Below, one piece after another: positions 1-64,000 of a DNA stretch of 64,000 bases. The DNA is from Nitrospirota bacterium. GTDB lineage: Bacteria > Nitrospirota > Nitrospiria > Nitrospirales > Nitrospiraceae. The stretch spans positions 1 to 64,000 of the forward strand of contig JBFLWP010000014.1 of assembly GCA_040757595.1 (NCBI GenBank), read 5' to 3'. A program made the position numbers and the translations under genes. Position 1 is the first letter of the stretch; every line of letters starts with the position of its first letter. The notes beneath the pieces were generated by a model, which saw only the letters and a list, made by a program, of their open reading frames with translations, did not search any database and was not told the DNA's origin.

Positions 1-778
1 ACTCTTCCACGGCGGTCTCCGCCACCTGCTTCCGGACATAGGGGTAGAGCTCCTTCAGCGTGACGAGTCCGTCCTTGTCCTGGTCGGCCTCCCCGTGCAG
101 CCCCGTGAGCAACGCATAGGTGAAGAGGCCATGCCCGGCCTTGTCATAGTCCGAACTGATCTGGGTGCCGGTGGATGCCGCGAGCACCACCACCTTGCCC
201 GCCGCCAGGAGAGGGTTCTCCAGGGAGAGCACCATGGGCCGGGCGCCATTGGCCAGCACCGAGCGGCCGACGGCGCCGGAGAAGCAGGAATCCAGCAGGA
301 CGATCACGTGCTTGGCCGGCAGCTTGTTCAGGGACTCATACAGGGCCTTGAGCGGATACAAGCCGTCGGGGTAGTCCGGGTGTCCGTCCCAGGGGACGAG
401 GTAGGCGTCCCCAGTCTTCGGATCGGGCGTCCCGTGCCCGGCATAGTACACATAGACTGTGGACTCCGGCTTGACCCGCATCCGCAGCCACTCCCCCACG
501 GTCCGGAGATCGTTGCCTGTCGCCTTGGCCTCGGTCATGACCCGGATATGGGATTTCGGGATCCCGGCTTGGGTCTCCAGGAGCTTCGCCACCGCTTCGG
601 CATCCTTGACGCCATAGGCCACTTTCGGGATGACCTCCTCGCGATACTGACTGATCCCGATGACCACCGCGTAGGCGTCGGGCTGCTGGAGTGATGGCAC
701 TCCGGCCTGGCTCGCCATCGGACTCAGACCAGCCAGAAGGAGCAAGCTGACCAAGACCCACGTGCGCGGAAGACACAT
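1..778 (-). CDS. Secreted caspase-like (peptidase C14) protein, 3' end outside window
   Basis: Read on the minus strand from ATG at 778, with an AGGGAGG ribosome site about 9 nt upstream. 259 codons are visible and no stop is reached. Residues 1-25 look like a signal peptide, so the protein is probably exported. The C14 fold carries the expected dyad: His115 in YYAGHG and Cys165 in LLDSCFSG. Residues 232-243 (DQDKDGLVTLKE) match a canonical EF-hand calcium loop, D-x-D-x-D-G-x-V-x-x-x-E, within or just after the catalytic domain. Calcium-dependent activation is known for metacaspases generally; its use here is inference. Substrate unknown. Further domains may follow beyond the window edge. Confidence 0.88.
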   Translation of the reverse strand, partial: MCLPRTWVLVSLLLLAGLSPMASQAGVPSLQQPDAYAVVIGISQYREEVIPKVAYGVKDAEAVAKLLETQAGIPKSHIRVMTEAKATGNDLRTVGEWLRMRVKPESTVYVYYAGHGTPDPKTGDAYLVPWDGHPDYPDGLYPLKALYESLNKLPAKHVIVLLDSCFSGAVGRSVLANGARPMVLSLENPLLAAGKVVVLAASTGTQISSDYDKAGHGLFTYALLTGLHGEADQDKDGLVTLKELYPYVRKQVAETAVEE

Positions 779-1117
779 GGCACGCCTCCCTTGTGAAACA
801 CGTGCTATAGGAATATCTTAGGCTAGCTCCGTTTTTCCCCAAAAGCAATGCGTCTCCCTGGACGAAACTCGCGAGGGGGGGAGTCTTCGCCCCCCCCGGC
901 TCCCCCCAGGATGCGCCCGCGTGTCCGCCGGCGGGAGCACGATAAACCTACCGAACCAAGGCGTTGAGCTGGTCGCCGTGAACAAGGCCAGCTTGGGGGC
1001 AATTGCGGCAAAAATTGAGGTTGGAACCGGGAGTAAAACCGGGAGTAACGAGAATCAGGCGGTCAACACCGAGACTGGCAAAACCACAGAACCCCTTGAT
1101 AACTCAATCGGAAGTAG
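779..1117. other. Non-coding stretch before tRNA-Cys
   Basis: No convincing complete gene. It holds the caspase gene's 5' leader and a C-rich/G-rich patch near 876-905. From about 920 to 1110 a plus-strand reading frame runs straight into the tRNA gene, with a Thr/Gly/Asn-rich peptide (TGSKTGS, NTETGKTTEPLDN). Tails like this occur at the ends of tRNA-adjacent integrases, but no catalytic integrase motif remains, so this is at most a remnant. Confidence 0.4.
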
Positions 1118-1193
1118 TGGAGGCGCCGGGCGGGTTCGAACCGCCGCATCGCAGTTTTGCAGACTGCTCCCTTAGCCACTTGGGTACGGCGCC
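1118..1193 (-). tRNA. tRNA-Cys (GCA), CCA encoded
   Basis: The minus strand folds as a 76-nt cloverleaf including an encoded CCA. The acceptor stem GGCGCCG pairs with CGGCGCC, the anticodon arm GCAGT-CTGCAAA-ACTGC gives anticodon GCA, and the T-arm contains GGTTCGAACCC. The discriminator base is U. It stands alone, not in a tRNA cluster. Confidence 0.96.
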
Positions 1194-1283
1194 ACGCCGG
1201 GGATTATATAAGGCCTCGCGCCCTCAACTCAACGCGAGATTTGCCGCATAGACGAGACGGGTTGGTCAGGAGATACGGAACTC

Positions 1284-2486
1284 TCAGCGACGGTTTGGAA
1301 GGACAGGGATCTCGCGGCCCTTTCCCGCTGGACTGTCCGGAACGGGCTCGGACGACCGGGGCGGCCAGGACCGACGACCGTCGGGCTCGGCCGATCCGGA
1401 CGGCTCGCTGGCCTCTTCGGTCTCCTTTTCCTTGGCCAGGACCTCGACTTCCTGGATCAGGGTGTCCAGGAGCTCGGGCATCGGCACTTTGCGCACCAGC
1501 TTGCCTTTTTTGAACAGGATGCCGACCCCCTCGCCGCCCGCAATGCCGATGTCCGCTTCCTTGCCTTCGCCGATTCCGTTCACGACGCAGCCCAGGACGG
1601 AGACGTTCAGCGGGGCCTTGATGTGTCCGAGCCGCTGCTCCAGCTCGTTGGCCATCCGGACCACGTCAATCTCCACCCGCCCGCAGGTCGGACAGGCGAT
1701 GACGTTGATCCCGCGATGCCGCAGCTCCAGCGCCTTGAGGATCTCGAAGCCGACCTTCACCTCCTCGACCGGATCGGCGGCCAGGGACACCCGCAGGGTG
1801 TCGCCGATGCCGTTCGACAGGAGCCAGCCCAGCCCGATCGCGGACTTGACGGCGCCGGTCATGGCGGTGCCGGCCTCGGTGATCCCGATGTGCAGGGGAT
1901 AGTTCGACTGTTGGGCGAACAGCCAGTAGGCGTCCGCCGCCATGTGCACGTCGGAGGCCTTGAGCGAGACCTTCATGTTCGTGAAACCCACGTCCTCCAG
2001 CGCGTGCACCGCGTTCAAGGCCGACTCGGCCAGGGCCTCCGCGGTCGGATAGCCGTACTTCTCCAGCAGGGGGCGCTCCAGCGATCCCCCGTTGACCCCG
2101 ACGCGGAGCGGGATCCCGTGGTCGGTGACCGCCTTGATCACCTCGGCGACCTTCCACCAGGCCCCGATGTTGCCCGGGTTGATCCGCACGCAATCCACGA
2201 CCTCCGCGGCCTTCAGCGCCAGCCGGTGGTCGAAATGGATGTCGGCGATGAGCGGGACGGTCATCTGCGCCTTGATCTTCTTGAGCGCCGCGGCCGCGTC
2301 CATGTCCGGCACGGCCACGCGGACGATCTCGCAGCCGACCTCTTCCAGCCGGCGGATCTGCTCGACCGTCGCCTGGACATCGCGCGTGTCGGTCGAGGTC
2401 ATGGACTGGACCGAGACCGGCGCGTCTCCGCCGATCTTGACCTTGCCGACCTTGATCTGCCTGGTCTTGCGCCGCGTGATGTACAT
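1284..2486 (-). CDS. ispG: 4-hydroxy-3-methylbut-2-enyl diphosphate synthase (MEP pathway)
   Basis: Penultimate enzyme of the MEP isoprenoid pathway: reductive conversion of methylerythritol cyclodiphosphate to HMBPP using a [4Fe-4S] cluster. The 400-aa product starts [14 protein letters not shown] and has a TIM barrel with [10 protein letters not shown]. The cluster ligands are visible as Cys265 and Cys268 (CPTCGR) and Cys300 (GCVVNGIGE), plus the following Glu of NGIGE, the spacing known for E. coli GcpE. The last 35 or so residues are a Pro/Ser-rich tail not needed for the fold. Next upstream gene on the same strand is dxs, and ispH lies 14 kb away, so three MEP genes cluster here. Confidence 0.97.
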
Positions 2487-2519
2487 TCCGTTCAGCGTTC
2501 TGCGTTCACAGCATCGAGC

Positions 2520-2580
2520 GATCTCGTCGCCGGTGAAGCGTGACGCGCACGACGAGATGCGAACGACGCTTCACGAGATA
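2520..2580. repeat. Intergenic inverted word repeat (GTGAAGCG family)
   Basis: Between ispG and dxs. GTGAAGCGT (2533-2541) faces ACGCTTCAC (2566-2574), and CTCGTCG (2523-2529) faces CGACGAG (2550-2556), giving interleaved hairpin arms. The same words in the same order recur at 60496-60555, 58 kb away. Confidence 0.7.
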
Positions 2581-2591
2581 CGTCTTCTTCG

Positions 2592-4547
2592 CTAGCTTCC
2601 CTGCTCGTCCCCCAGCGCCTCACGGCCGGTCCGGGCAAACGCGGTCTCCGCCTTCCGGCCGGCCGCGAGGGCCGGCGCCACCCGCGCGAGGAGATCCCGG
2701 ACCCGGCCGTAGATGCCCTCCGCGGTCAACCCGTACCTCTCCCGCAGGAGGTCCTGCGGCCCCTGCTCGATGTACCAGTCCGGCAGCCCCATGAGCACCG
2801 TCGGCAGCAGGATGCCCTGCTCGGACAGGGATTCCAGCACCGCCGACCCGAAGCCGCCCATCTTGGCCCCCTCTTCCACCGTCACGAGGCAGCGCACCCG
2901 CTTGGCCACCGAGCCGATCAACTCGGCGTCCAGCGGCTTGACGAAGCGCGCGTTCACGACCGCCGCGGAGACGCCTTCCTGCGCCAGGCGCCGGGCCGCT
3001 TCCACGGCCGGCCAGACCGCGACCCCGACGGCCACGATCGCCACGTCGGTGCCCTCGCGCAGCACCTCGCCCTTGCCGACGGGCAGCGCCTGCGGCTCCG
3101 CATCCATCCGCACGCCCAGGCAGGTGCCCCGCGGATACCGCACCGCGGCCGGGCCTTCGTGGCTGAGGCAGGTCTTGACCATGTGCTGGAGCTCGTTCTC
3201 GTCCTTGGGCGCCATCACGACCATGTTGGGCACGTGACGGAGGTACGCGTAGTCGAACGCCCCGTGATGCGTGGTCCCGTCCTCGGCTACCAGGCCGCCC
3301 CGATCGATGCAGAACGTCACCGGCAGGTTCTGCGTCGCGACGTCGTGGACGACCTGGTCGTAGGCCCGCTGCAGGAACGTCGAGTACATGGCCACGACCG
3401 GCTTCATCCCCTGGGCCGCCAGGCCGGCCGCGAACGTGACCGCGTGTTGCTCCGCGATGCCCACGTCGTACAGCCGGTCCGGGAACTCCTTTTCGAAGGC
3501 GGTCAGGCCGGTCCCTTCGCACATGGCCGCCGTGATCGCCACGATCCGCGGATCCTTTCGCGCCAGCGCCACCAGCGCCTTGACCGCGTGGGCCGTGTAG
3601 CTCGGGCGGGGCGACTTCTTGGCCGGCTCGCCGGTCTCGTGCACGAAGGCCGGGCAGGCGTGGAACCAGACCGGGTTCTTCATCGCCGGCTCGTAGCCCA
3701 GCCCCTTCTTCGTGATCACGTGCACGAGCGTCGGCCCCTTCAGCTTGAAGACGTTCTCCAGCGTGGGGAGCAGGTGCTCGAAGTTGTGCCCGTCGATCGG
3801 CCCCACGTACCGGAAGCCCAGCTCCTCGAACAGGATCCCGGGCAGGATGATGCCCTTGGCCAGCTCCTCCGCCCGACGGGCCAGCTTCTGCATGGGCTGG
3901 CCGATCTGGGGGATCGCGCGGAGGAAATGCCCGGCCTCCTCCTTGATCCTCGTATAGAACTCGCCCGTGAAGGTGCGATTCAGGTAGGCGGAGATCGCGC
4001 CGACGTTCTTGGAGATCGACATCTGGTTGTCGTTCAGGATGACGACGAAGTCCTTCTTGAGACCGCCCGCATGGTGCAGCCCTTCCAGCGTCATCCCGGC
4101 CGTCATCGCGCCGTCCCCTACGACGCAGACCACCTTGTGCGTCTGATCGAGCTGGTCGCGGGCCTCCACCATGCCCAACGCCGCCGAGACGCCGGTGCCC
4201 GCGTGGCCCGCGTTGAACGTGTCGTACACGCTCTCCTCGCGCTTACAGAAGCCGCTGAGGCCGCCGTACTGGCGGAGCGTGTGGAACCGCTCGCGCCGTC
4301 CCGTCAGCAGCTTGTGGGCATAGGCCTGGTTGCTCGTATCCCACACGATCTTGTCGGTCGGGGTGTCGAGCAGATAGTGCAGCGCCACGGTCAGCTCGAC
4401 GACGCCCAGGTTGGAGGCCAGGTGCCCCCCGACGCTCGACACGACCGAGATGATCTGCTCCCGGATCTCCTGACAGAGAGCCGGAAGCTGTTCCGGCGGC
4501 ACCCGCTTCAGATCGGCCGGATTGTGAATCGTTTTCAGGAAAGACAT
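2592..4547 (-). CDS. dxs: 1-deoxy-D-xylulose-5-phosphate synthase
   Basis: First MEP-pathway enzyme: TPP-dependent condensation of pyruvate and glyceraldehyde-3-phosphate to DXP. The product is about 651 aa, with the N-terminal TPP domain (GGHLASNLGVVE, then GDGAMTAGM...NDNQMSIS), the transketolase pyrimidine domain (GIAEQHAVTFAAG) and the C-terminal transketolase domain. An in-frame start exists at 4577, but ATG at 4547 is chosen because AAGGAG sits about 10 nt upstream and MSFLKTI is a usual Dxs beginning. Same strand as ispG, about 100 nt apart, with a palindromic tract between them. Confidence 0.97.
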   Translation of the reverse strand: MSFLKTIHNPADLKRVPPEQLPALCQEIREQIISVVSSVGGHLASNLGVVELTVALHYLLDTPTDKIVWDTSNQAYAHKLLTGRRERFHTLRQYGGLSGFCKREESVYDTFNAGHAGTGVSAALGMVEARDQLDQTHKVVCVVGDGAMTAGMTLEGLHHAGGLKKDFVVILNDNQMSISKNVGAISAYLNRTFTGEFYTRIKEEAGHFLRAIPQIGQPMQKLARRAEELAKGIILPGILFEELGFRYVGPIDGHNFEHLLPTLENVFKLKGPTLVHVITKKGLGYEPAMKNPVWFHACPAFVHETGEPAKKSPRPSYTAHAVKALVALARKDPRIVAITAAMCEGTGLTAFEKEFPDRLYDVGIAEQHAVTFAAGLAAQGMKPVVAMYSTFLQRAYDQVVHDVATQNLPVTFCIDRGGLVAEDGTTHHGAFDYAYLRHVPNMVVMAPKDENELQHMVKTCLSHEGPAAVRYPRGTCLGVRMDAEPQALPVGKGEVLREGTDVAIVAVGVAVWPAVEAARRLAQEGVSAAVVNARFVKPLDAELIGSVAKRVRCLVTVEEGAKMGGFGSAVLESLSEQGILLPTVLMGLPDWYIEQGPQDLLRERYGLTAEGIYGRVRDLLARVAPALAAGRKAETAFARTGREALGDEQGS

Positions 4548-4723
4548 AGGGTCTCTCTCCTTAGAACCGAGGTTCAACCATTGTAAGGGGGAGCGGTTGC
4601 CCGGCGGCTGGACCTGTATGGCTGGTGCCCGGGCATCTCGACAATCGGGCGTCAGTCTCCCACACCATTCCCAGGATTGTCAAGCAGTTACATCGAATCC
4701 GTCGGTGCGGTCTCGACTTACGC

Positions 4724-5740
4724 TCAGTTCCCAAACCGGTAGGTGACCACGGTGGACAGGGTAAAGTCGGCGGCGCTGCCACGGAGGATATCCAGGTTCT
4801 CGATCCCATAGACCTGCCAGAGCAGATTGCGCCGCAGCTCGTAGTTGAATCCGAAGGCCGCTTCGGTGACGCCCCGGTCGAGGACCGGGCTGCCCGTTCC
4901 GTGGTAGGCGCTGGAATAATAATCGAACTGGGCGACGAACGAGAGCGCCGGGGACCAGAGGTATTCCACCGCGCCGATCCCGGTCAGCACGGTTTGGAGC
5001 GACAGGTTGGAGACCGTGCCCGTCGGCTGGACGACGTTGAAGTTCCCGTACAGGAGCCAATTGGTCGCCACCGCTTTCTCGACTGCGACCCCGACCCCGA
5101 AGTCCGGATGGCCGCTGCCGAAGAACTGCGCGCTGTCTCCGGTCGGCGCCTTGGCCGCGACGCGGAGAGACAGGGTTGGCGTCCACCCATGGTCTTCGGT
5201 GAGGAGCTGATACTTGCCGATGAAGGTGGTGTCCCCCAGTCCGAGGGTGTTGTTGCTGCCGGAGAACATCACATTGCCGTTGCGGCTCACGTTGTACACG
5301 TATCCCCTGTTCTCGAGCGACTTGCGCGCCGGCGCCAGGCCGGTCGTCGCCCGCTCGACCCCCGTGATCGCTCCCTCCAGGATACCGCGATAGCGGTAGA
5401 CGGCGGGCACCTCGACCGCGACCTCGAGTTTCTCCGTGAGGCCGTAGCGGAGGAACAGCCCGGACCGGAGCTGCTCGAACTTCATCGTCGCGGTGGTCGG
5501 CAGGATGCGATCGTCGAAAACCGTCGCCGTGTCCGCCAACTCGACCCGGACGTCCAATGCACCCTTCTTGAGCACCGCGGCCCGGTCGCCCGGCATGCCC
5601 AGGAAGAGCATCTGCAGGGGTTGGAAGTTCCGGACCGGAAACGGACCGTATCCCTCAGCCGCGGCATCCCCCGCCCAGACGAACAGGAGGCCCACGACGA
5701 TGCCCGCCAGGATACCTCTCGCGCACGCCGAAACTCGCAC
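4724..5740 (-). CDS. DUF3187-type outer-membrane beta-barrel protein
   Basis: 338 aa with an N-terminal signal peptide (hydrophobic core about residues 8-27, cut near DAAAEG). The mature start GPFPVRNFQPLQMLFLGMPG and the alternating-hydrophobicity strands ending in VVTYRFGN resemble DUF3187 proteins, predicted outer-membrane barrels of unknown function. It follows the mla operon on the same strand (136 nt downstream of mlaC), which suggests an envelope role; that is inference from context. No ligand-binding motif is recognisable. Confidence 0.75.
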   Translation of the reverse strand: MRVSACARGILAGIVVGLLFVWAGDAAAEGYGPFPVRNFQPLQMLFLGMPGDRAAVLKKGALDVRVELADTATVFDDRILPTTATMKFEQLRSGLFLRYGLTEKLEVAVEVPAVYRYRGILEGAITGVERATTGLAPARKSLENRGYVYNVSRNGNVMFSGSNNTLGLGDTTFIGKYQLLTEDHGWTPTLSLRVAAKAPTGDSAQFFGSGHPDFGVGVAVEKAVATNWLLYGNFNVVQPTGTVSNLSLQTVLTGIGAVEYLWSPALSFVAQFDYYSSAYHGTGSPVLDRGVTEAAFGFNYELRRNLLWQVYGIENLDILRGSAADFTLSTVVTYRFGN

Positions 5741-5876
5741 CGATCAGCCTCGGCCCTTTACGAACCCGCAGAATGGGGCTGGAGTGGGTCCCGGAGACGC
5801 CGTCGTTCAGCGTCGGCGGCCGGTCACCCATGACGCCGGGGGGAGGACGAAGCGCCGGACATCGGGCCACATCGGC

Positions 5877-6515
5877 TCACGAGCCCGTCTTGGGCGCCTC
5901 GATGGCATCGGACTTCTTGCGCAGCTTCTCCACCAAACCCTGGTAGCCTTCCGCCTTGATGATCTTGTTGAACTGACCGCGGTAATTGTTGACGAGGCTC
6001 ACGCCGTCGATCACGACGTCGTAGACGCGCCAGTCCCCGCCTATCGTCATCATCCGGTAATCCAGCGGAATCTCCGCCTTGCCCGACACGACCTTCGTGC
6101 GGACCTCCGCATAGCCTTCCTGGAGCCGCTCGTTGACGTAGTGGACGGGCTCGCCCGAATAGCTCTCGATCTTGTCCGCATAGGTGCGGGTGAGCAGGGC
6201 TTTGAAGAGCTCGACGAATTCCTTGCGCTCCTCGTCCTTCAACGCCTTCCACTGAGCGGCCAGCGCCCGCTTGGCCATCTCCTCGTAGCTGAATCGTTCC
6301 GCTACGATCTTTTCCAGCGTCTGGCGGCGCTCCTCGCGGCGCTCGGGCTTCTTGAGCTCCTTGTCCTGCAGAATCCGGATCACCTGGTCGATCGTGCCCT
6401 TCATCGCCTCCGTGGCGGCCCCTCCCGCCCCGGCCAACGACGCGGTCAAGACCGCCGTCACGGCGACCAGCCCCCCCAGCCCCCGCACCGCTCTATTTCG
6501 GCTCCGTTCCATCAT
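5877..6515 (-). CDS. mlaC: MlaC/Ttg2D-family periplasmic phospholipid (or hopanoid) carrier
   Basis: 212-aa exported protein (signal peptide about residues 10-32, LAGAGGAA). It is homologous to MlaC, the periplasmic shuttle that carries lipids between the inner-membrane MlaFED complex and the outer membrane. Visible family features are KIVAERFSYEEMAKRALAAQW, LLTRTYADKIESYSGE and the conserved YDVVIDGVSLVNNYRGQFNKI. Last gene of mlaE-F-D-C. Hopanoid clusters elsewhere contain an MlaC-like HpnM. As shc and hpnG lie just upstream here, a hopanoid cargo is possible but not shown. Confidence 0.92.
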   Translation of the reverse strand: MMERSRNRAVRGLGGLVAVTAVLTASLAGAGGAATEAMKGTIDQVIRILQDKELKKPERREERRQTLEKIVAERFSYEEMAKRALAAQWKALKDEERKEFVELFKALLTRTYADKIESYSGEPVHYVNERLQEGYAEVRTKVVSGKAEIPLDYRMMTIGGDWRVYDVVIDGVSLVNNYRGQFNKIIKAEGYQGLVEKLRKKSDAIEAPKTGS

Positions 6516-6538
6516 GCTTGGCCACCCTTTCTAGCGTG

Positions 6539-6982
6539 TCACTTCACCTTGCCGTGGATGTACTGGCTGACCAACTCCTCGAGGTCGAGGCCCGATTCCG
6601 TGTCCCTGATCCTGTCGCCCGGCTTGAGCACGTCGCCGCCGCCGCCGGGCGAGAGCGAGATGAACTTCTCGCCGATGATGCCGCGCGTCTTGACCGACGC
6701 AAACGTGTCCGTATACAACGTGACCCCGTCGTGGATCGCCAGCGTGACCAACGCCTGGTCATCCTTCAGCTTGATCGCCTTGACCCGCCCGACCTCCACG
6801 CCGGCGATCTCCGTCGTCGCCCCGGGTTTCAAGCCGGTCACCGAGGTGAACACCGCATCCACCTCGTACAGGCCCCCGCCGATGATCTCCAGCCGGCCCA
6901 GCTTGATCGAGAGGTACCCCAGGCAGACGATGCCCACCAGCACGAAGACGCCGACGATCAGCTCCAGTTTGGCCCGTTCCAT
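6539..6982 (-). CDS. mlaD: MlaD, MCE-domain lipid-transport protein
   Basis: 147-aa inner-membrane-anchored MCE protein: one N-terminal transmembrane helix (about residues 7-27), then a single MCE domain (YEVDAVFTSVTGLKPGATTEIAGVEVGRV). It forms the hexameric periplasmic ring of the Mla lipid transporter in characterised species. 34 nt downstream of mlaF and 23 nt upstream of mlaC, consistent with one mRNA. The length is typical for short MlaD proteins. Confidence 0.94.
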   Translation of the reverse strand: MERAKLELIVGVFVLVGIVCLGYLSIKLGRLEIIGGGLYEVDAVFTSVTGLKPGATTEIAGVEVGRVKAIKLKDDQALVTLAIHDGVTLYTDTFASVKTRGIIGEKFISLSPGGGGDVLKPGDRIRDTESGLDLEELVSQYIHGKVK

Positions 6983-7016
6983 GTCCGTCCTCCGTCAGCC
7001 GTCAATCGCTTCACGT

Positions 7017-7766
7017 TCAGCGAGGAACGCTCTCCCTCGCCTCCGCCCCGACCGTGATGAATTCCAGGACCTCCGGATCGGTGGTGCGCTGGAATTCGGC
7101 CGACGGAGCCATGGCCGCGATCCGGCCGTCCTTGAGCATCGCCACCCAATCCGAAATCCCGAAGATCTCCGGAATCTCGTGACTGACCATGACCGCCGTG
7201 AAGCCGAACCGCCTGTGCGTCTCCAGGATCAGGTCGTGGATGGTCTTGGCCATGAGCGGATCCAGGCCGGTCGTCGGCTCGTCGAACAGGATGATCTCCG
7301 GCTCCATCACCAGGGCCCGGGCGAGACCGGCCCGCTTTTTCATCCCGCCGCTCAATTCGGCCGGGAACTTGTGCCCCATCCCGGCCAGCCCCACCTGCTC
7401 CAGCTTTTCCTCCACCCGGCGCCGGACCTCCCCGTCCGGAAGCCGGAGCTTCTCGCGCAGCGGGAAGGCCACGTTTTCGTAGACCGTCAGGGAGTCGAAC
7501 AGGGCGGCGCCCTGGAACAGCATCGCGAACCGCTTGCGGACCTCGTTGAGCGCCCGGCCCCGCAGCCGCGAGATCTCCACGCTGTCCACCCACACCTCGC
7601 CGCGGTCCGGCTGCAGCAGCCCGATCATGTGCTTGAGCAGGACGCTCTTGCCCTCGCCGCTGCGGCCGATGATGGTCGTGAGCTTGCCGGCCGGGATGGC
7701 GAGGTCCACCCCGCGCAGCACCGGCTGGCCCCCCAAGGTCTTTTCGACTCCGACGAGTTTAATCAC
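7017..7766 (-). CDS. mlaF: MlaF, ATPase of the Mla lipid ABC transporter
   Basis: 249-aa ABC ATPase. The Walker A is GRSGEGKS (about residues 33-40), the signature LSGGMKKRAGLARAL, the Walker B IILFDEPTTGLDP, and the switch histidine lies in MVSHEIPE. The KKRAGLARA wording after the signature is characteristic of MlaF/Ttg2A. It energises lipid movement with MlaE. The 112-nt gap to mlaE contains a word-repeat palindrome, unlike the tight mlaF-D-C spacing. Confidence 0.94.
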   Translation of the reverse strand: MIKLVGVEKTLGGQPVLRGVDLAIPAGKLTTIIGRSGEGKSVLLKHMIGLLQPDRGEVWVDSVEISRLRGRALNEVRKRFAMLFQGAALFDSLTVYENVAFPLREKLRLPDGEVRRRVEEKLEQVGLAGMGHKFPAELSGGMKKRAGLARALVMEPEIILFDEPTTGLDPLMAKTIHDLILETHRRFGFTAVMVSHEIPEIFGISDWVAMLKDGRIAAMAPSAEFQRTTDPEVLEFITVGAEARESVPR

Positions 7767-7778
7767 TGCAACCCACCC

Positions 7779-7873
7779 GTGATGAGCGATCGGTGACGGG
7801 TGATCGGCCAGAAACTCCCAGACTCAATTCCCTCAGGCGCACAACCCATCACTCATCACCCTGCACCCGTCAC
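7779..7873. repeat. Intergenic inverted word repeat (GTGACGGGTGATCGG family)
   Basis: Left arm CGTGATGAGCGATCGGTGAC... (from 7779); right arm with CCCATCACTCATCACC and CACCCGTCAC (to 7873). GTGACGGGTG on the left is the exact complement of CACCCGTCAC at 7864-7873. It lies between mlaE and mlaF. The same words recur at 17650-17748, 20634-20748 and around 53527-53560. Confidence 0.7.
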
Positions 7874-7878
7874 TATCC

Positions 7879-8652
7879 CTACAAGAGCACCGACGTCAGG
7901 AAATAGTCCCACACCAGGATCAACACCGAGGTCAGCACCACCGCTTCGGTCGTGGCGGTGCCCAACCCCTCCGCGCTCATCCTGGTGTAGTAGCCCTTGT
8001 AGCAGCAGACCCAACTGACGATCAGCCCGAAGCAGACCGACTTCAGGATCCCCCCGTAGACGTCCTTCCACTCCACCGAGGATTCCATCGAGCTCCAATA
8101 GGATCCGGGGTTCACGCCCAGCAGCTCCACGCCGACGAGATAGCCGCCGTAGATCCCCACGACGTCGAAGATCGCGACCAGCAGCGGCACCCCGATCAGC
8201 GACGCCACCACCTTCGGCGAGATGAGGTACTGAAGCGGGCTGATCGCCATCGTGTCCAGCGCGTCGATTTGCTCCGTGATCCGCATGATCCCGATTTCGG
8301 CGGTCATGGCGGAGCCGGCCCGGGCGGTGACCATGAGGGAGGCCAGCACGGGCCCCAACTCCCGAATCATGCTCAACGCGACGGCCGATCCCAGCGCCGC
8401 TTCGGCCCCGAATTTCCGGAGCGAGTAGTACCCCTGCAGGCCCAGCACCATGCCGGTGAAGGCCGCGGTCAGGATCACCACGAACGACGACTTGAACCCG
8501 ATGAAGTGGAGCTGCTTGAGGATCTGAAAGGGCCGGAAGGGCGGCCGGGCGAGCCAGGCGAACGTCGCCAGCAGGAAGAGCAGCATCCGCCCCATTTCCT
8601 CGATGAGAAAGAGGGCCGTGCGACCGACGCGGGTCAAGGTGCGGGCCATCAT
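7879..8652 (-). CDS. mlaE: MlaE, permease of the Mla lipid ABC transporter
   Basis: 257-aa integral membrane protein with five to six hydrophobic segments. It shows the conserved MlaE core: GMVLGLQGYYSLRKFGAE, ELGPVLASLMVTARAGSAMTAEIG and QIDALDTMAISP. Permease partner of MlaF. First gene of the mla set, 45 nt downstream of hpnG, so transcription may continue from the hopanoid genes into lipid transport. Confidence 0.95.
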   Translation of the reverse strand: MMARTLTRVGRTALFLIEEMGRMLLFLLATFAWLARPPFRPFQILKQLHFIGFKSSFVVILTAAFTGMVLGLQGYYSLRKFGAEAALGSAVALSMIRELGPVLASLMVTARAGSAMTAEIGIMRITEQIDALDTMAISPLQYLISPKVVASLIGVPLLVAIFDVVGIYGGYLVGVELLGVNPGSYWSSMESSVEWKDVYGGILKSVCFGLIVSWVCCYKGYYTRMSAEGLGTATTEAVVLTSVLILVWDYFLTSVLL

Positions 8653-8697
8653 CGGTTCCCTCTCGCGCGGCGGGCTCGCACGCCGACACTCCGGCCT

Positions 8698-9441
8698 TTA
8701 CTGCGCATCCAGAAACGCTCCCCAAAAGCGGACCGTCCGCTCGGCGGCCAGTTCCGTCTGCCGGCGAAGCCGGGCGAGGCCCCCCAGGCTGGACGGCTGC
8801 AGCAGGCACTGCACGATCCCCGAGGTCCATCCCGCCGGACTCAGGAAGAGATTGAAGTCCAGCGGGAGGTCCTCATCCACAAGGTCCGACGCGGCGCGCA
8901 CGACGAGGAACGGCACCCCGCGGGCCGCCGCCACCGCGCCGATCGCCGCGCTCTCCATGTCCAGCCCGACCGCGCCGGTTTCCGCCGCCACCCGGCGCTT
9001 CTCTTCCGCCCGCCAGACCACGCGGGGCGTCGTCACGAAGCGGCCGGCGCGGGCCGCCACGCCGGCGGCCCGCGCGGCGTCAACCGCAGCCGCGCGATAG
9101 GGAGCGGCGCAGGGCACCGCCTGATCGGAGGACGCGCCCGCCGCCCCGAGCGAAACAACCTCGGAGCCGATCAGCAGCTCGCCGACCTGGGAAGGGGCAA
9201 GGGCACAGGCGAAGCCGGCGGAGACGGCGAGATCCAGCGGCTGGCCGGCGAGCGCCTCGCGGGAGACCGTCCCGGACCTCACGGGTCCCACGCCCGTCCG
9301 CCAGAGGAACAGCCGGGAGTTTCCCCGTCGGCCGACCAGACAGCGGGTCCCGCCGACGTGCATGCGCCGCTCAACCACCACGGCCCGGCGAACCGCATCG
9401 CACTCCCACCTGGTCGCCGCAAAGACCCCAACCAGCTTCAC
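8698..9441 (-). CDS. hpnG: Hopanoid-associated nucleoside phosphorylase (adenosylhopane cleavage)
   Basis: 247-aa member of the purine nucleoside phosphorylase/MTAN superfamily: GVGPVRSG phosphate/ribose loop near residue 50, and the family-typical AVGLDMESAAIGAVAAARGVPFLVVRAASD containing the ribose-binding Met-Glu and catalytic Asp. It lies 58 nt downstream of squalene-hopene cyclase, the usual setting of HpnG, which removes adenine from adenosylhopane on the way to bacteriohopanetetrol. hpnH, which makes adenosylhopane, is not in this window. A generic MTA/SAH nucleosidase is the alternative. Confidence 0.85.
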   Translation of the reverse strand: MKLVGVFAATRWECDAVRRAVVVERRMHVGGTRCLVGRRGNSRLFLWRTGVGPVRSGTVSREALAGQPLDLAVSAGFACALAPSQVGELLIGSEVVSLGAAGASSDQAVPCAAPYRAAAVDAARAAGVAARAGRFVTTPRVVWRAEEKRRVAAETGAVGLDMESAAIGAVAAARGVPFLVVRAASDLVDEDLPLDFNLFLSPAGWTSGIVQCLLQPSSLGGLARLRRQTELAAERTVRFWGAFLDAQ

Positions 9442-9499
9442 GATCCCCCGCGTCTCACCGACTGGGAGCAGAAACCACGCTCACCGGCGCGGCCCGACG

Positions 9500-11689
9500 T
9501 CAGGCCCCGGGGGCCCGGCCGGCCTCGAATCGGAGGGCTCCGGACTCGCACGCGAGCCGACGCAGCTCGTCGGCCTTCGTTTGACCATGGGTCCGCATGT
9601 TGCGATACATGGCCAGCGCCCAGAGCGGGAAATACTGGCAGTACCAGTGGTACCGCAGGTAAAACACGCGCGGAAACCCCGTTCCCGTATGCTTGACCTC
9701 CTCCCAGGAGCCGTCGGCCTTCTGGTGGCGCAGGAGATAATTGACGCCCCGCACGACGCTGATGGAGTCCACCCCGCCCGCCGAGAGCAGGGCCAGCAGC
9801 GCCCAGGCGGTCTGGGACGGGGTGCTCTCGCCCTCGCCCGCCATGGCCTGGTCCGCGTAGGAGAGGCAGGACTCCCCCCACCCTCCGTCCGGGTTCTGCT
9901 TGGCCTCCAGCCAGGCCACGGCCCGCCGCACGAACGGCGCGGACATGTCCTCGCCGATGGCGCGCAAGCCCGCCAGCACCGACCAGGTTCCGTAGATGTA
10001 GTTGACGCCCCACCGTCCGTACCAACTGCCGTCGGCTTCCTGCTCCCGCCTGAGGAACTCCAGCGCCTTCACGGCCGCCGGGTGCGCCCGGTCGTAGCCG
10101 AGCGTGCCGAGGAGCTCCAGGCACCGACCGGCGAGGTCCGCCGTGCTCGGATCCAGGAGGGCCCGGTGGTCGGCGAACGGGATCAGGTTGAAGACCATGC
10201 GGTTGTTGTCCTTGTCGTAAGCGCCCCAGCCTCCGTCCGAGCCCTGCATGGCCATCACCCAACGGTAGCCGCGCTCGACCGCGCGCCGCTGGCGGGCTTG
10301 ATCCGGCAGCCGCAGCTTGGCCAGGGCCATCAGCACCACCGCCGAGTCGTCCACGTCCGGATAGAACTCGTTCTCGAACTGAAAATACCAGCCTCCCGGC
10401 TCGGCCTGCGGCGCGGACACGACCCAGTCGCCCACGCGCGTCGTCTGCTTCGACAGCAGCCAGTCCGCGGCCCGCAGGAGGGCCGGATGCTCCTGGGACA
10501 GCCCGGCTTCCACCAGCGCGTTCACCAGCAACGACGTGTCCCAGACCGGCGAGAAGCAGGGCTGCAGATGCAGCCGCTCGGTCCGCCCCTGCCCGTCCTG
10601 GACGGTGTCGTACACCTCCAGCTCCTCGATCTCCTTGAGCGCCTTGACGACCAGGGGATGGTCGGCGGCGTGGCCCAGACACTTCAGGGCCACGATCGAG
10701 TTGGCCATCGCCGGATAGATGGCGCCCAGCCCGCCGGTCCCCTTCATGTGCTCCAGCAGCCAGTCGGCCGCCTTCCTGATCGCTATCGCGCGCAGGGTCC
10801 GAACGGGCACGCGGTCGTAGAGCTTGAGCACCCGGTCCAGATTGATGAAGAAGTTCTTCCAGGTGAACCCCATCCGCCAGGCGGGCACCCGGTCCTTCTT
10901 GAACGGCAGCTCCCGCCGGAACTGCACCGACTCGCGGGGCGTGACGTACAGCTCGGCAATCCCCTGTTCTTCGGGAATGCGGCACACCGGCCGATGCGTG
11001 AAGACGATCAGCAGCGGGATGAGCACGGCCCGCGACCAGTAGGACAGGGCGTAGAGGCTGAAGTAGAACCGCTTCGGCAGCAGGATGATCTCGGGCGGCA
11101 TGCTGGGAATGCCGCGCCAGTCGTACTGGTCGAAGAGGGCCAGCGTGATCTTCGTGAAGACGTTGGCGTTGACGACGCCGCCCTTCGCGTGGATGGCCGC
11201 CCGGGCCCTGGCCATGTCCGGCTCGTCCGCCGACACGCCGGCCAGTTTGAGCGCGAAATAGGCTTTGACGGAGGCGCTGATCTCCGCCGGTCCGCCGTAG
11301 TAGATCGGCCAGCCGCCCTCGGGCAACTGTACGTCGCGCAGGTAGCGGACCGCCTTGCGCTCCCGTTCCGGATCCACCAGCCCCAGGAACCGGCGGAGCA
11401 TCAGGTATTCGGAGGTCAGGGTCGTATCCGCTTCGAGCTCGGCAACCCAAAATCCTTCCTGCCGGTCCTGGCGGGCCAAGAACCAGGCCTGGCTCCGCCG
11501 GATCGCCTCGTCCACCGACTCCGGCTGGCCGAGCGCGGAGCCGGCCGAACGCCGCGGCGGCGCCTCCGGCTGGGGATTGTGCGCGACCAAACGCAGGGGG
11601 GGCGCCTGGACCGTCCGGCTCCGCTCTTTCGGAGCGGCGGCGAACAGGCTATCGGACAGACGGGTAATCAGGCTCTTGAGAAGCTTCAT
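9500..11689 (-). CDS. shc: Squalene-hopene cyclase
   Basis: Cyclises squalene to hopene/hopanol at the membrane. The product is 729 aa. The catalytic acid motif DVDD is at residues 445-448, and several QW-type repeats are visible (GGWGAYDKDNN, GSWYGRWGVNYIYGTWSVL, NPDGGWGESCLSY, DGSWEEVKHTGTGFPRVFYLRYHWYCQYFPLWAL). The first 50 or so residues form a variable extension. Transcribed with hpnG and probably mlaEFDC. A strong sigma70-like promoter lies about 110 nt upstream. Confidence 0.97.
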   Translation of the reverse strand: MKLLKSLITRLSDSLFAAAPKERSRTVQAPPLRLVAHNPQPEAPPRRSAGSALGQPESVDEAIRRSQAWFLARQDRQEGFWVAELEADTTLTSEYLMLRRFLGLVDPERERKAVRYLRDVQLPEGGWPIYYGGPAEISASVKAYFALKLAGVSADEPDMARARAAIHAKGGVVNANVFTKITLALFDQYDWRGIPSMPPEIILLPKRFYFSLYALSYWSRAVLIPLLIVFTHRPVCRIPEEQGIAELYVTPRESVQFRRELPFKKDRVPAWRMGFTWKNFFINLDRVLKLYDRVPVRTLRAIAIRKAADWLLEHMKGTGGLGAIYPAMANSIVALKCLGHAADHPLVVKALKEIEELEVYDTVQDGQGRTERLHLQPCFSPVWDTSLLVNALVEAGLSQEHPALLRAADWLLSKQTTRVGDWVVSAPQAEPGGWYFQFENEFYPDVDDSAVVLMALAKLRLPDQARQRRAVERGYRWVMAMQGSDGGWGAYDKDNNRMVFNLIPFADHRALLDPSTADLAGRCLELLGTLGYDRAHPAAVKALEFLRREQEADGSWYGRWGVNYIYGTWSVLAGLRAIGEDMSAPFVRRAVAWLEAKQNPDGGWGESCLSYADQAMAGEGESTPSQTAWALLALLSAGGVDSISVVRGVNYLLRHQKADGSWEEVKHTGTGFPRVFYLRYHWYCQYFPLWALAMYRNMRTHGQTKADELRRLACESGALRFEAGRAPGA

Positions 11690-11799
11690 AACCGCCTGCT
11701 TGTCTCACCTGGGAACGAGCGAGGGAACCGAGGGGAGCCCACCCGGTCGCTCACGGGCGGGGATCATCTGGCTGGGACTGAACCAGTCCATGGAGGGGC

Positions 11800-11829
11800 G
11801 TTATAACAAAGCCCCGCCCCCCCTGTCAA
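11800..11829 (-). promoter_or_regulatory. Sigma70-type promoter for shc
   Basis: Minus strand: TTGACA (11829-11824), 18-nt G-rich spacer, TATAAC (11805-11800). Perfect -35 and 5/6 -10, pointing at shc, with a leader of about 105 nt. Confidence 0.75.
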
Positions 11830-11891
11830 GCGAGCGTCGCCGCAACCCATTGAACAATTGCCGTTTTTCGACGCATGGACGACGGGAGCCG

Positions 11892-14800
11892 CTAGGCCGG
11901 CTGAAGATCGGCCAGCCGGACCGAGACCAGCTTGGAGATGCCCGGCTCCTCCATCGTGACGCCGAAGAGCGAGTCGGCGATGGTCATCGTGCGCTTGTTG
12001 TGGGTGATGACCATGAACTGGGCGTCTTCGGCCAGCTCCTTGAGCACGCCCGTGAACCGGCCGATGTTCTCCTCGTCCAGGGGCGCGTCGATCTCGTCGA
12101 GCACGCAGAACGGCGTCGGCCGGATGAGGAAGCTCGCGAAGATGAGCGCCATGGCCGTCAGCGTTTTCTCGCCTCCGGACAGCATCGTGATGCTCTTGAG
12201 CCGCTTGCCGGGCGGCTGGGCCACGATGTCCACGCCCGGCTCCTCGCTCCCCTTCTGATCCGATTCCGGATTCGCCTCCGGCTCCGTGAGCACCAGCTCG
12301 GCCCGTCCGCCGGGGAAGAACCGGGCGAAGACCTCGCCGAATTTTTCCTGCAGCTCGTTGAAGGTCTCCACGAACATCTGCTTGGTCGTGCGGTTGATCT
12401 TCGCGATGATCTCCTTGAGCGAGCTGACCGAGAGGGTCAGGTCCTGCTCCTGCGCGGTCAGGAACCGGTGCCGCTCCTCCAGCTCGCGGTGCTCCTCGAT
12501 CGCGGCCAGGTTGATCGGCCCCATTCGCTCCAGCCGCTCGCGGACCTTCTTCAGCCGTTCACGCAGCGCCTCCTCGACCTGGACCGGGGCCGTTCCTTCG
12601 CCGGAGTCCGCGGCCTCCGCGAGCTCGACCTGCTCCCCCGCCTCCTGCTCCAGCGCCCGGTCCAGGCTGAGCTGATAGGTGCCCGTCAGGGTGCTCTCGA
12701 CGGTCGCCAACTGCGTCTTGACCTCGGCGCGGCGGACCTCCACCGCCGTGCGCGCGTCCCGGCTCGCAGACAAGGCCTCGCGCGCGGCGGCCAACTGCCG
12801 ATCGAGGGCGCCGGCCCGCTCGGCATCCTGCGCGAGCGCCTCCTGCGCCGCGATCATCCGGGCCCGGACCAGATCCACGTGGCTCTCCAGCTCGCGGACC
12901 TTGGCTTCGTTGCGGACCCGTTCGGCCTCGCTCCGCCGTTCGGCTTCGCCCAACTCGCCGATCTGGCGCTCGAGCCCCTCCGCCCGGGCCTTGCGCTCCT
13001 CCTGCTCCCTGGCCAGCCGGACCAGGTCCGTTTCGCCGTGCTCTTTGCGGGAGCGGCATTCGGCGATCGCCAGGCGCGCCTCCATGACCTGCTGCTGCCG
13101 GGCCCGGCTCTCTTCTTCCATCGCCGCCAGCGCCCGGCCGAGCTCGGCGAGGGTCCCTTCCCGTTCGGTCCTTTCCGCCGTCAGGCGGGCCAACCGAGCC
13201 GCCCCCTCCCGGCTCTCCGTCTCGACCGCTTCCCGTTCCTCCTCGGTCATCCGCCGCTCAGTTTGAACCGTCTCGACCCGCCGGCCCAGTTCGGACACGT
13301 TGAGACCCAGCCTCGCCTCCTCCTTCGAGACGGCCAGAACCAGCCCTTCCGCCTCGCGGATGGCCTCGTCCAATCCCTGCAGGGTGGTCTTGCAGGCCGC
13401 CGCGGAGGCCGCCGCCAGCTCACGCTCCTTGCGACCGGCGTCGAGGGCCAGACGAAACTCCTCGAGCTGGGCCTCCAACGTCCGGATCTCGCGCCGGCGT
13501 TGGAGCAAGCCGGCCGTGGCTCCGCTCGATCCGCCCGTGATCACGCCCGCCGCGTCGAGCAGATCCCCGTCCATCGTCACCAGCAGGGGGCCGTGCGGAG
13601 CCGACCAGAGACCCCGCTCCCACAGTCCGAGCGCGACATCGAGGGACTCCACGACGATCACCTGCTCGAACAGGCAGGCCAGGACCTCCCGAGAGACGCC
13701 GTTCGCCTGAACGAGATCCAGGGCCCGGCCCTTCACTCCCCGCTCGCCCTTGATGCCCGGCCACCAGCTCGGCTCCGTTTCGGCCTGCGCGTCTCCGGTC
13801 CAGCGGGGGCGGAGGGGAACGAACGTGCCCCGTCCCAGGTCCTTCTGCTTGAGAAACGCGATGGCCTCGCGGGCCGGCGCGGCCCCGTCCACCAGCCAGG
13901 CCCGGACCTTCTCTCCCAGCGCCGCCTCGATCGCCCGCTCGTAGCCGGCCGGCACGGCCAGCCATTCGGCGACGGCGTCCCGCACGCCGACGCAGGCCCC
14001 CCGCAGCGACGTGGCCGGCTCCTCGCCCGTCCGGCCGTAGCCCATCTCTTCCCGGGCGACGCCCTGCAACGCCTGCAGGCGCGATTCCAGCGCGGCCAGC
14101 TCCTCCTGCTTCCGGCCGATCCGGTGATCCAGGTCGCGGAGCTGGTCCTCCAGCCGCAGCGCCTCCTGCTCGCACGCGGCCTGCTCACGCCTTTTTTCCT
14201 GGAGCCGACCCTCCCCCTCCTCGCGCCGGCGCACCGTTTCGTTCCATGCTTGCGACAGGGTCCGGTGCTGCGATTCGATCTCGGCCTGCTCCAGCGCCAG
14301 CCGCTCCGCGCGGCGGAGGGCCTCCTGCCGGCGGTGCTCCAAGCCTGCGATCGCGTTCTCCTCCCTGGTGGCCCGGACGGTGAGGTCCAGACTCTCCCGC
14401 CTGGCCTGCTCCGCCGCCTCCGCCGTCGAGGTGCGGCGCGCGGTCAACGCGGCCACCCCCGCTTCCAGGTCCGACAAGATCCGGGCCCGCTCTTGGAGAT
14501 CGGTCTCGGCCTGGGCCAGGCGCTGGCGCAGTTCGGCCATGGCCGCGGTCACCTGCTCCCCCTCCGCCTGCAGCCGCGCGAGCTCTTCTCCCGCCTGGGC
14601 CCGCTGCCGCCCGTAGAGGTCCAGCCTGCCCCGCTCCACTTCGGCGGCGGTGAGCGCCTGCGCCCGCTCGCGCTCCACGCGGGCCAGCTCGTCCCGGACG
14701 CCGCCGAGGGACTGCTCCGCCTCGGCCATGCCCAGCTTCAGTTCTTCAAGCTGCCCGGTCAGCCGCGCCTGCTCGGCCATCTGCCCGGACTCCCTGACGT

Positions 14801-15581
14801 CCAGCTCGTCCAACTGGCCCTCGATTTCCGCCTGGCTCTGTCTGAGCGCGCGTCCCTCGCGCGCCAGCAACCGGACCTCCAGGGCCTTGGCCTCCTGCTG
14901 GAGGTTCTGGTAGGCCCGGGCCTGGCGGGCCTGCCGTTCCAGCGAGCCCAACTGCCGCTGGACCTCGGCGATGATGTCGCGCACCCGCAGGAGGTTCTGG
15001 TGGGTGGCGTCCAGCTTCCGGAGGGCTTCGGCCTTCTGCTTCTTGTAGCGGACGATCCCGGCGGTCTCCTCGATCAGCTCCCGCCGCTCCTGGGGGGACG
15101 CATTCAGAATCTGCTCGATGCGGTTCTGCTCGATGATCGTGTGCCCTTTGCTGCCGGCTCTCGTGTCGAGGAACAGGCTGCGGACGTCCTTGAGGCGGCA
15201 GGGGGTCTTGTTGATCAGGTATTCGCTGTCCCCGTTGCGGTACAGCCGGCGGGTGATCATGACTTCGTGGTAATCCTCCAGCGGGACCGGCAGGGGAGGC
15301 AGGCCCGCCAGCCTCTGCTGATCGAGCCCGCTCATGACCAGCGAGACCTCGGCCATGCCGAGCGGTTTGCGGGCCTCGGTCCCGTTGAAGATGACGTCCT
15401 CCATCCGCTCGCTCCGGAGCGTCTTGGTGCTCTGCTCGCCGAGCACCCAGAGGATGGCGTCCACGACGTTGCTCTTGCCCGAGCCGTTCGGCCCCACGAT
15501 CGCCGTCACGCCCTGCGGGAACTCGATCTTGGCCTCGGCGAACGATTTGAACCCCGTCAGCTCCAAGGATTTGAGGTACAT
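11892..15581 (-). CDS. smc: Chromosome segregation ATPase SMC
   Basis: About 1229 aa. The N-terminal ATPase half has Walker [10 protein letters not shown] (about residues 32-40). A long coiled coil is interrupted by the hinge (about residues 520-680, [20 protein letters not shown]...). The C-terminal half has the signature [16 protein letters not shown] and Walker [16 protein letters not shown]. It organises and condenses the chromosome with ScpAB. ATG at 15581 is preferred over the TTG 18 nt upstream because GGGAGG sits just before the ATG and the protein then begins [14 protein letters not shown], the family's normal start. Position 11882-11891 is immediately downstream of the stop and no terminator is evident. 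Confidence 0.97.
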
Positions 15582-15837
15582 GCTCCTCCCTCTTGTCAAG
15601 GCTGAACGATCAACGCCGAACGAGGAAAGCGGAAGCGTTGAGTCATGAATTGAGTTTCGAGGCGCAACTCAAAACCGAAAACTCGCCACTCCTCGGGGGT
15701 GCTGGCGGCCCTTCTAACACAGTGACTTTGAAAAATCAAAGAAAAACACAGGATGAGGGGGGGCCCGGAAAGGATATCCACAACATCTGGGGGGACCTGG
15801 AACAGACCGGCTTGGCCGGTCCGGCTCGGAGCGGCGA

Positions 15838-16791
15838 TCAGGCGGGGGTCTTGGAAGCGGATTTGATGGCCACCAGCTCCTTCGGCAGGAGGAACTCCAC
15901 GTCCTCCTCGATCACGGTCACCTCTTCGACTTGCTCCGCGCCGTAATGCTTCTGGAGGTACTCGACGACCTCCGTGACCAGGACCTCCGGAGCCGATGCG
16001 CCGGCCGAGATCCCGACGCCCCTGGCGTGCTTCACCCAATCGGGGTTGATGTCCGCCGAGGAATCGATGAGGTACGAGGGAATCCCGCAGCGCTCGGCCA
16101 GCTCGCGCAACCGGTTCGAGTTGGAGCTGTTGGGCGAGCCGATCACGAGGATGACGTCCACCAGCTTGGCCAGCTCCTTCACCGCATTCTGACGGTTCTG
16201 CGTCGCGTAGCAGATGTCTTCCTGGTGGGGTCCCTTGATGCCGGGAAAGCGGCGGTGCAGGGCCTCCACGATGTCGCGGCACTCGTCCACGCTGAGCGTC
16301 GTCTGGGTGACGTACGAGAGGTGGCGGGTGCTCTCGACCACCAGCGTCTCCACGTCCTTGACCGAGGACACCAGATGGAACTTGTCCGGCACCTGCCCCA
16401 GGGTCCCGATCACCTCGGGATGGCCGGCGTGCCCGATCAGGATAAGCTCGTACCCCTGGGTGTGATCGCGGTTGACCTCGTTGTGGACCTTGATCACGAG
16501 AGGACAGGTGGCGTCGATCACCTTCAGCTTCCGCCGATTGGCCTCCGCCCAGACTTCCTTCGCCACGCCGTGCGCGCTGAAGATGACGATGGCCCCGTCC
16601 GGCACCTCGTTGAGCTCCTCCACGAATACCGCGCCCTTCTGGCGCAGCGAGTTCACGACGTGCCGGCTGTGCACGATCTCGTGCCGCACGTAGATCGGGG
16701 CGCCGTAGAGCGTCAGCGAGAGCTCGACGATCTCGATCGCCCGGTCCACGCCGGCACAAAATCCGCGGGGGCTCGCGAGGTAGATTTTCAT
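15838..16791 (-). CDS. ispH: 4-hydroxy-3-methylbut-2-enyl diphosphate reductase
   Basis: Last MEP-pathway enzyme: reduces HMBPP to IPP and DMAPP through a [4Fe-4S] cluster. The 317-aa product has three cluster cysteines at residues 12 ([10 protein letters not shown]), 96 (DATCPLV) and 194 (DICYATQ), matching the known IspH pattern; HEIVHS and SAHGV carry substrate-binding residues. Divergent from the phoB-like gene. The 256-nt gap to smc contains a short GAACG/CGTTC-type palindromic tract but no gene. Confidence 0.97.
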
Positions 16792-16918
16792 GGTTTCGCC
16801 CGTGAGTAAGAAGCTCTCGGCAGTCAGCTTTCAGCGATCGGCCCGGTCCGAAAAGCCGATGACACCTTACGGCAGAACGGCCCTCGGCGTCAACTGATAA
16901 ACCGCAGCCGGCCCACAC

Positions 16919-16945
16919 TTGACAGCCCCTCACCGCCCCTATAGG
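16919..16945 (+). promoter_or_regulatory. Putative promoter of the phoB-like gene, very short leader
   Basis: TTGACA at 16919-16924 followed by TATAGG at 16940-16945 (15-nt spacer; TAGGCT two bases further gives 17). Transcription would start near 16952, only about 7 nt before the ATG. No Shine-Dalgarno sequence is visible, so the mRNA may be near-leaderless. Confidence 0.5.
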
Positions 16946-16958
16946 CTGTTCTCCCAAG

Positions 16959-17660
16959 ATGGGCGGGGCCGCCGGCAAGAAAATCCTGATCGTCGAAGAC
17001 GAAAAGGACATCCTCGAGCTGGTCAAGCTGTACCTGGAAAAGGAAGGGTACCGCACCTGCACCGCCGTCACCGGCTTGGACGGCCTCAAGCTGGTCCGAT
17101 CCGAGCGCCCCGACCTGGTCGTCCTGGACCTGATGCTGGCCGAGATGGACGGCCTGGAGGTCTGCAAGAGGATCCGGGCCGACCCGCAGACCGCCATGAT
17201 CCCGATCATCATGCTGACCGCCAAGGCCGAGGAGTCGGATCGCGTCATCGGGTTGGAGCTCGGTGCCGACGACTACGTCACCAAGCCCTTCAGCCCGAAG
17301 GAGCTCGCGGCCCGCGTGAAAGCCCTGTTCCGCCGGCTCGAGCGCAAATCCGACGAGGTCTCGCGCTACGCCTACGGCCCGCTCGTCATGGATCTCGCGC
17401 GCCACGAGGTGCGCGTGGACGGACAGGACGTGCCGCTGACGGCCAAGGAGTTCGGGCTGCTCGAACACCTGCTGCGCAATCCCGGCCGCGTGATGACCCG
17501 GGACGTGCTCCTGAACTCCGTCTGGGGGTACGACTACTACGGCACGACGCGCACGGTGGACGTGCACATCCGGCGCCTGAAGCAGAAGATCCCGATGCTC
17601 GACGACGCGATCGTCTCGGTCAAGTCCCTCGGATACAAACTGAAAGAGCGTGACGGGTGA
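16959..17660 (+). CDS. phoB: PhoB-type response regulator (OmpR family)
   Basis: 233 aa. Receiver domain (about 8-122) with acidic pair EDE (14-16), phospho-acceptor Asp57 (LVVLDLML), Thr in MLTAKAE and Lys in YVTKPFSP. A winged-helix DNA-binding domain follows (about 135-230; LTAKEFGLLEHLLRNPGRVMTR, TRTVDVHIRRLKQKI). The PhoB assignment rests on the similar receiver/output sequence and on the downstream PhoR-like kinase and Pit/DUF47 phosphate genes; another OmpR-type regulator is possible. Its stop codon lies inside a word-repeat tract. Confidence 0.85.
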   Translation: MGGAAGKKILIVEDEKDILELVKLYLEKEGYRTCTAVTGLDGLKLVRSERPDLVVLDLMLAEMDGLEVCKRIRADPQTAMIPIIMLTAKAEESDRVIGLELGADDYVTKPFSPKELAARVKALFRRLERKSDEVSRYAYGPLVMDLARHEVRVDGQDVPLTAKEFGLLEHLLRNPGRVMTRDVLLNSVWGYDYYGTTRTVDVHIRRLKQKIPMLDDAIVSVKSLGYKLKERDG

Positions 17661-17748
17661 CGCGTGATGCGTGACAGGGAAAAAACTCGGCGGTTGCCCC
17701 GTCTCTTTTCATCGTACCTGCCACCCGTCGCCTGTCACGTGTCACCAT
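17650..17748. repeat. Intergenic inverted word repeat (GTGACGGGTGA family)
   Basis: Left arm GTGACGGGTGACGCGTGATG... begins inside the last codons of the phoB-like gene (its TGA is part of a GGGTGA word). Right arm CACCCGTCGCCTGTCACG...GTCACC ends 5 nt before the phoR-like start, so the downstream ribosome site region overlaps the arm. Confidence 0.65.
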
Positions 17749-17752
17749 TTCC

Positions 17753-19609
17753 ATGAACGTCTCGATCCGGTGGAAAGTCACCCTCGGGGCCCTGCTCGCC
17801 GTCACGCTGGGGCTGGCCGCGGCCGGGTGGCTGACCCTCCGTTCGATCGAGCGGATCGAGGTGGACCGTCTCACCGAGACCCTGGAGACCCGGACCGGCC
17901 TGGCCTCCTTCGCCCTCCAGCCCCTGCTCCGCCAACCGCCCCCTTCGGCTCCCGTCCAAGCGCAGGCAGCCCGTGCAACCCTCCAGAGCGCGGTCGAGGA
18001 CATCGGCCGGCGCGCGGTCGCGCGAGTCACGGTCATCGGCTCCGACGGCACGGTGCTGGCCGACAGCGCGACCCCGCTCGCCGGGCTCCCGCGGCTCGAG
18101 AACCACGCGACCCGCCCGGAGGTCGCGCAGGCCCTGACCACGGGGCGCAGCACCGCCATCCGGCTGAGCGAGACGACCGGCCAGCGGATGCTTTATCTCG
18201 CCCGTCGGCTCGCCCCGCCGGACGTCCGGGCGACCACGGTCGTCCGGCTCGCCCTGCCGCTGACGCTGATCGACGCCGAGATCCGCGAGCTTCAGCGGAC
18301 CCTGGGGCTGGCCCTCGGCTTGGCCTTCGCCGTGTCGGTCGCCGTCAGCATCCTGCTCGCCCGGAGCCTGACCCGCCCGCTGTCCGACATGGTGGCCGTC
18401 GCCAGGCAACTGGCCGGCGGCTCGCTCAGCCGGCGCATCCGGTTCACCTCGCACGACGAGGCGGGCGAGCTGGCCACTGCCCTCAACCAGATGGCGGACC
18501 AGCTCGAAGCCAAGATTCGGGAAATCTCGGAAGACCGGGCGCAGCTCCGCGCCATGCTCACCTCGATGGTGGAGGGGGTCATGGTCCTGGACTGCCGCGG
18601 CATCGTCCTGCAGATGAATCCGACGCTCGAGCGGATGTTCGGGGTGCAGGGGATCAAGGCGCAGGGCCGGACGCACCGGGAGGTCATCCGGCACCACGAG
18701 CTGAACGAGTTCACCCAGATGGTCCTGGAGACGAGGCGAAACCGCAGCGGGGAGATCACGATCGCGCCCAGCGGGCGGACGTTGAAGGTCGAGGCGTCGG
18801 TCGCGGACGGCCAGCGTGAATCGGAGGCTTGCGCCGTGCTCGTGTTCCACGACATCACCGCTCTGCGGCGGCTGGAGCAGGTGCGGAAGGATTTCGTCGC
18901 GAACGTCTCGCACGAGCTGCGCACCCCGCTGACTTCGATCAAGGGCTACGTCGAGGCGCTGCTGGACGGGGGCAAGGACGATCCCGAAGTGGCGGCGCGC
19001 TTTCTGGACATCATCCTCAAGCAAAGCGACCGGCTCAACCTCATCCTGGAGGACCTGCTCCAATTGTCGCAGATCGAGTCCGGCGAGGTCTCGTTCAAGC
19101 GTGATCCGGTCCGCCTCAGGACGGTCGTGGACCGCACCTTGGCCCTGATCAAGCCGCTGGCGGACAAGAAGGGGCACGCGTTGAACGTGGAGATCCCCGC
19201 CGACCTTCCGCCGGTCCTCGGCGACGAGGACCGGCTCGCGCAGGTCATGACCAACCTGCTCGACAACGCGGTCAAGTACACGCCGCCGAACGGATCCATC
19301 GAGATCGGAGCCCGTTTCCTGCCCGATCGATCGGGGAACGGCGCCGACCTGATCGAATGTAGCGTCACCGATACCGGCATCGGCATTCCCGAGCCGGACC
19401 GGCCCCGCGTGTTCGAGCGTTTCTACCGGGTGGACAAGGCGCGGTCGCGCGAGCTGGGAGGCACGGGCCTGGGCTTGGCCATCGTCAAGCACATCGTGGA
19501 AGGACACGGAGGGCGGGTCTGGGTCGAAGGCAACAGTCCGATCGGCAGCCGGTTCGTCGTGCGGCTTCCGGCCGCCAAGGAGCCGACCGGCCATCCTGCG
19601 TCGGCGTGA
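17753..19609 (+). CDS. phoR: PhoR-type membrane sensor histidine kinase
   Basis: 618 aa. TM1 about residues 10-30, a periplasmic sensor region, TM2 about 180-205 (LALGLAFAVSVAVSILLA), HAMP (about 205-257), PAS (about 270-370, VMVLDCRGIVLQMNPTLERMFGV), HisKA with His387 in SHELRTPL, and HATPase_c with N box NLLDNAVKY, G1 DTGIGIPE and G2 GGTGLGLAIVKHIVE. Partner of the upstream response regulator. The phosphate-sensing role is inferred from family resemblance and the neighbouring phosphate transporter. No PstSCAB or classical PhoU lies next to it. Confidence 0.87.
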   Translation: MNVSIRWKVTLGALLAVTLGLAAAGWLTLRSIERIEVDRLTETLETRTGLASFALQPLLRQPPPSAPVQAQAARATLQSAVEDIGRRAVARVTVIGSDGTVLADSATPLAGLPRLENHATRPEVAQALTTGRSTAIRLSETTGQRMLYLARRLAPPDVRATTVVRLALPLTLIDAEIRELQRTLGLALGLAFAVSVAVSILLARSLTRPLSDMVAVARQLAGGSLSRRIRFTSHDEAGELATALNQMADQLEAKIREISEDRAQLRAMLTSMVEGVMVLDCRGIVLQMNPTLERMFGVQGIKAQGRTHREVIRHHELNEFTQMVLETRRNRSGEITIAPSGRTLKVEASVADGQRESEACAVLVFHDITALRRLEQVRKDFVANVSHELRTPLTSIKGYVEALLDGGKDDPEVAARFLDIILKQSDRLNLILEDLLQLSQIESGEVSFKRDPVRLRTVVDRTLALIKPLADKKGHALNVEIPADLPPVLGDEDRLAQVMTNLLDNAVKYTPPNGSIEIGARFLPDRSGNGADLIECSVTDTGIGIPEPDRPRVFERFYRVDKARSRELGGTGLGLAIVKHIVEGHGGRVWVEGNSPIGSRFVVRLPAAKEPTGHPASA

Positions 19610-19627
19610 CCGCGTCCGAGGCCCCGT

Positions 19628-20623
19628 TCAGCTTCCGAGCCGAGAAAGCCCCGCATAGATCAGCGCCGCCAACAGGCCCGCTCCCGGCAGCGTGAAGATC
19701 CAGGCGTAGAGGATGCGGGCCGTCACCCCCCACCGGACCGCGGACAACCGCTTGACGATCCCCACCCCCATGACCGAAGAGGTGATCGTGTGGGTGGTGC
19801 TGACCGGCAGGCCCAGGGACGCCGTCGCCAGGAGCACCGTCGCGGCCCCGGTCTCGGCCGCAAAGCCGTGGACCGGCTCGATTTTCAGGATGCGCATGCC
19901 GAGCGTGCGGACGATCCGCCACCCTCCGATGCCGGTCCCGAGCCCCATGGCCACGGCGCAGGCGACGATCACCCAGGTCGGCACCTCGGCGCTCGGAATC
20001 AGCCCGGCGGAGAGCAGCGCCAGCGTGATGATCCCCATGGCCTTCTGGGCGTCGTTGGCCCCGTGGCTGAAGGCCATGAAGCTGGCCGACAGGAGCTGCA
20101 GCCGGCCGAACAGTTTCGTGGCGAAATGCCGCGTGGCCCGGAAGAACAGCCGGGTGATCAGCACCATGATGACCAGGCCGATCAGGAGCCCGAACAGCGG
20201 CGAGATCACCAAGGCCTCGAGCACGGACCGCAACCCGCTCAGCTTGACGACCGCCCAGCCGCCGTGGGTCAGGGCGGCGCCGACCAGTCCCCCGATCAGG
20301 GCGTGCGACGAGCTGGTGGGGAGCCCGAGCATCAGCGTGAACAGGTTCCAGACGATCGCTCCGCCCAAGGCGGAGGCCACCGTCGCCTGCGTGATCGCCG
20401 CCGGCTCGACGATCCCGGCTCCGATCGTCTTGGCGACCGCGGTGGACAGGAACGCCCCGGCCACGTTCAGCAGTCCGGCCAGCGCCACCGCACCCAGGGG
20501 ACTCAGGACCCGGGTGGAGACCACGGTCGCGATCGCGTTCGCGCTGTCGTGCCAGCCGTTCGTGAAGTCGAACAGGAGGGCCAGCGCGACGACCACGATG
20601 AGCATACCGCTCAGATCAAACAT
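19628..20623 (-). CDS. pit: PiT-family inorganic phosphate transporter
   Basis: 331-aa polytopic membrane protein with the duplicated PiT signatures DFTNGWHDSANAIATVVSTR near the N-terminus and FMAFSHGANDAQKAMGII near residue 190. It imports (metal-)phosphate using an ion gradient. Downstream of the DUF47 gene on the same strand and convergent with the phoR-like gene (18 nt between stops). Confidence 0.94.
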   Translation of the reverse strand: MFDLSGMLIVVVALALLFDFTNGWHDSANAIATVVSTRVLSPLGAVALAGLLNVAGAFLSTAVAKTIGAGIVEPAAITQATVASALGGAIVWNLFTLMLGLPTSSSHALIGGLVGAALTHGGWAVVKLSGLRSVLEALVISPLFGLLIGLVIMVLITRLFFRATRHFATKLFGRLQLLSASFMAFSHGANDAQKAMGIITLALLSAGLIPSAEVPTWVIVACAVAMGLGTGIGGWRIVRTLGMRILKIEPVHGFAAETGAATVLLATASLGLPVSTTHTITSSVMGVGIVKRLSAVRWGVTARILYAWIFTLPGAGLLAALIYAGLSRLGS

Positions 20624-20633
20624 GCGGTCCCGT

Positions 20634-20748
20634 GATGGGTGATCGGTGATGAGTGCTAGAGAATGGACGATGAGTCATGCGTAACGAGTTATGAGAGGCG
20701 GGCTTCTTACACCGATCACTCATCACTTGTCACCCATCACCCGTCGCG
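20634..20748. repeat. Intergenic inverted word repeat (GTGATGGGTGATCGG family)
   Basis: Left arm CCCGTGATGGGTGATCGGTG; right arm CACCGATCACTCATCAC...CACCCATCACCCGTC. They can pair over much of their length around an AT-richer centre (20657-20708). Between the DUF47 gene and pit. Same vocabulary as 7779-7873 and 17650-17748. Confidence 0.7.
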
Positions 20749-20754
20749 TTTCGG

Positions 20755-21381
20755 CTAGACGTGCTTGAGCGCGATGCGCTCCAGGATGTTGGCGACGTCC
20801 TCGCACCGGTCGGTCCCGTCCTCGAAGTTCTCGTAGATTTCCTTCCACTTGATGACTTCGATGGGATCCTTCTCCCGCTCGAAGAGGGTCGAGATCGCGT
20901 CCCGCGTGACCCGGTCCGCCTCGTTTTCCAGGCTGTTCACCTGCACGCAGTACTGGCTGAGATCGGCGTGGGGCTGGCCGAGCCGGTCTACGCCGGCCCC
21001 GACGGCGACCGTCGCCTGGTACAGGATGTTCGCCAGCTTGACCGCCGTCTCGGTCGGCCTCGTCACCTTGAACACGACGAACCGGTCGGCCACCGCTTCG
21101 GCCAGATCCAGAATGTCGTCGATCGCGCTGGCTAGGTCGTGGATGTCCTCCCGGTCGATCGGCGTGATGAAAGTCTGGTTGAGGCGCCGCACGATGTCGT
21201 GAGTGAGGTCGTCACCGACGTGCTCGACCTGCTTGATCTTGCGGGCTTGCTCCGCCGGGTTCTGGAAATTTTCCATCATGTCCTTGAGCAGGCGGCATCC
21301 CTCGATCATGTTGTGGGCGGCCTTGGTAAACAGCTCGAAAAACGCCGGCTCTCTCGGAATCAGACCGAACATCGCAGCCAT
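20755..21381 (-). CDS. DUF47 (PhoU-like) Pit-accessory protein
   Basis: 208-aa soluble, largely helical PhoU-like protein of the DUF47/TIGR00153 family (starts MAAMFGLIPREPAFFELF; EHVGDDLTHDIVRRLNQTFITPIDREDIHDLASAIDDILD is conserved). DUF47 genes are commonly paired with pit and thought to modulate phosphate import. The order DUF47-pit on one strand, 131 nt apart, fits. The gap is filled by a palindromic word repeat. Confidence 0.9.
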   Translation of the reverse strand: MAAMFGLIPREPAFFELFTKAAHNMIEGCRLLKDMMENFQNPAEQARKIKQVEHVGDDLTHDIVRRLNQTFITPIDREDIHDLASAIDDILDLAEAVADRFVVFKVTRPTETAVKLANILYQATVAVGAGVDRLGQPHADLSQYCVQVNSLENEADRVTRDAISTLFEREKDPIEVIKWKEIYENFEDGTDRCEDVANILERIALKHV

Positions 21382-21449
21382 ACTCCCTCGCCTCCCCTCA
21401 ACCCACCCAGGCCGTCACACGACCCTCCGAACGCACCGGTCCCCAGCGA

Positions 21450-22469
21450 TCACGCCGCAGGCCCCGCAGCGCCATTCCGCCACCGGATCAGCGCCGCCGC
21501 CCAGGTCAGCCCGCCGCCGAACGTGCCGAGGAGCACGAGGTCTCCGTCGTGCAGCCGCCCCTCCCGGACGGCCCGATCCAGCGCGATGGGCAGCGAGGCC
21601 GACGACGTGTTGCCGGTGGTCTCAATCGTCGAGTACAGCTTCTCGCGGGGAAGGCCCAGCCGCCGGCCGAGCGAGGCCAGCAGCCGGCCGTTGGCCTGGT
21701 GGAACACGGCCTGGCTCACGTCCTCCAGACGGAGTCCGTGCTCCTTCAAGAGGTCCGTGACCGCGGCGGCCAGCCGGTGGACCGCCAGCCGGAAGAGCGG
21801 CCCCCCCCGCATGTGAATCGTGTGGAGCCGGGCCCGGACGGTCTGCGCCGTGGCCGGTCGGCGAGAGCCGCCGGCCGGCACCGCGATCAAGTCGTGGCGC
21901 GCCCCCTCCGCAGAGAGGTGAATCCCCATGATCCCCGCCGCATGGTCTCCCTCGACCTGCTCTCCAACCACCACCGCCGCCCCGGCCCCGTCCCCGAAGA
22001 GAATCGCGGTCGCGTCATCCTGCAGGTTCAAGAACCGGGACTTGATCTCCGCCGCCACGACCAGGCACTGGCGAAACCGGCCGCTCCGGATCAGCCGGTC
22101 CGCCGCCGACAGCCCGTAGAGGAAGCCGGAGCAGGACGCAGACAGATCGAACGCCGCGGCTTTCGCGGCCTTCAGATTCCGCTGGAGGAGGCAGGCCGTC
22201 GAGGGAAGCCCGAGGTCCGGCGAGGTCGTGGACACGATGACGGCTTCGATCGAAGAAGGGCTCAGGCCGGCGGCCTCGCACGCGCGCCGGGCCGCCTCCT
22301 CGGCCAGACCGGAGGTCGCCTGCCCTTCCTCAGCCCAGTGGCGAGCCCTGATGCCGGTCCGCCGGCAGACCGCCTCTGGGCCGAGCCTGAGATGCGGGCT
22401 GACCTCCTCGTTGGTCACGCGGCGAGCGGGAAGATACGAGCCGGTTCCGGCAATGCGGCTGCGCAACAC
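21450..22469 (-). CDS. fabH: Beta-ketoacyl-ACP synthase III (FabH-like)
   Basis: 339-aa thiolase-fold enzyme with the complete FabH triad: Cys in LSASCSGFLYG (about residue 114), His in VFHQANGRLL (about 260) and Asn in ETTGNTSSASLP (about 290). It starts fatty-acid synthesis by condensing acetyl-CoA (or another acyl-CoA) with malonyl-ACP. Start is GTG at 22469 with GGAGGA about 14 nt upstream. It stands alone, away from fab genes, and diverges from bamD, so it could also be a FabH-like enzyme of a specialised lipid pathway. Confidence 0.88.
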   Translation of the reverse strand: MLRSRIAGTGSYLPARRVTNEEVSPHLRLGPEAVCRRTGIRARHWAEEGQATSGLAEEAARRACEAAGLSPSSIEAVIVSTTSPDLGLPSTACLLQRNLKAAKAAAFDLSASCSGFLYGLSAADRLIRSGRFRQCLVVAAEIKSRFLNLQDDATAILFGDGAGAAVVVGEQVEGDHAAGIMGIHLSAEGARHDLIAVPAGGSRRPATAQTVRARLHTIHMRGGPLFRLAVHRLAAAVTDLLKEHGLRLEDVSQAVFHQANGRLLASLGRRLGLPREKLYSTIETTGNTSSASLPIALDRAVREGRLHDGDLVLLGTFGGGLTWAAALIRWRNGAAGPAA

Positions 22470-22745
22470 AGTCTCTTTTACTTCCTCCGAACGAGCCCTT
22501 GGGACTTTCGTATTAGGCGGCGCCGTTACGCCGGGATGTCCGGGGCATCACATCCGTGCAAATTTCGGGCGCCACAGGACAAACGCGTCGGCGAGATTAT
22601 AGGGTGCCCTCCGAAACGCGTCAATGAAGGAACAGCGGCTGCTTCTAACCCCAAAGTAACATTGCATTTCTACACGTGATTTGTTACCGTGGGCCGGGCT
22701 TCTCATCACGGACGGGCCGGGCTTCTTCGCCATGGAAGGGTTTCT

Positions 22746-23690
22746 ATGCAGGATTTCACCAGCCGGCGTCTGACGGCGCGGCTCATGCTGCTGGCCGTGG
22801 CGCTGCTCATCACCGTCGGCGGCTGCTCGACCGGCAAGAAGCAGGCGGCCGCCGACAAATCAAAATCCTTGAGCGGGACGGACGAGCAGATCTTCATCGG
22901 CGACACGATCGAGAAGAACTACGATCCGAACGTGATCATGAAGCGGGCCGAGGCCTTCTTCGAAAAGGAAGACTACGCCGAGGCCGTCATCGAATACCAG
23001 CACTTCCTGGACCTCCACCACATCCACGTCCTGGCCCCCTACGCCCAGTTCAGGCTCGGGGACAGCCACTTCAGGATGGCCAAATCCATCGATCGCGATC
23101 CGGAGCCGATCCACAAGGCGAAGGCGGCGTTCGAGAAGCTGCTCAAGGAATGGCCGGGCAGCCGCTACCAGAGCGACGCGATCGAGAAGATCCACGCCTG
23201 CCAAGAGCTCCTGGCCCAGGCGTCCATGTTCGTGGGGCACTTCTACTTCCGCAGAGCGTCGTACCTGGCCGCGGCCTACCGGTTCGAGTCCGTGTACGAG
23301 AACTACCCGGACATGCCGCAAGTGGCGCCGGAAGCCCTGTACTACCTGGCCATGGCGTACAAGGAGATGGGCGCGGACGACTGGGTGCAGGAAAAACTGA
23401 CGCTGCTCGCGGAACGCTATCCCAGCAGCCCGTTCAACACCAGCGGCCATAGGATCCTGGCCGCATTGAGGGCCAAGCACCCGGAGACGATGGTCGCACT
23501 CGCCAACGGAGGACAGAACGGGGACGCTCCGGCCTCCGCGCCGGGCCCGGCCCCTCTCGAACCGCAAACGGTCGGCCTCGCCGGCCAGCCCTCCTTCCCT
23601 TCCCTCCCCTCCCTCACGCCGGTCACCGGCCAGGCCGCGGCCTCGCTGGGTCCGCAGGCCACGCTCTGCCGCCTCGGGTCGTGGTGCTGA
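22746..23690 (+). CDS. bamD: BamD-like outer-membrane assembly lipoprotein
   Basis: About 314 aa from ATG at 22746 (GAAGGG ribosome site; an upstream in-frame start at 22689 is less likely). Lipoprotein signal ending VGGC (lipobox Cys about residue 27). Then TPR-type helices of the BamD/YfiO type (AEAFFEKEDYAEAVIEYQHFLDLHH, YQSDAIEKIHACQELLAQ, AVFVGHFYFRR-like block). BamD feeds barrel proteins to BamA. The last 70 or so residues are Pro/Ala-rich and probably disordered. Confidence 0.87.
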   Translation: MQDFTSRRLTARLMLLAVALLITVGGCSTGKKQAAADKSKSLSGTDEQIFIGDTIEKNYDPNVIMKRAEAFFEKEDYAEAVIEYQHFLDLHHIHVLAPYAQFRLGDSHFRMAKSIDRDPEPIHKAKAAFEKLLKEWPGSRYQSDAIEKIHACQELLAQASMFVGHFYFRRASYLAAAYRFESVYENYPDMPQVAPEALYYLAMAYKEMGADDWVQEKLTLLAERYPSSPFNTSGHRILAALRAKHPETMVALANGGQNGDAPASAPGPAPLEPQTVGLAGQPSFPSLPSLTPVTGQAAASLGPQATLCRLGSWC

Positions 23691-23774
23691 AGGGGGAAGA
23701 CGTTCTCCGTTCTCAGCACTCCCGGCCCAGACAACGTCGAACAACGGAAGCGCGTCGCTCCCTCACGTTTCCGT

Positions 23775-23815
23775 TTCTTCACCGAAAACTGACAACTGAA
23801 AACTGACGACCGATT
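23775..23815. repeat. ACTGA-word tract downstream of bamD
   Basis: Tandem words CCGAAAACTGACAACTG, AAAACTGACGACCG between convergent bamD and the reductase gene. Related words occur at 25028-25092. Confidence 0.5.
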
Positions 23816-23820
23816 GCTGC

Positions 23821-25017
23821 TTATCGAAAGGAAAGCGTCTCTTTGAGCAGCTCGCGGAAGGAGGCCTTCACGACCCCCCGCGCCTTGCGGAAGAAGGACT
23901 GGTAGGTTTCCCGTCCCCGGAGCACTTCGTAATAGAGGTTGATCACCTCCTGGTACCGGTTCATCAGCCGGTGGCAGAGACGGGGAAAGGTGTAGACGAT
24001 CCGGGCGACCCGCGAAGCCACCCGGAACTCGGCGTAGATCTCGCGCTGCACGGCCAGCTCGTAATCCAGCAGGCTTCGGCGGCGATCGTGGAACGTCCCC
24101 AGGACGCTGGCCGCCGCGATCTGCCCCGACCGCACGGCGTAGTAGATCCCTTCGCCGAACAGCGGATCCACCAGATGCCCCGCGTCCCCCACCAGCAGCG
24201 CGCGGTGGCGGACGAGGCCGCAGGCGGTCCCGGCCGAGCTGGCGCTGAACAGCGGCAGCGGGTGCCCGCAGGGCCTGGGCACCGTCATGGAGCCCAGCTT
24301 CTTTTCGTCCCGCACGAACCGGTCGAAGACGTCCTTGGGGCTGGCGGGCTTCCCGCGGAACTCCGCCACGCCGATCGAGAGGCGCTCCTGTTTCGGAAAA
24401 ATCCAGGCGTAGCCGCGGGCCGTCGCGCCCAGGTCGATGAGCACCTTGCCTTCGCCGGGATAGGGAGCGGCCTTGCCGATCCCGAGCTCGCTCTCGAGGG
24501 TCGGCATCCGGTGCAGGCGCCGGTTCGGAAAGAGCCGCTGGGCCACGATGCTGTTGGCGCCGTCCGCGCCGATCAGGACCTTCGTGCGATAGCGCCCCCG
24601 GTCGGTGATGACCTCGATCCCGTCCTCGAGCTGGACGAAGCCGAGCGCCTGCTCGTCCTCGTGCACCTCGGTCCCCGCCCCTCGGGCCTTCTCGACCAGA
24701 TGGTAGTCGAACCGGTCGCGCATCACCATGTAGGCGATCGGCGTCGCGGATTCGATCAAAAAGGAGTCCTGCCCCCCGTAGGTGAACTGCACGCCGTAGA
24801 CCGTGTGCTCGACCACCGACTTGAAGTCGGCGTCCAGGATGTTGTCGATCCGCACCGAGAGACCGCCCCCGCAGACCTTGTACCGGGGATGGGCCTGCTT
24901 CTCGATGCCGAGCACCGCCATGCCGGCGCGGCTCAGCTCGTAGGCGGCGGTAGCGCCGGCCGGGCCCATGCCGACGATCAGCACGTCGTAGGATTTCGTG
25001 TCGGGCAGGGTCTGCAT
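23821..25017 (-). CDS. Geranylgeranyl reductase-family FAD oxidoreductase
   Basis: 398-aa flavoprotein. N-terminal dinucleotide fold VGMGPAGATAAYELSRAG (about residues 16-33), KVCGGGLS, and a second FAD motif LLVGDAGHLVDPLFGEGIYYAVRSG (about 285). This family reduces polyprenyl chains of chlorophyll, quinones or archaeal lipids. In a non-phototroph the likely targets are prenyl chains of quinones or membrane lipids, an inference. It follows ccdA on the same strand, separated by an ACTGA-word tract. Confidence 0.83.
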   Translation of the reverse strand: MQTLPDTKSYDVLIVGMGPAGATAAYELSRAGMAVLGIEKQAHPRYKVCGGGLSVRIDNILDADFKSVVEHTVYGVQFTYGGQDSFLIESATPIAYMVMRDRFDYHLVEKARGAGTEVHEDEQALGFVQLEDGIEVITDRGRYRTKVLIGADGANSIVAQRLFPNRRLHRMPTLESELGIGKAAPYPGEGKVLIDLGATARGYAWIFPKQERLSIGVAEFRGKPASPKDVFDRFVRDEKKLGSMTVPRPCGHPLPLFSASSAGTACGLVRHRALLVGDAGHLVDPLFGEGIYYAVRSGQIAAASVLGTFHDRRRSLLDYELAVQREIYAEFRVASRVARIVYTFPRLCHRLMNRYQEVINLYYEVLRGRETYQSFFRKARGVVKASFRELLKETLSFR

Positions 25018-25027
25018 ATGACGAAGA

Positions 25028-25092
25028 GTTCTCGGTGATCAGTTCTCAGTGATCGGCTCTCAGAAACTGATGACTGAGCGCTGACAACTGAC
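25028..25092. repeat. Intergenic CTCAGTGATCGG/ACTGATGACTGA word tract
   Basis: Between ccdA and the reductase gene. Left words GTTCTCGGTGATCAGTTCTC and CTCAGTGATCGGCTCTCAG; right words ACTGATGACTGAGCGC, TGACAACTGACC. AGTTCTCAGTGATC-type and ACTGATGACTGA-type words can pair imperfectly. Confidence 0.6.
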
Positions 25093-25098
25093 CACTTA

Positions 25099-25845
25099 CT
25101 ACTGGCCAACATACCAGCCGATCCCGTACCGTTCCAGAAAACTCGTGATCAGCGTGAGCGAGTTCGCGTAGATCATCACGCCGACCATCACCAGGAAGGC
25201 CCCGCTCACGGCCGAGACGCCCCACAGGTAGGCGCGCACCTGCTTGAAGTAGCCCAGAAAGCGGTCCACGCCCAGGGCGGTGGCGAACAGGGGGAGTCCC
25301 AACCCGAGCGAATAGGCCGTCAGGAGGGCGACCCCGTCCAGCAGGGAGTCCTTCGTGCTCGCGTACAGGAGGATCGTCCCCAGCACGGGGCCCACGCAGG
25401 GGGTCCAGCCGGCCGCGAAGGCGACGCCGATCAGAAACGAGCCGAGGTAGCCGGCGGGACGGCTCTGGAAATGCATCCGCCTCTCGGTGGCCAGGAAGTT
25501 CAGCTTCAGCACGCCCAGGAGGTAGAGCCCGAACACGATGATCAGGACGCCTCCGAACTTCCGGAGATAGTCCTGGTAGCTGATCAGGAGCTGCCCGATG
25601 AGCGTCGCCGAGGCGCCGAACCCGATGAAGACGGCGGAGAAGCCGGCGATGAAGAGCAGCGAGTTGAAGAGGATCGCGGTCCGGAACCGCTGCCGGGCGG
25701 CCGCGTCGGCCAGTTGATCGAGCGACAGCCCCGTGATGTAGGAGACGTAGGACGGCACCAGCGGCAGCACGCAGGGGGACACGAAGGACAGGAGCCCCGC
25801 GGAGAAGGCCGCCACCAGGGAAATCTGCTGGATCGAGTCGCCCAC
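25099..25845 (-). CDS. ccdA: CcdA, thiol-disulfide membrane transporter for cytochrome c maturation
   Basis: 248 aa starting at GTG 25845, two nucleotides after the stop codon of the upstream tlpA-like gene; the longer frame upstream is antisense to nothing useful and only shadows tlpA. About six TM helices, with the two conserved Cys regions SFVSPCVLPLVPSYVSYITG and GWTPCVGPVLGTILL. CcdA passes electrons from cytoplasmic thioredoxin to periplasmic TlpA/ResA proteins that keep apocytochrome haem-binding cysteines reduced. Part of the resB-ccsB-tlpA-tlpA-ccdA set. Confidence 0.93.
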   Translation of the reverse strand: MGDSIQQISLVAAFSAGLLSFVSPCVLPLVPSYVSYITGLSLDQLADAAARQRFRTAILFNSLLFIAGFSAVFIGFGASATLIGQLLISYQDYLRKFGGVLIIVFGLYLLGVLKLNFLATERRMHFQSRPAGYLGSFLIGVAFAAGWTPCVGPVLGTILLYASTKDSLLDGVALLTAYSLGLGLPLFATALGVDRFLGYFKQVRAYLWGVSAVSGAFLVMVGVMIYANSLTLITSFLERYGIGWYVGQ

Positions 25846-25847
25846 GG

Positions 25848-26459
25848 CTACCGCGCCTTCACCAACGTCTTGATGAGCTGCCGGCCTTCGGGGGTCTGCC
25901 AGTTCCGCGCCCCGAAGATGCGGTGGGTGATGATGCCGCGCCGGTCCACGAGGAACGTCATCGGCAGCGTCCTCGCCCCGTACGCCACCCCGACGCGGAA
26001 CTCCGAGTCGTGCAGGATCGGGAAGGTCAGGCCCAGCTCGTCCCGGAAGGGCCGGGTCACGGCCGCCCCCTGCTGATCGGTGGAGACGGCCAGGATCTCG
26101 AAGTCCTTGCGGCTGAACTCCCGATAGAGCGCTTCCATGCCCGGCATCTCCACCCGGCACGGCCCGCACCAGGTCGCCCAGAAGTTCACCAGCACCACCC
26201 TGCCGCGGTAGCTCGCGAGGGTCACGGAACGGCCCTCCAGATCGCGGAGCTGAAAGTTCGGGGCTTCCGCCCCCACCCGGACGCCGCCCCGCTCCTGCAC
26301 CGGCACGGGAAAAGAGCCCGTCTCGGCGGGCTCGGGGCGGGCGGGTGAAATAGGCGCGGCCGCCGCGTCCAGGTGGCCGGACGCGGGATCGCAGGCGAGC
26401 CAGGCCGGCAGAAGCAGCCCCGGCAGCAGGAGCCCCATGCGTCCCCAATCACAGCCCAT
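25848..26459 (-). CDS. TlpA/ResA-like thioredoxin, probable lipoprotein
   Basis: 203 aa. N-terminal signal with lipobox-like WLAC (Cys about 23), a Pro/Ala linker, then an AhpC-TSA/thioredoxin fold with active site WCGPC (FWATWCGPCRVEMP) and the cis-Pro region TLPMTFLVDRRG. Predicted periplasmic disulfide reductase receiving electrons from CcdA, its immediate downstream neighbour. It is the second of two adjacent TlpA paralogues; this one appears lipid-anchored while the other is helix-anchored. Confidence 0.9.
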   Translation of the reverse strand: MGCDWGRMGLLLPGLLLPAWLACDPASGHLDAAAAPISPARPEPAETGSFPVPVQERGGVRVGAEAPNFQLRDLEGRSVTLASYRGRVVLVNFWATWCGPCRVEMPGMEALYREFSRKDFEILAVSTDQQGAAVTRPFRDELGLTFPILHDSEFRVGVAYGARTLPMTFLVDRRGIITHRIFGARNWQTPEGRQLIKTLVKAR

Positions 26460-26480
26460 GCGTCCGATCCTTCCCGTCCG

Positions 26481-27092
26481 TTACGTGGCCGGAGGAGCGG
26501 CCTGCGCGGACTTGGCCTCGCCCTTGAGCAGCGACGTGATGACCTGCAGGTTGTCGAGCAGGGTCCAGTCGCGCGGGCCGATCACCTTTTCCCGGAGCAC
26601 GCCCTGCCCGTCGATGATGTAGGTCTCCGGGACACCCATGAGCTTGTACCGTTTGTCCGTCTGCCCCCAGGAGTCCACCAGGATCGGAAAGGTCAGGTTC
26701 AGGCTCTTCACGAACGGCGGGATGTCTTTCTTGGTCGTCACCCGGTCGATGCTGACCGCCAGGACGACCAGCCCGTCCCGCTCGAAGTTCTTGTGGAGCA
26801 CCTCCATGGACGGCATCTCTTCCCGGCAGGGCTTGCACCAGGTCGCCCAGAAGTTGAGGAACACCACCTTGCCCCGGAAGTCCGAGAGGCGCACCGGCTT
26901 CTCGTCCAGATTGGGCAGCTCGAAGTCCGGTGCCTCCTTCCCGACCGTGAGCGGCTCGTACTTGCTGCTCTGCAGCCACACGACCCCGAACGCCAACGCC
27001 AGGATGGCCACGGAGACGACCGTGATTTTCAGCCGGGAGGCGGCTCCCGGCGGCGCCTGCGCGGCTTGGTTTGTGAGTGACTCTTCAGCCAT
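26481..27092 (-). CDS. resA: TlpA/ResA/CcmG-like thiol-disulfide oxidoreductase, membrane-anchored
   Basis: About 203 aa starting MAEESLTNQAAQ at 27092. A start at 27137 is open in frame, but those 15 codons fall inside a repeat element, so the inner ATG is preferred. N-terminal TM anchor (ITVVSVAILALAFGVVWLQ, about 20-40), then thioredoxin fold with active site WCKPC (FWATWCKPCREEMP) and GVPETYIIDGQG. It keeps apocytochrome c thiols reduced for haem attachment by the ResB/CcsB synthase encoded upstream. The gene symbol is by analogy. Confidence 0.88.
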   Translation of the reverse strand: MAEESLTNQAAQAPPGAASRLKITVVSVAILALAFGVVWLQSSKYEPLTVGKEAPDFELPNLDEKPVRLSDFRGKVVFLNFWATWCKPCREEMPSMEVLHKNFERDGLVVLAVSIDRVTTKKDIPPFVKSLNLTFPILVDSWGQTDKRYKLMGVPETYIIDGQGVLREKVIGPRDWTLLDNLQVITSLLKGEAKSAQAAPPAT

Positions 27093-27112
27093 CGCAAAAA
27101 TCCATCGCACTA

Positions 27113-27240
27113 CAGGATGCTCAAAATGGCCATCCAACGAGGCCGCAGGAATGCGAGGACCCCGAGGCGTACTGGGAGAAAGTACGTTGAGGGGTTCGAG
27201 CGACCGAGAACAAAGTTGGGGGCCATTGTCAGCATCCTGC
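27113..27240. repeat. 128-bp inverted-repeat element between ccsB and tlpA
   Basis: Left end CAGGATGCTCAAAATGGCC and right end, reverse-complemented, GCAGGATGCTGACAATGGCC: 26-bp imperfect terminal inverted repeats extending through CCAAC. An internal stem GTACT...AGTAC lies at about 27170-27185. No coding capacity. The right end touches the ccsB stop codon and the left end reaches the preferred tlpA start region. Its shape is that of a REP/MITE-like palindromic element; I see no second copy in this window. Confidence 0.8.
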
Positions 27241-28151
27241 TACGCGTAGGCGTGCAAGCCGGACAAGAGGAAATTCACGCCCCAGAAGCAGAAGACGACC
27301 ATCAGGAAGCCGAACACGGCGTAGATGGCCGCGCGCCGGCCCTCCCAGCCGTGGGTCATCCGCGCGTGGATGTAGGCCCCGTAGATCAGCCAGACGATCA
27401 GGGACCAGGTCTCCTTCGGGTCCCAGCTCCAGTAGCCGCCCCAGGCGTAGTTGGCCCACATCGCGCCCAGGATGATGCCGAAAGCCAGCAGCGGGAAGCC
27501 CACCATGATCGCCTTGTAGCCCAGCTCGTCAATCGTCTCCAGGTCCGGGAAGGACGCGACGATGCCGGTCCGCTTGCCCCGGCGCTCGGCCCGCTCCTTG
27601 AGGAGGTACATGAGCCCCAGCCCGCCGGCCATCGCGAAGGCCGCGTAGCTCGTGAGCGTCACCGACACGTGGATGTAGATCCAGTAGCTGTTCAAGGCCG
27701 GCACCAGCGGCTCCGCCGTCTGGTACCGGTACGGGAGCAGCGAGGCGGCCCCCATCGCGATGAACCCGATCCCGACGACGAAGGCCCCGATGGCCTTGAT
27801 GCGGTAGCGGAGCTCCAGCAGCACGTAGCCCAGGATGATGGCCCAGGCGACGTAGGCCATGGCTTCGAACTGGTTGGACCAGGGGGCGAACGTGCCCGAG
27901 TGCTCCATGCGCTCCCAGGCGCGCGTGAACAGCGCCAGCGTGTTGACCACCCAGCCGAAGACGGTCACGATCGTCGCCACCTGCCCGATCTGCGCAGCCC
28001 AGCCGCTGTCCCCCTCCGCCATCCCGCTCGGATGGCCGGCCGGCGCCAGTTGCATCGCCGGCCGCCGGGCCACCAGGTAGCTCACGTAGAGGACCAGGGC
28101 CGCCAGGTACAGCCAGAAGGTCATGTCGAACAAAAAGAGGGAACGCAACAT
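27240..28151 (-). CDS. ccsB: CcsB/CcsA-type cytochrome c synthase subunit (System II)
   Basis: 303-aa polytopic membrane protein with the haem-handling WWD motif WGGYWSWDPKETW (about residue 240) and conserved flanking histidines (YIHVSVTLTSYA; YIHARMTH). With ResB it forms the System II haem lyase that attaches haem to periplasmic cytochromes c, abundant in nitrifiers. Directly follows resB; stop adjoins the 128-bp repeat element. Confidence 0.94.
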   Translation of the reverse strand: MLRSLFLFDMTFWLYLAALVLYVSYLVARRPAMQLAPAGHPSGMAEGDSGWAAQIGQVATIVTVFGWVVNTLALFTRAWERMEHSGTFAPWSNQFEAMAYVAWAIILGYVLLELRYRIKAIGAFVVGIGFIAMGAASLLPYRYQTAEPLVPALNSYWIYIHVSVTLTSYAAFAMAGGLGLMYLLKERAERRGKRTGIVASFPDLETIDELGYKAIMVGFPLLAFGIILGAMWANYAWGGYWSWDPKETWSLIVWLIYGAYIHARMTHGWEGRRAAIYAVFGFLMVVFCFWGVNFLLSGLHAYA

Positions 28152-28159
28152 AATGCCTC

Positions 28160-28247
28160 CGATCTGGCGAGGGGCACGGGGGTGGGGGCGAGAGGAGGTC
28201 CGTCCGATACCTCTGGCCTCTGGCCCCTTGCCTCTAGCTCCTAGCCA
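28160..28247. repeat. Intergenic word tract (GGCGAGAGG / CCTCTGGCC family)
   Basis: Between resB and ccsB: left words GGCGAGGGGCACGGG, GGGGGCGAGAGGAGG; right words CCTCTGGCCTCTGGCCCC, TTGCCTCTAGCTCCTAGCC. The arms are mutually complementary in short blocks. Same vocabulary as 43799-43895 and 44624-44698. Confidence 0.6.
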
Positions 28248-29708
28248 TCACGCGTTTATCGTCCTGATTTTTTCCGTCAGCTTGCGGAACTCCTTCTGGA
28301 AATCGATCTGGCTCTTGTGGGTGTTGCCCCCGAGGTGGACCGTCACGCCCGCGTCCGTCGGCACCACCTTGGCCCAGAGCCGCCGGTGGTAGATGAACGA
28401 GGAGAGGGTGATCCCGACGACGATCATCGTCGAGCCGATCCACACGACGTTCACGCCCGGGTCCTTGGTGATCTGCAGCCCCGTGAACTTCTTCGGCTGG
28501 TAGCCGACCAGCTCGAACCGGTACTTGGAGCCCTGGATCTCGAAGAGGTCCGGATAGTGGTAGAAGATCCAGGGGCTCGCCTGCATCGTCGCCGCCGCGG
28601 ACCGGCCCTTGGGCGCCGCCTGCTCCGTGATCGCCAGGCGGATCGCCGGGTTGGCGTGCTCGACGGTCTTGGAGTAGACCTTCTTCTCCGCGGAATTGAA
28701 CCCGAAGTCGGCGACGAAGTCGGTGACGGCCAGCTTCAGCCCGAGGTTGTCGAGCCGGGCTTCCTTCTGCCATTCCAGATCCACCGTCCCGACGATCTTG
28801 TCCGTGTCCTTCTCCTTGATGTTCAGGCGGGCCACCTCGACCCGGTCCCACGCGTCCCCGTAGCTGGACTGGTAGAACCAGATCCCCTTATGCACGAGCG
28901 GGTCGTTCACCGTGATCGTCTTGGTCGTGACCGGCTTGTCGTTCTCGATCACGGTCAGCGTGCTGTTGTAGGACTTGACCGAGCCGTTCTCGTGGTAGTC
29001 GATCCAGAACTTGTCGATGCGCAGGTCGAAGTTGCCCTTCGGGATGTGGTAAGTCTGGCCCTCCAGGCAGACGCCGAATTCCTGGAAGCCCCAGTAGCTG
29101 CCGATCAGCCCGCCCAGCACGATCACGGTCGCGCTCAGGTGGGCCATGTGGGCCCCCACGCGGCCCATGATGCCCTTCGTCGCGTAGAGGGTCGCCCCGT
29201 CCGCCTCGTTCTTGGCCAGCACCCGGTAGCCCTTCTCGGCCAGCAGCTCGACGAGGCCCTCGGCCACCCGCTCCTTGCTGCCGGCCACCGGAACCTCGAC
29301 CGTCTGCTTCATCCCCTTGATGAAGGGCAGGGACACGTTGACCTTGTCCTGCCGCATCGAGCGCCAGATCGCGGGGAAGCGTTTGTAGAAGCAGGTCAGG
29401 GAGTTGATGCAGAGCAGCGCGAGGAGGCTCGTGAACCACCAGGTGTGGTAGACGTCGGTGAAGCCCAGGCGGAGGAACCAGCGGTAGGCCTCCTCCCCGT
29501 ACTCCTTGATATAGACGTCGGGGCGCTCATTCTGTTGGATCACGGTCCCGATGGTCGCCGTGATGGCCAGGACGATGAAGAGGAACATGGCGAGCTTGAT
29601 GGAGGCGAACAGCTCGGCCAGCTCGGCGGAGATCTCCTCCCACCCCAAGCTCGGCGAGGACTTGCGCGCCGCCTCCGGCTCGACCGCCACCGGACGTTCC
29701 CCGTTCAT
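28248..29708 (-). CDS. resB: ResB-like cytochrome c biogenesis protein (Ccs1)
   Basis: 486 aa from ATG 29708 ([11 protein letters not shown]), chosen over an upstream in-frame start because the extra 64 residues are Arg/Pro-rich and unlike the family. TM helices at about 45-65 ([25 protein letters not shown]), 95-115 and 200-220, a large periplasmic domain and a C-terminal TM near 425-445. Partner of CcsB in System II haem ligation. First gene of the minus-strand cytochrome maturation operon; divergent from metK. Confidence 0.92.
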
Positions 29709-30141
29709 CGAGATGGACGCCTCTTCCCTCCGTGTTCCCCCCGGCCGCCGGCGGGCGGGAGTGGAAACACGGGGCCCGGAAAATCCGTTACAAGTTGGCG
29801 AGAATCCAAGTCTGATTGGCCGAGTGGTTTGCGCTGTGCCGGTCGGCTGTTCCTTCCCCAAGGACTTGGGGAAAAATCCGACCAAGCCCGCGGAAAGCAA
29901 GCTATCTTACAGGCCGCGTCCGAACAGTGTCAAGCAACGGACGAGGCCGAAAGGCGGGCCCGCAGCGGGGACTTTCCTCGTTGACAAATCAGGGGTTCTG
30001 GGTTACAACCATGCACCGAACGAGTGGCCGATCAGGCGCCGCGCCGCCGTCCGCGACCGGGTGCGTGACCGGAGGGGTGATGGACGCGCGGCAATTCCCG
30101 CCACGGCGTGGATCACGATCCCATCCAGTTGTGAGGAGACT
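29709..30141. other. 433-bp divergent regulatory region resB/metK
   Basis: No credible gene. It contains the metK promoter (separate entry) and a hairpin CCCCAAG-ga-CTTGGGG (about 29857-29872) followed by A residues, so not a terminator on the plus strand. I could not recognise a SAM, SAH or other riboswitch core. Confidence 0.5.
29981..30009 (+). promoter_or_regulatory. Sigma70-type promoter for metK
   Basis: TTGACA (29981-29986), exactly 17-nt spacer, TACAAC (30004-30009). Leader to the metK ATG is about 125 nt. Confidence 0.75.
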
Positions 30142-31293
30142 ATGAGCCGGAACAACTATCTCTTTACGTCCGAATCCGTCACGGAAGGGCACCCGGACAA
30201 GATCGCGGACCAGATCTCCGACGGCATTCTGGACGCCATCATCGCCAAGGACAAACACTGCCGGGTGGCCTGCGAGACCATCCTGACCACCGGCATCGCC
30301 TTCGTCGCCGGCGAGATCTCCACCAAGGCCTACGTGGAGATTCCCGACATCATCCGCGACGTGATCAAGGGCGTGGGCTACACGGACGCCTCCTGGGGCT
30401 TCGACTACCACACCTGCTCGGTCCTCACCTCGATCCACCAGCAGTCCTCCGACATCGCGATGGGCGTGGACACGGGCGGCGCGGGCGACCAGGGCCTCAT
30501 GTTCGGCTACGCCTCGAACGAGACGGCGGAGCTCATGCCGATGCCGATCGTCCTGGCCCACCGGCTCACCAGGCGGCTGGCCGAGGTCCGGAAGAAGAAC
30601 ATCCTCCCCTGGGTGCGCCCGGACGGCAAGTCGCAGGTGACGGTCGAGTACCGGGACGGGAAGCCCGTCCGCATCGACACGATCGTGGTCTCCACCCAGC
30701 ACAGCCCGGACGTGCCCAACAAGAAGATCGAGCGGGACGTCCTGGAATACGTGATCAAGCCGGTCATGCCCAAGGCCCTCTACGACCCGACGAGCGTCAA
30801 GCACTACATCAACCCGACCGGCCGGTTCGTGACCGGCGGCCCGATGGGCGACACGGGCCTCACCGGCCGCAAGATCATCGTGGACACCTACGGCGGCGTG
30901 GGCAGCCACGGCGGCGGGGCCTTCTCGGGGAAGGACCCGAGCAAGGTGGACCGGTCGGCCTCCTACATGGCCCGGTACATCGCCAAGAACATCGTGGCCG
31001 CGGGCCTGGCGGACAAGTGCGAGATCCAGCTCGCCTACGCGATCGGCGTGCCCGATCCCGTGTCCATCCTGATCCACGCGAAGGACACGGAGAAGGTGCC
31101 CATCGAGCTGATCGACAAGCTCGTGCGCAGGCACTTCCCGATGACCCCGCGCGGGATCATCGAGCACCTGAAGCTCCGGCGCCCGATCTACAAGCAGACG
31201 GCCGCCTACGGGCACTTCGGCCGGAACGAGCCGGGGTTCACCTGGGAGAAGACCGACAAGGCCAAGGTGCTGCGCCGGGAAGCCGGCCTGTAA
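30142..31293 (+). CDS. metK: S-adenosylmethionine synthetase
   Basis: 383 aa from ATG 30142, preceded by GAGGAGA; longer upstream frames lack homology. Makes SAM from methionine and ATP. Visible signatures are [17 protein letters not shown] at the N-terminus, [12 protein letters not shown] (about 113) and the phosphate loop [16 protein letters not shown] (about 255). Followed by a strong intrinsic terminator and then ahcY, so both steps of SAM turnover are adjacent but probably separate transcripts. Confidence 0.98.
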
Positions 31294-31313
31294 AATCCGG
31301 CTGAATGTAAAAA

Positions 31314-31341
31314 GGGGGCGGTAGTTACCGCCCCCTTTTTT
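31314..31341 (+). terminator. Intrinsic terminator after metK
   Basis: GGGGGCGGT-AGTT-ACCGCCCCC stem-loop (31314-31335) followed by TTTTTT (31336-31341), 20 nt after the metK stop. Confidence 0.92.
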
Positions 31342-31361
31342 CTGGCATTCAGCCCTCAAGA

Positions 31362-32757
<1,396 letters not shown>

Positions 32758-32780
32758 GAAAGAAGCGGATGTAAAGAGAA

Positions 32781-32814
32781 GGCCCGCTGAGTTCCAAGCT
32801 CAGCGGGCCTTTTT
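32781..32814 (+). terminator. Intrinsic terminator after ahcY
   Basis: Perfect 11-bp stem GGCCCGCTGAG / CTCAGCGGGCC around a 7-nt loop, then TTTTT. 23 nt downstream of the ahcY stop. Confidence 0.93.
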
Positions 32815-33283
32815 GTTTCGGAGCAAGAGCGGCCTCGGGTGACGAACGGCTGAGGAGAGAATCGGCGGGTCCTGTCGCCGACCACCCCGGCCGGCCTCCG
32901 CGCCACCCATCCCCCCGTGGGAGTCATTTGCCCTGCAACACCCTAGCGGCTAGATCCTGCGAGACGACAGAAGCGTGCCCCCGCGGCTGCTCTCCCCTTC
33001 CGCTCCGGGCGGCCGGGGTCCCTGGTCGGCGCCACCCGCCGTTAGCCCCAGCTTCAGCAATCCCTTTCACTCCCTCGCCCCTCCGTGGGAAAGGGCCGCC
33101 CTTTTCTCTACCCTCTCCCTTTGTGGGAGAGGGTCAGGGTGAGGGGGAACAACTCCAGAAAATAGAGAGGAAGACGGGCGTTCCCTCCGGTGCACCGCCC
33201 GAACGGAACGCCCTTGCCGCTTCGCTCTAGGCTTGACTCTGGTGGTTTGACAGAGCGAGGGGAGCGTCCCATCATGCTATCCA
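32815..33283. other. Gene-free stretch with hairpins
   Basis: No supported gene. It includes the CCCTCTCCC hairpin (separate entry) and a second hairpin GGGCGTTCC / GGAACGCCC (about 33177-33219). The segment near 32835-32865, read on the minus strand, ends like the dispersed element described at 40668 (GCCGTTCGTCA), so it may be a decayed relic. Confidence 0.4.
33111..33145. repeat. CCCTCTCCC-tttgt-GGGAGAGGG hairpin repeat
   Basis: Perfect 9-bp inverted repeat (33111-33119 / 33125-33133) continuing as TCAGGGTGAGGGGG. Intergenic elements of this wording occur in many unrelated bacterial genomes. A partial relative (CTCACCCTCCCCTCTCCC) lies at about 40565-40582. Confidence 0.7.
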
Positions 33284-33379
33284 ATGGATAGTTTGACATT
33301 CACATTTGTGTTGATCGGGATTGCATTGGTGATTGGTTGGGGTTTGCTGTACATCCAGGAGCAGAAGAGTAAACACTGA
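33284..33379 (+). CDS. 31-aa single-helix membrane peptide
   Basis: Too short for usual gene calls. ATG 33284 to TGA 33377-33379 encodes MDSLTFTFVLIGIALVIGWG then LLYIQEQKSKH: short polar start, one strong TM helix (about 5-24) and a charged cytoplasmic-type tail. Its TGA overlaps the ATG of the next gene (TGATG), which implies translational coupling. GAGGGGAG lies about 16 nt upstream. A competing ATG at 33274 opens only a 5-codon frame. No family recognised; size and shape resemble small accessory subunits of membrane complexes. Confidence 0.55.
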   Translation: MDSLTFTFVLIGIALVIGWGLLYIQEQKSKH

Positions 33380-33573
33380 TGAGTCAGACGCGCTTGTGGA
33401 TCGAGCTGGAACAGGAAGAAGACGGGCGGTGGATCGCCGAAGTTCCCGACCGGCACGGAGTCCTGGCTTACGGGAAGAACCGGGCAGAAGCTTTGGCGGC
33501 AGTCCAGGCCCTGGCCCTCCGCGTCCTGTCGGACCGCCTGGAACACGGCGAAACTGTGCCCTGCCCCGCCTGA
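33379..33573 (+). CDS. HicB-like (partial RNase H fold) small protein, orphan
   Basis: 64 aa. The pattern WIELEQEEDGRWIAEVPDRHGVLAYGKNRAEALAAVQALALRVL matches the HicB antitoxin N-terminal fold (strand-strand-helix with a conserved D-G-x-W-x-A-E-V-P). No HicA toxin fits in the 108 nt before the next gene, and the upstream partner is a membrane peptide instead, so its role need not be toxin neutralisation. The start overlaps the upstream stop by one base. Confidence 0.7.
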   Translation: MSQTRLWIELEQEEDGRWIAEVPDRHGVLAYGKNRAEALAAVQALALRVLSDRLEHGETVPCPA

Positions 33574-33681
33574 TAGGCCTCAGAATCAGGCCGTGCCGGA
33601 CGGCGGAGAAAGGTTAAATGCTGGAGTCCGGCTGCTTTTCTGGCAGGGATCTGCGCGAGAGGTCACGGTGAGGAGGAGCCT

Positions 33682-34104
33682 ATGAAACCGCGAATCACGG
33701 TGCTCACGCTGGGCGTGGACGACTTGGAGAGGGCGCTCAAGTTCTATCGTGACGGGCTTGGGCTGCCGACGGAAGGCATCGTCGGCACGGAGTTCGAGCA
33801 TGGCGCCGTCGCCTTTTTCGAGTTGCAGCCGGGACTGATGCTCGCCCTCTGGCCCAGGCGCGACATCGCGCACGACGCACGTATTCCGCAGAGCGCGCAC
33901 AGCCCAACCGAATTCGCCATCGGCCACAACGTCAACAGCAAGGCCGAGGTGGATGCGGTGATGGAGCAGGCGGGGAAGGCCGGCGCCAATATCCTCAAGC
34001 CGGCCGGAGAGACATTCTGGGGCGGCTACGCCGGCTACTTCCAGGACCCGGACGATCACCTGTGGGAGATCGCGTGGAATCCCCGCATGCAGATCCCCGA
34101 CTAG
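33682..34104 (+). CDS. VOC/glyoxalase-superfamily protein
   Basis: 140 aa with two beta-alpha-beta-beta-beta modules: ITVLTLGVDDLERALKFYRDGLGLPTEG in the first and GYAGYFQDPDDHLWEIAWNP in the second, the usual glyoxalase/bleomycin-resistance/dioxygenase pattern with a metal-binding Glu near the C-terminus. GAGGAGG precedes the ATG. The substrate cannot be told from sequence; VOC members include lyases, dioxygenases and drug-binding proteins. Confidence 0.88.
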   Translation: MKPRITVLTLGVDDLERALKFYRDGLGLPTEGIVGTEFEHGAVAFFELQPGLMLALWPRRDIAHDARIPQSAHSPTEFAIGHNVNSKAEVDAVMEQAGKAGANILKPAGETFWGGYAGYFQDPDDHLWEIAWNPRMQIPD

Positions 34105-34173
34105 TTGCAGGGCCGGAGCCGCCCGTCGCCGCGACGCGGGTGGCGGGGGAACGACCGAGGCTCGTCTTTCGGC

Positions 34174-34377
34174 TCAGGCGGCGCGCCTGGTTCTCGTCTG
34201 CACTTCCGTCTGGGGCTGGCTCAGGCCGGCTGGCTTCGAGGCCTCACCCCTTTCTTCTCCCCAGACCGCCGCGGCGACGGCGCTGATCAGCAGGCTGAGC
34301 ACCGCCACCAGGCCGAACATCACCAGGATCACCCCCACGCTGGCGAGCCATTCCCCGAAATTCCACGCAGAGAACAT
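34174..34377 (-). CDS. Small single-helix membrane protein
   Basis: 67 aa from ATG 34377, preceded by AGGGAGG at ideal spacing and a TATAAT -10 at 34434-34429 (minus). One TM helix (about residues 10-38, ASVGVILVMFGLVAVLSLL...), then a basic polar tail rich in Gln, Thr and Arg. Longer in-frame extensions upstream are not supported. No family recognised. Convergent with the VOC gene. Confidence 0.6.
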   Translation of the reverse strand: MFSAWNFGEWLASVGVILVMFGLVAVLSLLISAVAAAVWGEERGEASKPAGLSQPQTEVQTRTRRAA

Positions 34378-34530
34378 GGCTGCACCTCCCTGCTCGATTC
34401 CCTTTTCCGAGGCGATGCCCTTCGATGAATTATACCGCGAAGGGGAGCCTCTTTTCCGGCGGTGAGCCGGCCGCCCGTGCCGGCATGCCCGCCTGAAGCG
34501 GCCCCCGCTCTCCCCCGAGCCACCTCCCGC

Positions 34531-34561
34531 TTGACACCAGGCCCCACGGCAGCGGCATACT
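34531..34561 (+). promoter_or_regulatory. Putative promoter of the flavin monooxygenase gene
   Basis: TTGACA (34531-34536), 19-nt spacer, CATACT (34556-34561); leader about 18 nt containing AGGGAGG. Confidence 0.5.
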
Positions 34562-34585
34562 CCCGCCACGCGAAGGGAGGTTGCC

Positions 34586-35836
34586 ATGGAAACGATCACG
34601 ACGCGCTGCTGTGTGGTCGGCGGGGGACCGGCCGGGATGATGTTGGGCCTGCTCCTGGCCCGCGCCGGCGTGGACGTCGTCGTCTTGGAGAAGCACGCGG
34701 ACTTTCTCCGGGACTTCCGGGGCGACACGATCCATCCCTCCACGCTCGAGCTGATGCACGAGCTGGGCCTGCTGGAGGAGTTCCTGAAGCTGCCGCACGA
34801 AAAGGCGCGCCTGCTCAAGGCCCAGGTCGGGGACGTGTCGCTCCCGATTGCGGACTTCAGCCACTTGCCGACCCGGTGCAAATTCATCGCTCTCATGCCT
34901 CAATGGGACTTTCTGAACTTCCTCGCGACGCAGGGGGCCCGCTATCCCACCTTCCACCTCCGGCAGAGGACCGAAGCGACCGGGTTGATCGAGGAGGCGG
35001 ACCGGGCCGGCGGCCAGCAACGGGTGGTCGGCGTCCGCGCGACGGGGCCGGAGGGCGAGTTGCAGATCCGGGCCGACCTCGTGGTCGGCGCCGATGGGCG
35101 GCATTCGCTGGTCCGGGAGAAGGCCGGCTTTCACGTCCAGGAGCTCGGCGCGCCCATGGACGTTCTCTGGTTCCGTATCTCCCGGCAGCCGGGCGATCCG
35201 GAAGAGACCATGGGGCGCTTCGACGCCGGGCGGATCCTGATCATGATCAACCGGGGCACGCACTGGCAGTTCGGGTACATCATCATGAAGGGCTCGGCGG
35301 AGGAGAACCGCAAGCAGGGGATCGAGGCTTTCCGCGAGGCCGTAGCGCAGCTCGCGCCCTTCGCCGCCGACCGCAAGGGCGAGATCAAGGGTTGGGACGA
35401 CGTGAAGCTGCTCACCGTCCGCGTGGACCGGCTGCTCCATTGGTACCGGCCCGGCCTGCTCTGCATCGGCGACGCGGCGCACGCCATGTCCCCGATCGGC
35501 GGCGTCGGGGTCAACCTGGCGATCCAGGACGGGGTCGCCGCCGCCAACCGGCTCGCCGACCCGCTGCGCGAGGGGCGGGTCACGACCGAGCACCTGCGCC
35601 GGGTGCAACAGCGCCGGCTGCTGCCGACGCGAATCGTGCAGGGCATGCAGGTGCTGGTCCAGCAACGGGTCGTGGCGCAGGTCCTGAGCGGGTCCGGCCC
35701 GGTGGAGCCCCCGCTGCTGCTCCGCCTGTTCGCCCGCTTCCCCATCCTGCGCCGCCTGCCAGCCCGATTGATCGGCGTCGGGGTCCGCCCCGAGCACGTG
35801 CGGACGCAAGCCGCTCCCTTCGGCGCCCGCACCTGA
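34586..35836 (+). CDS. FAD-dependent monooxygenase (UbiH/PHBH-like)
   Basis: 416 aa. GxGxxG dinucleotide fold CVVGGGPAGMMLGLLLARAGVDVVVLEKH (about 10-38), a DG motif LVVGADGRHSLVREKAGF (about 160) and the second FAD motif LLCIGDAAHAMSPIGGVGVNLAIQDG (about 290). Class A flavin monooxygenase fold with NAD(P)H as probable reductant; members hydroxylate aromatics, quinone precursors or antibiotics. No neighbouring pathway gene identifies the substrate. AGGGAGG ribosome site 7 nt upstream of ATG. Confidence 0.85.
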   Translation: METITTRCCVVGGGPAGMMLGLLLARAGVDVVVLEKHADFLRDFRGDTIHPSTLELMHELGLLEEFLKLPHEKARLLKAQVGDVSLPIADFSHLPTRCKFIALMPQWDFLNFLATQGARYPTFHLRQRTEATGLIEEADRAGGQQRVVGVRATGPEGELQIRADLVVGADGRHSLVREKAGFHVQELGAPMDVLWFRISRQPGDPEETMGRFDAGRILIMINRGTHWQFGYIIMKGSAEENRKQGIEAFREAVAQLAPFAADRKGEIKGWDDVKLLTVRVDRLLHWYRPGLLCIGDAAHAMSPIGGVGVNLAIQDGVAAANRLADPLREGRVTTEHLRRVQQRRLLPTRIVQGMQVLVQQRVVAQVLSGSGPVEPPLLLRLFARFPILRRLPARLIGVGVRPEHVRTQAAPFGART

Positions 35837-36022
35837 CCGCGGCTGCGGCGGGAGGGAAGCCAGAGACGAAGCCTGTTCGGGAGAAGCGTTCCACCCCTCG
35901 AGGGACGAGGCCTCGTGGGGATCGGCGGGACCGGTCTCGCGGGAGGTGCCCGACTGGTTGTCGTCGTCGAGACCGGCCCTTGAATCGGCGGCGGGGACTC
36001 CGGGACTTCCGAGCGCAGAGGA

Positions 36023-36256
36023 TCAGGCGCTCAGGCGCATCTCTTCCTGCGCCTCTCTGGCCCGCTTTTCGGCGGCCGCTTCGGCCCTCCGGACGCGCAG
36101 CGAGTTCTGGATCAGGCGGTGCCGGTAGATCACCGGGTCCACGATCTCCCCGCAGGTCATGCACCGCCAGCCACGCAGCCAGAGGCGCCCGGCGTCATCC
36201 TGCATGTCAATGAAGTGATCCACCACCATCAGGCCGCTACATCTGGGACAATTCAT
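36023..36256 (-). CDS. Small zinc-ribbon protein
   Basis: 77 aa. Two CxxC pairs, CPRC (residues 3-6) and CMTC (about 32-35), frame a zinc ribbon; the C-terminal half is a charged helix rich in Arg, Ala and Glu. The ATG at 36256 overlaps the stop of the upstream TPR gene (ATGA), so the two are probably co-translated. Function unknown. The final residues EEMRLSA are followed by no obvious terminator. Confidence 0.72.
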   Translation of the reverse strand: MNCPRCSGLMVVDHFIDMQDDAGRLWLRGWRCMTCGEIVDPVIYRHRLIQNSLRVRRAEAAAEKRAREAQEEMRLSA

Positions 36257-37116
36257 GGGACACCTCCTTGCGCTCCTTTTTCATACCTCGACCCCCGATT
36301 CGGTGGCAGCCGGAGAACCAGGGAATGTCGAAGCGGGAATACCGGAATCCGGAAGGGAAAGAATCCCTGAAGGGGCAATGGGGGAAATCCGGCACAGGCA
36401 ACGACCGGCGCCGCCTGCCTCACGCTCCATTTCCCCGTGCATCCCGCTCTACACCGAAAGGTTGACCGAGGCCGATCGCGGCTAGTCGAAGCGCCTACCC
36501 CTTTCGGCGAGTTCCCGGCTGGACCGCTGCGCACTCCGTCCGCCAACTCCCGTTTCGACTGCGCCAGCCGCTCCTGCAAGGCCTTGTTGCCCGACGGTGC
36601 CGCAGCCTCCGCCTCGGCTAGGGCCGCCCGGGCCTCAGGCCACCGGCCCGTCTTCGCGTAGACCTTGGCCAGGGTGTCCAGGACGTAGGGGCGCAGGGGC
36701 CCGGCCCGGGGCAGGACGTTCGTGGCCAGCCGCTCGGCTTCGTCCAACCGCTCGCCCCGCACCAGGTAGACCATTGCGAGGTTGTTGCCGGCTCCCGGAT
36801 GATCGGGGGCTGCGGCCAGCGCCCGGCGATAGTAGTCCTCCGCCTCCTCGAGATCCCCGCGCTGGAACGAGAGGTTGCCCAGGCCGACGAGAGCCGGCAC
36901 CGAGTCGCCCTTTTTCTCCAGGGCCACCCGATATTCCCGCGCCGCCTCCTCCTGCAAGCCCTGCTGCTCGTACGTCGCCCCCAGCGTGGCATGCTCTTCG
37001 GGACTCAAGGGATCGCGAAGCACCACGATCCGGGGCAGGCTCGAGCAGGCCGGCAGCCAGACCAACAGGAGGGCCAGCGCGACGGCCCCTATGAACAATC
37101 GTCCCTTGCCGTTCAT
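36253..37116 (-). CDS. TPR lipoprotein of the PA2778-like cluster
   Basis: 287 aa from ATG 37116, overlapping the peptidase stop (ATGA). Lipoprotein signal LLLVWLPACSS (Cys about 24), then about four TPRs (HATLGATYEQQGLQEEAAREY; ALVGLGNLSFQRGDLEEAEDYY; GAGNNLAMVYLVRGERLDEAE; YVLDTLAKVYAKTGRWPEA). After about residue 215 the sequence turns into an Arg/Pro/Cys-rich tail unlike TPR proteins, so an ancestral stop may have been lost. It probably complements the C39-type peptidase encoded upstream; in other bacteria the two modules can be one protein. Confidence 0.75.
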   Translation of the reverse strand: MNGKGRLFIGAVALALLLVWLPACSSLPRIVVLRDPLSPEEHATLGATYEQQGLQEEAAREYRVALEKKGDSVPALVGLGNLSFQRGDLEEAEDYYRRALAAAPDHPGAGNNLAMVYLVRGERLDEAERLATNVLPRAGPLRPYVLDTLAKVYAKTGRWPEARAALAEAEAAAPSGNKALQERLAQSKRELADGVRSGPAGNSPKGVGASTSRDRPRSTFRCRAGCTGKWSVRQAAPVVACAGFPPLPLQGFFPFRIPVFPLRHSLVLRLPPNRGSRYEKGAQGGVP

Positions 37117-37748
37117 GCGGAGGCCTTCTCGCGGTCCCAGTGCGGCTGGACGAGCAGCGTCCACAGGCCGGTTTTCCCCCAACTCCGGATGAACCGGTTG
37201 TAGGGGACGAACTCGTCGCGGGTCTGGCCCGAGTGGATGTACACCCCCTGCCGCTCCTCGTCGTATCCGGTGACGACGACGTAATGGCCCTGCGGGAAGA
37301 GCTTGTTGCCGAGGTTCAGGAACGCCACCAGCGGACGCCCGGCCTCCAGCTCGGCCTTCAGATCGTCCAGGCTGCCGGTGTACATCTCGGCCTTCAGGCC
37401 CCGCGCCTTGGCGGCGAACAGGAGGTCCATGGGAAGGGTGCCCCCGAGGCGGGGCATGTAGATCTCCTTCTTGAGGTCCTGCGGAGCGGTCGGGATCCCC
37501 CAAAAGGTCAGGATGCTCGCGAGGGCCGCCGGCCCGCACTGATCCTTGTCGTCCGGGAAAAACGGGACCGAGAGGTGGTGCGGCCCGAGGCTCGGCCCCG
37601 CGGACCCCTGCGCCAACTCCTGGGCTTCCGATCGGGATTCGACCGGGATCCTGTCTGGCGGGCCGGCACAGGCTGCCAACAGTCCCGCGCAGAGCACCAG
37701 CGCCAGGCGCACCGGCCTGCTCCCCGTCGTCATGCTCAGCATGTTCAT
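37113..37748 (-). CDS. C39-like cysteine peptidase (PA2778 family), lipoprotein
   Basis: 211 aa. Signal with lipobox LLAACAG (Cys about 26), then a papain-like C39 fold: catalytic Cys in DQCGPAALASILTFWG (about 71), His in GHYVVVTGYD (about 155) and a following Asp/Asn region (QGVYIHSGQTRDEFVPYNRF). Resembles the peptidase half of PA2778-family proteins. Located outside the inner membrane by prediction; substrate unknown. Forms an overlapping unit with the TPR gene downstream and the PA2779-like gene upstream. Confidence 0.8.
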   Translation of the reverse strand: MNMLSMTTGSRPVRLALVLCAGLLAACAGPPDRIPVESRSEAQELAQGSAGPSLGPHHLSVPFFPDDKDQCGPAALASILTFWGIPTAPQDLKKEIYMPRLGGTLPMDLLFAAKARGLKAEMYTGSLDDLKAELEAGRPLVAFLNLGNKLFPQGHYVVVTGYDEERQGVYIHSGQTRDEFVPYNRFIRSWGKTGLWTLLVQPHWDREKASA

Positions 37749-37771
37749 GGCTCTCCCCCTCCAGTGGGTCT

Positions 37772-38206
37772 CTACTTGCTGTTCTCCTGCTTGGTGATCA
37801 CGATCTTGTGTCCCAGCAGGTAGATCAGGAGCACCGCCAGGATCAGGATGACCAGCAGCGCGATCACGATGCCCAGGCCGGCGTCGCCGCCTGGGATCAG
37901 CGCGTCAATCTGCGTGGCCATCTGGTGCAACTGATCGTCCGACAGGCTGTTCAGCCGGACGTTGATCTCCTCCCGGGTCAGCCCGAAGTCCTCCAGCCGC
38001 TGCTGGATGACCTTGGACTCCAGCACCCGCTGGACCGTCTGGAGGTCGGCCGCCCGGCTCGATTCAGCGACCGGATCGGCTCCCCCCGACAGGGCGGGGG
38101 CCAGCATGGCCCTGGCTTCCGGCGGACAGGCCAGCGCAAGGGTGATGACCACCAACGTCCAGACCAGCGTCTGGGTCAAGATGGGGATCCGCAGCATCGT
38201 TCTCAT
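37772..38206 (-). CDS. PA2779-family membrane protein
   Basis: 144 aa. Signal peptide (about 1-33), a helical periplasmic segment with VLESKVIQQRLEDFGLTREEINVRLNSLSDDQLHQMATQID, and one C-terminal TM helix (about 110-134, GLGIVIALLVILILAVLLIYLLG) with a short tail. The block LxxxGLTxEEVxxRLxxLSDxQL is the family hallmark. PA2779 genes sit beside a PA2778-type peptidase, as here. Function unknown. AAGGAGAACCCC precedes the ATG. Confidence 0.85.
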   Translation of the reverse strand: MRTMLRIPILTQTLVWTLVVITLALACPPEARAMLAPALSGGADPVAESSRAADLQTVQRVLESKVIQQRLEDFGLTREEINVRLNSLSDDQLHQMATQIDALIPGGDAGLGIVIALLVILILAVLLIYLLGHKIVITKQENSK

Positions 38207-38635
38207 GGGGTTCTCCTTGTCCGGAGGTCGTCTCTATCCCCTCATCCGCCCGACCGTCCGGATGGGCCTGGGGGATGGATGGTCCGTACTCCTTGCCGAT
38301 TACGTCCTTGGTCCCCGCTTTCTCATTAGGCAAGGAGAGTACCGACCGACTTCCATGATGGGAGAACTGGCCTATCTGATGATGTATTAAAGGGTTTTCT
38401 CGTGAAGAAGGGGAGAGGGGTAAATACCGGAAGCTGCAGGAAAGCGCCTACATGGTTGGCATTCCCTACAGTCTATCCCATTGAATTCAAACAATGGGCT
38501 CTCTGTAGGATGAGCCCTACACAACTGGAGTGATTAAAGCGTCTGTTTGGACCATAGCCTCTTCCTTTAATCCTCATCTGCGCTATAATCCCTCCTCGTT
38601 CAGCCCCTTGCATTTCCCCTCCTTGAGGCCCGCTG
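38207..38635. other. 429-bp divergent region with palindrome and promoter
   Basis: No gene. It holds the leader of the PA2779-like gene (minus), the palindrome at 38465-38509 and a perfect TATAAT (38584-38589) ahead of the ferritin-VIT1 gene, whose -35 is weak. Confidence 0.5.
38465..38509. repeat. Intergenic palindrome
   Basis: CCTACAG (38465-38471) pairs with CTGTAGG (38503-38509) and CCCATTG (38477-38483) with CAATGGG (38492-38498), giving a two-part 45-nt hairpin around AATTCAAA. A trailing GAGCCCTAC repeats part of the left arm. Confidence 0.7.
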
Positions 38636-39595
38636 GTGGCGACATCCCACCATGATCCCCGGCTTGCCAGGATGCTCATCCTGGACGAGTTGTTCGACCT
38701 GTCGCTCTACAAGACCCTCCGGGGGATCACCGGCCCGGCTTCGCAGAAGGTGCTCGACGAGCTGATCGTCGTCGAAACCGAGCACCTGGCCTTCTGGCAA
38801 CAGTTCTTCGACAGCCGGCTCGACGCGCTCGACTGGCCCCGCCGCCTGAAGCTCCGCCTCGTCATGCTCGCCTGCCGCCTCTTCGGCGACCCGGCCGTCC
38901 ATTTGGTGTTGGAGGCCATCGAAGTCCACGGGGTGCGGAAGTACCTGGCCCTCTGGAAACAGTACAAGGACGGGCCGCTGGGCCAAGCGGTCACCGGCAT
39001 CCTGATGGACGAGTTCAAGCACGAGGACGCAATGGTCACGCAGCTCACCGAGCGGCAGATCAACCCGGAGCGCATCCGGAACATCTTCCTGGGACTGAAC
39101 GACGGGCTCGTGGAGATCCTGGGAGCGGTGAGCGGCTTCTTCGGCGCCTTCGGGAACCCGGTCATGGTCCTGATGGCCGCGACCACGACCGCCGTGGCCG
39201 GCTCCCTCTCGATGGCGGCCGGGGCCTACGTGGCCCTGGGCTCGGAACGGGAGGTGGGCAAGGCGGATCAGGCGAAGAAGGAATTTCTGGAGGGACGGGA
39301 GGCAGCCGAGGAGCGGCAGGACCGGCCCTTCGGCTCGGCCCTGGTCGTGGGAGGCAGCTACTTCGCCGGCGCGATGGTGCCCGTGCTGCCGGTCCTCTTC
39401 GGCGCGACGGACGCGTTCTTCTCGCTGCTCACGGCCGGCAGCATGATCATCTTCGTCTCGCTGATCCTGGCGTTCTTGTCGGGGATGGACGTGAAACGGC
39501 GGATCGTCACGAACCTGGTGATCATCGCCGCGGCGGTGGGGATCACCTACCTGATCGGGCTGGCCGCGAAGCAGCTCTGGGGCATCTCAGTGTGA
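38636..39595 (+). CDS. Ferritin-like/VIT1 (CCC1) fusion, probable iron or manganese transporter
   Basis: 319 aa. N-terminal ferritin-like helical domain (about 10-145) with carboxylates and His in VVETEHLAFWQQ and MDEFKHEDAM; C-terminal VIT1/CCC1 transporter domain (about 150-319) starting with the signature FLGLNDGLVEILGAVSGFFGA and containing about five TM helices. Fusions of this kind are known and predicted to detoxify Fe/Mn by export or sequestration. The GTG start at 38636 is taken (TTGAGG upstream); ATG at 38672 is the alternative. Confidence 0.88.
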   Translation: MATSHHDPRLARMLILDELFDLSLYKTLRGITGPASQKVLDELIVVETEHLAFWQQFFDSRLDALDWPRRLKLRLVMLACRLFGDPAVHLVLEAIEVHGVRKYLALWKQYKDGPLGQAVTGILMDEFKHEDAMVTQLTERQINPERIRNIFLGLNDGLVEILGAVSGFFGAFGNPVMVLMAATTTAVAGSLSMAAGAYVALGSEREVGKADQAKKEFLEGREAAEERQDRPFGSALVVGGSYFAGAMVPVLPVLFGATDAFFSLLTAGSMIIFVSLILAFLSGMDVKRRIVTNLVIIAAAVGITYLIGLAAKQLWGISV

Positions 39596-39599
39596 AGCC

Positions 39600-39660
39600 T
39601 CGTGCGTGAAGCATCTCTCGTCAGACGAACGACGAGCGACGAGAGACGAACAACGAGCGA
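39600..39660. repeat. CGACGAGCGACGAGAGACG word tract
   Basis: Between convergent ferritin-VIT1 and sucD: CGTGCGTGAAGC, CTCTCGTCAGACGAACGACG, AGCGACGAGAGACGAACAACG. CTCTCGTC pairs with GACGAGAG. Words GTGAAGC and ACGAACGACGAG link it to 2520-2580 and 60496-60555. Confidence 0.6.
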
Positions 39661-39664
39661 CGGG

Positions 39665-40537
39665 CTACCGGCCGAGCGCCAGCTTGGCCACGGAGCCGAT
39701 CTCCGCCGGATTCTTCACGACCCGGACGCCGGCCGCCTCGAGCGCCGCCATCTTCTCTGTCGCCGTGCCCTTCCCGCCCGTGATGATCGCGCCCGCGTGG
39801 CCCATGCGGCGGCCGGGCGGGGCCGTGATGCCGGCGATGAAGCCGATGACCGGCTTTTTGATGTGCTCCTTGATGTAGGCCGCGGCCCGCTCCTCCGCGT
39901 CCCCGCCGATCTCCCCGATCATCACGATCGCCTCCGTGTCCGGGTCCTTCTCGAACAGGGGCAGCAGGTCCAGGAAGCTCGTGCCGTTCACCGGGTCGCC
40001 CCCGATCCCCACGCAGGTCGTCTCGCCCAGGCCCAGGTTCGTGAGCTGGTTCACCGCCTCGTAGGTGAGCGTCCCGCTGCGGGAGATGACGCCCACGCAG
40101 CCCTTTTTGTGGATGAAGCCGGGCATGATGCCGATCTTGCACTCCTCCGCCGTGATGATGCCGGGGCAGTTGGGGCCGATCAGCCTGGTGTCCCGCCCGC
40201 GCAGCGCCCGCTTCACCTTGACCATGTCGTTGACCGGGATGCCCTCGGTGATGCAGACGATCAGCCGGATGCCAGCGTCCGCGGCCTCCAGGATCGCGTC
40301 GGCGGCGAACGGCGGCGGAACGAAGATCAGCGACGTGTCGCAGCCGGTCTTGGCCACCGCGTCCTTCACCGTGTTGAAGACCGGGATGCCCTCGACCTCC
40401 TGCCCCGCCTTCCCCGGCGTGACGCCCGCGACCACCTGCGTCCCGTAGGCCTTGCACTGAGTCGCGTGGAAGGAGCCCTCCTTCCCCGTGATCCCCTGCA
40501 CCACCACCCTCGTGCTCTTATTGACCAGAATGCTCAC
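39665..40537 (-). CDS. sucD: Succinyl-CoA synthetase alpha subunit
   Basis: 290 aa. CoA-binding Rossmann domain ([29 protein letters not shown]) and ligase domain with phosphohistidine in [12 protein letters not shown] (about 245). In the rTCA direction it activates succinate to succinyl-CoA for carboxylation to 2-oxoglutarate. Separated from sucC by 326 nt that hold a dispersed repeat, which is unusual for a sucCD pair. Confidence 0.97.
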
Positions 40538-40667
40538 GACGTCCCTCTTCTTCTTTCAACTCTCTCTCACCCTCCCCTCTCCCAACGGGGCGAGGGTCTT
40601 ACTCCAGTTTGGCAAGCGGGCTGGCCTGGCCTGCCGTCGCGAATCGCTTCGATTCTTTTCCCCACCC

Positions 40668-40866
40668 CCTTCTCCCCTCAGACGGGCTGGATGGGGATGG
40701 GCCTTGAGGGTGACCGGGGTGGCGGGCGCGCGGTGTCTGCCAGCCAATGAGGGTGCCGCTCGCCGGTCTTTTAATCCGGTGAGGCGAACGGCCAACGGTA
40801 GGACGGCCTGTAGCAATAGCCGGGACAACGCATCGTCCCGGCACCCGAAAGGGCCGCCCCTCGTCA
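40668..40866 (+). repeat. Dispersed ~200-bp repeat, copy A
   Basis: Fills the gap between sucD and sucC (40538-40863, otherwise gene-free). It shares, in order, blocks with copies at 56588-56815 (minus) and 58745-58945 (plus): GGCTGGATGGGGATGGGC, GGGTGCCG..CGCCG, TCTTTTAATCCGGTGAGGCG (40767-40786), GGCCAACGGTA, CAACGCATCGT (40828-40838) and a terminal CGCCCCTCGTCAG that includes the sucC stop codon. Confidence 0.75.
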
Positions 40867-42072
40867 GCCCTCCTGCGTCGTCGCCTCTGCCTTCTTCCGC
40901 TTCCGCCCCGTCATCGCCACGATCTTTTGCGCCGCCTCCCACAAATCGTCCGCCACGTCCACCTTGAGGCCCGACTCCAGGAGCAGCTTCCGCCCCTCCT
41001 CCGCGTTCGTGCCCTGCAGCCGCACGACCAGGGGCACGTTCAACTGCACCTCCCTGGCCGCGTCAATCACCCCGTGGGCGATCCGCTCGCAGCGGACGAT
41101 GCCGCCGAAGATGTTGATGAAGATGCCCTTGACGTTCTTGTCCTTGAGCAGGATGCGGAAGCCGGCCGCGACCGTCTCCTTGGTCGCCCCTCCCCCCACG
41201 TCGAGGAAGTTGGCCGGCCAGCTCCCGGCCAGCTTGATCACGTCCATCGTGGCCATGGCGAGGCCCGCCCCGTTCACCATGCAGCCGATGTTCCCGTCCA
41301 GCTTCACGTAGTTCAGGTTGTTGGCGCTCGCCTCGATCTCCAGCGGCTCCTCCTCGTTCAGGTCGCGCAGGGCCTGCACGTCCGGATGCTTGAAGAGCCC
41401 GTTGTCGTCGAAGGAGACTTTCCCGTCCAGCGCGACGAGCTTCTTGTCCGTCGTGATGACGAGCGGGTTGATCTCCACGAGCGAGGCGTTCTTCTCCATG
41501 AACAACCGGTAGAGATTGCCGAGCATCGCGACGAATGGGTTCAGCAGCGTGGGTTCGAGCGCCGGGAGGCCGAGCCCGAAGGCCAGCTTGCGGCCGTTGT
41601 AGCCCTGGAAGCCGACGGCCGGATCGATCGGCTCCTTGAGGACTTTCTCGGGCGTGTGGGCCGCCACCTCTTCGATCTCCATGCCGCCCTCGGTGCTGGC
41701 GATGAAGACCGGCCAGCCGGAATCGCGGTCCACCAGCAGGCTCAGGTACAGCTCCTTGGCGATGCCCGCCCCCTCCTCGATCAGAAGCCGGCGCACCTTG
41801 CGGCCCTTGGGCCCGGTCTGGTGCGTCACCAGCTTCTTGCCGAGCAGCTCCCCGGCCAGCGCAGGCACCTGGGCCCGGTCCCTGGTGAGCTTGACCCCGC
41901 CCGCCTTGCCGCGCCCGCCCGCGTGGATCTGGGCCTTGACGACGTAGACCGGCGTGTCGAGCGCCGCCGCCCACTTCTCCGCCGCCCGCCGCGTCTTGAT
42001 CTCCTTGCCCCTCGGCACGGGCACGCCGAACTGGGCGAACAACTGCTTCGCCTGGAATTCGTGGATGTTCAT
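40864..42072 (-). CDS. sucC: Succinyl-CoA synthetase beta subunit
   Basis: 402 aa. ATP-grasp domain starting MNIHEFQAKQLFAQFGVPVPRG, with VKAQIHAGGRGKAGGVK (about 45) and the C-terminal CoA-ligase domain VNGAGLAMATMDVIKLAGSWPANFLDVGGGA (about 262), GGIVRCERIAHGV. The family's GRGK nucleotide loop is intact. Partner of SucD; part of the rTCA gene run. The last residues GRKRKKAEATTQEG form a basic tail. Confidence 0.97.
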   Translation of the reverse strand: MNIHEFQAKQLFAQFGVPVPRGKEIKTRRAAEKWAAALDTPVYVVKAQIHAGGRGKAGGVKLTRDRAQVPALAGELLGKKLVTHQTGPKGRKVRRLLIEEGAGIAKELYLSLLVDRDSGWPVFIASTEGGMEIEEVAAHTPEKVLKEPIDPAVGFQGYNGRKLAFGLGLPALEPTLLNPFVAMLGNLYRLFMEKNASLVEINPLVITTDKKLVALDGKVSFDDNGLFKHPDVQALRDLNEEEPLEIEASANNLNYVKLDGNIGCMVNGAGLAMATMDVIKLAGSWPANFLDVGGGATKETVAAGFRILLKDKNVKGIFINIFGGIVRCERIAHGVIDAAREVQLNVPLVVRLQGTNAEEGRKLLLESGLKVDVADDLWEAAQKIVAMTGRKRKKAEATTQEG

Positions 42073-42091
42073 CGTTCCCTCAAGATTCTGA

Positions 42092-42203
42092 GCATATGGC
42101 GTATGGCTTATGGCCGGCTCAAGAGGAGGAGCATATAGCTTGTGGCAGATGGATTGGTGAGGCTCCGGCTCTTGCCATATGCCATGGGCTATAGGCCATA
42201 CGC
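42092..42203. repeat. Intergenic inverted word repeat (GCATATGGCGTATGGC family)
   Basis: Between frdA and sucC. GCATATGGC (42092-42100) pairs exactly with GCCATATGC (42174-42182), and GCGTATGGC (42099-42107) with GCCATACGC (42195-42203). Same words as 31362-31474. Confidence 0.75.
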
Positions 42204-42205
42204 TC

Positions 42206-43786
42206 CTATTCTTTTTTGGCGTAGGCCGGGAAGAGCATGGGCGAGGAGACCTCGTGCGAGACCCCGTGCTTGCGCGCCTCGGCCCGAAACTTGGCCAGGT
42301 GCTCCAGCGTCAATTTCCCCTGCTTCGCGGCCTTGGCATGCTCGGCCGCCGTGGCGCCGGACCGCTTGCCGTACACCATCAGGTCGAGGAGCGAGTTGCC
42401 CATGAGCCGGTTGCGCCCGTGCAGGCCGCCCGAGGCCTCGCCGGCCACGAACAGGTTCTTGATGCCCGTCTCCCCGTTCACGTCGATCTGCACGCCGCCG
42501 TTCTGGTAATGGAGCGTGGGGTAGACGAGCACCGGATCCTTGGCGATGTCGATCCCGTAGCGTTTGTACTGGCGCACCATGGCGGGGAAGTGCTTCTCGA
42601 GCGTGCCCGGGCCCTGTTCGGCCTCCAGCAACGGCGTGTCCAGCCAGACTCCGACCCGTCCCGTCATGGTCCGGATGCCCCGGCCCTCCTCGCACTCCCG
42701 GATGATGGAGGAGGAGACCACGTCGCGGGTGTCCAGCTCGTTCACGAACCGCTCGCCCTTCGCGTTGACCAGGTGCCCGCCCTCGGAGCGGATCCCCTCC
42801 GTCACCAGCGCTCCGACCAACTGCTCCGGATAGACCGCCCCGGTCGGGTGGTACTGGAACGTGTCGATCTGGAGGAGCTTGGCGCCCATCCGGTAGGCCA
42901 TCGCCAGCCCGTCGCCGGTCGCCCCATAGTGGTTGCTCGTCGGGAAGCCCTGGATGTGGAGCCGGCCGATCCCGCCCGTGGCCAGGATCACGGTCTTGGC
43001 CGCCACCACGATGAACCGCTTGTTGTCCAGGTCGCGCAGGACCGCGCCGGTGCAGGAGCCCGCCCCGTCGCTCAGCAGCTCCACCGCCGCGCTGAACTCC
43101 AGGAGCTGGATCTTCTGGTTCAGCACCTCGTCCTTGAGCACGCGCATGATCTCCAGCCCCGTGTAGTCGGAGCAGGTCACGAGCCGGGGCTTGGAGCTGC
43201 CGCCGCCCTTTTTCACGTGCAGGTTCCCGTCCGCGTCCCGGTCGAACAGCACGCCCAATTCCAACAGCCACTTGGCGACGGAGGGCCCCTCCTCGACCAT
43301 CACCTTCAGGAGCTGATGATCGTTCTTCATGTGCCCGCCCTTGAGCGTGTCGAGGAAGTGCTGGATGGGGGAATCCTCGTTCGTCACCGCGATCTGCATC
43401 CCGCCCTGGGCCATCACGGTGTTGGAGTCGCCCAGCCGCAGCTTGGTCGCCAGGACGACCTTGGCCCCGTGGGCGTGCGCGTGCAGCGCGGCGGCGCAGC
43501 CGGCTCCGCCGCCGCCCACCACCAGCACGTCCGTCGTGCAGGCCGGCGTCAGGTCCAGGTCTGCCGGCACCGGGCTGTCGCCCTCCAGGAGCGCGGCCAG
43601 CTCGCGGACGGTCAATTCGTCGGCATTGGGCCCGAACTTGATGGGCCGGTAGGCGCTTTCGCGGAAGTCCGGGTGAAACTTCTTGATGAGCTGGTCCCGA
43701 TCTGCGGGGGAGTACTTGGGCAGGGTCTGGGTGCGCCGGGCATCCCGGGTCTTGTGCACGATCTGTTGGAGCTGATGGATTTCCAT
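42206..43786 (-). CDS. frdA: Fumarate reductase/succinate dehydrogenase flavoprotein subunit
   Basis: 526 aa. FAD-binding VLVVGGGGAGCAAALHAHAHGAKVVLA (about 88-115), NTVMAQGGMQIA, the active-site region TFQYHPTGAVYP and EGIRSEGGHLVNAKGERFVN, and the C-terminal capping/active-site FVAGEASGGLHGRNRLMGNSLLDLMVYG. In the rTCA cycle it reduces fumarate to succinate. The N-terminal 70 residues precede the flavin fold and are longer than in E. coli FrdA. No membrane-anchor subunit gene is adjacent, so its electron donor is not apparent. Confidence 0.93.
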   Translation of the reverse strand: MEIHQLQQIVHKTRDARRTQTLPKYSPADRDQLIKKFHPDFRESAYRPIKFGPNADELTVRELAALLEGDSPVPADLDLTPACTTDVLVVGGGGAGCAAALHAHAHGAKVVLATKLRLGDSNTVMAQGGMQIAVTNEDSPIQHFLDTLKGGHMKNDHQLLKVMVEEGPSVAKWLLELGVLFDRDADGNLHVKKGGGSSKPRLVTCSDYTGLEIMRVLKDEVLNQKIQLLEFSAAVELLSDGAGSCTGAVLRDLDNKRFIVVAAKTVILATGGIGRLHIQGFPTSNHYGATGDGLAMAYRMGAKLLQIDTFQYHPTGAVYPEQLVGALVTEGIRSEGGHLVNAKGERFVNELDTRDVVSSSIIRECEEGRGIRTMTGRVGVWLDTPLLEAEQGPGTLEKHFPAMVRQYKRYGIDIAKDPVLVYPTLHYQNGGVQIDVNGETGIKNLFVAGEASGGLHGRNRLMGNSLLDLMVYGKRSGATAAEHAKAAKQGKLTLEHLAKFRAEARKHGVSHEVSSPMLFPAYAKKE

Positions 43787-43798
43787 AAATCTACAGGT

Positions 43799-43895
43799 GC
43801 GAGGCGCGTGGCGCTAGGCTAGAGGAAGGACACGGGTCTCTCTGCCCCATGATCGTTCCTTTCTCGCGCCTCTCGCCCCGAGCCTCGTGCCTAGG
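43799..43895. repeat. Intergenic inverted word repeat (GCTAGGCTAGAGG family)
   Basis: Between frdB and frdA: left GCGAGGCGCGTGGCGCTAGG, CTAGAGG; right CTCGCGCCTCTCGCCCC, GAGCCTCGTGCCTAGGC reaching the frdB stop. CGAGGC/GCCTCG and GCGCTAGG/CCTAGGC-type pairs can form a hairpin. Confidence 0.65.
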
Positions 43896-44615
43896 CTATT
43901 TCAGCGCTGCGCAGGCCTCCTTGAGCTGCTCTTCGTTCATCTTCAGGATACGGTCCCACTCGGCCTTGTACCGCCCGGACTCGATCTCCCTGATCCGGTG
44001 CTCGAGCCGCTCCGGCTTTTCCGTGAAATGGGCGCCCTGGGCGCGGCTGGCGTAGAGCGCGACGAGGCTCGGCGCGATGTCCGCGATGCAGACCGGCGCG
44101 CAGAGCCCGCACATGACGCAGTCCATGAACATCTCGGAGACGGCCTTGAAGTCCCCGAACACCGCGCGCCAGACCCCCTCCCGGACGTCGATCTGCTGGG
44201 GGCAGGCCTCCGTGCAGGCGTTGCAGTTCCGGCAGAGGGGCGCCTCCGGATAGAGGGTGAAGAGGTCCTGCTTGGGATCCTGCAGTTTCGTGATGTCGTA
44301 GACCGCCTTCCTGGCCGGAAACGGCGGAACCATGGAGAAGGACATCCCGTCCTCCACGGCGGTCTGGCAGGCGAGGCAGGTCTTGACCTTCGGATCGTCC
44401 TTCGTCCGATAGTAGGTCGCGCAGGCCCCGCAGAAGCCGCCCAGGCAGCCCACCCCGCGCACGACCTCCTGGCCCGTGTACCAGAGGGCCTTGATCACGG
44501 TGATCCCCTCCGGCACCCGGTAGGTCTTGCCGGCGATCTCTACCGTGACCATCTTGGGCCGGAGGACTTCCTCCTGGTCAATGACGTTCTGTGTGTCGAT
44601 TGATTCGTTCGCCAT
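43896..44615 (-). CDS. frdB: Fumarate reductase/succinate dehydrogenase iron-sulfur subunit
   Basis: 239 aa. N-terminal [2Fe-2S] domain with GCLGGFCGACATYY and CLACQ, then two C-terminal clusters: CRNCNACTEACP and CVMCGLCAPVC. It passes electrons to the FrdA flavin. The third group ends CVMCGLCAPVCIAD without the usual later Pro-Cys pair of quinone-linked enzymes being obvious, and no anchor gene follows, so soluble electron donors are possible; this is inference. First of the frdB-frdA-sucC-sucD run. Confidence 0.92.
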   Translation of the reverse strand: MANESIDTQNVIDQEEVLRPKMVTVEIAGKTYRVPEGITVIKALWYTGQEVVRGVGCLGGFCGACATYYRTKDDPKVKTCLACQTAVEDGMSFSMVPPFPARKAVYDITKLQDPKQDLFTLYPEAPLCRNCNACTEACPQQIDVREGVWRAVFGDFKAVSEMFMDCVMCGLCAPVCIADIAPSLVALYASRAQGAHFTEKPERLEHRIREIESGRYKAEWDRILKMNEEQLKEACAALK

Positions 44616-44623
44616 AAAAAACC

Positions 44624-44695
44624 TAGGCTAGAGGCGCGAGGCTAGCGGCAAGGGCCGAGCTTCCCCTCGCCTCTCGCCCCGTGCCCCTCGCCGCT

Positions 44696-44698
<3 letters not shown>
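44624..44698. repeat. Intergenic inverted word repeat (CTAGAGGCGCGAGG family)
   Basis: Between icd and frdB: left CTAGGCTAGAGGCGCGAGG, CTAGCGGC; right CCCCTCGCCTCTCGCCCCG, TGCCCCTCGCCGCTC. GAGGCGCGAGG pairs imperfectly with CCTCGCCTC. The right arm touches the icd stop region. Nearly the same wording as 43799-43895, one gene away. Confidence 0.65.
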
Positions 44699-46954
<2,256 letters not shown>

Positions 46955-49201
46955 TCAGCTCAGCGCATTCAGCGCCGAGCCAGCCTTGAACCACGCAATC
47001 TGCTGTGCGGTCATGCTGTGGTTCGCCTGGATGGTGAGCGCGTGACCATCCGCCTTGTGGATCGTCACCTGCACCGGCTTGCCCGGAGCCAACGCGCTGA
47101 GCCCCGTCACGCTGATGCGGTCTTGCTGCTCGATCTTCTCGTAGTCCTTCGGGTCAGAGAAGGTCAACGCCAAGATCCCCTGTTTCTTGAGGTTGGTTTC
47201 GTGGATGCGGGCGAAGCTCTTGACCAGCACCACCTTCACGTTCAGGAAGCGGGGCGACATGGCCGCGTGCTCGCGGCTGCTCCCTTCGCCGTAGTTCTCG
47301 TCCCCGACGACCGCCGAGCCGATGCCCTTCTCCTTGTAGCGGCGGGCGATCTGGGCGATCGTGAGGCCCGACTCGCCGCTGAGCACGTCGGTCCCCTTGC
47401 CGGTCTCCGGAAAGAAGGCGTTGGTGGCGCCCAGGAACATGTTGTCGCTGATCTTGTCCAGGTGGCCCCGGTACTTGAGCCAGGGCCCCGCCGGCGAGAT
47501 GTGGTCCGTCGTCGTCTTGCCCTTGGTCTTGATCAGGAGCGGGAGCTTGACGAAGTCCTGCCCGTCCCAGCGCGGGAACGGCTGGAGAAGTTGCAGCCGC
47601 TCGCTGGCGGGAGGGATGTCCACCGTCAGGTTCTCGCCGTTTTCCGCCGGGGGCACGAAGCCCTCCTCGCCTTTGGCGAACCCCTTGGCCGGCAGCTCCT
47701 CGCCCTTGGGCGGCTCCAGCTTCAGGGGCTTGCCGTCCGCCCCCTTCAACGTGCCGTGGACCGGGTCGAAGCCCAGGTCGCCGGCGAGCGCGTAGGCGGT
47801 GACGATCTCCGGGCTGGCCAGGAACGAGAGGGTCTCGCTGACCCCGTCGTTGCGGCCGGGGAAGTTCCGGTTGAAGGAGCTCACGATCGAGTCGGCCCGG
47901 CCCTTCACCGCGTCCGCCCGCTTCCACTGGCCGATGCAGGGCCCGCAGGCGTTGGCGAGCACGGTCGCGCCGAGCTGCTCGAAGGTCTGCAGGAACCCGT
48001 CCCGCTTCATCGTGTGGTAGATCCGTTCGGAGCCGGGCGAGACGAGGAAGGCTGTCTTGGCCTTGAGCCCGGCCTTCAAGCCCTGCTGCGCCACGTGGGC
48101 CGCGCGGCTGATGTCCTCGTAGGACGAGTTGGTGCAGCTCCCGATCAGGGCCGCCTTGAGCTCCACCGGATAGCCCTTCTCCTTCGCCTCGGCCGCCATC
48201 TTGGAGACGGGACGGGCCAGGTCCGGCGTGTGGGGCCCGACCACGTGGGGCTCCAGCCGGGAGAGGTCGATCTCGACGACTTGGTCGAAATGCTTCTCCG
48301 GCGACTGGTACACCTCCGGATCGGCCACGAGCAACTCCCTGTTGGCGAGGGCCAGGTTCGCGATGTCCGCCCGGTCGGTCAGGTTCAGATAGTCCACCAT
48401 CTTCTGATCGAAGGGGAAGACCGAGGTGGTGGCGCCCAGCTCGGCCCCCATGTTCGTGATCGTGCCCTTGCCCGTGGCGCTGATCGTCCCGGCGCCGGGG
48501 CCGAAGTACTCCACGATCTTGTTCGTCCCGCCCTTGACGGTCAGGAGCCCGCACAGGTAGAGGATCACATCCTTGGGCGAGGCCCAGCCGCTCAGCTTGC
48601 CGGTCAGCTTCACGCCGATCAGCTTCGGGTGCAGCACCTCCCAGGGCAGCCCCGCCATCACCTCGCCCGCGTCCGCTCCGCCGACGCCGATCGCCAGCAT
48701 GCCGAGCCCGCCCCCGTTGGGGGTGTGGGAATCGGTCCCGATGATGAGCCCGCCGGGGAACGCGTAGTTCTCGAGCACCACCTGGTGGATGATGCCGGCG
48801 CCCGGCTTCCAGAAGCCGATCCCGTATTTCTTGGCCGAAGAGGCTAGGAAGTTGTAGACCTCGCGGTTCTCGTCGATCGCGCGCAGCAGGTCCTTCTCCG
48901 CCCCGACCTGCGCGCGGATCAGATGGTCGCAGTGGATCGTGCTCGGCACGGCCACCTGCTTCTTGCCCGCCTGCATGAACTGCAGCATGGCCATCTGAGC
49001 CGTGGCGTCCTGCATGGCGACCCGATCGGGCCGCAGGGCCAGCATCGCCTTGCCCCGCTCCCAGACCTGGGTGTCGAGGTTGTCCGCGTGGGCCACGAGG
49101 ATCTTCTCGGCCAGCGTGAGCCCGCGGCCGAACTGCTTGCGCGTCTTGGCCAGCTTCTCCGGCATCGAGGCATAGAGTTTTTTCGCGATATCGAGCGACA
49201 T
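46955..49201 (-). CDS. acn: Aconitate hydratase (mitochondrial/AcnA-like type)
   Basis: 748 aa. [4Fe-4S] cysteines in IGSCTNSSYEDISRAA (about 380) and ANACGPCIGQWKR (about 425); substrate-binding IIGTDSHTPNGGGLGMLAIGVGGADA (about 165) and swivel domain VVGDENYGEGSSREHAA (about 640). Interconverts citrate and isocitrate. It carries citrate/isocitrate chemistry between ATP-citrate lyase (aclAB upstream) and icd (downstream). The sequence resembles the bacterial/mitochondrial ACO2-like branch rather than AcnB. Confidence 0.96.
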   Translation of the reverse strand: MSLDIAKKLYASMPEKLAKTRKQFGRGLTLAEKILVAHADNLDTQVWERGKAMLALRPDRVAMQDATAQMAMLQFMQAGKKQVAVPSTIHCDHLIRAQVGAEKDLLRAIDENREVYNFLASSAKKYGIGFWKPGAGIIHQVVLENYAFPGGLIIGTDSHTPNGGGLGMLAIGVGGADAGEVMAGLPWEVLHPKLIGVKLTGKLSGWASPKDVILYLCGLLTVKGGTNKIVEYFGPGAGTISATGKGTITNMGAELGATTSVFPFDQKMVDYLNLTDRADIANLALANRELLVADPEVYQSPEKHFDQVVEIDLSRLEPHVVGPHTPDLARPVSKMAAEAKEKGYPVELKAALIGSCTNSSYEDISRAAHVAQQGLKAGLKAKTAFLVSPGSERIYHTMKRDGFLQTFEQLGATVLANACGPCIGQWKRADAVKGRADSIVSSFNRNFPGRNDGVSETLSFLASPEIVTAYALAGDLGFDPVHGTLKGADGKPLKLEPPKGEELPAKGFAKGEEGFVPPAENGENLTVDIPPASERLQLLQPFPRWDGQDFVKLPLLIKTKGKTTTDHISPAGPWLKYRGHLDKISDNMFLGATNAFFPETGKGTDVLSGESGLTIAQIARRYKEKGIGSAVVGDENYGEGSSREHAAMSPRFLNVKVVLVKSFARIHETNLKKQGILALTFSDPKDYEKIEQQDRISVTGLSALAPGKPVQVTIHKADGHALTIQANHSMTAQQIAWFKAGSALNALS

Positions 49202-49225
49202 ATCCTCTCCCTTAGCAGAGCCGAT

Positions 49226-49295
49226 CGCTTATAGTGTATAGCTTATGGCAAGAAGGGTCTTGGACGCTCCCGCCATAGGCCATGAGCCATAGGCT
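49226..49295. repeat. Intergenic word repeat (GCTTATGGC / GCCATAGGC)
   Basis: Between aclA and acn. Left CGCTTATAGTGTATAGC, GCTTATGGC (49241-49249); right GCCATAGGC (49272-49280), GAGCCATAGGCTCC. The third member of the family at 31362-31474 and 42092-42203. Confidence 0.65.
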
Positions 49296-49296
49296 C

Positions 49297-51123
49297 CTAT
49301 TTTAGCGGCGGCGCTTCCCTGCGCTTCGGGGCCGCGTAGTTCACCAAATAGTCGAACAGGCGGATCAGGCGGCTGTCTTGCCGCTTCTGGTCCGTCCAAT
49401 GGCCGATCAGGCCGATCGTGCGGGCTAGGATGAAGAACCCGTTGAGGCTCTCCACCGGGAACCCGATGTCCACGAGCACCGCGGCCATGGTCCCGTCCAC
49501 GTTCAGGATCAGGTTCTCCTTCTTGGCCGAGGTGACCTTCTCGACCTCCAGCGCGAAGTCCAGGTGCGGGGTCTTCATGCTCAGGCTCTTGACGTAGCCG
49601 ACCAGCTCCTTCACGCGCTTGTCCGGATTGCGGACGCTCTTGACCCGGTGGCCGATGCCAGGCACCGGACCGACGTTCTTCTTCATGTAGGCCAGGAACT
49701 CGTCCACGGTCATCCGGTTCTCGACCGCGTACTTGAACCAGCGGCCCGCGTCGGTCACCGCCCCGCCGAAACGCGGGCCGATCATGATGAGGCCCGCGGC
49801 CACCGCCTGGGACATGCCGATGCCGGCGCAGGCGGCGATGATCGTGGTCAGCGCGCCGCTCACGCAGGGCCCGTGGTCGGCCGACAGGATGAGGATCCGC
49901 TTGATGATCTCGGCTTCCTGTTTCGAGACGAGCCGCTTGTCCCAAAGGAGCCCGATGACGTGGGGAATGTCGTAGCCCTTGTTGATGAGGTCGGAGGCGG
50001 CGTAGCCGTCGTAGCAGGGCTCCTCGCCGCGGTCGTCGCTGATCGTGGTCTTGATCAACGGAGCGACCATGACCTCGCCGGTCTTCATGCCCTCCTCGAC
50101 GGTCTTGGGCAGCTTGGGCAGGTCGGCGGGGCTGAGGTCCGGCACCGGCACGACCTGGCCGGTCTTGACCAGCTCCTCGTACGTCGCCTTGATCGCCGGG
50201 CCCAGCGCGCCGAAGGTCTCCGGCACGAGCGCGCCGGCCTTCCGGAGCGCGTCGGACTTGGCGCGGGCCGAGCCCTCGCCCTTCATGCCCTCCTTGGCCC
50301 CGGCGTGGCCGAACTTCATGCCCTTGGGCAGGCTCTCCTGGCAGAAGCCGGAGACGACGGCGAGCAGCTTGATCCGGCGCTTCTTGGCCCCGTACCATTC
50401 GGCCGCCCGCTCCTCCAGGTCGCCGCCCATCTCGCCGACGATGACCACCGCCTTGGTCTGGGGATCCTGCTCGAACTTCTCCAGATAGGACACGTAATCG
50501 GTGCCGGGATAGGCGTCCCCGCCGATCCCGATCGCGGTCGTGATCCCGTCCGCGAACTGGGAGCAGATCCAGATGATCTCGTTGGAGAGGCCGCCCGACT
50601 TGGTGATGACGCCGAACGAGCCCTCGCGGTAGAGCTTGCAGGCCACGAGGTTGTCGAAGGCGCCGCCGATCACGCCCAGCCGGCACTGGCCGGCCGAGAC
50701 GATCCCGATCGAGGAGGGACCGTTGAAGGTCTTGCCGAGCTTGATCGCGTGGCGGGCCAGGAGCTTCGCGTCCTTCTCCGGCACGCCCTCGGTGATCATC
50801 GAGACGAGCTGGACCCGGGGATCGTTGAGCGCCTCCATGCCGGCCGCGCAGGCCCGGTCCGCGCCGATGTAGACGAGGCTCGTGTTGATCTGGGGATGGG
50901 CGGCCGTGGCCTCGGCCACGCCCCTGTAGATTGGGATGGTCAGCAGGCCGCTCCCGTAGGGCACCTCGTTCGTCTTGCCGGCGTCGGGGGGATAGACGAA
51001 AGCGTCCACGTTGAGCGGCCGCTTGATCATGTAGCAGAACTCCGCCATCCGCCGCGCGGCGTTCAGGCCGGCCGCGCCGCCCTGGATCACGACCCGCGTG
51101 TCCTTGTTCGCCAGAATGCTCAT
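49297..51123 (-). CDS. aclA: ATP-citrate lyase, alpha subunit (AclA)
   Basis: 608 aa. N-terminal CoA-ligase part (SILANKDTRVVIQGGAAGLN, SVGIVSAGQC-like SIGIVSAGQCRLGVIGG, phosphohistidine in KFGHAGAKEGMKG about 290) fused to a citrate-synthase-like C-terminal domain (SADHGPCVSGALTTIIAACAG; GPVPGIGHRVKSVRNPD; the conserved His-containing GHWTDQKRQDSRLIRL). Key rTCA enzyme: splits citrate to acetyl-CoA and oxaloacetate with ATP and CoA. Encoded just downstream of aclB. Confidence 0.97.
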   Translation of the reverse strand: MSILANKDTRVVIQGGAAGLNAARRMAEFCYMIKRPLNVDAFVYPPDAGKTNEVPYGSGLLTIPIYRGVAEATAAHPQINTSLVYIGADRACAAGMEALNDPRVQLVSMITEGVPEKDAKLLARHAIKLGKTFNGPSSIGIVSAGQCRLGVIGGAFDNLVACKLYREGSFGVITKSGGLSNEIIWICSQFADGITTAIGIGGDAYPGTDYVSYLEKFEQDPQTKAVVIVGEMGGDLEERAAEWYGAKKRRIKLLAVVSGFCQESLPKGMKFGHAGAKEGMKGEGSARAKSDALRKAGALVPETFGALGPAIKATYEELVKTGQVVPVPDLSPADLPKLPKTVEEGMKTGEVMVAPLIKTTISDDRGEEPCYDGYAASDLINKGYDIPHVIGLLWDKRLVSKQEAEIIKRILILSADHGPCVSGALTTIIAACAGIGMSQAVAAGLIMIGPRFGGAVTDAGRWFKYAVENRMTVDEFLAYMKKNVGPVPGIGHRVKSVRNPDKRVKELVGYVKSLSMKTPHLDFALEVEKVTSAKKENLILNVDGTMAAVLVDIGFPVESLNGFFILARTIGLIGHWTDQKRQDSRLIRLFDYLVNYAAPKRREAPPLK

Positions 51124-51129
51124 CTCCCT

Positions 51130-51215
51130 ACCTCAATGATGAAGGCTGAACGATGAATGATGAGCGGTTGGAAGATGGTTTCCCACGCCCATCATTCAGC
51201 GTTCACCGTTCAGCG
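51130..51215. repeat. Intergenic inverted word repeat (GCTGAACGATGAATGATG family)
   Basis: Between aclB and aclA: left AATGATGAAGGCTGAACG, ATGAATGATGAGCGG; right CATCATTCAGCGTTCACC, GTTCAGCG at the aclB end. GCTGAACG/CGTTCAGC and TGAATGATG/CATCATTCA are exact complements. Words recur at 55360 and 56090. Confidence 0.7.
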
Positions 51216-52412
51216 TTTGTTTTGCAGCGCCATGTCCACGATGTCGGTGAGCGGGGTGTGCCGGTCGAAGACGTGGATGTCGAAGCCCTCCTCGCGGAGC
51301 GCGCGCATCGCGTCCAGCCCCTCCTTCTCGCGCGGGCCGCCGCGTCGCACCCAGATCTTGACGCCGTTCAGCTTCCCTTCCGCCTTGGCCTTGCGGAACC
51401 CGGCGATGATGCCGCCGAAGGTCTTCTTCACGTCGGTGAAGTTGGCGATCGCGCCGCCGACCACGATGTTCTTGATGCCGGGCAGGGAGCAGACCTTCTC
51501 GGTCAGCACCTCGACGGCCCAATCGGGCGGGTCTCCGGAATATTCGGCGTAGTTGGCCAGCTTGCCGCCCCGGGCCACCACCGCGTCGGAATAGTAGACG
51601 CTGGCCCCTCCGCCGGCCGGCAGCATGGCCGTGTCGCCGCCCGGAATCTCGATGAACTTGACCGAGCCCTTGATCTTGGAATCCACGGCCATGACCTCGA
51701 GCTCGTGCTTCGTGTAGGCCCGGCCGAACTCCGCGGCGAACGGGAAGTCCCAATCCGGGTGGCGGAACTTGGCGTCGGCGTCCAGCAGCGTGACCGCGTC
51801 GAGCGCGACCAACTGGCCGTCGTCCTCGCGCGCCACGACCGGGTTCACTTCGAGGTACTGGGCGTCCTCGCTGTCGAAGCAGGCGAAAAGCTTGCCAGCA
51901 AACTCGGCCATCTTCTTGGCCAGCGGCCCGGAAAATCCGGCTTCCTTGGCCAGCTTCTCCAGGGCCTCGTCGGAGGGCTTGGCCCCCACCTCCAGGGACA
52001 GGCGCTTGACCCTGTCCCAGTTGGCCTCCACCTCGATGCCGCCGCAGTTGGCCACGAGGATGTCGGCGCCCTCGCGCGTGGACTTCACCGCCGCGTAATA
52101 CTCCTCCTTGTGAGGGATCATCTCGGAGACGATCACCTGGGAGACCGTGATGCTCCCGACCTGCCGGCCGAGCATCTCCTTGACCGCCGCCTGGGCTCCC
52201 TTGACGTCCAACCCGACCTTCACGAGGCCGAGCTTGAAGCGGGAGCCGAGCGCCTCGTGCGCCTTGGCGACGAGCTTGCTCTTCTGCATCCAGTCGTTGG
52301 CTTTGGCCAGTTGGTCGAACTGCTCGACCGACGTGACGACCACGTAGTTGGGCACCGAGATGCCCCACTTCTTCATCAGGCCCATCCCGGGCCCTTCAAG
52401 CACCTTGGCCAT
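51210..52412 (-). CDS. aclB: ATP-citrate lyase, beta subunit (AclB)
   Basis: 400 aa. ATP-grasp plus CoA-ligase domains (VAKAHEALGSRFKLGLVKVGLDVKGA; ILVANCGGIEVEANWDRV; FIEIPGGDTAMLPAGGGASVYYSDAVVARGGKLANYAEYSGDPP; NIVVGGAIANFTDVKKTFGGIIAG). Binds ATP and citrate in the two-subunit ACL. First gene of the eight-gene rTCA run on this strand; upstream lies a 270-nt region with no gene and a run of pyrimidine-rich sequence. Confidence 0.95.
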   Translation of the reverse strand: MAKVLEGPGMGLMKKWGISVPNYVVVTSVEQFDQLAKANDWMQKSKLVAKAHEALGSRFKLGLVKVGLDVKGAQAAVKEMLGRQVGSITVSQVIVSEMIPHKEEYYAAVKSTREGADILVANCGGIEVEANWDRVKRLSLEVGAKPSDEALEKLAKEAGFSGPLAKKMAEFAGKLFACFDSEDAQYLEVNPVVAREDDGQLVALDAVTLLDADAKFRHPDWDFPFAAEFGRAYTKHELEVMAVDSKIKGSVKFIEIPGGDTAMLPAGGGASVYYSDAVVARGGKLANYAEYSGDPPDWAVEVLTEKVCSLPGIKNIVVGGAIANFTDVKKTFGGIIAGFRKAKAEGKLNGVKIWVRRGGPREKEGLDAMRALREEGFDIHVFDRHTPLTDIVDMALQNKR

Positions 52413-52685
52413 GGGGTTTCCTCTCTTGACAGACCAAACCGGTCCGAACGGGCTATCGCATGGAAGCGCTGGATTCTAGAGAGATTCTGGGCTGCTGACA
52501 ATCACCCAAAGGGCCTATTTTTCCAGGACAATGGCCCTATCCCCTGCGGGTCGCGAAGGCGGTAGCCTGGTACGCGGAGCCGTAAAGGTAAGCGCTAACT
52601 ATAGGGAAAATCAAGGCGGGGTGTCAAGGTGACAGAGGGGCAGGAAACCGTGAAGAGAGCTTCTTCACGAGCCGGTGAAGCCACC

Positions 52686-53519
52686 TTATTTCCGTTGGCA
52701 GGTCGGGCAGTAGAAGGAGCTGCGTTTGCTGGCATCCGCCAGCCGGCGGATGACCGCCCCGCAGCCGGAGGGACAGGGGAGGCCGGCCTTGTCGTAGACC
52801 CGGTGCCGGTCCTGGAACCGGCCTCTCGCTCCGTCAGGGGCGAGAAAATCCCGCACGCTGGAGCCCCCGCGGCCGACGGCCTCGGTCAGCACCTCCCGCA
52901 TGGCCTCGTAGAGCCGTTTGATCGTCGGCTCGCGCAGACGCGACGCGAGACGATGGGGGTGCAGCCCGGCCCGGTGGAGGATCTCGCTCGCATAGATGTT
53001 GCCGATGCCGGCGATGGCCTGCTGGTGCATGAGCAGCGCCTTCAGCCTCCCCCGGCGGGCCCTCACCAGATCCCGGAAATCCTCCCAGGTGACGGACAGG
53101 GGGTCGCAGCCGAACCGCCTGGCCGTGAACCGCTCGAGACCGGCCCGGTCAAGCAGGTACACCCGGCCGAAGCGCCGGGGGTTCCAGTAGTGCAACTCCG
53201 GCTCCTTGCCCCCGTCCAGCGACAGGATCAGGTGCGTGTGCTTGCGGTAGCGGGGGTCCGGCGGCTTGAACAGCAGGAGCCCGGTCATCCCCAACTCCGC
53301 CACCAGGTAGCGGGTTTCGGCTCCCCGTGAAGCGGCCAGCACCACGCTCTTCCCGCGCCGCTCCACCGCGGAGAGGACCGCCCCCCGATACCAGTCCAAT
53401 GTCGCCAGCCCCTGCCGTACGATGTCCGACCGTCCGACCCAGCAGCCCCTGATCGTCGTTCCCAGCAGACGTTCCCCGAGCTGGTTCGCCACCACTTCCG
53501 CTTCAGGCAACTCCGGCAT
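52686..53519 (-). CDS. mutM: Formamidopyrimidine-DNA glycosylase
   Basis: 277 aa. N-terminal catalytic PELPE (Pro2, Glu3), RRGKSVVLA Lys-containing loop, H2TH region (HQQAIAGIGNIYASEILHRAGLHPHR) and a C-terminal zinc finger CPSGC...CPTCQ. Removes oxidised purines such as 8-oxoG in base excision repair and cuts the abasic strand. Directly downstream (3 nt) of the uracil-DNA glycosylase gene, a small repair unit. Confidence 0.96.
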   Translation of the reverse strand: MPELPEAEVVANQLGERLLGTTIRGCWVGRSDIVRQGLATLDWYRGAVLSAVERRGKSVVLAASRGAETRYLVAELGMTGLLLFKPPDPRYRKHTHLILSLDGGKEPELHYWNPRRFGRVYLLDRAGLERFTARRFGCDPLSVTWEDFRDLVRARRGRLKALLMHQQAIAGIGNIYASEILHRAGLHPHRLASRLREPTIKRLYEAMREVLTEAVGRGGSSVRDFLAPDGARGRFQDRHRVYDKAGLPCPSGCGAVIRRLADASKRSSFYCPTCQRK

Positions 53520-53522
53520 CTT

Positions 53523-54233
53523 TCACCGTGACGGGCGACGCATGACGGGTGATCGGCGATCGAGTTGCATGATCAAGCGGCAAAACGTCTGCGTGAGGCT
53601 CTCTTCAAACGCGCTCAGGGAAGGATAGTGCCTCAGGATCGTCCGACGGTTCCGAGGGGACGGGTGGGGAAACGAAAGGACCTTGGGGGCCGACCCCGGC
53701 GCCATCCGCCCGATCGCACCGGCCACCCCCTCGGCCGCGAGCTTGCCGAAGGTCACGACCACCGAGGGGTTGAGGACCGTCATCTCGCGCAGGAGAAAGC
53801 CCGCGCAGGCCCTGACCTCGGCCTGTCTCGGCGAGCGGTTGGCACGCGGATTCCCCGGCCGGGCCGGATGACACTTGACCACGTCCGTCATGTAAAAGAG
53901 GTCCTCGAGGTCCCGGCAGCGGGCATGGCCGACCAGGCGGAGCGCCCGTCGAACGAACAACCCGGCCGGTCCGGTGAACCGGCGACGGTTCTTCCAGCTC
54001 ACGTAGCCCGGCGCCTCCCCCACCAGCAGATAACCGGTGGCCGACGTGCCGTAGGCCCGGCGGCCGAAGCGGCGCCAAGGGCGCATCGTGGGACAGAGGG
54101 CGCAGCAGGCGACGTCGCTCTGCAGAAGGAGCAGACCGGAGGGGACGGCTGGGCGTCGGTCCGGGTAGGGGGTGCGGCTAGATCCGAGAGGGGGCCGCTC
54201 CCGGCATTGACGGCTGGCCTTGTCCCTGCCCAT
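53523..54233 (-). CDS. Uracil-DNA glycosylase, Fe-S (family 4/5-like)
   Basis: About 236 aa from ATG 54233 (an in-frame start at 54338 would lie deeper in the phosphatase gene; no closer ATG/GTG/TTG exists). Cluster cysteines CALCP near the start plus VKCHPA and RACAGF; motif GEAPGYVSWKNRRRFTGPAGLFV and the C-terminal FPHPSPRNR. Excises uracil from DNA, a need in G+C-rich genomes with deaminated cytosine. The 5' end overlaps the upstream phosphatase by 56 nt; the 3' end contains GTGACGGGTGATCGG-type repeat words, so its last residues are atypical. Confidence 0.85.
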   Translation of the reverse strand: MGRDKASRQCRERPPLGSSRTPYPDRRPAVPSGLLLLQSDVACCALCPTMRPWRRFGRRAYGTSATGYLLVGEAPGYVSWKNRRRFTGPAGLFVRRALRLVGHARCRDLEDLFYMTDVVKCHPARPGNPRANRSPRQAEVRACAGFLLREMTVLNPSVVVTFGKLAAEGVAGAIGRMAPGSAPKVLSFPHPSPRNRRTILRHYPSLSAFEESLTQTFCRLIMQLDRRSPVMRRPSR

Positions 54234-54642
54234 CGCGTCCCTGCCTGAGCTGCCGCACCCGCTCGATGGTTCGTTCGAGATGGGGGATGGGGGTGGCGCC
54301 GGGGCGCCGCGCCCTGAGCAGACTCTCGGCCTCGGCATACTTCATCCCTTTGACGAGCACCAGGTAGGCGATCGCCATCGAAACCGAGCGGCCCATGCCG
54401 GCCCGGCAGCAGACCATGATGCGCGCATTGGGCGGCTGCTGCTCGAGCCAGTCCACGGCTTCCTTGACGTCCGCCGGGCTCGCTTCGCTGTATTCTTTGA
54501 ACGGGATATGGTGATAGGCCACGCCCCTCGGCGGCTTGATGTTGTGCTCTCCGGAGAGGAACAGCACGCTGTTGACGAAGGGCGGCGGCTTCTGGGCGTC
54601 GTCAACGTTGCCCACCAGGAGCTTTTCGTTCACGAAGTGCAT
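54178..54642 (-). CDS. Dual-specificity protein phosphatase-like
   Basis: 154 aa cysteine phosphatase: P-loop CRAGMGRSVS (CX5R, about residue 79-88), general acid region in the preceding HIPFKEYSEA loop, and MAIAYLVLVKGMKYAEAESLLRARRP typical of DSPs. Would remove phosphate from Ser/Thr/Tyr proteins or small molecules; target unknown. Its 3' end overlaps the glycosylase start. Confidence 0.85.
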   Translation of the reverse strand: MHFVNEKLLVGNVDDAQKPPPFVNSVLFLSGEHNIKPPRGVAYHHIPFKEYSEASPADVKEAVDWLEQQPPNARIMVCCRAGMGRSVSMAIAYLVLVKGMKYAEAESLLRARRPGATPIPHLERTIERVRQLRQGRDGQGQGQPSMPGAAPSRI

Positions 54643-54688
54643 GGGGCAGAGCTTATATCAAAAACCGGCGGGCTGGGTCAAAGCATGA

Positions 54689-54718
54689 TTGCGGACCGCC
54701 GGAAAGGCCCGGTATACT
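54689..54718 (+). promoter_or_regulatory. Sigma70-type promoter of the zinc-ribbon gene
   Basis: TTGCGG (54689-54694), 18-nt spacer, TATACT (54713-54718), leader of about 33 nt. Confidence 0.6.
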
Positions 54719-54757
54719 GCGTTGCCGTCATTCTATCGCGTCAGGGAGCCGTTGACC

Positions 54758-55120
54758 ATGGCCACCACCCTCAGCGTCGAGCAGGTCGAGGCCCGGCTCG
54801 GCACGGTCCGGTGCGCCGTCTGCAAGAAGAGCCGGTTCACGATCGACCGCCGGACCATGCAGCCGGACGGCGAGTGGAAGGGCGCGTGCCTCTCCTGCCG
54901 CTATACCTTCCCCGTCCACACGGACATGGAGTTCTACCTCCGCACCCAGCCGGACGTGCCGTACCGGCTCAAGGAGATCACCTGCCCGGCCTGCGAGCAC
55001 CGGGGGGTAGAATTGGATTTCCGCATCGTCATGTCGGTCCGCGAGGCGATTTACTTCGTCACCTGCAAGGCCTGCAAGCATCAGTTTCCCGAGCAATCCT
55101 CTCTCGAAGTCTTCGAATAA
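54758..55120 (+). CDS. Small protein with four CxxC pairs (zinc ribbons)
   Basis: 120 aa from ATG 54758; the longer frame overlaps the promoter. Four CxxC pairs: CAVC, CLSC, CPAC and CKAC, arranged as two zinc-ribbon sites, first near residues 20-50, second near 77-107. No enzyme motif and no family I can name. Promoter with TATACT lies just upstream, so it begins its own transcript. Confidence 0.75.
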   Translation: MATTLSVEQVEARLGTVRCAVCKKSRFTIDRRTMQPDGEWKGACLSCRYTFPVHTDMEFYLRTQPDVPYRLKEITCPACEHRGVELDFRIVMSVREAIYFVTCKACKHQFPEQSSLEVFE

Positions 55121-55153
55121 CCGGCTTGTCTACTGCCTTCCGGGGATTTCGTG

Positions 55154-55159
55154 TATACT
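55154..55159 (+). promoter_or_regulatory. -10 element for a possibly leaderless transcript
   Basis: TATACT at 55154-55159 lies exactly 7 nt before the ATG at 55166, so transcription would start on the start codon. No good -35 at 17 nt (TTGTCT at 55126 is 22 nt away). Confidence 0.4.
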
Positions 55160-55165
55160 GAACCC

Positions 55166-55348
55166 ATGACTTCCCCGAAGCCCCCAACCTCACCGGCCCC
55201 TCAACCCGAGGGCTCCAAACCCCGCAAGGAGATTCCGCTCGTCTCGGTCCCCAACGACCGGGACATGATCGCCGACGAGATGGCCGAGCTCTTCGACGAG
55301 GACAAGGTCACCCACGAGCACGGCTCCTCCGAACCCGAAGCGGATTAA
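55166..55348 (+). CDS. Small acidic hypothetical protein
   Basis: 60 aa (from ATG 55166; GTG 55151 would overlap the -10 box). Pro-rich N-terminus (PPTSPAPQPEGSKPRK), then VPNDRDMIADEMAELFDEDKVTHEH, an acidic amphipathic helix. Not recognised. Supported mainly by the consistent frame, the promoter and the absence of any other gene here. Confidence 0.5.
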   Translation: MTSPKPPTSPAPQPEGSKPRKEIPLVSVPNDRDMIADEMAELFDEDKVTHEHGSSEPEAD

Positions 55349-55359
55349 TCACAACCAAT

Positions 55360-55434
55360 GCTGAGCGATGAGTGCTGAATGATGAATGGCGGAGGTGCGT
55401 CTGCGGCCTCACCGACCAGCCTTGTTGAGCAACC
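55360..55434 (+). repeat. Direct repeat 1 flanking the toxin-antitoxin pair
   Basis: Begins GCTGAGCGATGAGTGCTGAA, continues TGATGAATGGCGGA, GCGTCTGCGGCC and ends near AACC. The copy at 56090-56165 has the same order with a few substitutions and 2-nt indels. Confidence 0.8.
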
Positions 55435-55466
55435 TGTAGAAGCCCCAGCTATGTCGTCACCGTGGA

Positions 55467-55727
55467 TCAGGGATTGTCGAGAATGGCGTGCGGACCGATC
55501 ACGCGGAGGCGAAGGCCGCCCTCGATTTTCTCGAAGGTGAACCGATGGGCCATGTCGATGCTGGCCTCCCAAATGCCCTCGGTTCCCTTGATGCGTTTGA
55601 CGCGCAGCGACGGATGCGTCAGGTTGGAGGAGACAAGCAGTTCCAACTTCTGCTGAAACTGCCGTTGAACGTCCGGCGGGAGCTTCTTGTAGGCTCTGTC
55701 GAAGCGCGGCGAGCGGACAATGATCAT
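55467..55727 (-). CDS. RelE/ParE-superfamily toxin
   Basis: 86 aa. MIIVRSPRFDRAYKKLPPDVQRQFQQKLELL followed by HPSLRVKRIKGTEGIWEASIDMAHRFTFEKIEG matches the RelE/YafQ fold (helix pair, then strands with basic RxxRI and late Arg/Phe). Likely a ribosome-dependent mRNA endonuclease or gyrase poison; which one is not decidable. Its ATG overlaps the antitoxin stop by 4 nt. Codon use is close to neighbours. Confidence 0.85.
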   Translation of the reverse strand: MIIVRSPRFDRAYKKLPPDVQRQFQQKLELLVSSNLTHPSLRVKRIKGTEGIWEASIDMAHRFTFEKIEGGLRLRVIGPHAILDNP

Positions 55728-56002
55728 GCCTTGTCCAGCTCAGCCAGAAACTCCTTCACGCCCTTCGAGACCTTGACCCGACCTTTGCGAAAATCCTGCT
55801 CGACCTTGCGCTCTTCTTCCTGCCAGCGCTTCGACCAGAACCACAGTTGACTTCGATCCACCGTCGCCAGCGGTTTGATCAGAATCCCGTCCTCACGCAC
55901 CTCAAAATCCACCAGATCGCCGACTTTGATCTGCGCCTGCTTCCGCACCGCCGCCGGCAGAGTAATCTGATAGTTACGCTGAACCTTGGCCGCCGCTCCC
56001 AT
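55724..56002 (-). CDS. AbrB/SpoVT-type antitoxin
   Basis: 92 aa. N-terminal swapped-hairpin DNA-binding domain KVQRNYQITLPAAVRKQAQIKVGDLVDFEVREDGILIKP, then a charged C-terminal helix (EEERKVEQDFRKGRVKVSKGVKEFLAELDKA) that would bind the toxin. Encoded before the toxin as in typical type II operons. The pairing of an AbrB-type antitoxin with a RelE-type toxin is less common than with MazF or VapC toxins. Confidence 0.85.
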   Translation of the reverse strand: MGAAAKVQRNYQITLPAAVRKQAQIKVGDLVDFEVREDGILIKPLATVDRSQLWFWSKRWQEEERKVEQDFRKGRVKVSKGVKEFLAELDKA

Positions 56003-56089
56003 CGGAACCTCCGAATAACAGAATTTCAGAAAGACAGAAAAATACTACTCCCTCGCCGTTTGTCCGTCAAGGGCGACCCGTCCGTGAAC

Positions 56090-56165
56090 GCTGAATGATG
56101 AGTGCTGAGTGATGAATGGCGGATAGGTACGTCTGCGGCCTTGCCAGCCGGCCTTGACGACCAAC
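56090..56165 (+). repeat. Direct repeat 2 flanking the toxin-antitoxin pair
   Basis: GCTGAATGATGAGTGCTGAG, TGATGAATGGCGGA, ACGTCTGCGGCC, ending ACGACCAACC. Same orientation as 55360-55434; together they bracket about 650 nt containing only the toxin and antitoxin genes. Confidence 0.8.
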
Positions 56166-56185
56166 CGGGGAATATTTAGGCAGTC

Positions 56186-56575
56186 TTAGTCTTTGCGCCA
56201 CAAAAGCGGCATCAGGGCGAATAGGCCGAGCATGAGGAGGTAGACCGCTCCTGCCACTGGGTCTCGGTAGGCCAGGTATTCCGAGATCATGAGACCACGA
56301 AGCCAGAGCACGACCGTGAGCTCGCAGGCCAGAAGGAAGATTAGCGCAACACCGCCGACCGCCAGAAGTCTGAGTGGGGTGGACGGCTTGACGAACCGGC
56401 GGGAGACCCACCGCGCCGCGAAGATAATCACGACGAGCATGACAGGGGCCTCGATCAGCTCGGCTGCCCGTTCGCTCACGCGCGGCACCAGCCACAGCAC
56501 GCGAATCGGCCCGAGCACGAAGCCGGCCCCGAACACGAGGATAAAATAGACCGCTCCGGCCTTCAAAACCTGCAT
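56186..56575 (-). CDS. Four-helix membrane protein, unknown
   Basis: 129 aa from ATG 56575; the longer frame runs into the upstream repeat element. Four TM helices at about 7-25, 40-57, 70-95 and 105-125. A basic loop RWVSRRFVKPSTP separates helices 2 and 3. No named family recognised. Upstream lies copy B of the dispersed repeat; downstream the direct repeat of the toxin-antitoxin cassette. Confidence 0.7.
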   Translation of the reverse strand: MQVLKAGAVYFILVFGAGFVLGPIRVLWLVPRVSERAAELIEAPVMLVVIIFAARWVSRRFVKPSTPLRLLAVGGVALIFLLACELTVVLWLRGLMISEYLAYRDPVAGAVYLLMLGLFALMPLLWRKD

Positions 56576-56587
56576 GATCAAATCCCG

Positions 56588-56815
56588 GCTCGAAACAGAC
56601 AGAGCCGCGGCTGACGAACGGCGGCCAGGTTCGGCGCCGGACACGATGCGTTGACCTCATGCCGGCTCCCCTCGGTCTTACCGTTGGCCGGTCGCCTCAT
56701 CGGATTAGAAGAACGGCGACCCGGCACCCTCTCCGCCTCCCAACACGCTCATTCCCGCCGTGCCGGACGCCTCACTGCCCATCCGTTCCATCCGCGGCGA
56801 AAGAGGGAAGGTGTT
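56588..56815 (-). repeat. Dispersed ~200-bp repeat, copy B
   Basis: Minus-strand copy. In order: GGATGGAACGGATGGGC, AGGGTGCCGGGTCGCCGTTC, TTCTAATCCGATGAGGCGAC (56710-56691), CGGCCAACGGTA, CAACGCATCGTG, and the end block CGTTCGTCAGCCGCGGCT just before the membrane-protein gene. Confidence 0.75.
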
Positions 56816-56860
56816 GCGACGCAGGACCAGTCAGCCCGCCGCACAGAGCCGCAACTCAAA

Positions 56861-56901
56861 AAAGTGAAAAGGCGACGAGTCGCTCGCAGACCCGTCGCCT
56901 T
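56861..56901 (-). terminator. Intrinsic terminator of the DUF6933 gene
   Basis: On the minus strand AAGGCGACG (56901-56893) pairs with CGTCGCCTT (56877-56869), followed by TTCACTTTTTT. 66 nt downstream of the DUF6933 stop. The rest of 56576-56966 holds copy B and no gene. Confidence 0.75.
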
Positions 56902-56966
56902 CCTGAAGCGACGGTCAAGTTCTCTCAGCAGGAGTTAATGATAAGGATTCCCGCCCCTATTTTCTC

Positions 56967-57473
56967 TCACATGCCTAATTGCAACCGTCCACTTTGAAAC
57001 AATGCAGCGGTGAGGCGGTCCGCCGACTGGTAGCCAATCGGTCGTGATGGCATCTGCGCCAACTCCAAACAGATCGCCACTGTGTTATCGGCACGAGGCC
57101 TCGTCGAGAAATAGCCCTTGGCTTGAAAGGCGAAGTCGTTCATCGCACCCAGGACCCGCCGACTGCGGGGCTTCGAGAATGCCACCTCGCTAGAAGCGGC
57201 GACTTCTCGGGTAACCAGGTCCTCTCGAATACCAAGACCCTGAAGAATGGCCGCCAAAGCTGGCGCGAACGCGGAGGGGAAAGGCGCGTTTCGCGCTGGG
57301 ATGATGACCGGAAGGAGCGATCGCTCACTCTGGCAGAGCACCAGGCGCGTGGGGCCGATGTTCAGCAGGCTCACGTACCAATCGCCAAGGATTCCAGACA
57401 ACGCCGGCACATCGTCCTGCGGCTGGATCCGAAATCGGCGAACGACCCGTCCGGTGCACCTGAAGATCACCAT
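56967..57473 (-). CDS. DUF6933-like protein
   Basis: 168 aa. Starts MVIFRCTGRVVRRFRI; conserved blocks GDWYVSLLNIGPTRLVLCQSERSLLPVIIPAR and FSKPRSRRVLGAMNDFAFQAKGYF fit DUF6933, small proteins of unknown function often found with toxin-antitoxin-like genes. 35 nt downstream of a broken addiction-module gene, on the same strand. The enzymatic role is unknown; context suggests it may once have been part of a two-gene module. Confidence 0.7.
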   Translation of the reverse strand: MVIFRCTGRVVRRFRIQPQDDVPALSGILGDWYVSLLNIGPTRLVLCQSERSLLPVIIPARNAPFPSAFAPALAAILQGLGIREDLVTREVAASSEVAFSKPRSRRVLGAMNDFAFQAKGYFSTRPRADNTVAICLELAQMPSRPIGYQSADRLTAALFQSGRLQLGM

Positions 57474-57507
57474 GCGAAAGCTGGTCGATCACGCCTATTG
57501 GGGGGAA

Positions 57508-57752
57508 TCAGAACGACTGATCTCGTAGCTTACGTTCGATCTCCGCGCGCACATCTTCCCAGGGCTGACCTGGGGCAGGGTTGGCCTTGTAGGTTTTCAG
57601 CCGTTCTTGGAGAATGCGCAAATGCCAGTCGGGAACCGGTACTTTTTGGGGAGAGGCGGCGATCCGTTCCCAGAGAGACTGAACGTAATCGATCTACTCG
57701 TCACCGAGAGATCGTTGAACCCTGGAGGCGGGTTGGGAATGATCTTGGACAT
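57508..57752 (-). pseudogene. Broken addiction-module antitoxin (TIGR02574-like)
   Basis: ATG 57752 reads MSKIIPNPPPGFNDLSV, then the frame is lost. The continuation in another frame reads DE-stop-IDYVQSLWERIAAS, PQKVPVPDWHLRILQERLK, TYKANPAPGQPWEDVRAEI, ERKLRDQSF and stop (57508). Both halves fit the small antitoxin family (PDWHLRILQERLK...W..V). One base is missing near 57702 and the expected Lys codon is TAG, so there are two lesions: real decay rather than one sequencing slip. A TTGTTT-N16-TATACT promoter survives. Confidence 0.8.
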
Positions 57753-57771
57753 GCAGAGAACCCCTTGGGGC

Positions 57772-57799
57772 AGTATAGCGCAAGCCCAGGGGCAAACAA
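57772..57799 (-). promoter_or_regulatory. Promoter of the broken antitoxin/DUF6933 unit
   Basis: Minus strand TTGTTT (57799-57794), 16-nt spacer, TATACT (57777-57772), 20 nt before the ATG at 57752. The plus strand 57753-58008 holds no gene. Confidence 0.6.
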
Positions 57800-58008
57800 A
57801 GCAGCCTCGCTCACTCTCTTCAAGACCGTCGTGCCATTCGTTATTGCCCTCTTAGTGCGCAAGAAAAAACTCCCGACACCTTTTCCACTTCACTCAAGTA
57901 CTCCGCGCAGCGTCCATTTTCTTGTAGACTGTACCCCGGCTATGCGAAACGCGCTACATGAACGTCTGTCGAAACAAGGACCTCCATCCCCCTCTTCTCG
58001 GCCTCTGC

Positions 58009-58621
58009 CTACAACGTACGTATTCTCGCGCACGGTCGATGAGTAAGGGATAATGGAGAGCTTCGGCGTATAGAGTCACGAAAGGTTACAGAGTTATAAA
58101 AGTCTTCGAGCGGGATGTACACGCCAACAGATTTCGCCCACTCCCTGAGGCGCCCGTTGCACGCGATGTCCCAAGAAATGACCTCGATACCCCAGCCATG
58201 GTTCGCCAGACGCTCAAGGTCAGCGTGAAAGCCAGCGCCAGTTTCGTATCCTGCACCATCGCCAGTCATGAGTACTGCTATCCCGGGCGAGAGAGCATCA
58301 ACGAGCGCGCGAAGCATGTGAACGTAAACATTGGTCAACACCTTGCTCTTTCCCTGAACCAGCACCGCGCTCATAAAGCTCAACCGTCACTCCGGTCTCC
58401 CGTAATCGCTTCCAAACTCGCTCGAGTTCAGGGGGTACTGACCCGACACACACTCCTTGAACCACGTCCCGCCCCGCCCTTGCGAGGTCGAACATGTTGT
58501 CAAATTGAATCCGAATTTCGCGCTCCGCGACAAAGCCCTCCTTCCTGCGTGCGACGTATTGGGCCGGAATGAAGATGTTGGAGTTGTCCCAGAAGATGTA
58601 GACCTTGTCTCTCTCTGGCAT
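58009..58621 (-). pseudogene. Frameshifted NYN-domain (DUF88/PIN-like) protein
   Basis: ATG 58621 after GGAGGGGGT gives MPERDKVYIFWDNSNIFIPA, and continues to VTVELYERGAGSGKEQGVDQ. Around 58330-58345 the frame shifts; the other frame gives VHMLRALVDALSPGIAVLMT, GDGAGYETGAGFHADLERL and GWGIEVISWDIACNGRLR, ending at 58009. Together the parts make a full NYN RNase-like domain: N-terminal DNS motif and later GDGAGYE acidic site. One frameshift only, so a sequencing or assembly error cannot be excluded. Confidence 0.75.
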
Positions 58622-58744
58622 ACCCCCTCCATTTCGGCATGCCAACGCGCGTCTTCAGCGGCGACTACACAACGGCAAATCCTATAGGCTTTTGCACCTC
58701 ATGGCAAGGGGAGCGGCCCATGAGCGGCCGGTCCCCGTCACTCA

Positions 58745-58945
58745 ATTCTCTTTGCCTCGGCTGGAAGGGATGGGCATGGAGGCTATCGCCATGGCGGGAA
58801 CGAGATGTTGGAGAGCAGAGCGGGTGCCGGGCGCCGTTCTTTTATTCCGATGAGGCGGCCGGCCAACAGTACGGTATGGGACAGCCGTGGAGGCTCAACG
58901 CATCATGGCGGAGCCGGAACTGCCCGCCCTTCGTCAGCCGAGGCT
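58745..58945 (+). repeat. Dispersed ~200-bp repeat, copy C
   Basis: Lies in the gene-free stretch 58622-58966. In order: CGGCTGGAAGGGATGGGC, GCGGGTGCCGGGCGCCGTTC, TTTTATTCCGATGAGGCGGC (58839-58858), CGGCCAACAGTA, CAACGCATCATGG and CGCCCTTCGTCAGCCGAGGCT. Matches copies A and B block by block. Confidence 0.75.
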
Positions 58946-58966
58946 GTCTTTCTTGTAGAGAAGGAG

Positions 58967-60196
58967 TCAGATGGATCGGATTACCTCGATGTTTGCCGAT
59001 GCTGGAATGCGTCCGACGGTTGCCTCACGGTCCTTGCGCTGCGCCCGCACGATCTGGTCAATTCGCACGATCGCGCCCCGGTGCCAGTCGTCGAACGCTT
59101 CGTTCGTCGCGGACCGCTCGCGGTCCAGCCGCCCGACCTCGGGCCTCCCTGTTTCATTGCACAGCCAGGCCCGCTTCTCGCCTTTCATGACCCGCAGCTC
59201 GCTGACCGCCCGATACACATCGGGAGCCCGTCGCACGAGGCTCTTCCCGTCCTTGCGCAGAATCAGATAGGCGAACTTCAGCGCATCCTTGATGAAGCCC
59301 ACCTCCCGATCCAGCGCCGCCACGACAGGGGGCGGCGTCCAGGGCCGCTCCTCGTGGCACCAATCCTCTTCCTTGACGAGCGCCGGACAGGGCCGCTCGT
59401 GCAGACAGGGGCTGTAGACGGTGCAGGCTCCGTCCGCCACCAGCCGATCCCGAAACCGGTGCAGCTCCCGCGCCGTCTCCCGCAGGGCCGGCTCCACGAT
59501 CAGCAGGGTGCCGTGCCGATCGAGCCGCCCCAGTAGATCGCGGACCAGCTCGACCCGCCGCTCAACCGGCTCGCGGGCCTTGCGGAAGAGCTCGTTCAGC
59601 GCGTGGCTGACGACGATCAGGTCGTAGGGCCGGTCCTCCCGCTTGGCCATCCGGTCCAGCCGGGCGGTCCGCTCCAGATCGGCCTGCAGGGTCAGGAGAC
59701 TGGCGCTCTGCACCGGGGCGATCCGCTCATAGGCCCGCCACAGGTCCGCACAGTCTCGGAGGGCGCGTTGGGACCGGTCCATGGCGATCGCCTGGAGCGG
59801 GCGATTGCCCAGTCCGAGACGATCGGTGAACCAGTCCAGCAGGGCCAGCGAGGCCGAGCCGGGCCCGCTCCCCAGATCCAGGACCAGGAACGGCTGCGAG
59901 GAGCCCGCTCCCTGCGGAGGCGGCATCTCCTCCAGCAACAGCCGGACCTTGGCCAGGTTCACCGGCACATAGTAGGACAGGTAGGCGAGGCGGAGCCGGT
60001 CGTCGTCCAGGTAGGAGGCGGCAAGGGAATCCCGTTCGCGCGTGAAGAGGCGGGACAGCCGCAGGACGCCCCGGACGACCTCCTGATCGGCCCTCCCTGC
60101 CTCGTCCGGCCCCCGTCGCCCGGAAACCTCGGACAGGGCGCGGAGGACCGCCTCCGACAGCCGGAAGCTCCGGGGCCCGCCGGTCCGGTTGACCAT
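58967..60196 (-). CDS. Rsm22/METTL17-like ribosome-associated methyltransferase-fold protein
   Basis: 409 aa. Rossmann methyltransferase core FLVLDLGSGPGSASLALLDWF (about 105-125), AMDRSQRAL and YDLIVVSHALNEL. A cysteine group CTVYSPCLHERPCPALVKEEDWC (about 245-270) matches the [4Fe-4S]-binding cysteines of mitochondrial METTL17/Rsm22, which act in small-subunit assembly. The bacterial protein's exact role is unproven. Divergent from a small gene 48 nt away. Confidence 0.82.
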   Translation of the reverse strand: MVNRTGGPRSFRLSEAVLRALSEVSGRRGPDEAGRADQEVVRGVLRLSRLFTRERDSLAASYLDDDRLRLAYLSYYVPVNLAKVRLLLEEMPPPQGAGSSQPFLVLDLGSGPGSASLALLDWFTDRLGLGNRPLQAIAMDRSQRALRDCADLWRAYERIAPVQSASLLTLQADLERTARLDRMAKREDRPYDLIVVSHALNELFRKAREPVERRVELVRDLLGRLDRHGTLLIVEPALRETARELHRFRDRLVADGACTVYSPCLHERPCPALVKEEDWCHEERPWTPPPVVAALDREVGFIKDALKFAYLILRKDGKSLVRRAPDVYRAVSELRVMKGEKRAWLCNETGRPEVGRLDRERSATNEAFDDWHRGAIVRIDQIVRAQRKDREATVGRIPASANIEVIRSI

Positions 60197-60243
60197 GAAA
60201 AAGACCCTCGTGTATGCTGGACCCCTACGAGCGAGGAGCCGTC

Positions 60244-60492
60244 ATGACCGACACGTTGCTACAGGCCTATCATGAAGTCGAGCGCGCGATGGAGCGGTAC
60301 AACCAGGCGCTCACGGAGCAGGTGGAGCGTCTGCGGTCTTCTGAGTCCGCCGACGCCGACAAGCTGGAGCGCATGACGCACGGAGCCAGAGCCATGCGCG
60401 ACAGCAGCCTCATCTACCTCTCCTACGCGAAGTTCATCGCCTACGGGATGCCGGACAGCGAGGAGATGGTCCAGGACGATCTGCAAGGATAG
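60244..60492 (+). CDS. Small helical hypothetical protein
   Basis: 82 aa from ATG 60244 with GAGGAG 8 nt upstream. Almost wholly helical: LLQAYHEVERAMERYNQALTEQVERLRSS likely forms a coiled coil; the rest is DKLERMTHGARAMRDSSLIYLSYAKFIAYGMPDSEEM. No family recognised. TATGCT (about 60210) may serve as -10. Ends in a shared terminator. Confidence 0.65.
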   Translation: MTDTLLQAYHEVERAMERYNQALTEQVERLRSSESADADKLERMTHGARAMRDSSLIYLSYAKFIAYGMPDSEEMVQDDLQG

Positions 60493-60495
60493 ACG

Positions 60496-60555
60496 TCGCT
60501 CGTCGTTCGTGAAGCGTAAAGCGCGCACGAGATACGAACGCCGCTTCACGAGCGA
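60496..60555. repeat. Intergenic inverted word repeat (GTGAAGCG family), second copy
   Basis: TCGCTCGT (60496-60503) and CGTGAAGCG (60508-60516) pair with CGCTTCACG (60542-60550) and ACGAGCGA (60548-60555). The inner sequence GCGCACGAGATACGAACGCC parallels GCGCACGACGAGATGCGAAC at 2545-2564. Confidence 0.75.
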
Positions 60556-60570
60556 CGAAGCCGAAAAACG

Positions 60571-60602
60571 AAGAGCCCGATCCCGTCCGGGATCGGGCTC
60601 TT
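60571..60602. terminator. Bidirectional intrinsic terminator
   Basis: Perfect 14-bp stem AAGAGCCCGATCCC / GGGATCGGGCTCTT with loop GTCC. Read on the minus strand it is followed by CGTTTTT, serving the oxidoreductase operon; on the plus strand by GCGTTT, serving the small gene. Confidence 0.88.
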
Positions 60603-60623
60603 GCGTTTCGGCCAACCCTCGAC

Positions 60624-62021
60624 TCAGATGTTCTGCATGAAGTGGGTGACCATCGCCGGGTCCACGTCCGTCGTCCCCATGACCTGGGACATCGGCACGT
60701 TGGTGGACTTTTTGCCGGTCAGGCCGGACTCCACTTCGTCCACGATCAATTCCACCGGCATGGACTGGCCGCCGTACACGTGCGGCCCGGCGATGATCTT
60801 GGCCCTGGAGTGTCCGTAGATCGCCGTGGCCACGTCCTTGGCCAGCCAGCCGACGTAGTTGAACTCGGGGATCACGATCAGCTTGGCCTTCGCGCAAAGC
60901 TGCCGGAGCTCCCGGGTCGGGAACGGCCGGAGCGACCGGATCTTGATGAGCCCGACCTTGATCCCCTTCTCCGCACAGAGCCGGATCGCCTCCCGGGACT
61001 GGGCCACGGCGCTGCCCGACGCGACCAGCACGGCGTCGGCATCCTCGACGTCGTAGGCCGTGCACAGCCCGTCCATGTATTTCTCGATGTACCGGCGCGC
61101 GCGCTCGTTAGCCGCCCACACCTCCTGCTGCCAGACCGCGTGGATGTTGTAGGCCATGAAGTTCGACTTCTGCACGGGCGCGTCGCGCGAGAGCCGGGCC
61201 GGCGGATTCTCGGCGTCCAGCACGGGGACCGCCCCGCGCCACGCCTCCCGGGGCGGGAGCTTGATCCCCTTCTCCTGCATGTGCACGTAGCCGCGCGCGT
61301 GCGTCACGAAGAACCCGTCGCAGGCCACGCCGACCGGCAGGGTCACGTCGTTCTTCTCGCTGATGATGAACCCCTTCATGATGAAATCGTAGACGTCCTG
61401 CTGATTCTCCGCGTGAAACAGCACCATGCCGCTGTTCAGCAGGTAGGCGATCTCGATGTTGTCCGGCTGGATGGCCAGCGGCGCGTTCACGACCCGGCAG
61501 GTGAAAAACGCGACGGCCGGCAGCCGGTGGCCCGGCCAGGAGGAGATGCCCTCCAGCCCGCGCAGCGTACCGGGGCCCGCCGTGGCGGTGAAGCAGCGCA
61601 CGCCCGCCCGTGAGCCGCCGGCGATGGCGGCCATCACGCCGATCTCCTCTTCGCCCCGGTAATACTCCTTGACGTACCCCTCCCCGTAGAGCACCCCCAC
61701 GAGCTGCATGGTCTCGCTCTGGGGGGTGATCGGATAGGCGATCGCCAGGTCCACGTTGGATCGCCGGATGGCTTCCTTGGCGGCCTCGCTCCCCGTGATG
61801 AACTCGCGGGTGCGCGGGGCCTCCATGAACATGTGCTCGGGCGTGACGACCTTCTGCTTCTTGGCCTCCCCGTGCGGGTCCTTCTTGACGTCCGTCGGTT
61901 TCGGAGCCGCCACGCTGGTGATCGGATCGCCCTGGGGATTCGTTTTCTGCTCCGGCTCGAGGCTCGCGACCGAGTCGCCCTGCGGGTTGGCCTTGACAGC
62001 GGCTTTCGAGGATTCGCTCAT
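60624..62021 (-). CDS. 2-oxoacid:ferredoxin oxidoreductase alpha subunit
   Basis: 465 aa. After a 65-residue hydrophilic extension comes the OFOR alpha domain: FITGSEAAKEAIRRSNVDLAIAYPITPQSE (typical substrate-pocket start), FTATAGPGTLRGLEGI and the C-terminal domain II (ADAVLVASGSAVAQSREAI, GLIKIRSLRPFP). Reductively carboxylates acetyl-CoA to pyruvate or succinyl-CoA to 2-oxoglutarate; which is not settled by sequence alone. The extension has three related units: NPQGDSVASL, NPQGDPITSV and DPHGE. Last gene of the operon. Confidence 0.9.
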   Translation of the reverse strand: MSESSKAAVKANPQGDSVASLEPEQKTNPQGDPITSVAAPKPTDVKKDPHGEAKKQKVVTPEHMFMEAPRTREFITGSEAAKEAIRRSNVDLAIAYPITPQSETMQLVGVLYGEGYVKEYYRGEEEIGVMAAIAGGSRAGVRCFTATAGPGTLRGLEGISSWPGHRLPAVAFFTCRVVNAPLAIQPDNIEIAYLLNSGMVLFHAENQQDVYDFIMKGFIISEKNDVTLPVGVACDGFFVTHARGYVHMQEKGIKLPPREAWRGAVPVLDAENPPARLSRDAPVQKSNFMAYNIHAVWQQEVWAANERARRYIEKYMDGLCTAYDVEDADAVLVASGSAVAQSREAIRLCAEKGIKVGLIKIRSLRPFPTRELRQLCAKAKLIVIPEFNYVGWLAKDVATAIYGHSRAKIIAGPHVYGGQSMPVELIVDEVESGLTGKKSTNVPMSQVMGTTDVDPAMVTHFMQNI

Positions 62022-62061
62022 CGTGTCACCTCTTGGAATCTATCGGCAGGACGCGGGCGCC

Positions 62062-62826
62062 CTACGCTTCCCGTTGCATGTGCTCGGCCTTGTGCCCGAA
62101 GGCGGCCGCGCTGGCCAGGCCGGCTTCCGTCGGCACGAACTCGAGCGGATTCGTGTGGGTCTTGCCTCCGTGCACCTTCGACTGGAGGCCCGTGAAGCGG
62201 ACGTTCTCCCCGTTCGCGGGCAGCTTGAGGCCCATCTGCTCCCGCACCCGCTTGAACACCTGCGCCGCCCAGCGCAGCTTCGCCGCATCGCAGTCCCGGA
62301 TGGTCAGCATGGCGTCCTCGTGGCCCTGCTCGGCGCAGAGGGCGCTGGTGCAGCAGTTGGTCCCCGCCCGGATCATCTTGAGCGTCAAGTTCGCGTAGTG
62401 GCAGTGCACACCGACGAAGATGCATGCCTCGATCTTGTTGCCCCAGATGGTCAGGTTCGGATGGTTGGGGTTGATGACTTCCTCCGGGTCGATCTTGGGG
62501 TATTTCGGCCGGTAGTCCGGCATGGGGATGATCAGCACTTCCGGAATCTGCGCCGCGATCTCCAGAACCGCCCTGGCCTTGTCCGCGGCGTGCTCGTTCC
62601 AGGCCCACAGCACCATCGGGCCGGGGAAGAGCGTCGCGTTCGGGCTCGTGAGCATCTTCCGGGCGATCTCCTCCATGACCTTTTCCTCGTCCTCGTGGTG
62701 GCCGTAGAAGAGGCCCTGGCCCGGCTCCGGCAGCGAGACGCCGAGCTGCGCGGCCGAGGGAGGATGGAATCCGGCCGGCCCCGGAATGATGATCGGTTCG
62801 CGTACCTGCTGGCTGCTCGTTTTCAC
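62062..62826 (-). CDS. CO-dehydrogenase-beta-like accessory subunit of the oxidoreductase
   Basis: 254 aa. It lacks a TPP motif, so it is not the catalytic beta subunit. The sequence (PNATLFPGPMVLWAWNEHAADKA; PMPDYRPKYPKIDPEEVINPNHPNLTIWGNKIEACIFVGVHCHYANLTLKMIRAGTNCCTSALCAE) fits the extra 'carbon monoxide dehydrogenase beta subunit family' member seen in multi-subunit OFORs of Aquificae and Nitrospira-type rTCA bacteria. Its role is unknown. Several conserved Cys/His (HCHY, TNCCTSALC) could bind a metal; that is speculation. Confidence 0.8.
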   Translation of the reverse strand: MKTSSQQVREPIIIPGPAGFHPPSAAQLGVSLPEPGQGLFYGHHEDEEKVMEEIARKMLTSPNATLFPGPMVLWAWNEHAADKARAVLEIAAQIPEVLIIPMPDYRPKYPKIDPEEVINPNHPNLTIWGNKIEACIFVGVHCHYANLTLKMIRAGTNCCTSALCAEQGHEDAMLTIRDCDAAKLRWAAQVFKRVREQMGLKLPANGENVRFTGLQSKVHGGKTHTNPLEFVPTEAGLASAAAFGHKAEHMQREA

Positions 62827-62844
62827 TCCGCGTCTCCCTGGAGA

Positions 62845-63168
62845 TTACCCGACGACCGGGCTGGCCAGCTTGGCCGTGGTGCCCTTGTCGTCGTACGTCA
62901 CGTTGTCGGTGATCGCCGCCTGCGGCAACTGGTCGATCATGATCATCTTGATCGCGTGGTGCTTGGCCATGTTGTCGCAGACCCAGACGCACTGCGCGCA
63001 GCCTTTGCAGCGATCCACCGCCACGTAGGCCGCTCCGTACTTGTAGCCCTTCTCCTTGCCGGCCTCCGGGTTGTAGAGAATCGTGTTGGCCTCGGGACAG
63101 AACTGCGTGCAGAGCTTGCAGCTCGTCTGGGCGCAGATGTCAACGTTGATATCGGCGACGAGATACAT
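62845..63168 (-). CDS. Oxidoreductase delta (2x[4Fe-4S]) subunit
   Basis: 107-aa ferredoxin-like protein with two cluster motifs: CAQTSCKLCTQFCP and CKGCAQCVWVC. The first is a variant, with the first pair spaced CxxxxC. Relays electrons between the TPP site and external ferredoxin. Tightly placed between the gamma subunit (21 nt) and the CODH-beta-like subunit (18 nt). Confidence 0.9.
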   Translation of the reverse strand: MYLVADINVDICAQTSCKLCTQFCPEANTILYNPEAGKEKGYKYGAAYVAVDRCKGCAQCVWVCDNMAKHHAIKMIMIDQLPQAAITDNVTYDDKGTTAKLASPVVG

Positions 63169-63189
63169 CGAATCCTCTTTCTGCGGCGA

Positions 63190-63909
63190 TCAGACCTTGG
63201 CCGCAGCGGCGGCTTCCGCCTTCCTGGCGGCCTTGCTGGCCTGATCCCAGCCGTTCTGGGCGGCAAACTCCCAGCCGGCCTTGATGACCGCGACGTTTTT
63301 CTCGATCAGCTCCTGCTTCTTCTTGAACTTCCGCTCCACCACGCTGTCCAGGGCCGCCGTGCCGCCCGACACCACGAACCCCTTGCCGAGGAACCGGTCC
63401 TTCACCGCCTGCGCCAGCGCGTCGATGGTGGTGAGGCCCGTGATGCAGCCGATCGCGCCCATCAGCGCCATGTTGGTGGCCAGGTCCATGCCGGACACTT
63501 CCAGCGAGATCTTCGTGGCGGGCAGGTAGTAGAGCTTCGCGCGGCGCTCCTCCAGCTCCCGCTGATGATCCTTCTGGAGTTTCATGGGCCCGTCATGGTT
63601 GATCAGCACGACGCCGTCCTCCTTCAGCCCGAAGTAGAACGGCATCGTGTAGGACTTCCCGTGCGTGATGACCTGGGGGTGGAAAATGATGATGATGTGC
63701 GGGAACGTGATCTCCCCGATCTCGTAGATCGGCTCGTCCGACACCCGCACGTAGCTCTCCACCGGCGCCATGCGTTTTTCGGAGCCGTAGAACGGCACGA
63801 TCGTGCTCTCGCCGCCCGCGTTGATGACCGCCGTGCTGAGGATGTGCGAGCCGGTGACGACCCCTTGCCCTCCGACGCCGGCCATCCGGATGTTGAAACG
63901 CTTTGCCAT
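63190..63909 (-). CDS. 2-oxoacid:ferredoxin oxidoreductase gamma subunit
   Basis: 239 aa. OFOR gamma domain: RFNIRMAGVGGQGVVTGSHILSTAVINAGGESTIVPFYGSEKRMAPVESYVRVSDEPI, the usual start (GxGGQG) and EMRG-like pattern; NMALMGAIGCITGLTTIDALAQAVKDRF in the middle; Ala/Lys-rich tail. Binds the acyl-CoA partner in characterised OFORs. Part of the operon that continues past the window edge. Confidence 0.9.
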   Translation of the reverse strand: MAKRFNIRMAGVGGQGVVTGSHILSTAVINAGGESTIVPFYGSEKRMAPVESYVRVSDEPIYEIGEITFPHIIIIFHPQVITHGKSYTMPFYFGLKEDGVVLINHDGPMKLQKDHQRELEERRAKLYYLPATKISLEVSGMDLATNMALMGAIGCITGLTTIDALAQAVKDRFLGKGFVVSGGTAALDSVVERKFKKKQELIEKNVAVIKAGWEFAAQNGWDQASKAARKAEAAAAAKV

Positions 63910-63958
63910 CGCCGCGCTCCTCCTTTTAACTGGACGCCAACCGCGAACCGGCCGGAAC

Positions 63959-64000
63959 TCAGGACTGGGTGATGGCCGCAGCAGCCGGCTTCGGGAGGAA
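63959..64000 (-). CDS. C-terminal end of another operon gene, cut by window edge
   Basis: The minus strand reads FLPKPAAAAITQS and stop (63961-63959), 49 nt upstream of the gamma subunit gene. Too short to identify. The TPP-binding beta subunit of the oxidoreductase is not otherwise in the window, so this could be its end; inference from missing subunit only. Confidence 0.45.
   Translation of the reverse strand, partial: FLPKPAAAAITQS

What the first reader, a model, noticed from the sequence alone, without database searches (positions are those of the whole stretch)
55360..56165. Toxin-antitoxin pair bracketed by ~75-bp direct repeats
The AbrB-type antitoxin and RelE-type toxin genes (55467-56002) are the only content between two long direct repeats of the same orientation. 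Recombination between them would excise the pair as a circle and leave one repeat. The repeats also contain the TGAATGATGA word family seen at 51130-51215, so cassette ends and intergenic repeats share vocabulary.
Basis: partly seen in the sequence, partly recalled or inferred. Interest (0 to 1): 0.6.

Follow-up and report, generated by a model that had tools for sequence, protein, structure and literature searches.

The report
Toxin-antitoxin pair in accessory-gene hotspot
An acquired toxin-antitoxin gene pair sits between two decayed copies of the same intergenic repeat, at a chromosomal spot where related bacteria carry different toxin-antitoxin pairs or nothing, so the repeats look like scars of gene gain rather than the ends of a movable cassette.

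Summary
An AbrB-type antitoxin and a RelE-fold toxin (55467-56002, minus strand) lie between two same-strand repeats of about 80 bp (55357-55434 and 56087-56166; 81% identical, far above shuffles). The repeat is a chimera. Its first half is the 5' arm of a dispersed hairpin built of 7-nt words, found in 140 of 172 family genomes. Its second half is the right end of another dispersed repeat. Among 175 family genomes the chimera was seen only here (two copies) and in genome G174 (one copy, same site).

The site, between a small conserved gene (sm65) and a convergent Rsm22-like methyltransferase gene, is an accessory-gene hotspot. It is empty (6-18 bp between the genes) in 17 of 45 relatives. Others hold unrelated TA pairs (HigBA, PemK, BrnTA, DUF4258) and other accessory genes. 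In G009 a HigBA pair is likewise bracketed, by a 219-bp, 89% repeat that includes the end of sm65.

No integron integrase or attC-like pair was found, and the copies share at most 13 identical bases in a row, so excision today is unlikely. The same hairpins also bracket atpB-atpE, so bracketing alone does not show mobility. Best reading: repeat-mediated gene gain at a hotspot, now decayed.

The parts
55151..55348 (+). sm65: small conserved gene, left anchor of the hotspot
   Evidence: Found next to the zinc-ribbon gene in all 52 relatives whose site was fetched
55357..55434 (+). Left copy (L) of the chimeric repeat (heptad 5' arm plus right end of dispersed repeat E1)
   Evidence: single-copy counterpart at the same site in G174
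55467..55727 (-). RelE-superfamily toxin, 86 aa
   Evidence: Profile match to RelE structures; predicted fold, pLDDT 78, matches RelE/YafQ/YoeB
55724..56002 (-). AbrB/MazE-type antitoxin, 92 aa, overlapping the toxin start
   Evidence: Pfam MazE_antitoxin 1.5e-13; pair conserved in G422 (65/71%) and G194 (59/63%)
56042..56070 (-). Promoter-like site of the pair (TTGACG-17-TAGTAT), between the right repeat and the antitoxin
   Evidence: Consensus scan only
56087..56166 (+). Right copy (R) of the chimeric repeat
56186..56644 (-). p152: ORF of the next accessory gene; its stop is 20 bp from the right repeat
   Evidence: Absent at this site in the 12 nearest relatives checked; 53-60% relatives in a Syntrophaceae MAG, two Nitrospira MAGs and an uncultured proteobacterium
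56603..56805 (+). Dispersed repeat E2, one arm of an inverted pair with 58748-58945
   Evidence: 77% inverted match; about 85% match to the 282-bp direct repeats in G172
58748..58945 (-). Second E2 copy, inverted
58967..60196 (-). Rsm22-like methyltransferase gene, right anchor of the hotspot
   Evidence: Pfam Rsm22 3.3e-16; directly convergent with sm65 in 17 relatives
51135..51217 (+). Complete heptad hairpin, parent type of the repeats' first half
   Evidence: 72.7 bits; folding z -5.1

Best explanation
This is a horizontally acquired type II toxin-antitoxin module (AbrB/MazE-type antitoxin, RelE-fold toxin, with a promoter-like site of its own) in an accessory-gene hotspot between sm65 and a convergent Rsm22-like methyltransferase gene. 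The bracketing repeats are two copies of one chimeric intergenic repeat. A single chimeric repeat probably lay downstream of sm65 before this genus split from that of G174 (inferred from G174). The second copy was most likely made when the module was gained: incoming DNA carrying repeat plus module recombined with the resident repeat by ordinary homologous recombination, leaving a copy on each side (inferred). G009 shows the same outcome with a HigBA pair. The copies have since diverged to 81% and probably no longer support excision. Shown: repeats, chimeric build, hotspot, empty and alternatively filled sites, TA identity by family and fold. Inferred: order of events, the recombination route, and toxin activity.
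For: The antitoxin occurs in 1 of 175 family genomes; nearest relatives, with the toxin alongside, lie in other families of the phylum (G422, G194). GC is 58.8% against 65.7% for the window, with lower GC3 than the core neighbours. 17 of 45 relatives with both anchors have 6-18 bp between them. Filled sites carry HigBA, PemK, BrnTA, DUF4258, Unstab_antitox, SLATT, D12 methyltransferase and IS genes. The chimera was found only in G000 (two copies) and G174 (one copy, same site). G009 carries a 219-bp, 89% direct repeat (last 137 bp of sm65 plus 80 bp with heptads) around HigBA. G172 carries a 282-bp, 90% repeat around a segment with an Unstab_antitox gene.
Against: No second genome of this genus is held, so the timing of the duplication is not seen. 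L and R are about as diverged as the sm65-region DNA is between genera (79%), so they may be older than the TA gain. In G422 and G194 no direct repeats were found around the pair, so an incoming repeat-plus-module unit is not observed. Several filled sites with TA genes have no direct repeats.
Confidence: 0.55

Rival explanations
1. The repeat was tandemly duplicated first, by local duplication, and the TA module later inserted between the two copies by an unrelated route.
For: L and R are well diverged (81%), compatible with a duplication older than the insertion. Dispersed repeats accumulate at this site in many genomes.
Against: The module fills the space between the copies with only short margins. 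In G009 the repeat includes the end of sm65 and again brackets exactly one TA pair, which points to a link between gain and duplication.
Confidence: 0.2
2. Chance arrangement: dispersed intergenic repeats settle at the 3' ends of genes, so any gene may end up between two of them.
For: Heptad hairpins are dispersed through the genome (92 strand matches); two same-strand hairpins bracket atpE-atpB; both L and R lie 20-33 bp beyond the stop codons of minus-strand genes.
Against: L and R share the same chimeric junction, not found elsewhere in this genome, so R is more likely a copy of L (or the reverse) than an independent insertion of the hairpin.
Confidence: 0.15
3. Active excisable cassette: the repeats are recombination sites and the TA pair leaves as a circle, with one repeat left behind.
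For: Same-orientation bracketing; a single-repeat site without this pair in G174; module plus downstream repeat resembles cassette anatomy.
Against: Longest identical run 13 nt; no recombinase gene recognised at the site; no integron integrase over cut-off in the genome; no attC-like core pair; the half elements fold no better than shuffles.
Confidence: 0.08

Closest known systems
Horizontal-transfer hotspots lacking mobile elements (Oliveira et al. 2017, PMC5635113)
   Same: A short interval between conserved neighbours is filled with different accessory genes or empty in related genomes; no recombinase recognised at this site in this genome; homologous recombination is the proposed route.
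   Different: That model uses homology in flanking core genes (double crossover). Here duplicated repeats, and in G009 a duplicated flank, suggest additive integration at intergenic repeats. It was defined within clades of closely related strains; this comparison is across genera of one family.
Integron gene cassettes carrying TA pairs (reviewed in PMC8618304)
   Same: TA modules each followed by a repeat in constant orientation.
   Different: No IntI over cut-off, no attC-like core pair, repeat present in only two copies.
REP and MITE-type dispersed intergenic repeats
   Same: The repeat's two halves come from two dispersed intergenic repeat families with palindromic ends or arms.
   Different: Heptad-built arms with a 7-nt pattern; no heptads within 1.5 kb of either Y1 transposase match; no Rfam match.
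AbrB/MazE-type antitoxin with RelE-superfamily toxin, type II TA
   Same: Antitoxin family, toxin fold and overlapping gene order.
   Different: Toxin matches no Pfam or NCBIfam family at the thresholds used; activity untested.

Membership tests
Type II toxin-antitoxin module | Adjacent antitoxin and toxin genes, co-oriented and overlapping | tested here: met
   Antitoxin 55724-56002 and toxin 55467-55727, both minus, overlapping by 4 bp; pair kept together in G422 and G194
Type II toxin-antitoxin module | Antitoxin with a DNA-binding domain of a known family | tested here: met
   MazE_antitoxin PF04014, 50.9 bits over cut-off 24.7; AbrB TIGR01439 over cut-off
Type II toxin-antitoxin module | RelE-fold toxin | tested here: met
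   Foldseek to RelB-RelE and DinJ-YafQ, E about 1e-4, TM 0.71-0.78; profile match to RelE 7e-4
Type II toxin-antitoxin module | Toxin stops growth and antitoxin neutralises it | not testable with these tools
   Needs expression in a laboratory strain
Integron gene cassette | Integron integrase in the genome | tested here: not met
   No match over the TIGR02249 cut-off; only weaker tyrosine-recombinase matches, which ring in all 14 control genomes too
Integron gene cassette | attC site with GTTRRRY and RYYYAAC core sites | tested here: not met
   R has neither core; L has one GTTGAGC without a partner
Accessory-gene hotspot | Same interval empty or filled with unrelated accessory genes in related genomes | tested here: met
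   17 of 45 relatives empty; many different modules in the others
Excisable direct-repeat element | Long identical direct repeats or a recombinase acting on them | tested here: not met
   81% identity, longest identical run 13 nt; no recombinase recognised among the window's genes in the interval
RAYT-linked REP element (for the hairpin) | Y1 transposase gene flanked by the element | tested here: not met
   Y1_Tnp matches on C6 and C22 have no heptad runs within about 1.5 kb

The most novel reading that the evidence does not exclude
Intergenic half-hairpin repeats downstream of sm65 act as recurrent ports through which TA modules are added and swapped without an integrase, giving short tandem TA arrays of repeat-plus-module units, as in this window and in G009.
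Probability: 0.2. Interest if true: 0.6.

Novelty: new member of a known kind. Interest (0 to 1): 0.35.

Why it matters
It shows how a small TA module can be gained at a fixed chromosomal address without a recognisable mobile element, leaving duplicated repeats as the trace. The locus has both empty sites and many alternative fillings in one bacterial family, so it could serve to test whether intergenic repeats drive module turnover. It also cautions that same-strand repeats around a TA pair do not by themselves mean an excisable cassette: the same repeat family brackets ATP synthase genes.

Tried and rejected
Integron or CALIN: integrase family below cut-off and no attC-like cores. RAYT-mobilised REP: no heptads beside the two Y1 transposase matches. 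Known RNA family: no Rfam match for 51000-59000. Terminators: no intrinsic terminator called at 55300-56300, and L and R fold no better than shuffles. TA pair inherited within the family: antitoxin in no other family genome searched. Repeats as an intrinsic part of the TA unit: no direct repeats around the nearest relatives in G422 and G194. Plasmid origin: only weak AbrB matches, 31-38%. Literature searches found no paper on this locus or repeat.

Full report
Observation. The window holds two same-strand repeats, L (55357-55434) and R (56087-56166). They align over 80 columns with 65 identities and one 2-nt gap. Their alignment score is 84, against at most 24 in 200 shuffles. Between them lie only two genes, both on the minus strand and overlapping by 4 bp: an AbrB/MazE-type antitoxin (MazE_antitoxin 1.5e-13) and an 86-aa toxin. 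The toxin has no Pfam or NCBIfam hit of its own. A profile of its relatives matches RelE structures at E 7e-4, and a single-sequence model (pLDDT 78) matches RelB-RelE, DinJ-YafQ and YoeB structures. A promoter-like site lies just upstream of the antitoxin.

What the repeats are. The first half is the 5' arm of a hairpin whose arms are made of 7-nt words (TGARYGM). Complete hairpins of this kind are dispersed in the genome, one of them at 51135-51217 in the window. The three tested fold much better than shuffles (z about -4 to -5), whereas L and R do not. A covariance model finds the hairpin in 140 of 172 family genomes and 21 of 22 genera, with stem pairs changing together on both sides. The alignment was fitted to the model and both strands of palindromic sites count, so that covariation is supportive only. 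L and R score 25.8 and 18.9 bits against 60-90 for strong full elements, so they are half elements. The second half matches the right end of another dispersed repeat, E1, with three longer copies elsewhere in this genome. Among 175 family genomes the fusion of the two halves was found only in this genome, twice, and in G174, once, directly after sm65 at the same site apart from an inserted IS. In G174 the site is split over two contigs that overlap by 127 identical bases, so the join is inferred.

What the site is. Across the family, sm65 and a convergent Rsm22-like methyltransferase gene are neighbours. In 17 of 45 relatives with both anchors they are 6-18 bp apart. In others the gap holds up to 7.3 kb of unrelated material: HigBA, PemK-like, BrnTA, DUF4258, Unstab_antitox, RES, SLATT and D12 methyltransferase genes, immunity proteins and IS elements. 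Some ORFs scanned there are likely spurious, so these are families seen, not a census. The antitoxin is absent from the other 174 family genomes searched. Its nearest relatives lie in other families of the phylum, with the toxin beside it in the two closest. The TA genes have lower GC and GC3 than core neighbours.

Direct repeats elsewhere at the site. Self-comparison of the filled sites found direct repeats in seven of them: this window, G009, G172, G171, G134, G151, and a short palindromic one in G166. In G009 the repeat is 219 bp at 89% identity, comprises the last 137 bp of sm65 plus the adjoining heptad stretch, and brackets a HigBA pair. In G172 a 282-bp repeat brackets a segment with an Unstab_antitox gene. 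Many filled sites with TA genes have no such repeats.

Mechanism. The favoured account is additive homologous recombination at a resident repeat during gain of the module, leaving a copy on each side. It explains the shared chimeric junction and the G009 parallel. It is inferred: no donor carrying repeat plus module was found, and L and R are diverged enough that the duplication could predate the TA gain. Present-day excision is unlikely, because the longest shared identical run is 13 nt (that such short identity recombines poorly is general knowledge, not tested), and no integron integrase or attC-like pair was found. As a control, two same-strand hairpins 1.3 kb apart bracket atpE and atpB, so bracketing by this repeat family does not by itself signal mobility.

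Comparison. The locus fits the published picture of transfer hotspots without recognisable mobile elements, where homologous recombination is proposed (PMC5635113). It is not a member of the integron cassette class by the features tested.

Noticed in passing
51135-51217, and many places in G000 and relatives: Dispersed intergenic hairpin built of 7-nt words TGARYGM, with 92 strand matches in this genome and matches in 140 of 172 family genomes; no Rfam match in the stretch searched.
   Followed up: partly
G000 C17:26216, C12:47669, C10:9898: Dispersed repeat E1 with ends CAGGATGTTGAAAAAG and CTTTTTGAACATCCTG; its right end occurs in many family genomes.
   Followed up: partly
56603-56805 and 58748-58945: Inverted pair of dispersed repeat E2 (203 bp, 77%) bracketing 56.8-58.7 kb.
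   Followed up: no
58009-58645, minus: A NYN-domain gene appears split over two overlapping frames (58298-58645 and 58009-58383), possibly frameshifted.
   Followed up: no
L075 (G009) 2850-4519: Two different TA pairs in tandem after sm65, each preceded by a copy of the sm65 end plus a heptad stretch.
   Followed up: partly
sm65-methyltransferase gap in family genomes: The TA genes identified here whose strand I checked run toward sm65, in the direction of the methyltransferase gene (read coordinates; not tested statistically).
   Followed up: no
20645-20748: A weaker heptad-like palindrome (24.5 bits).
   Followed up: no
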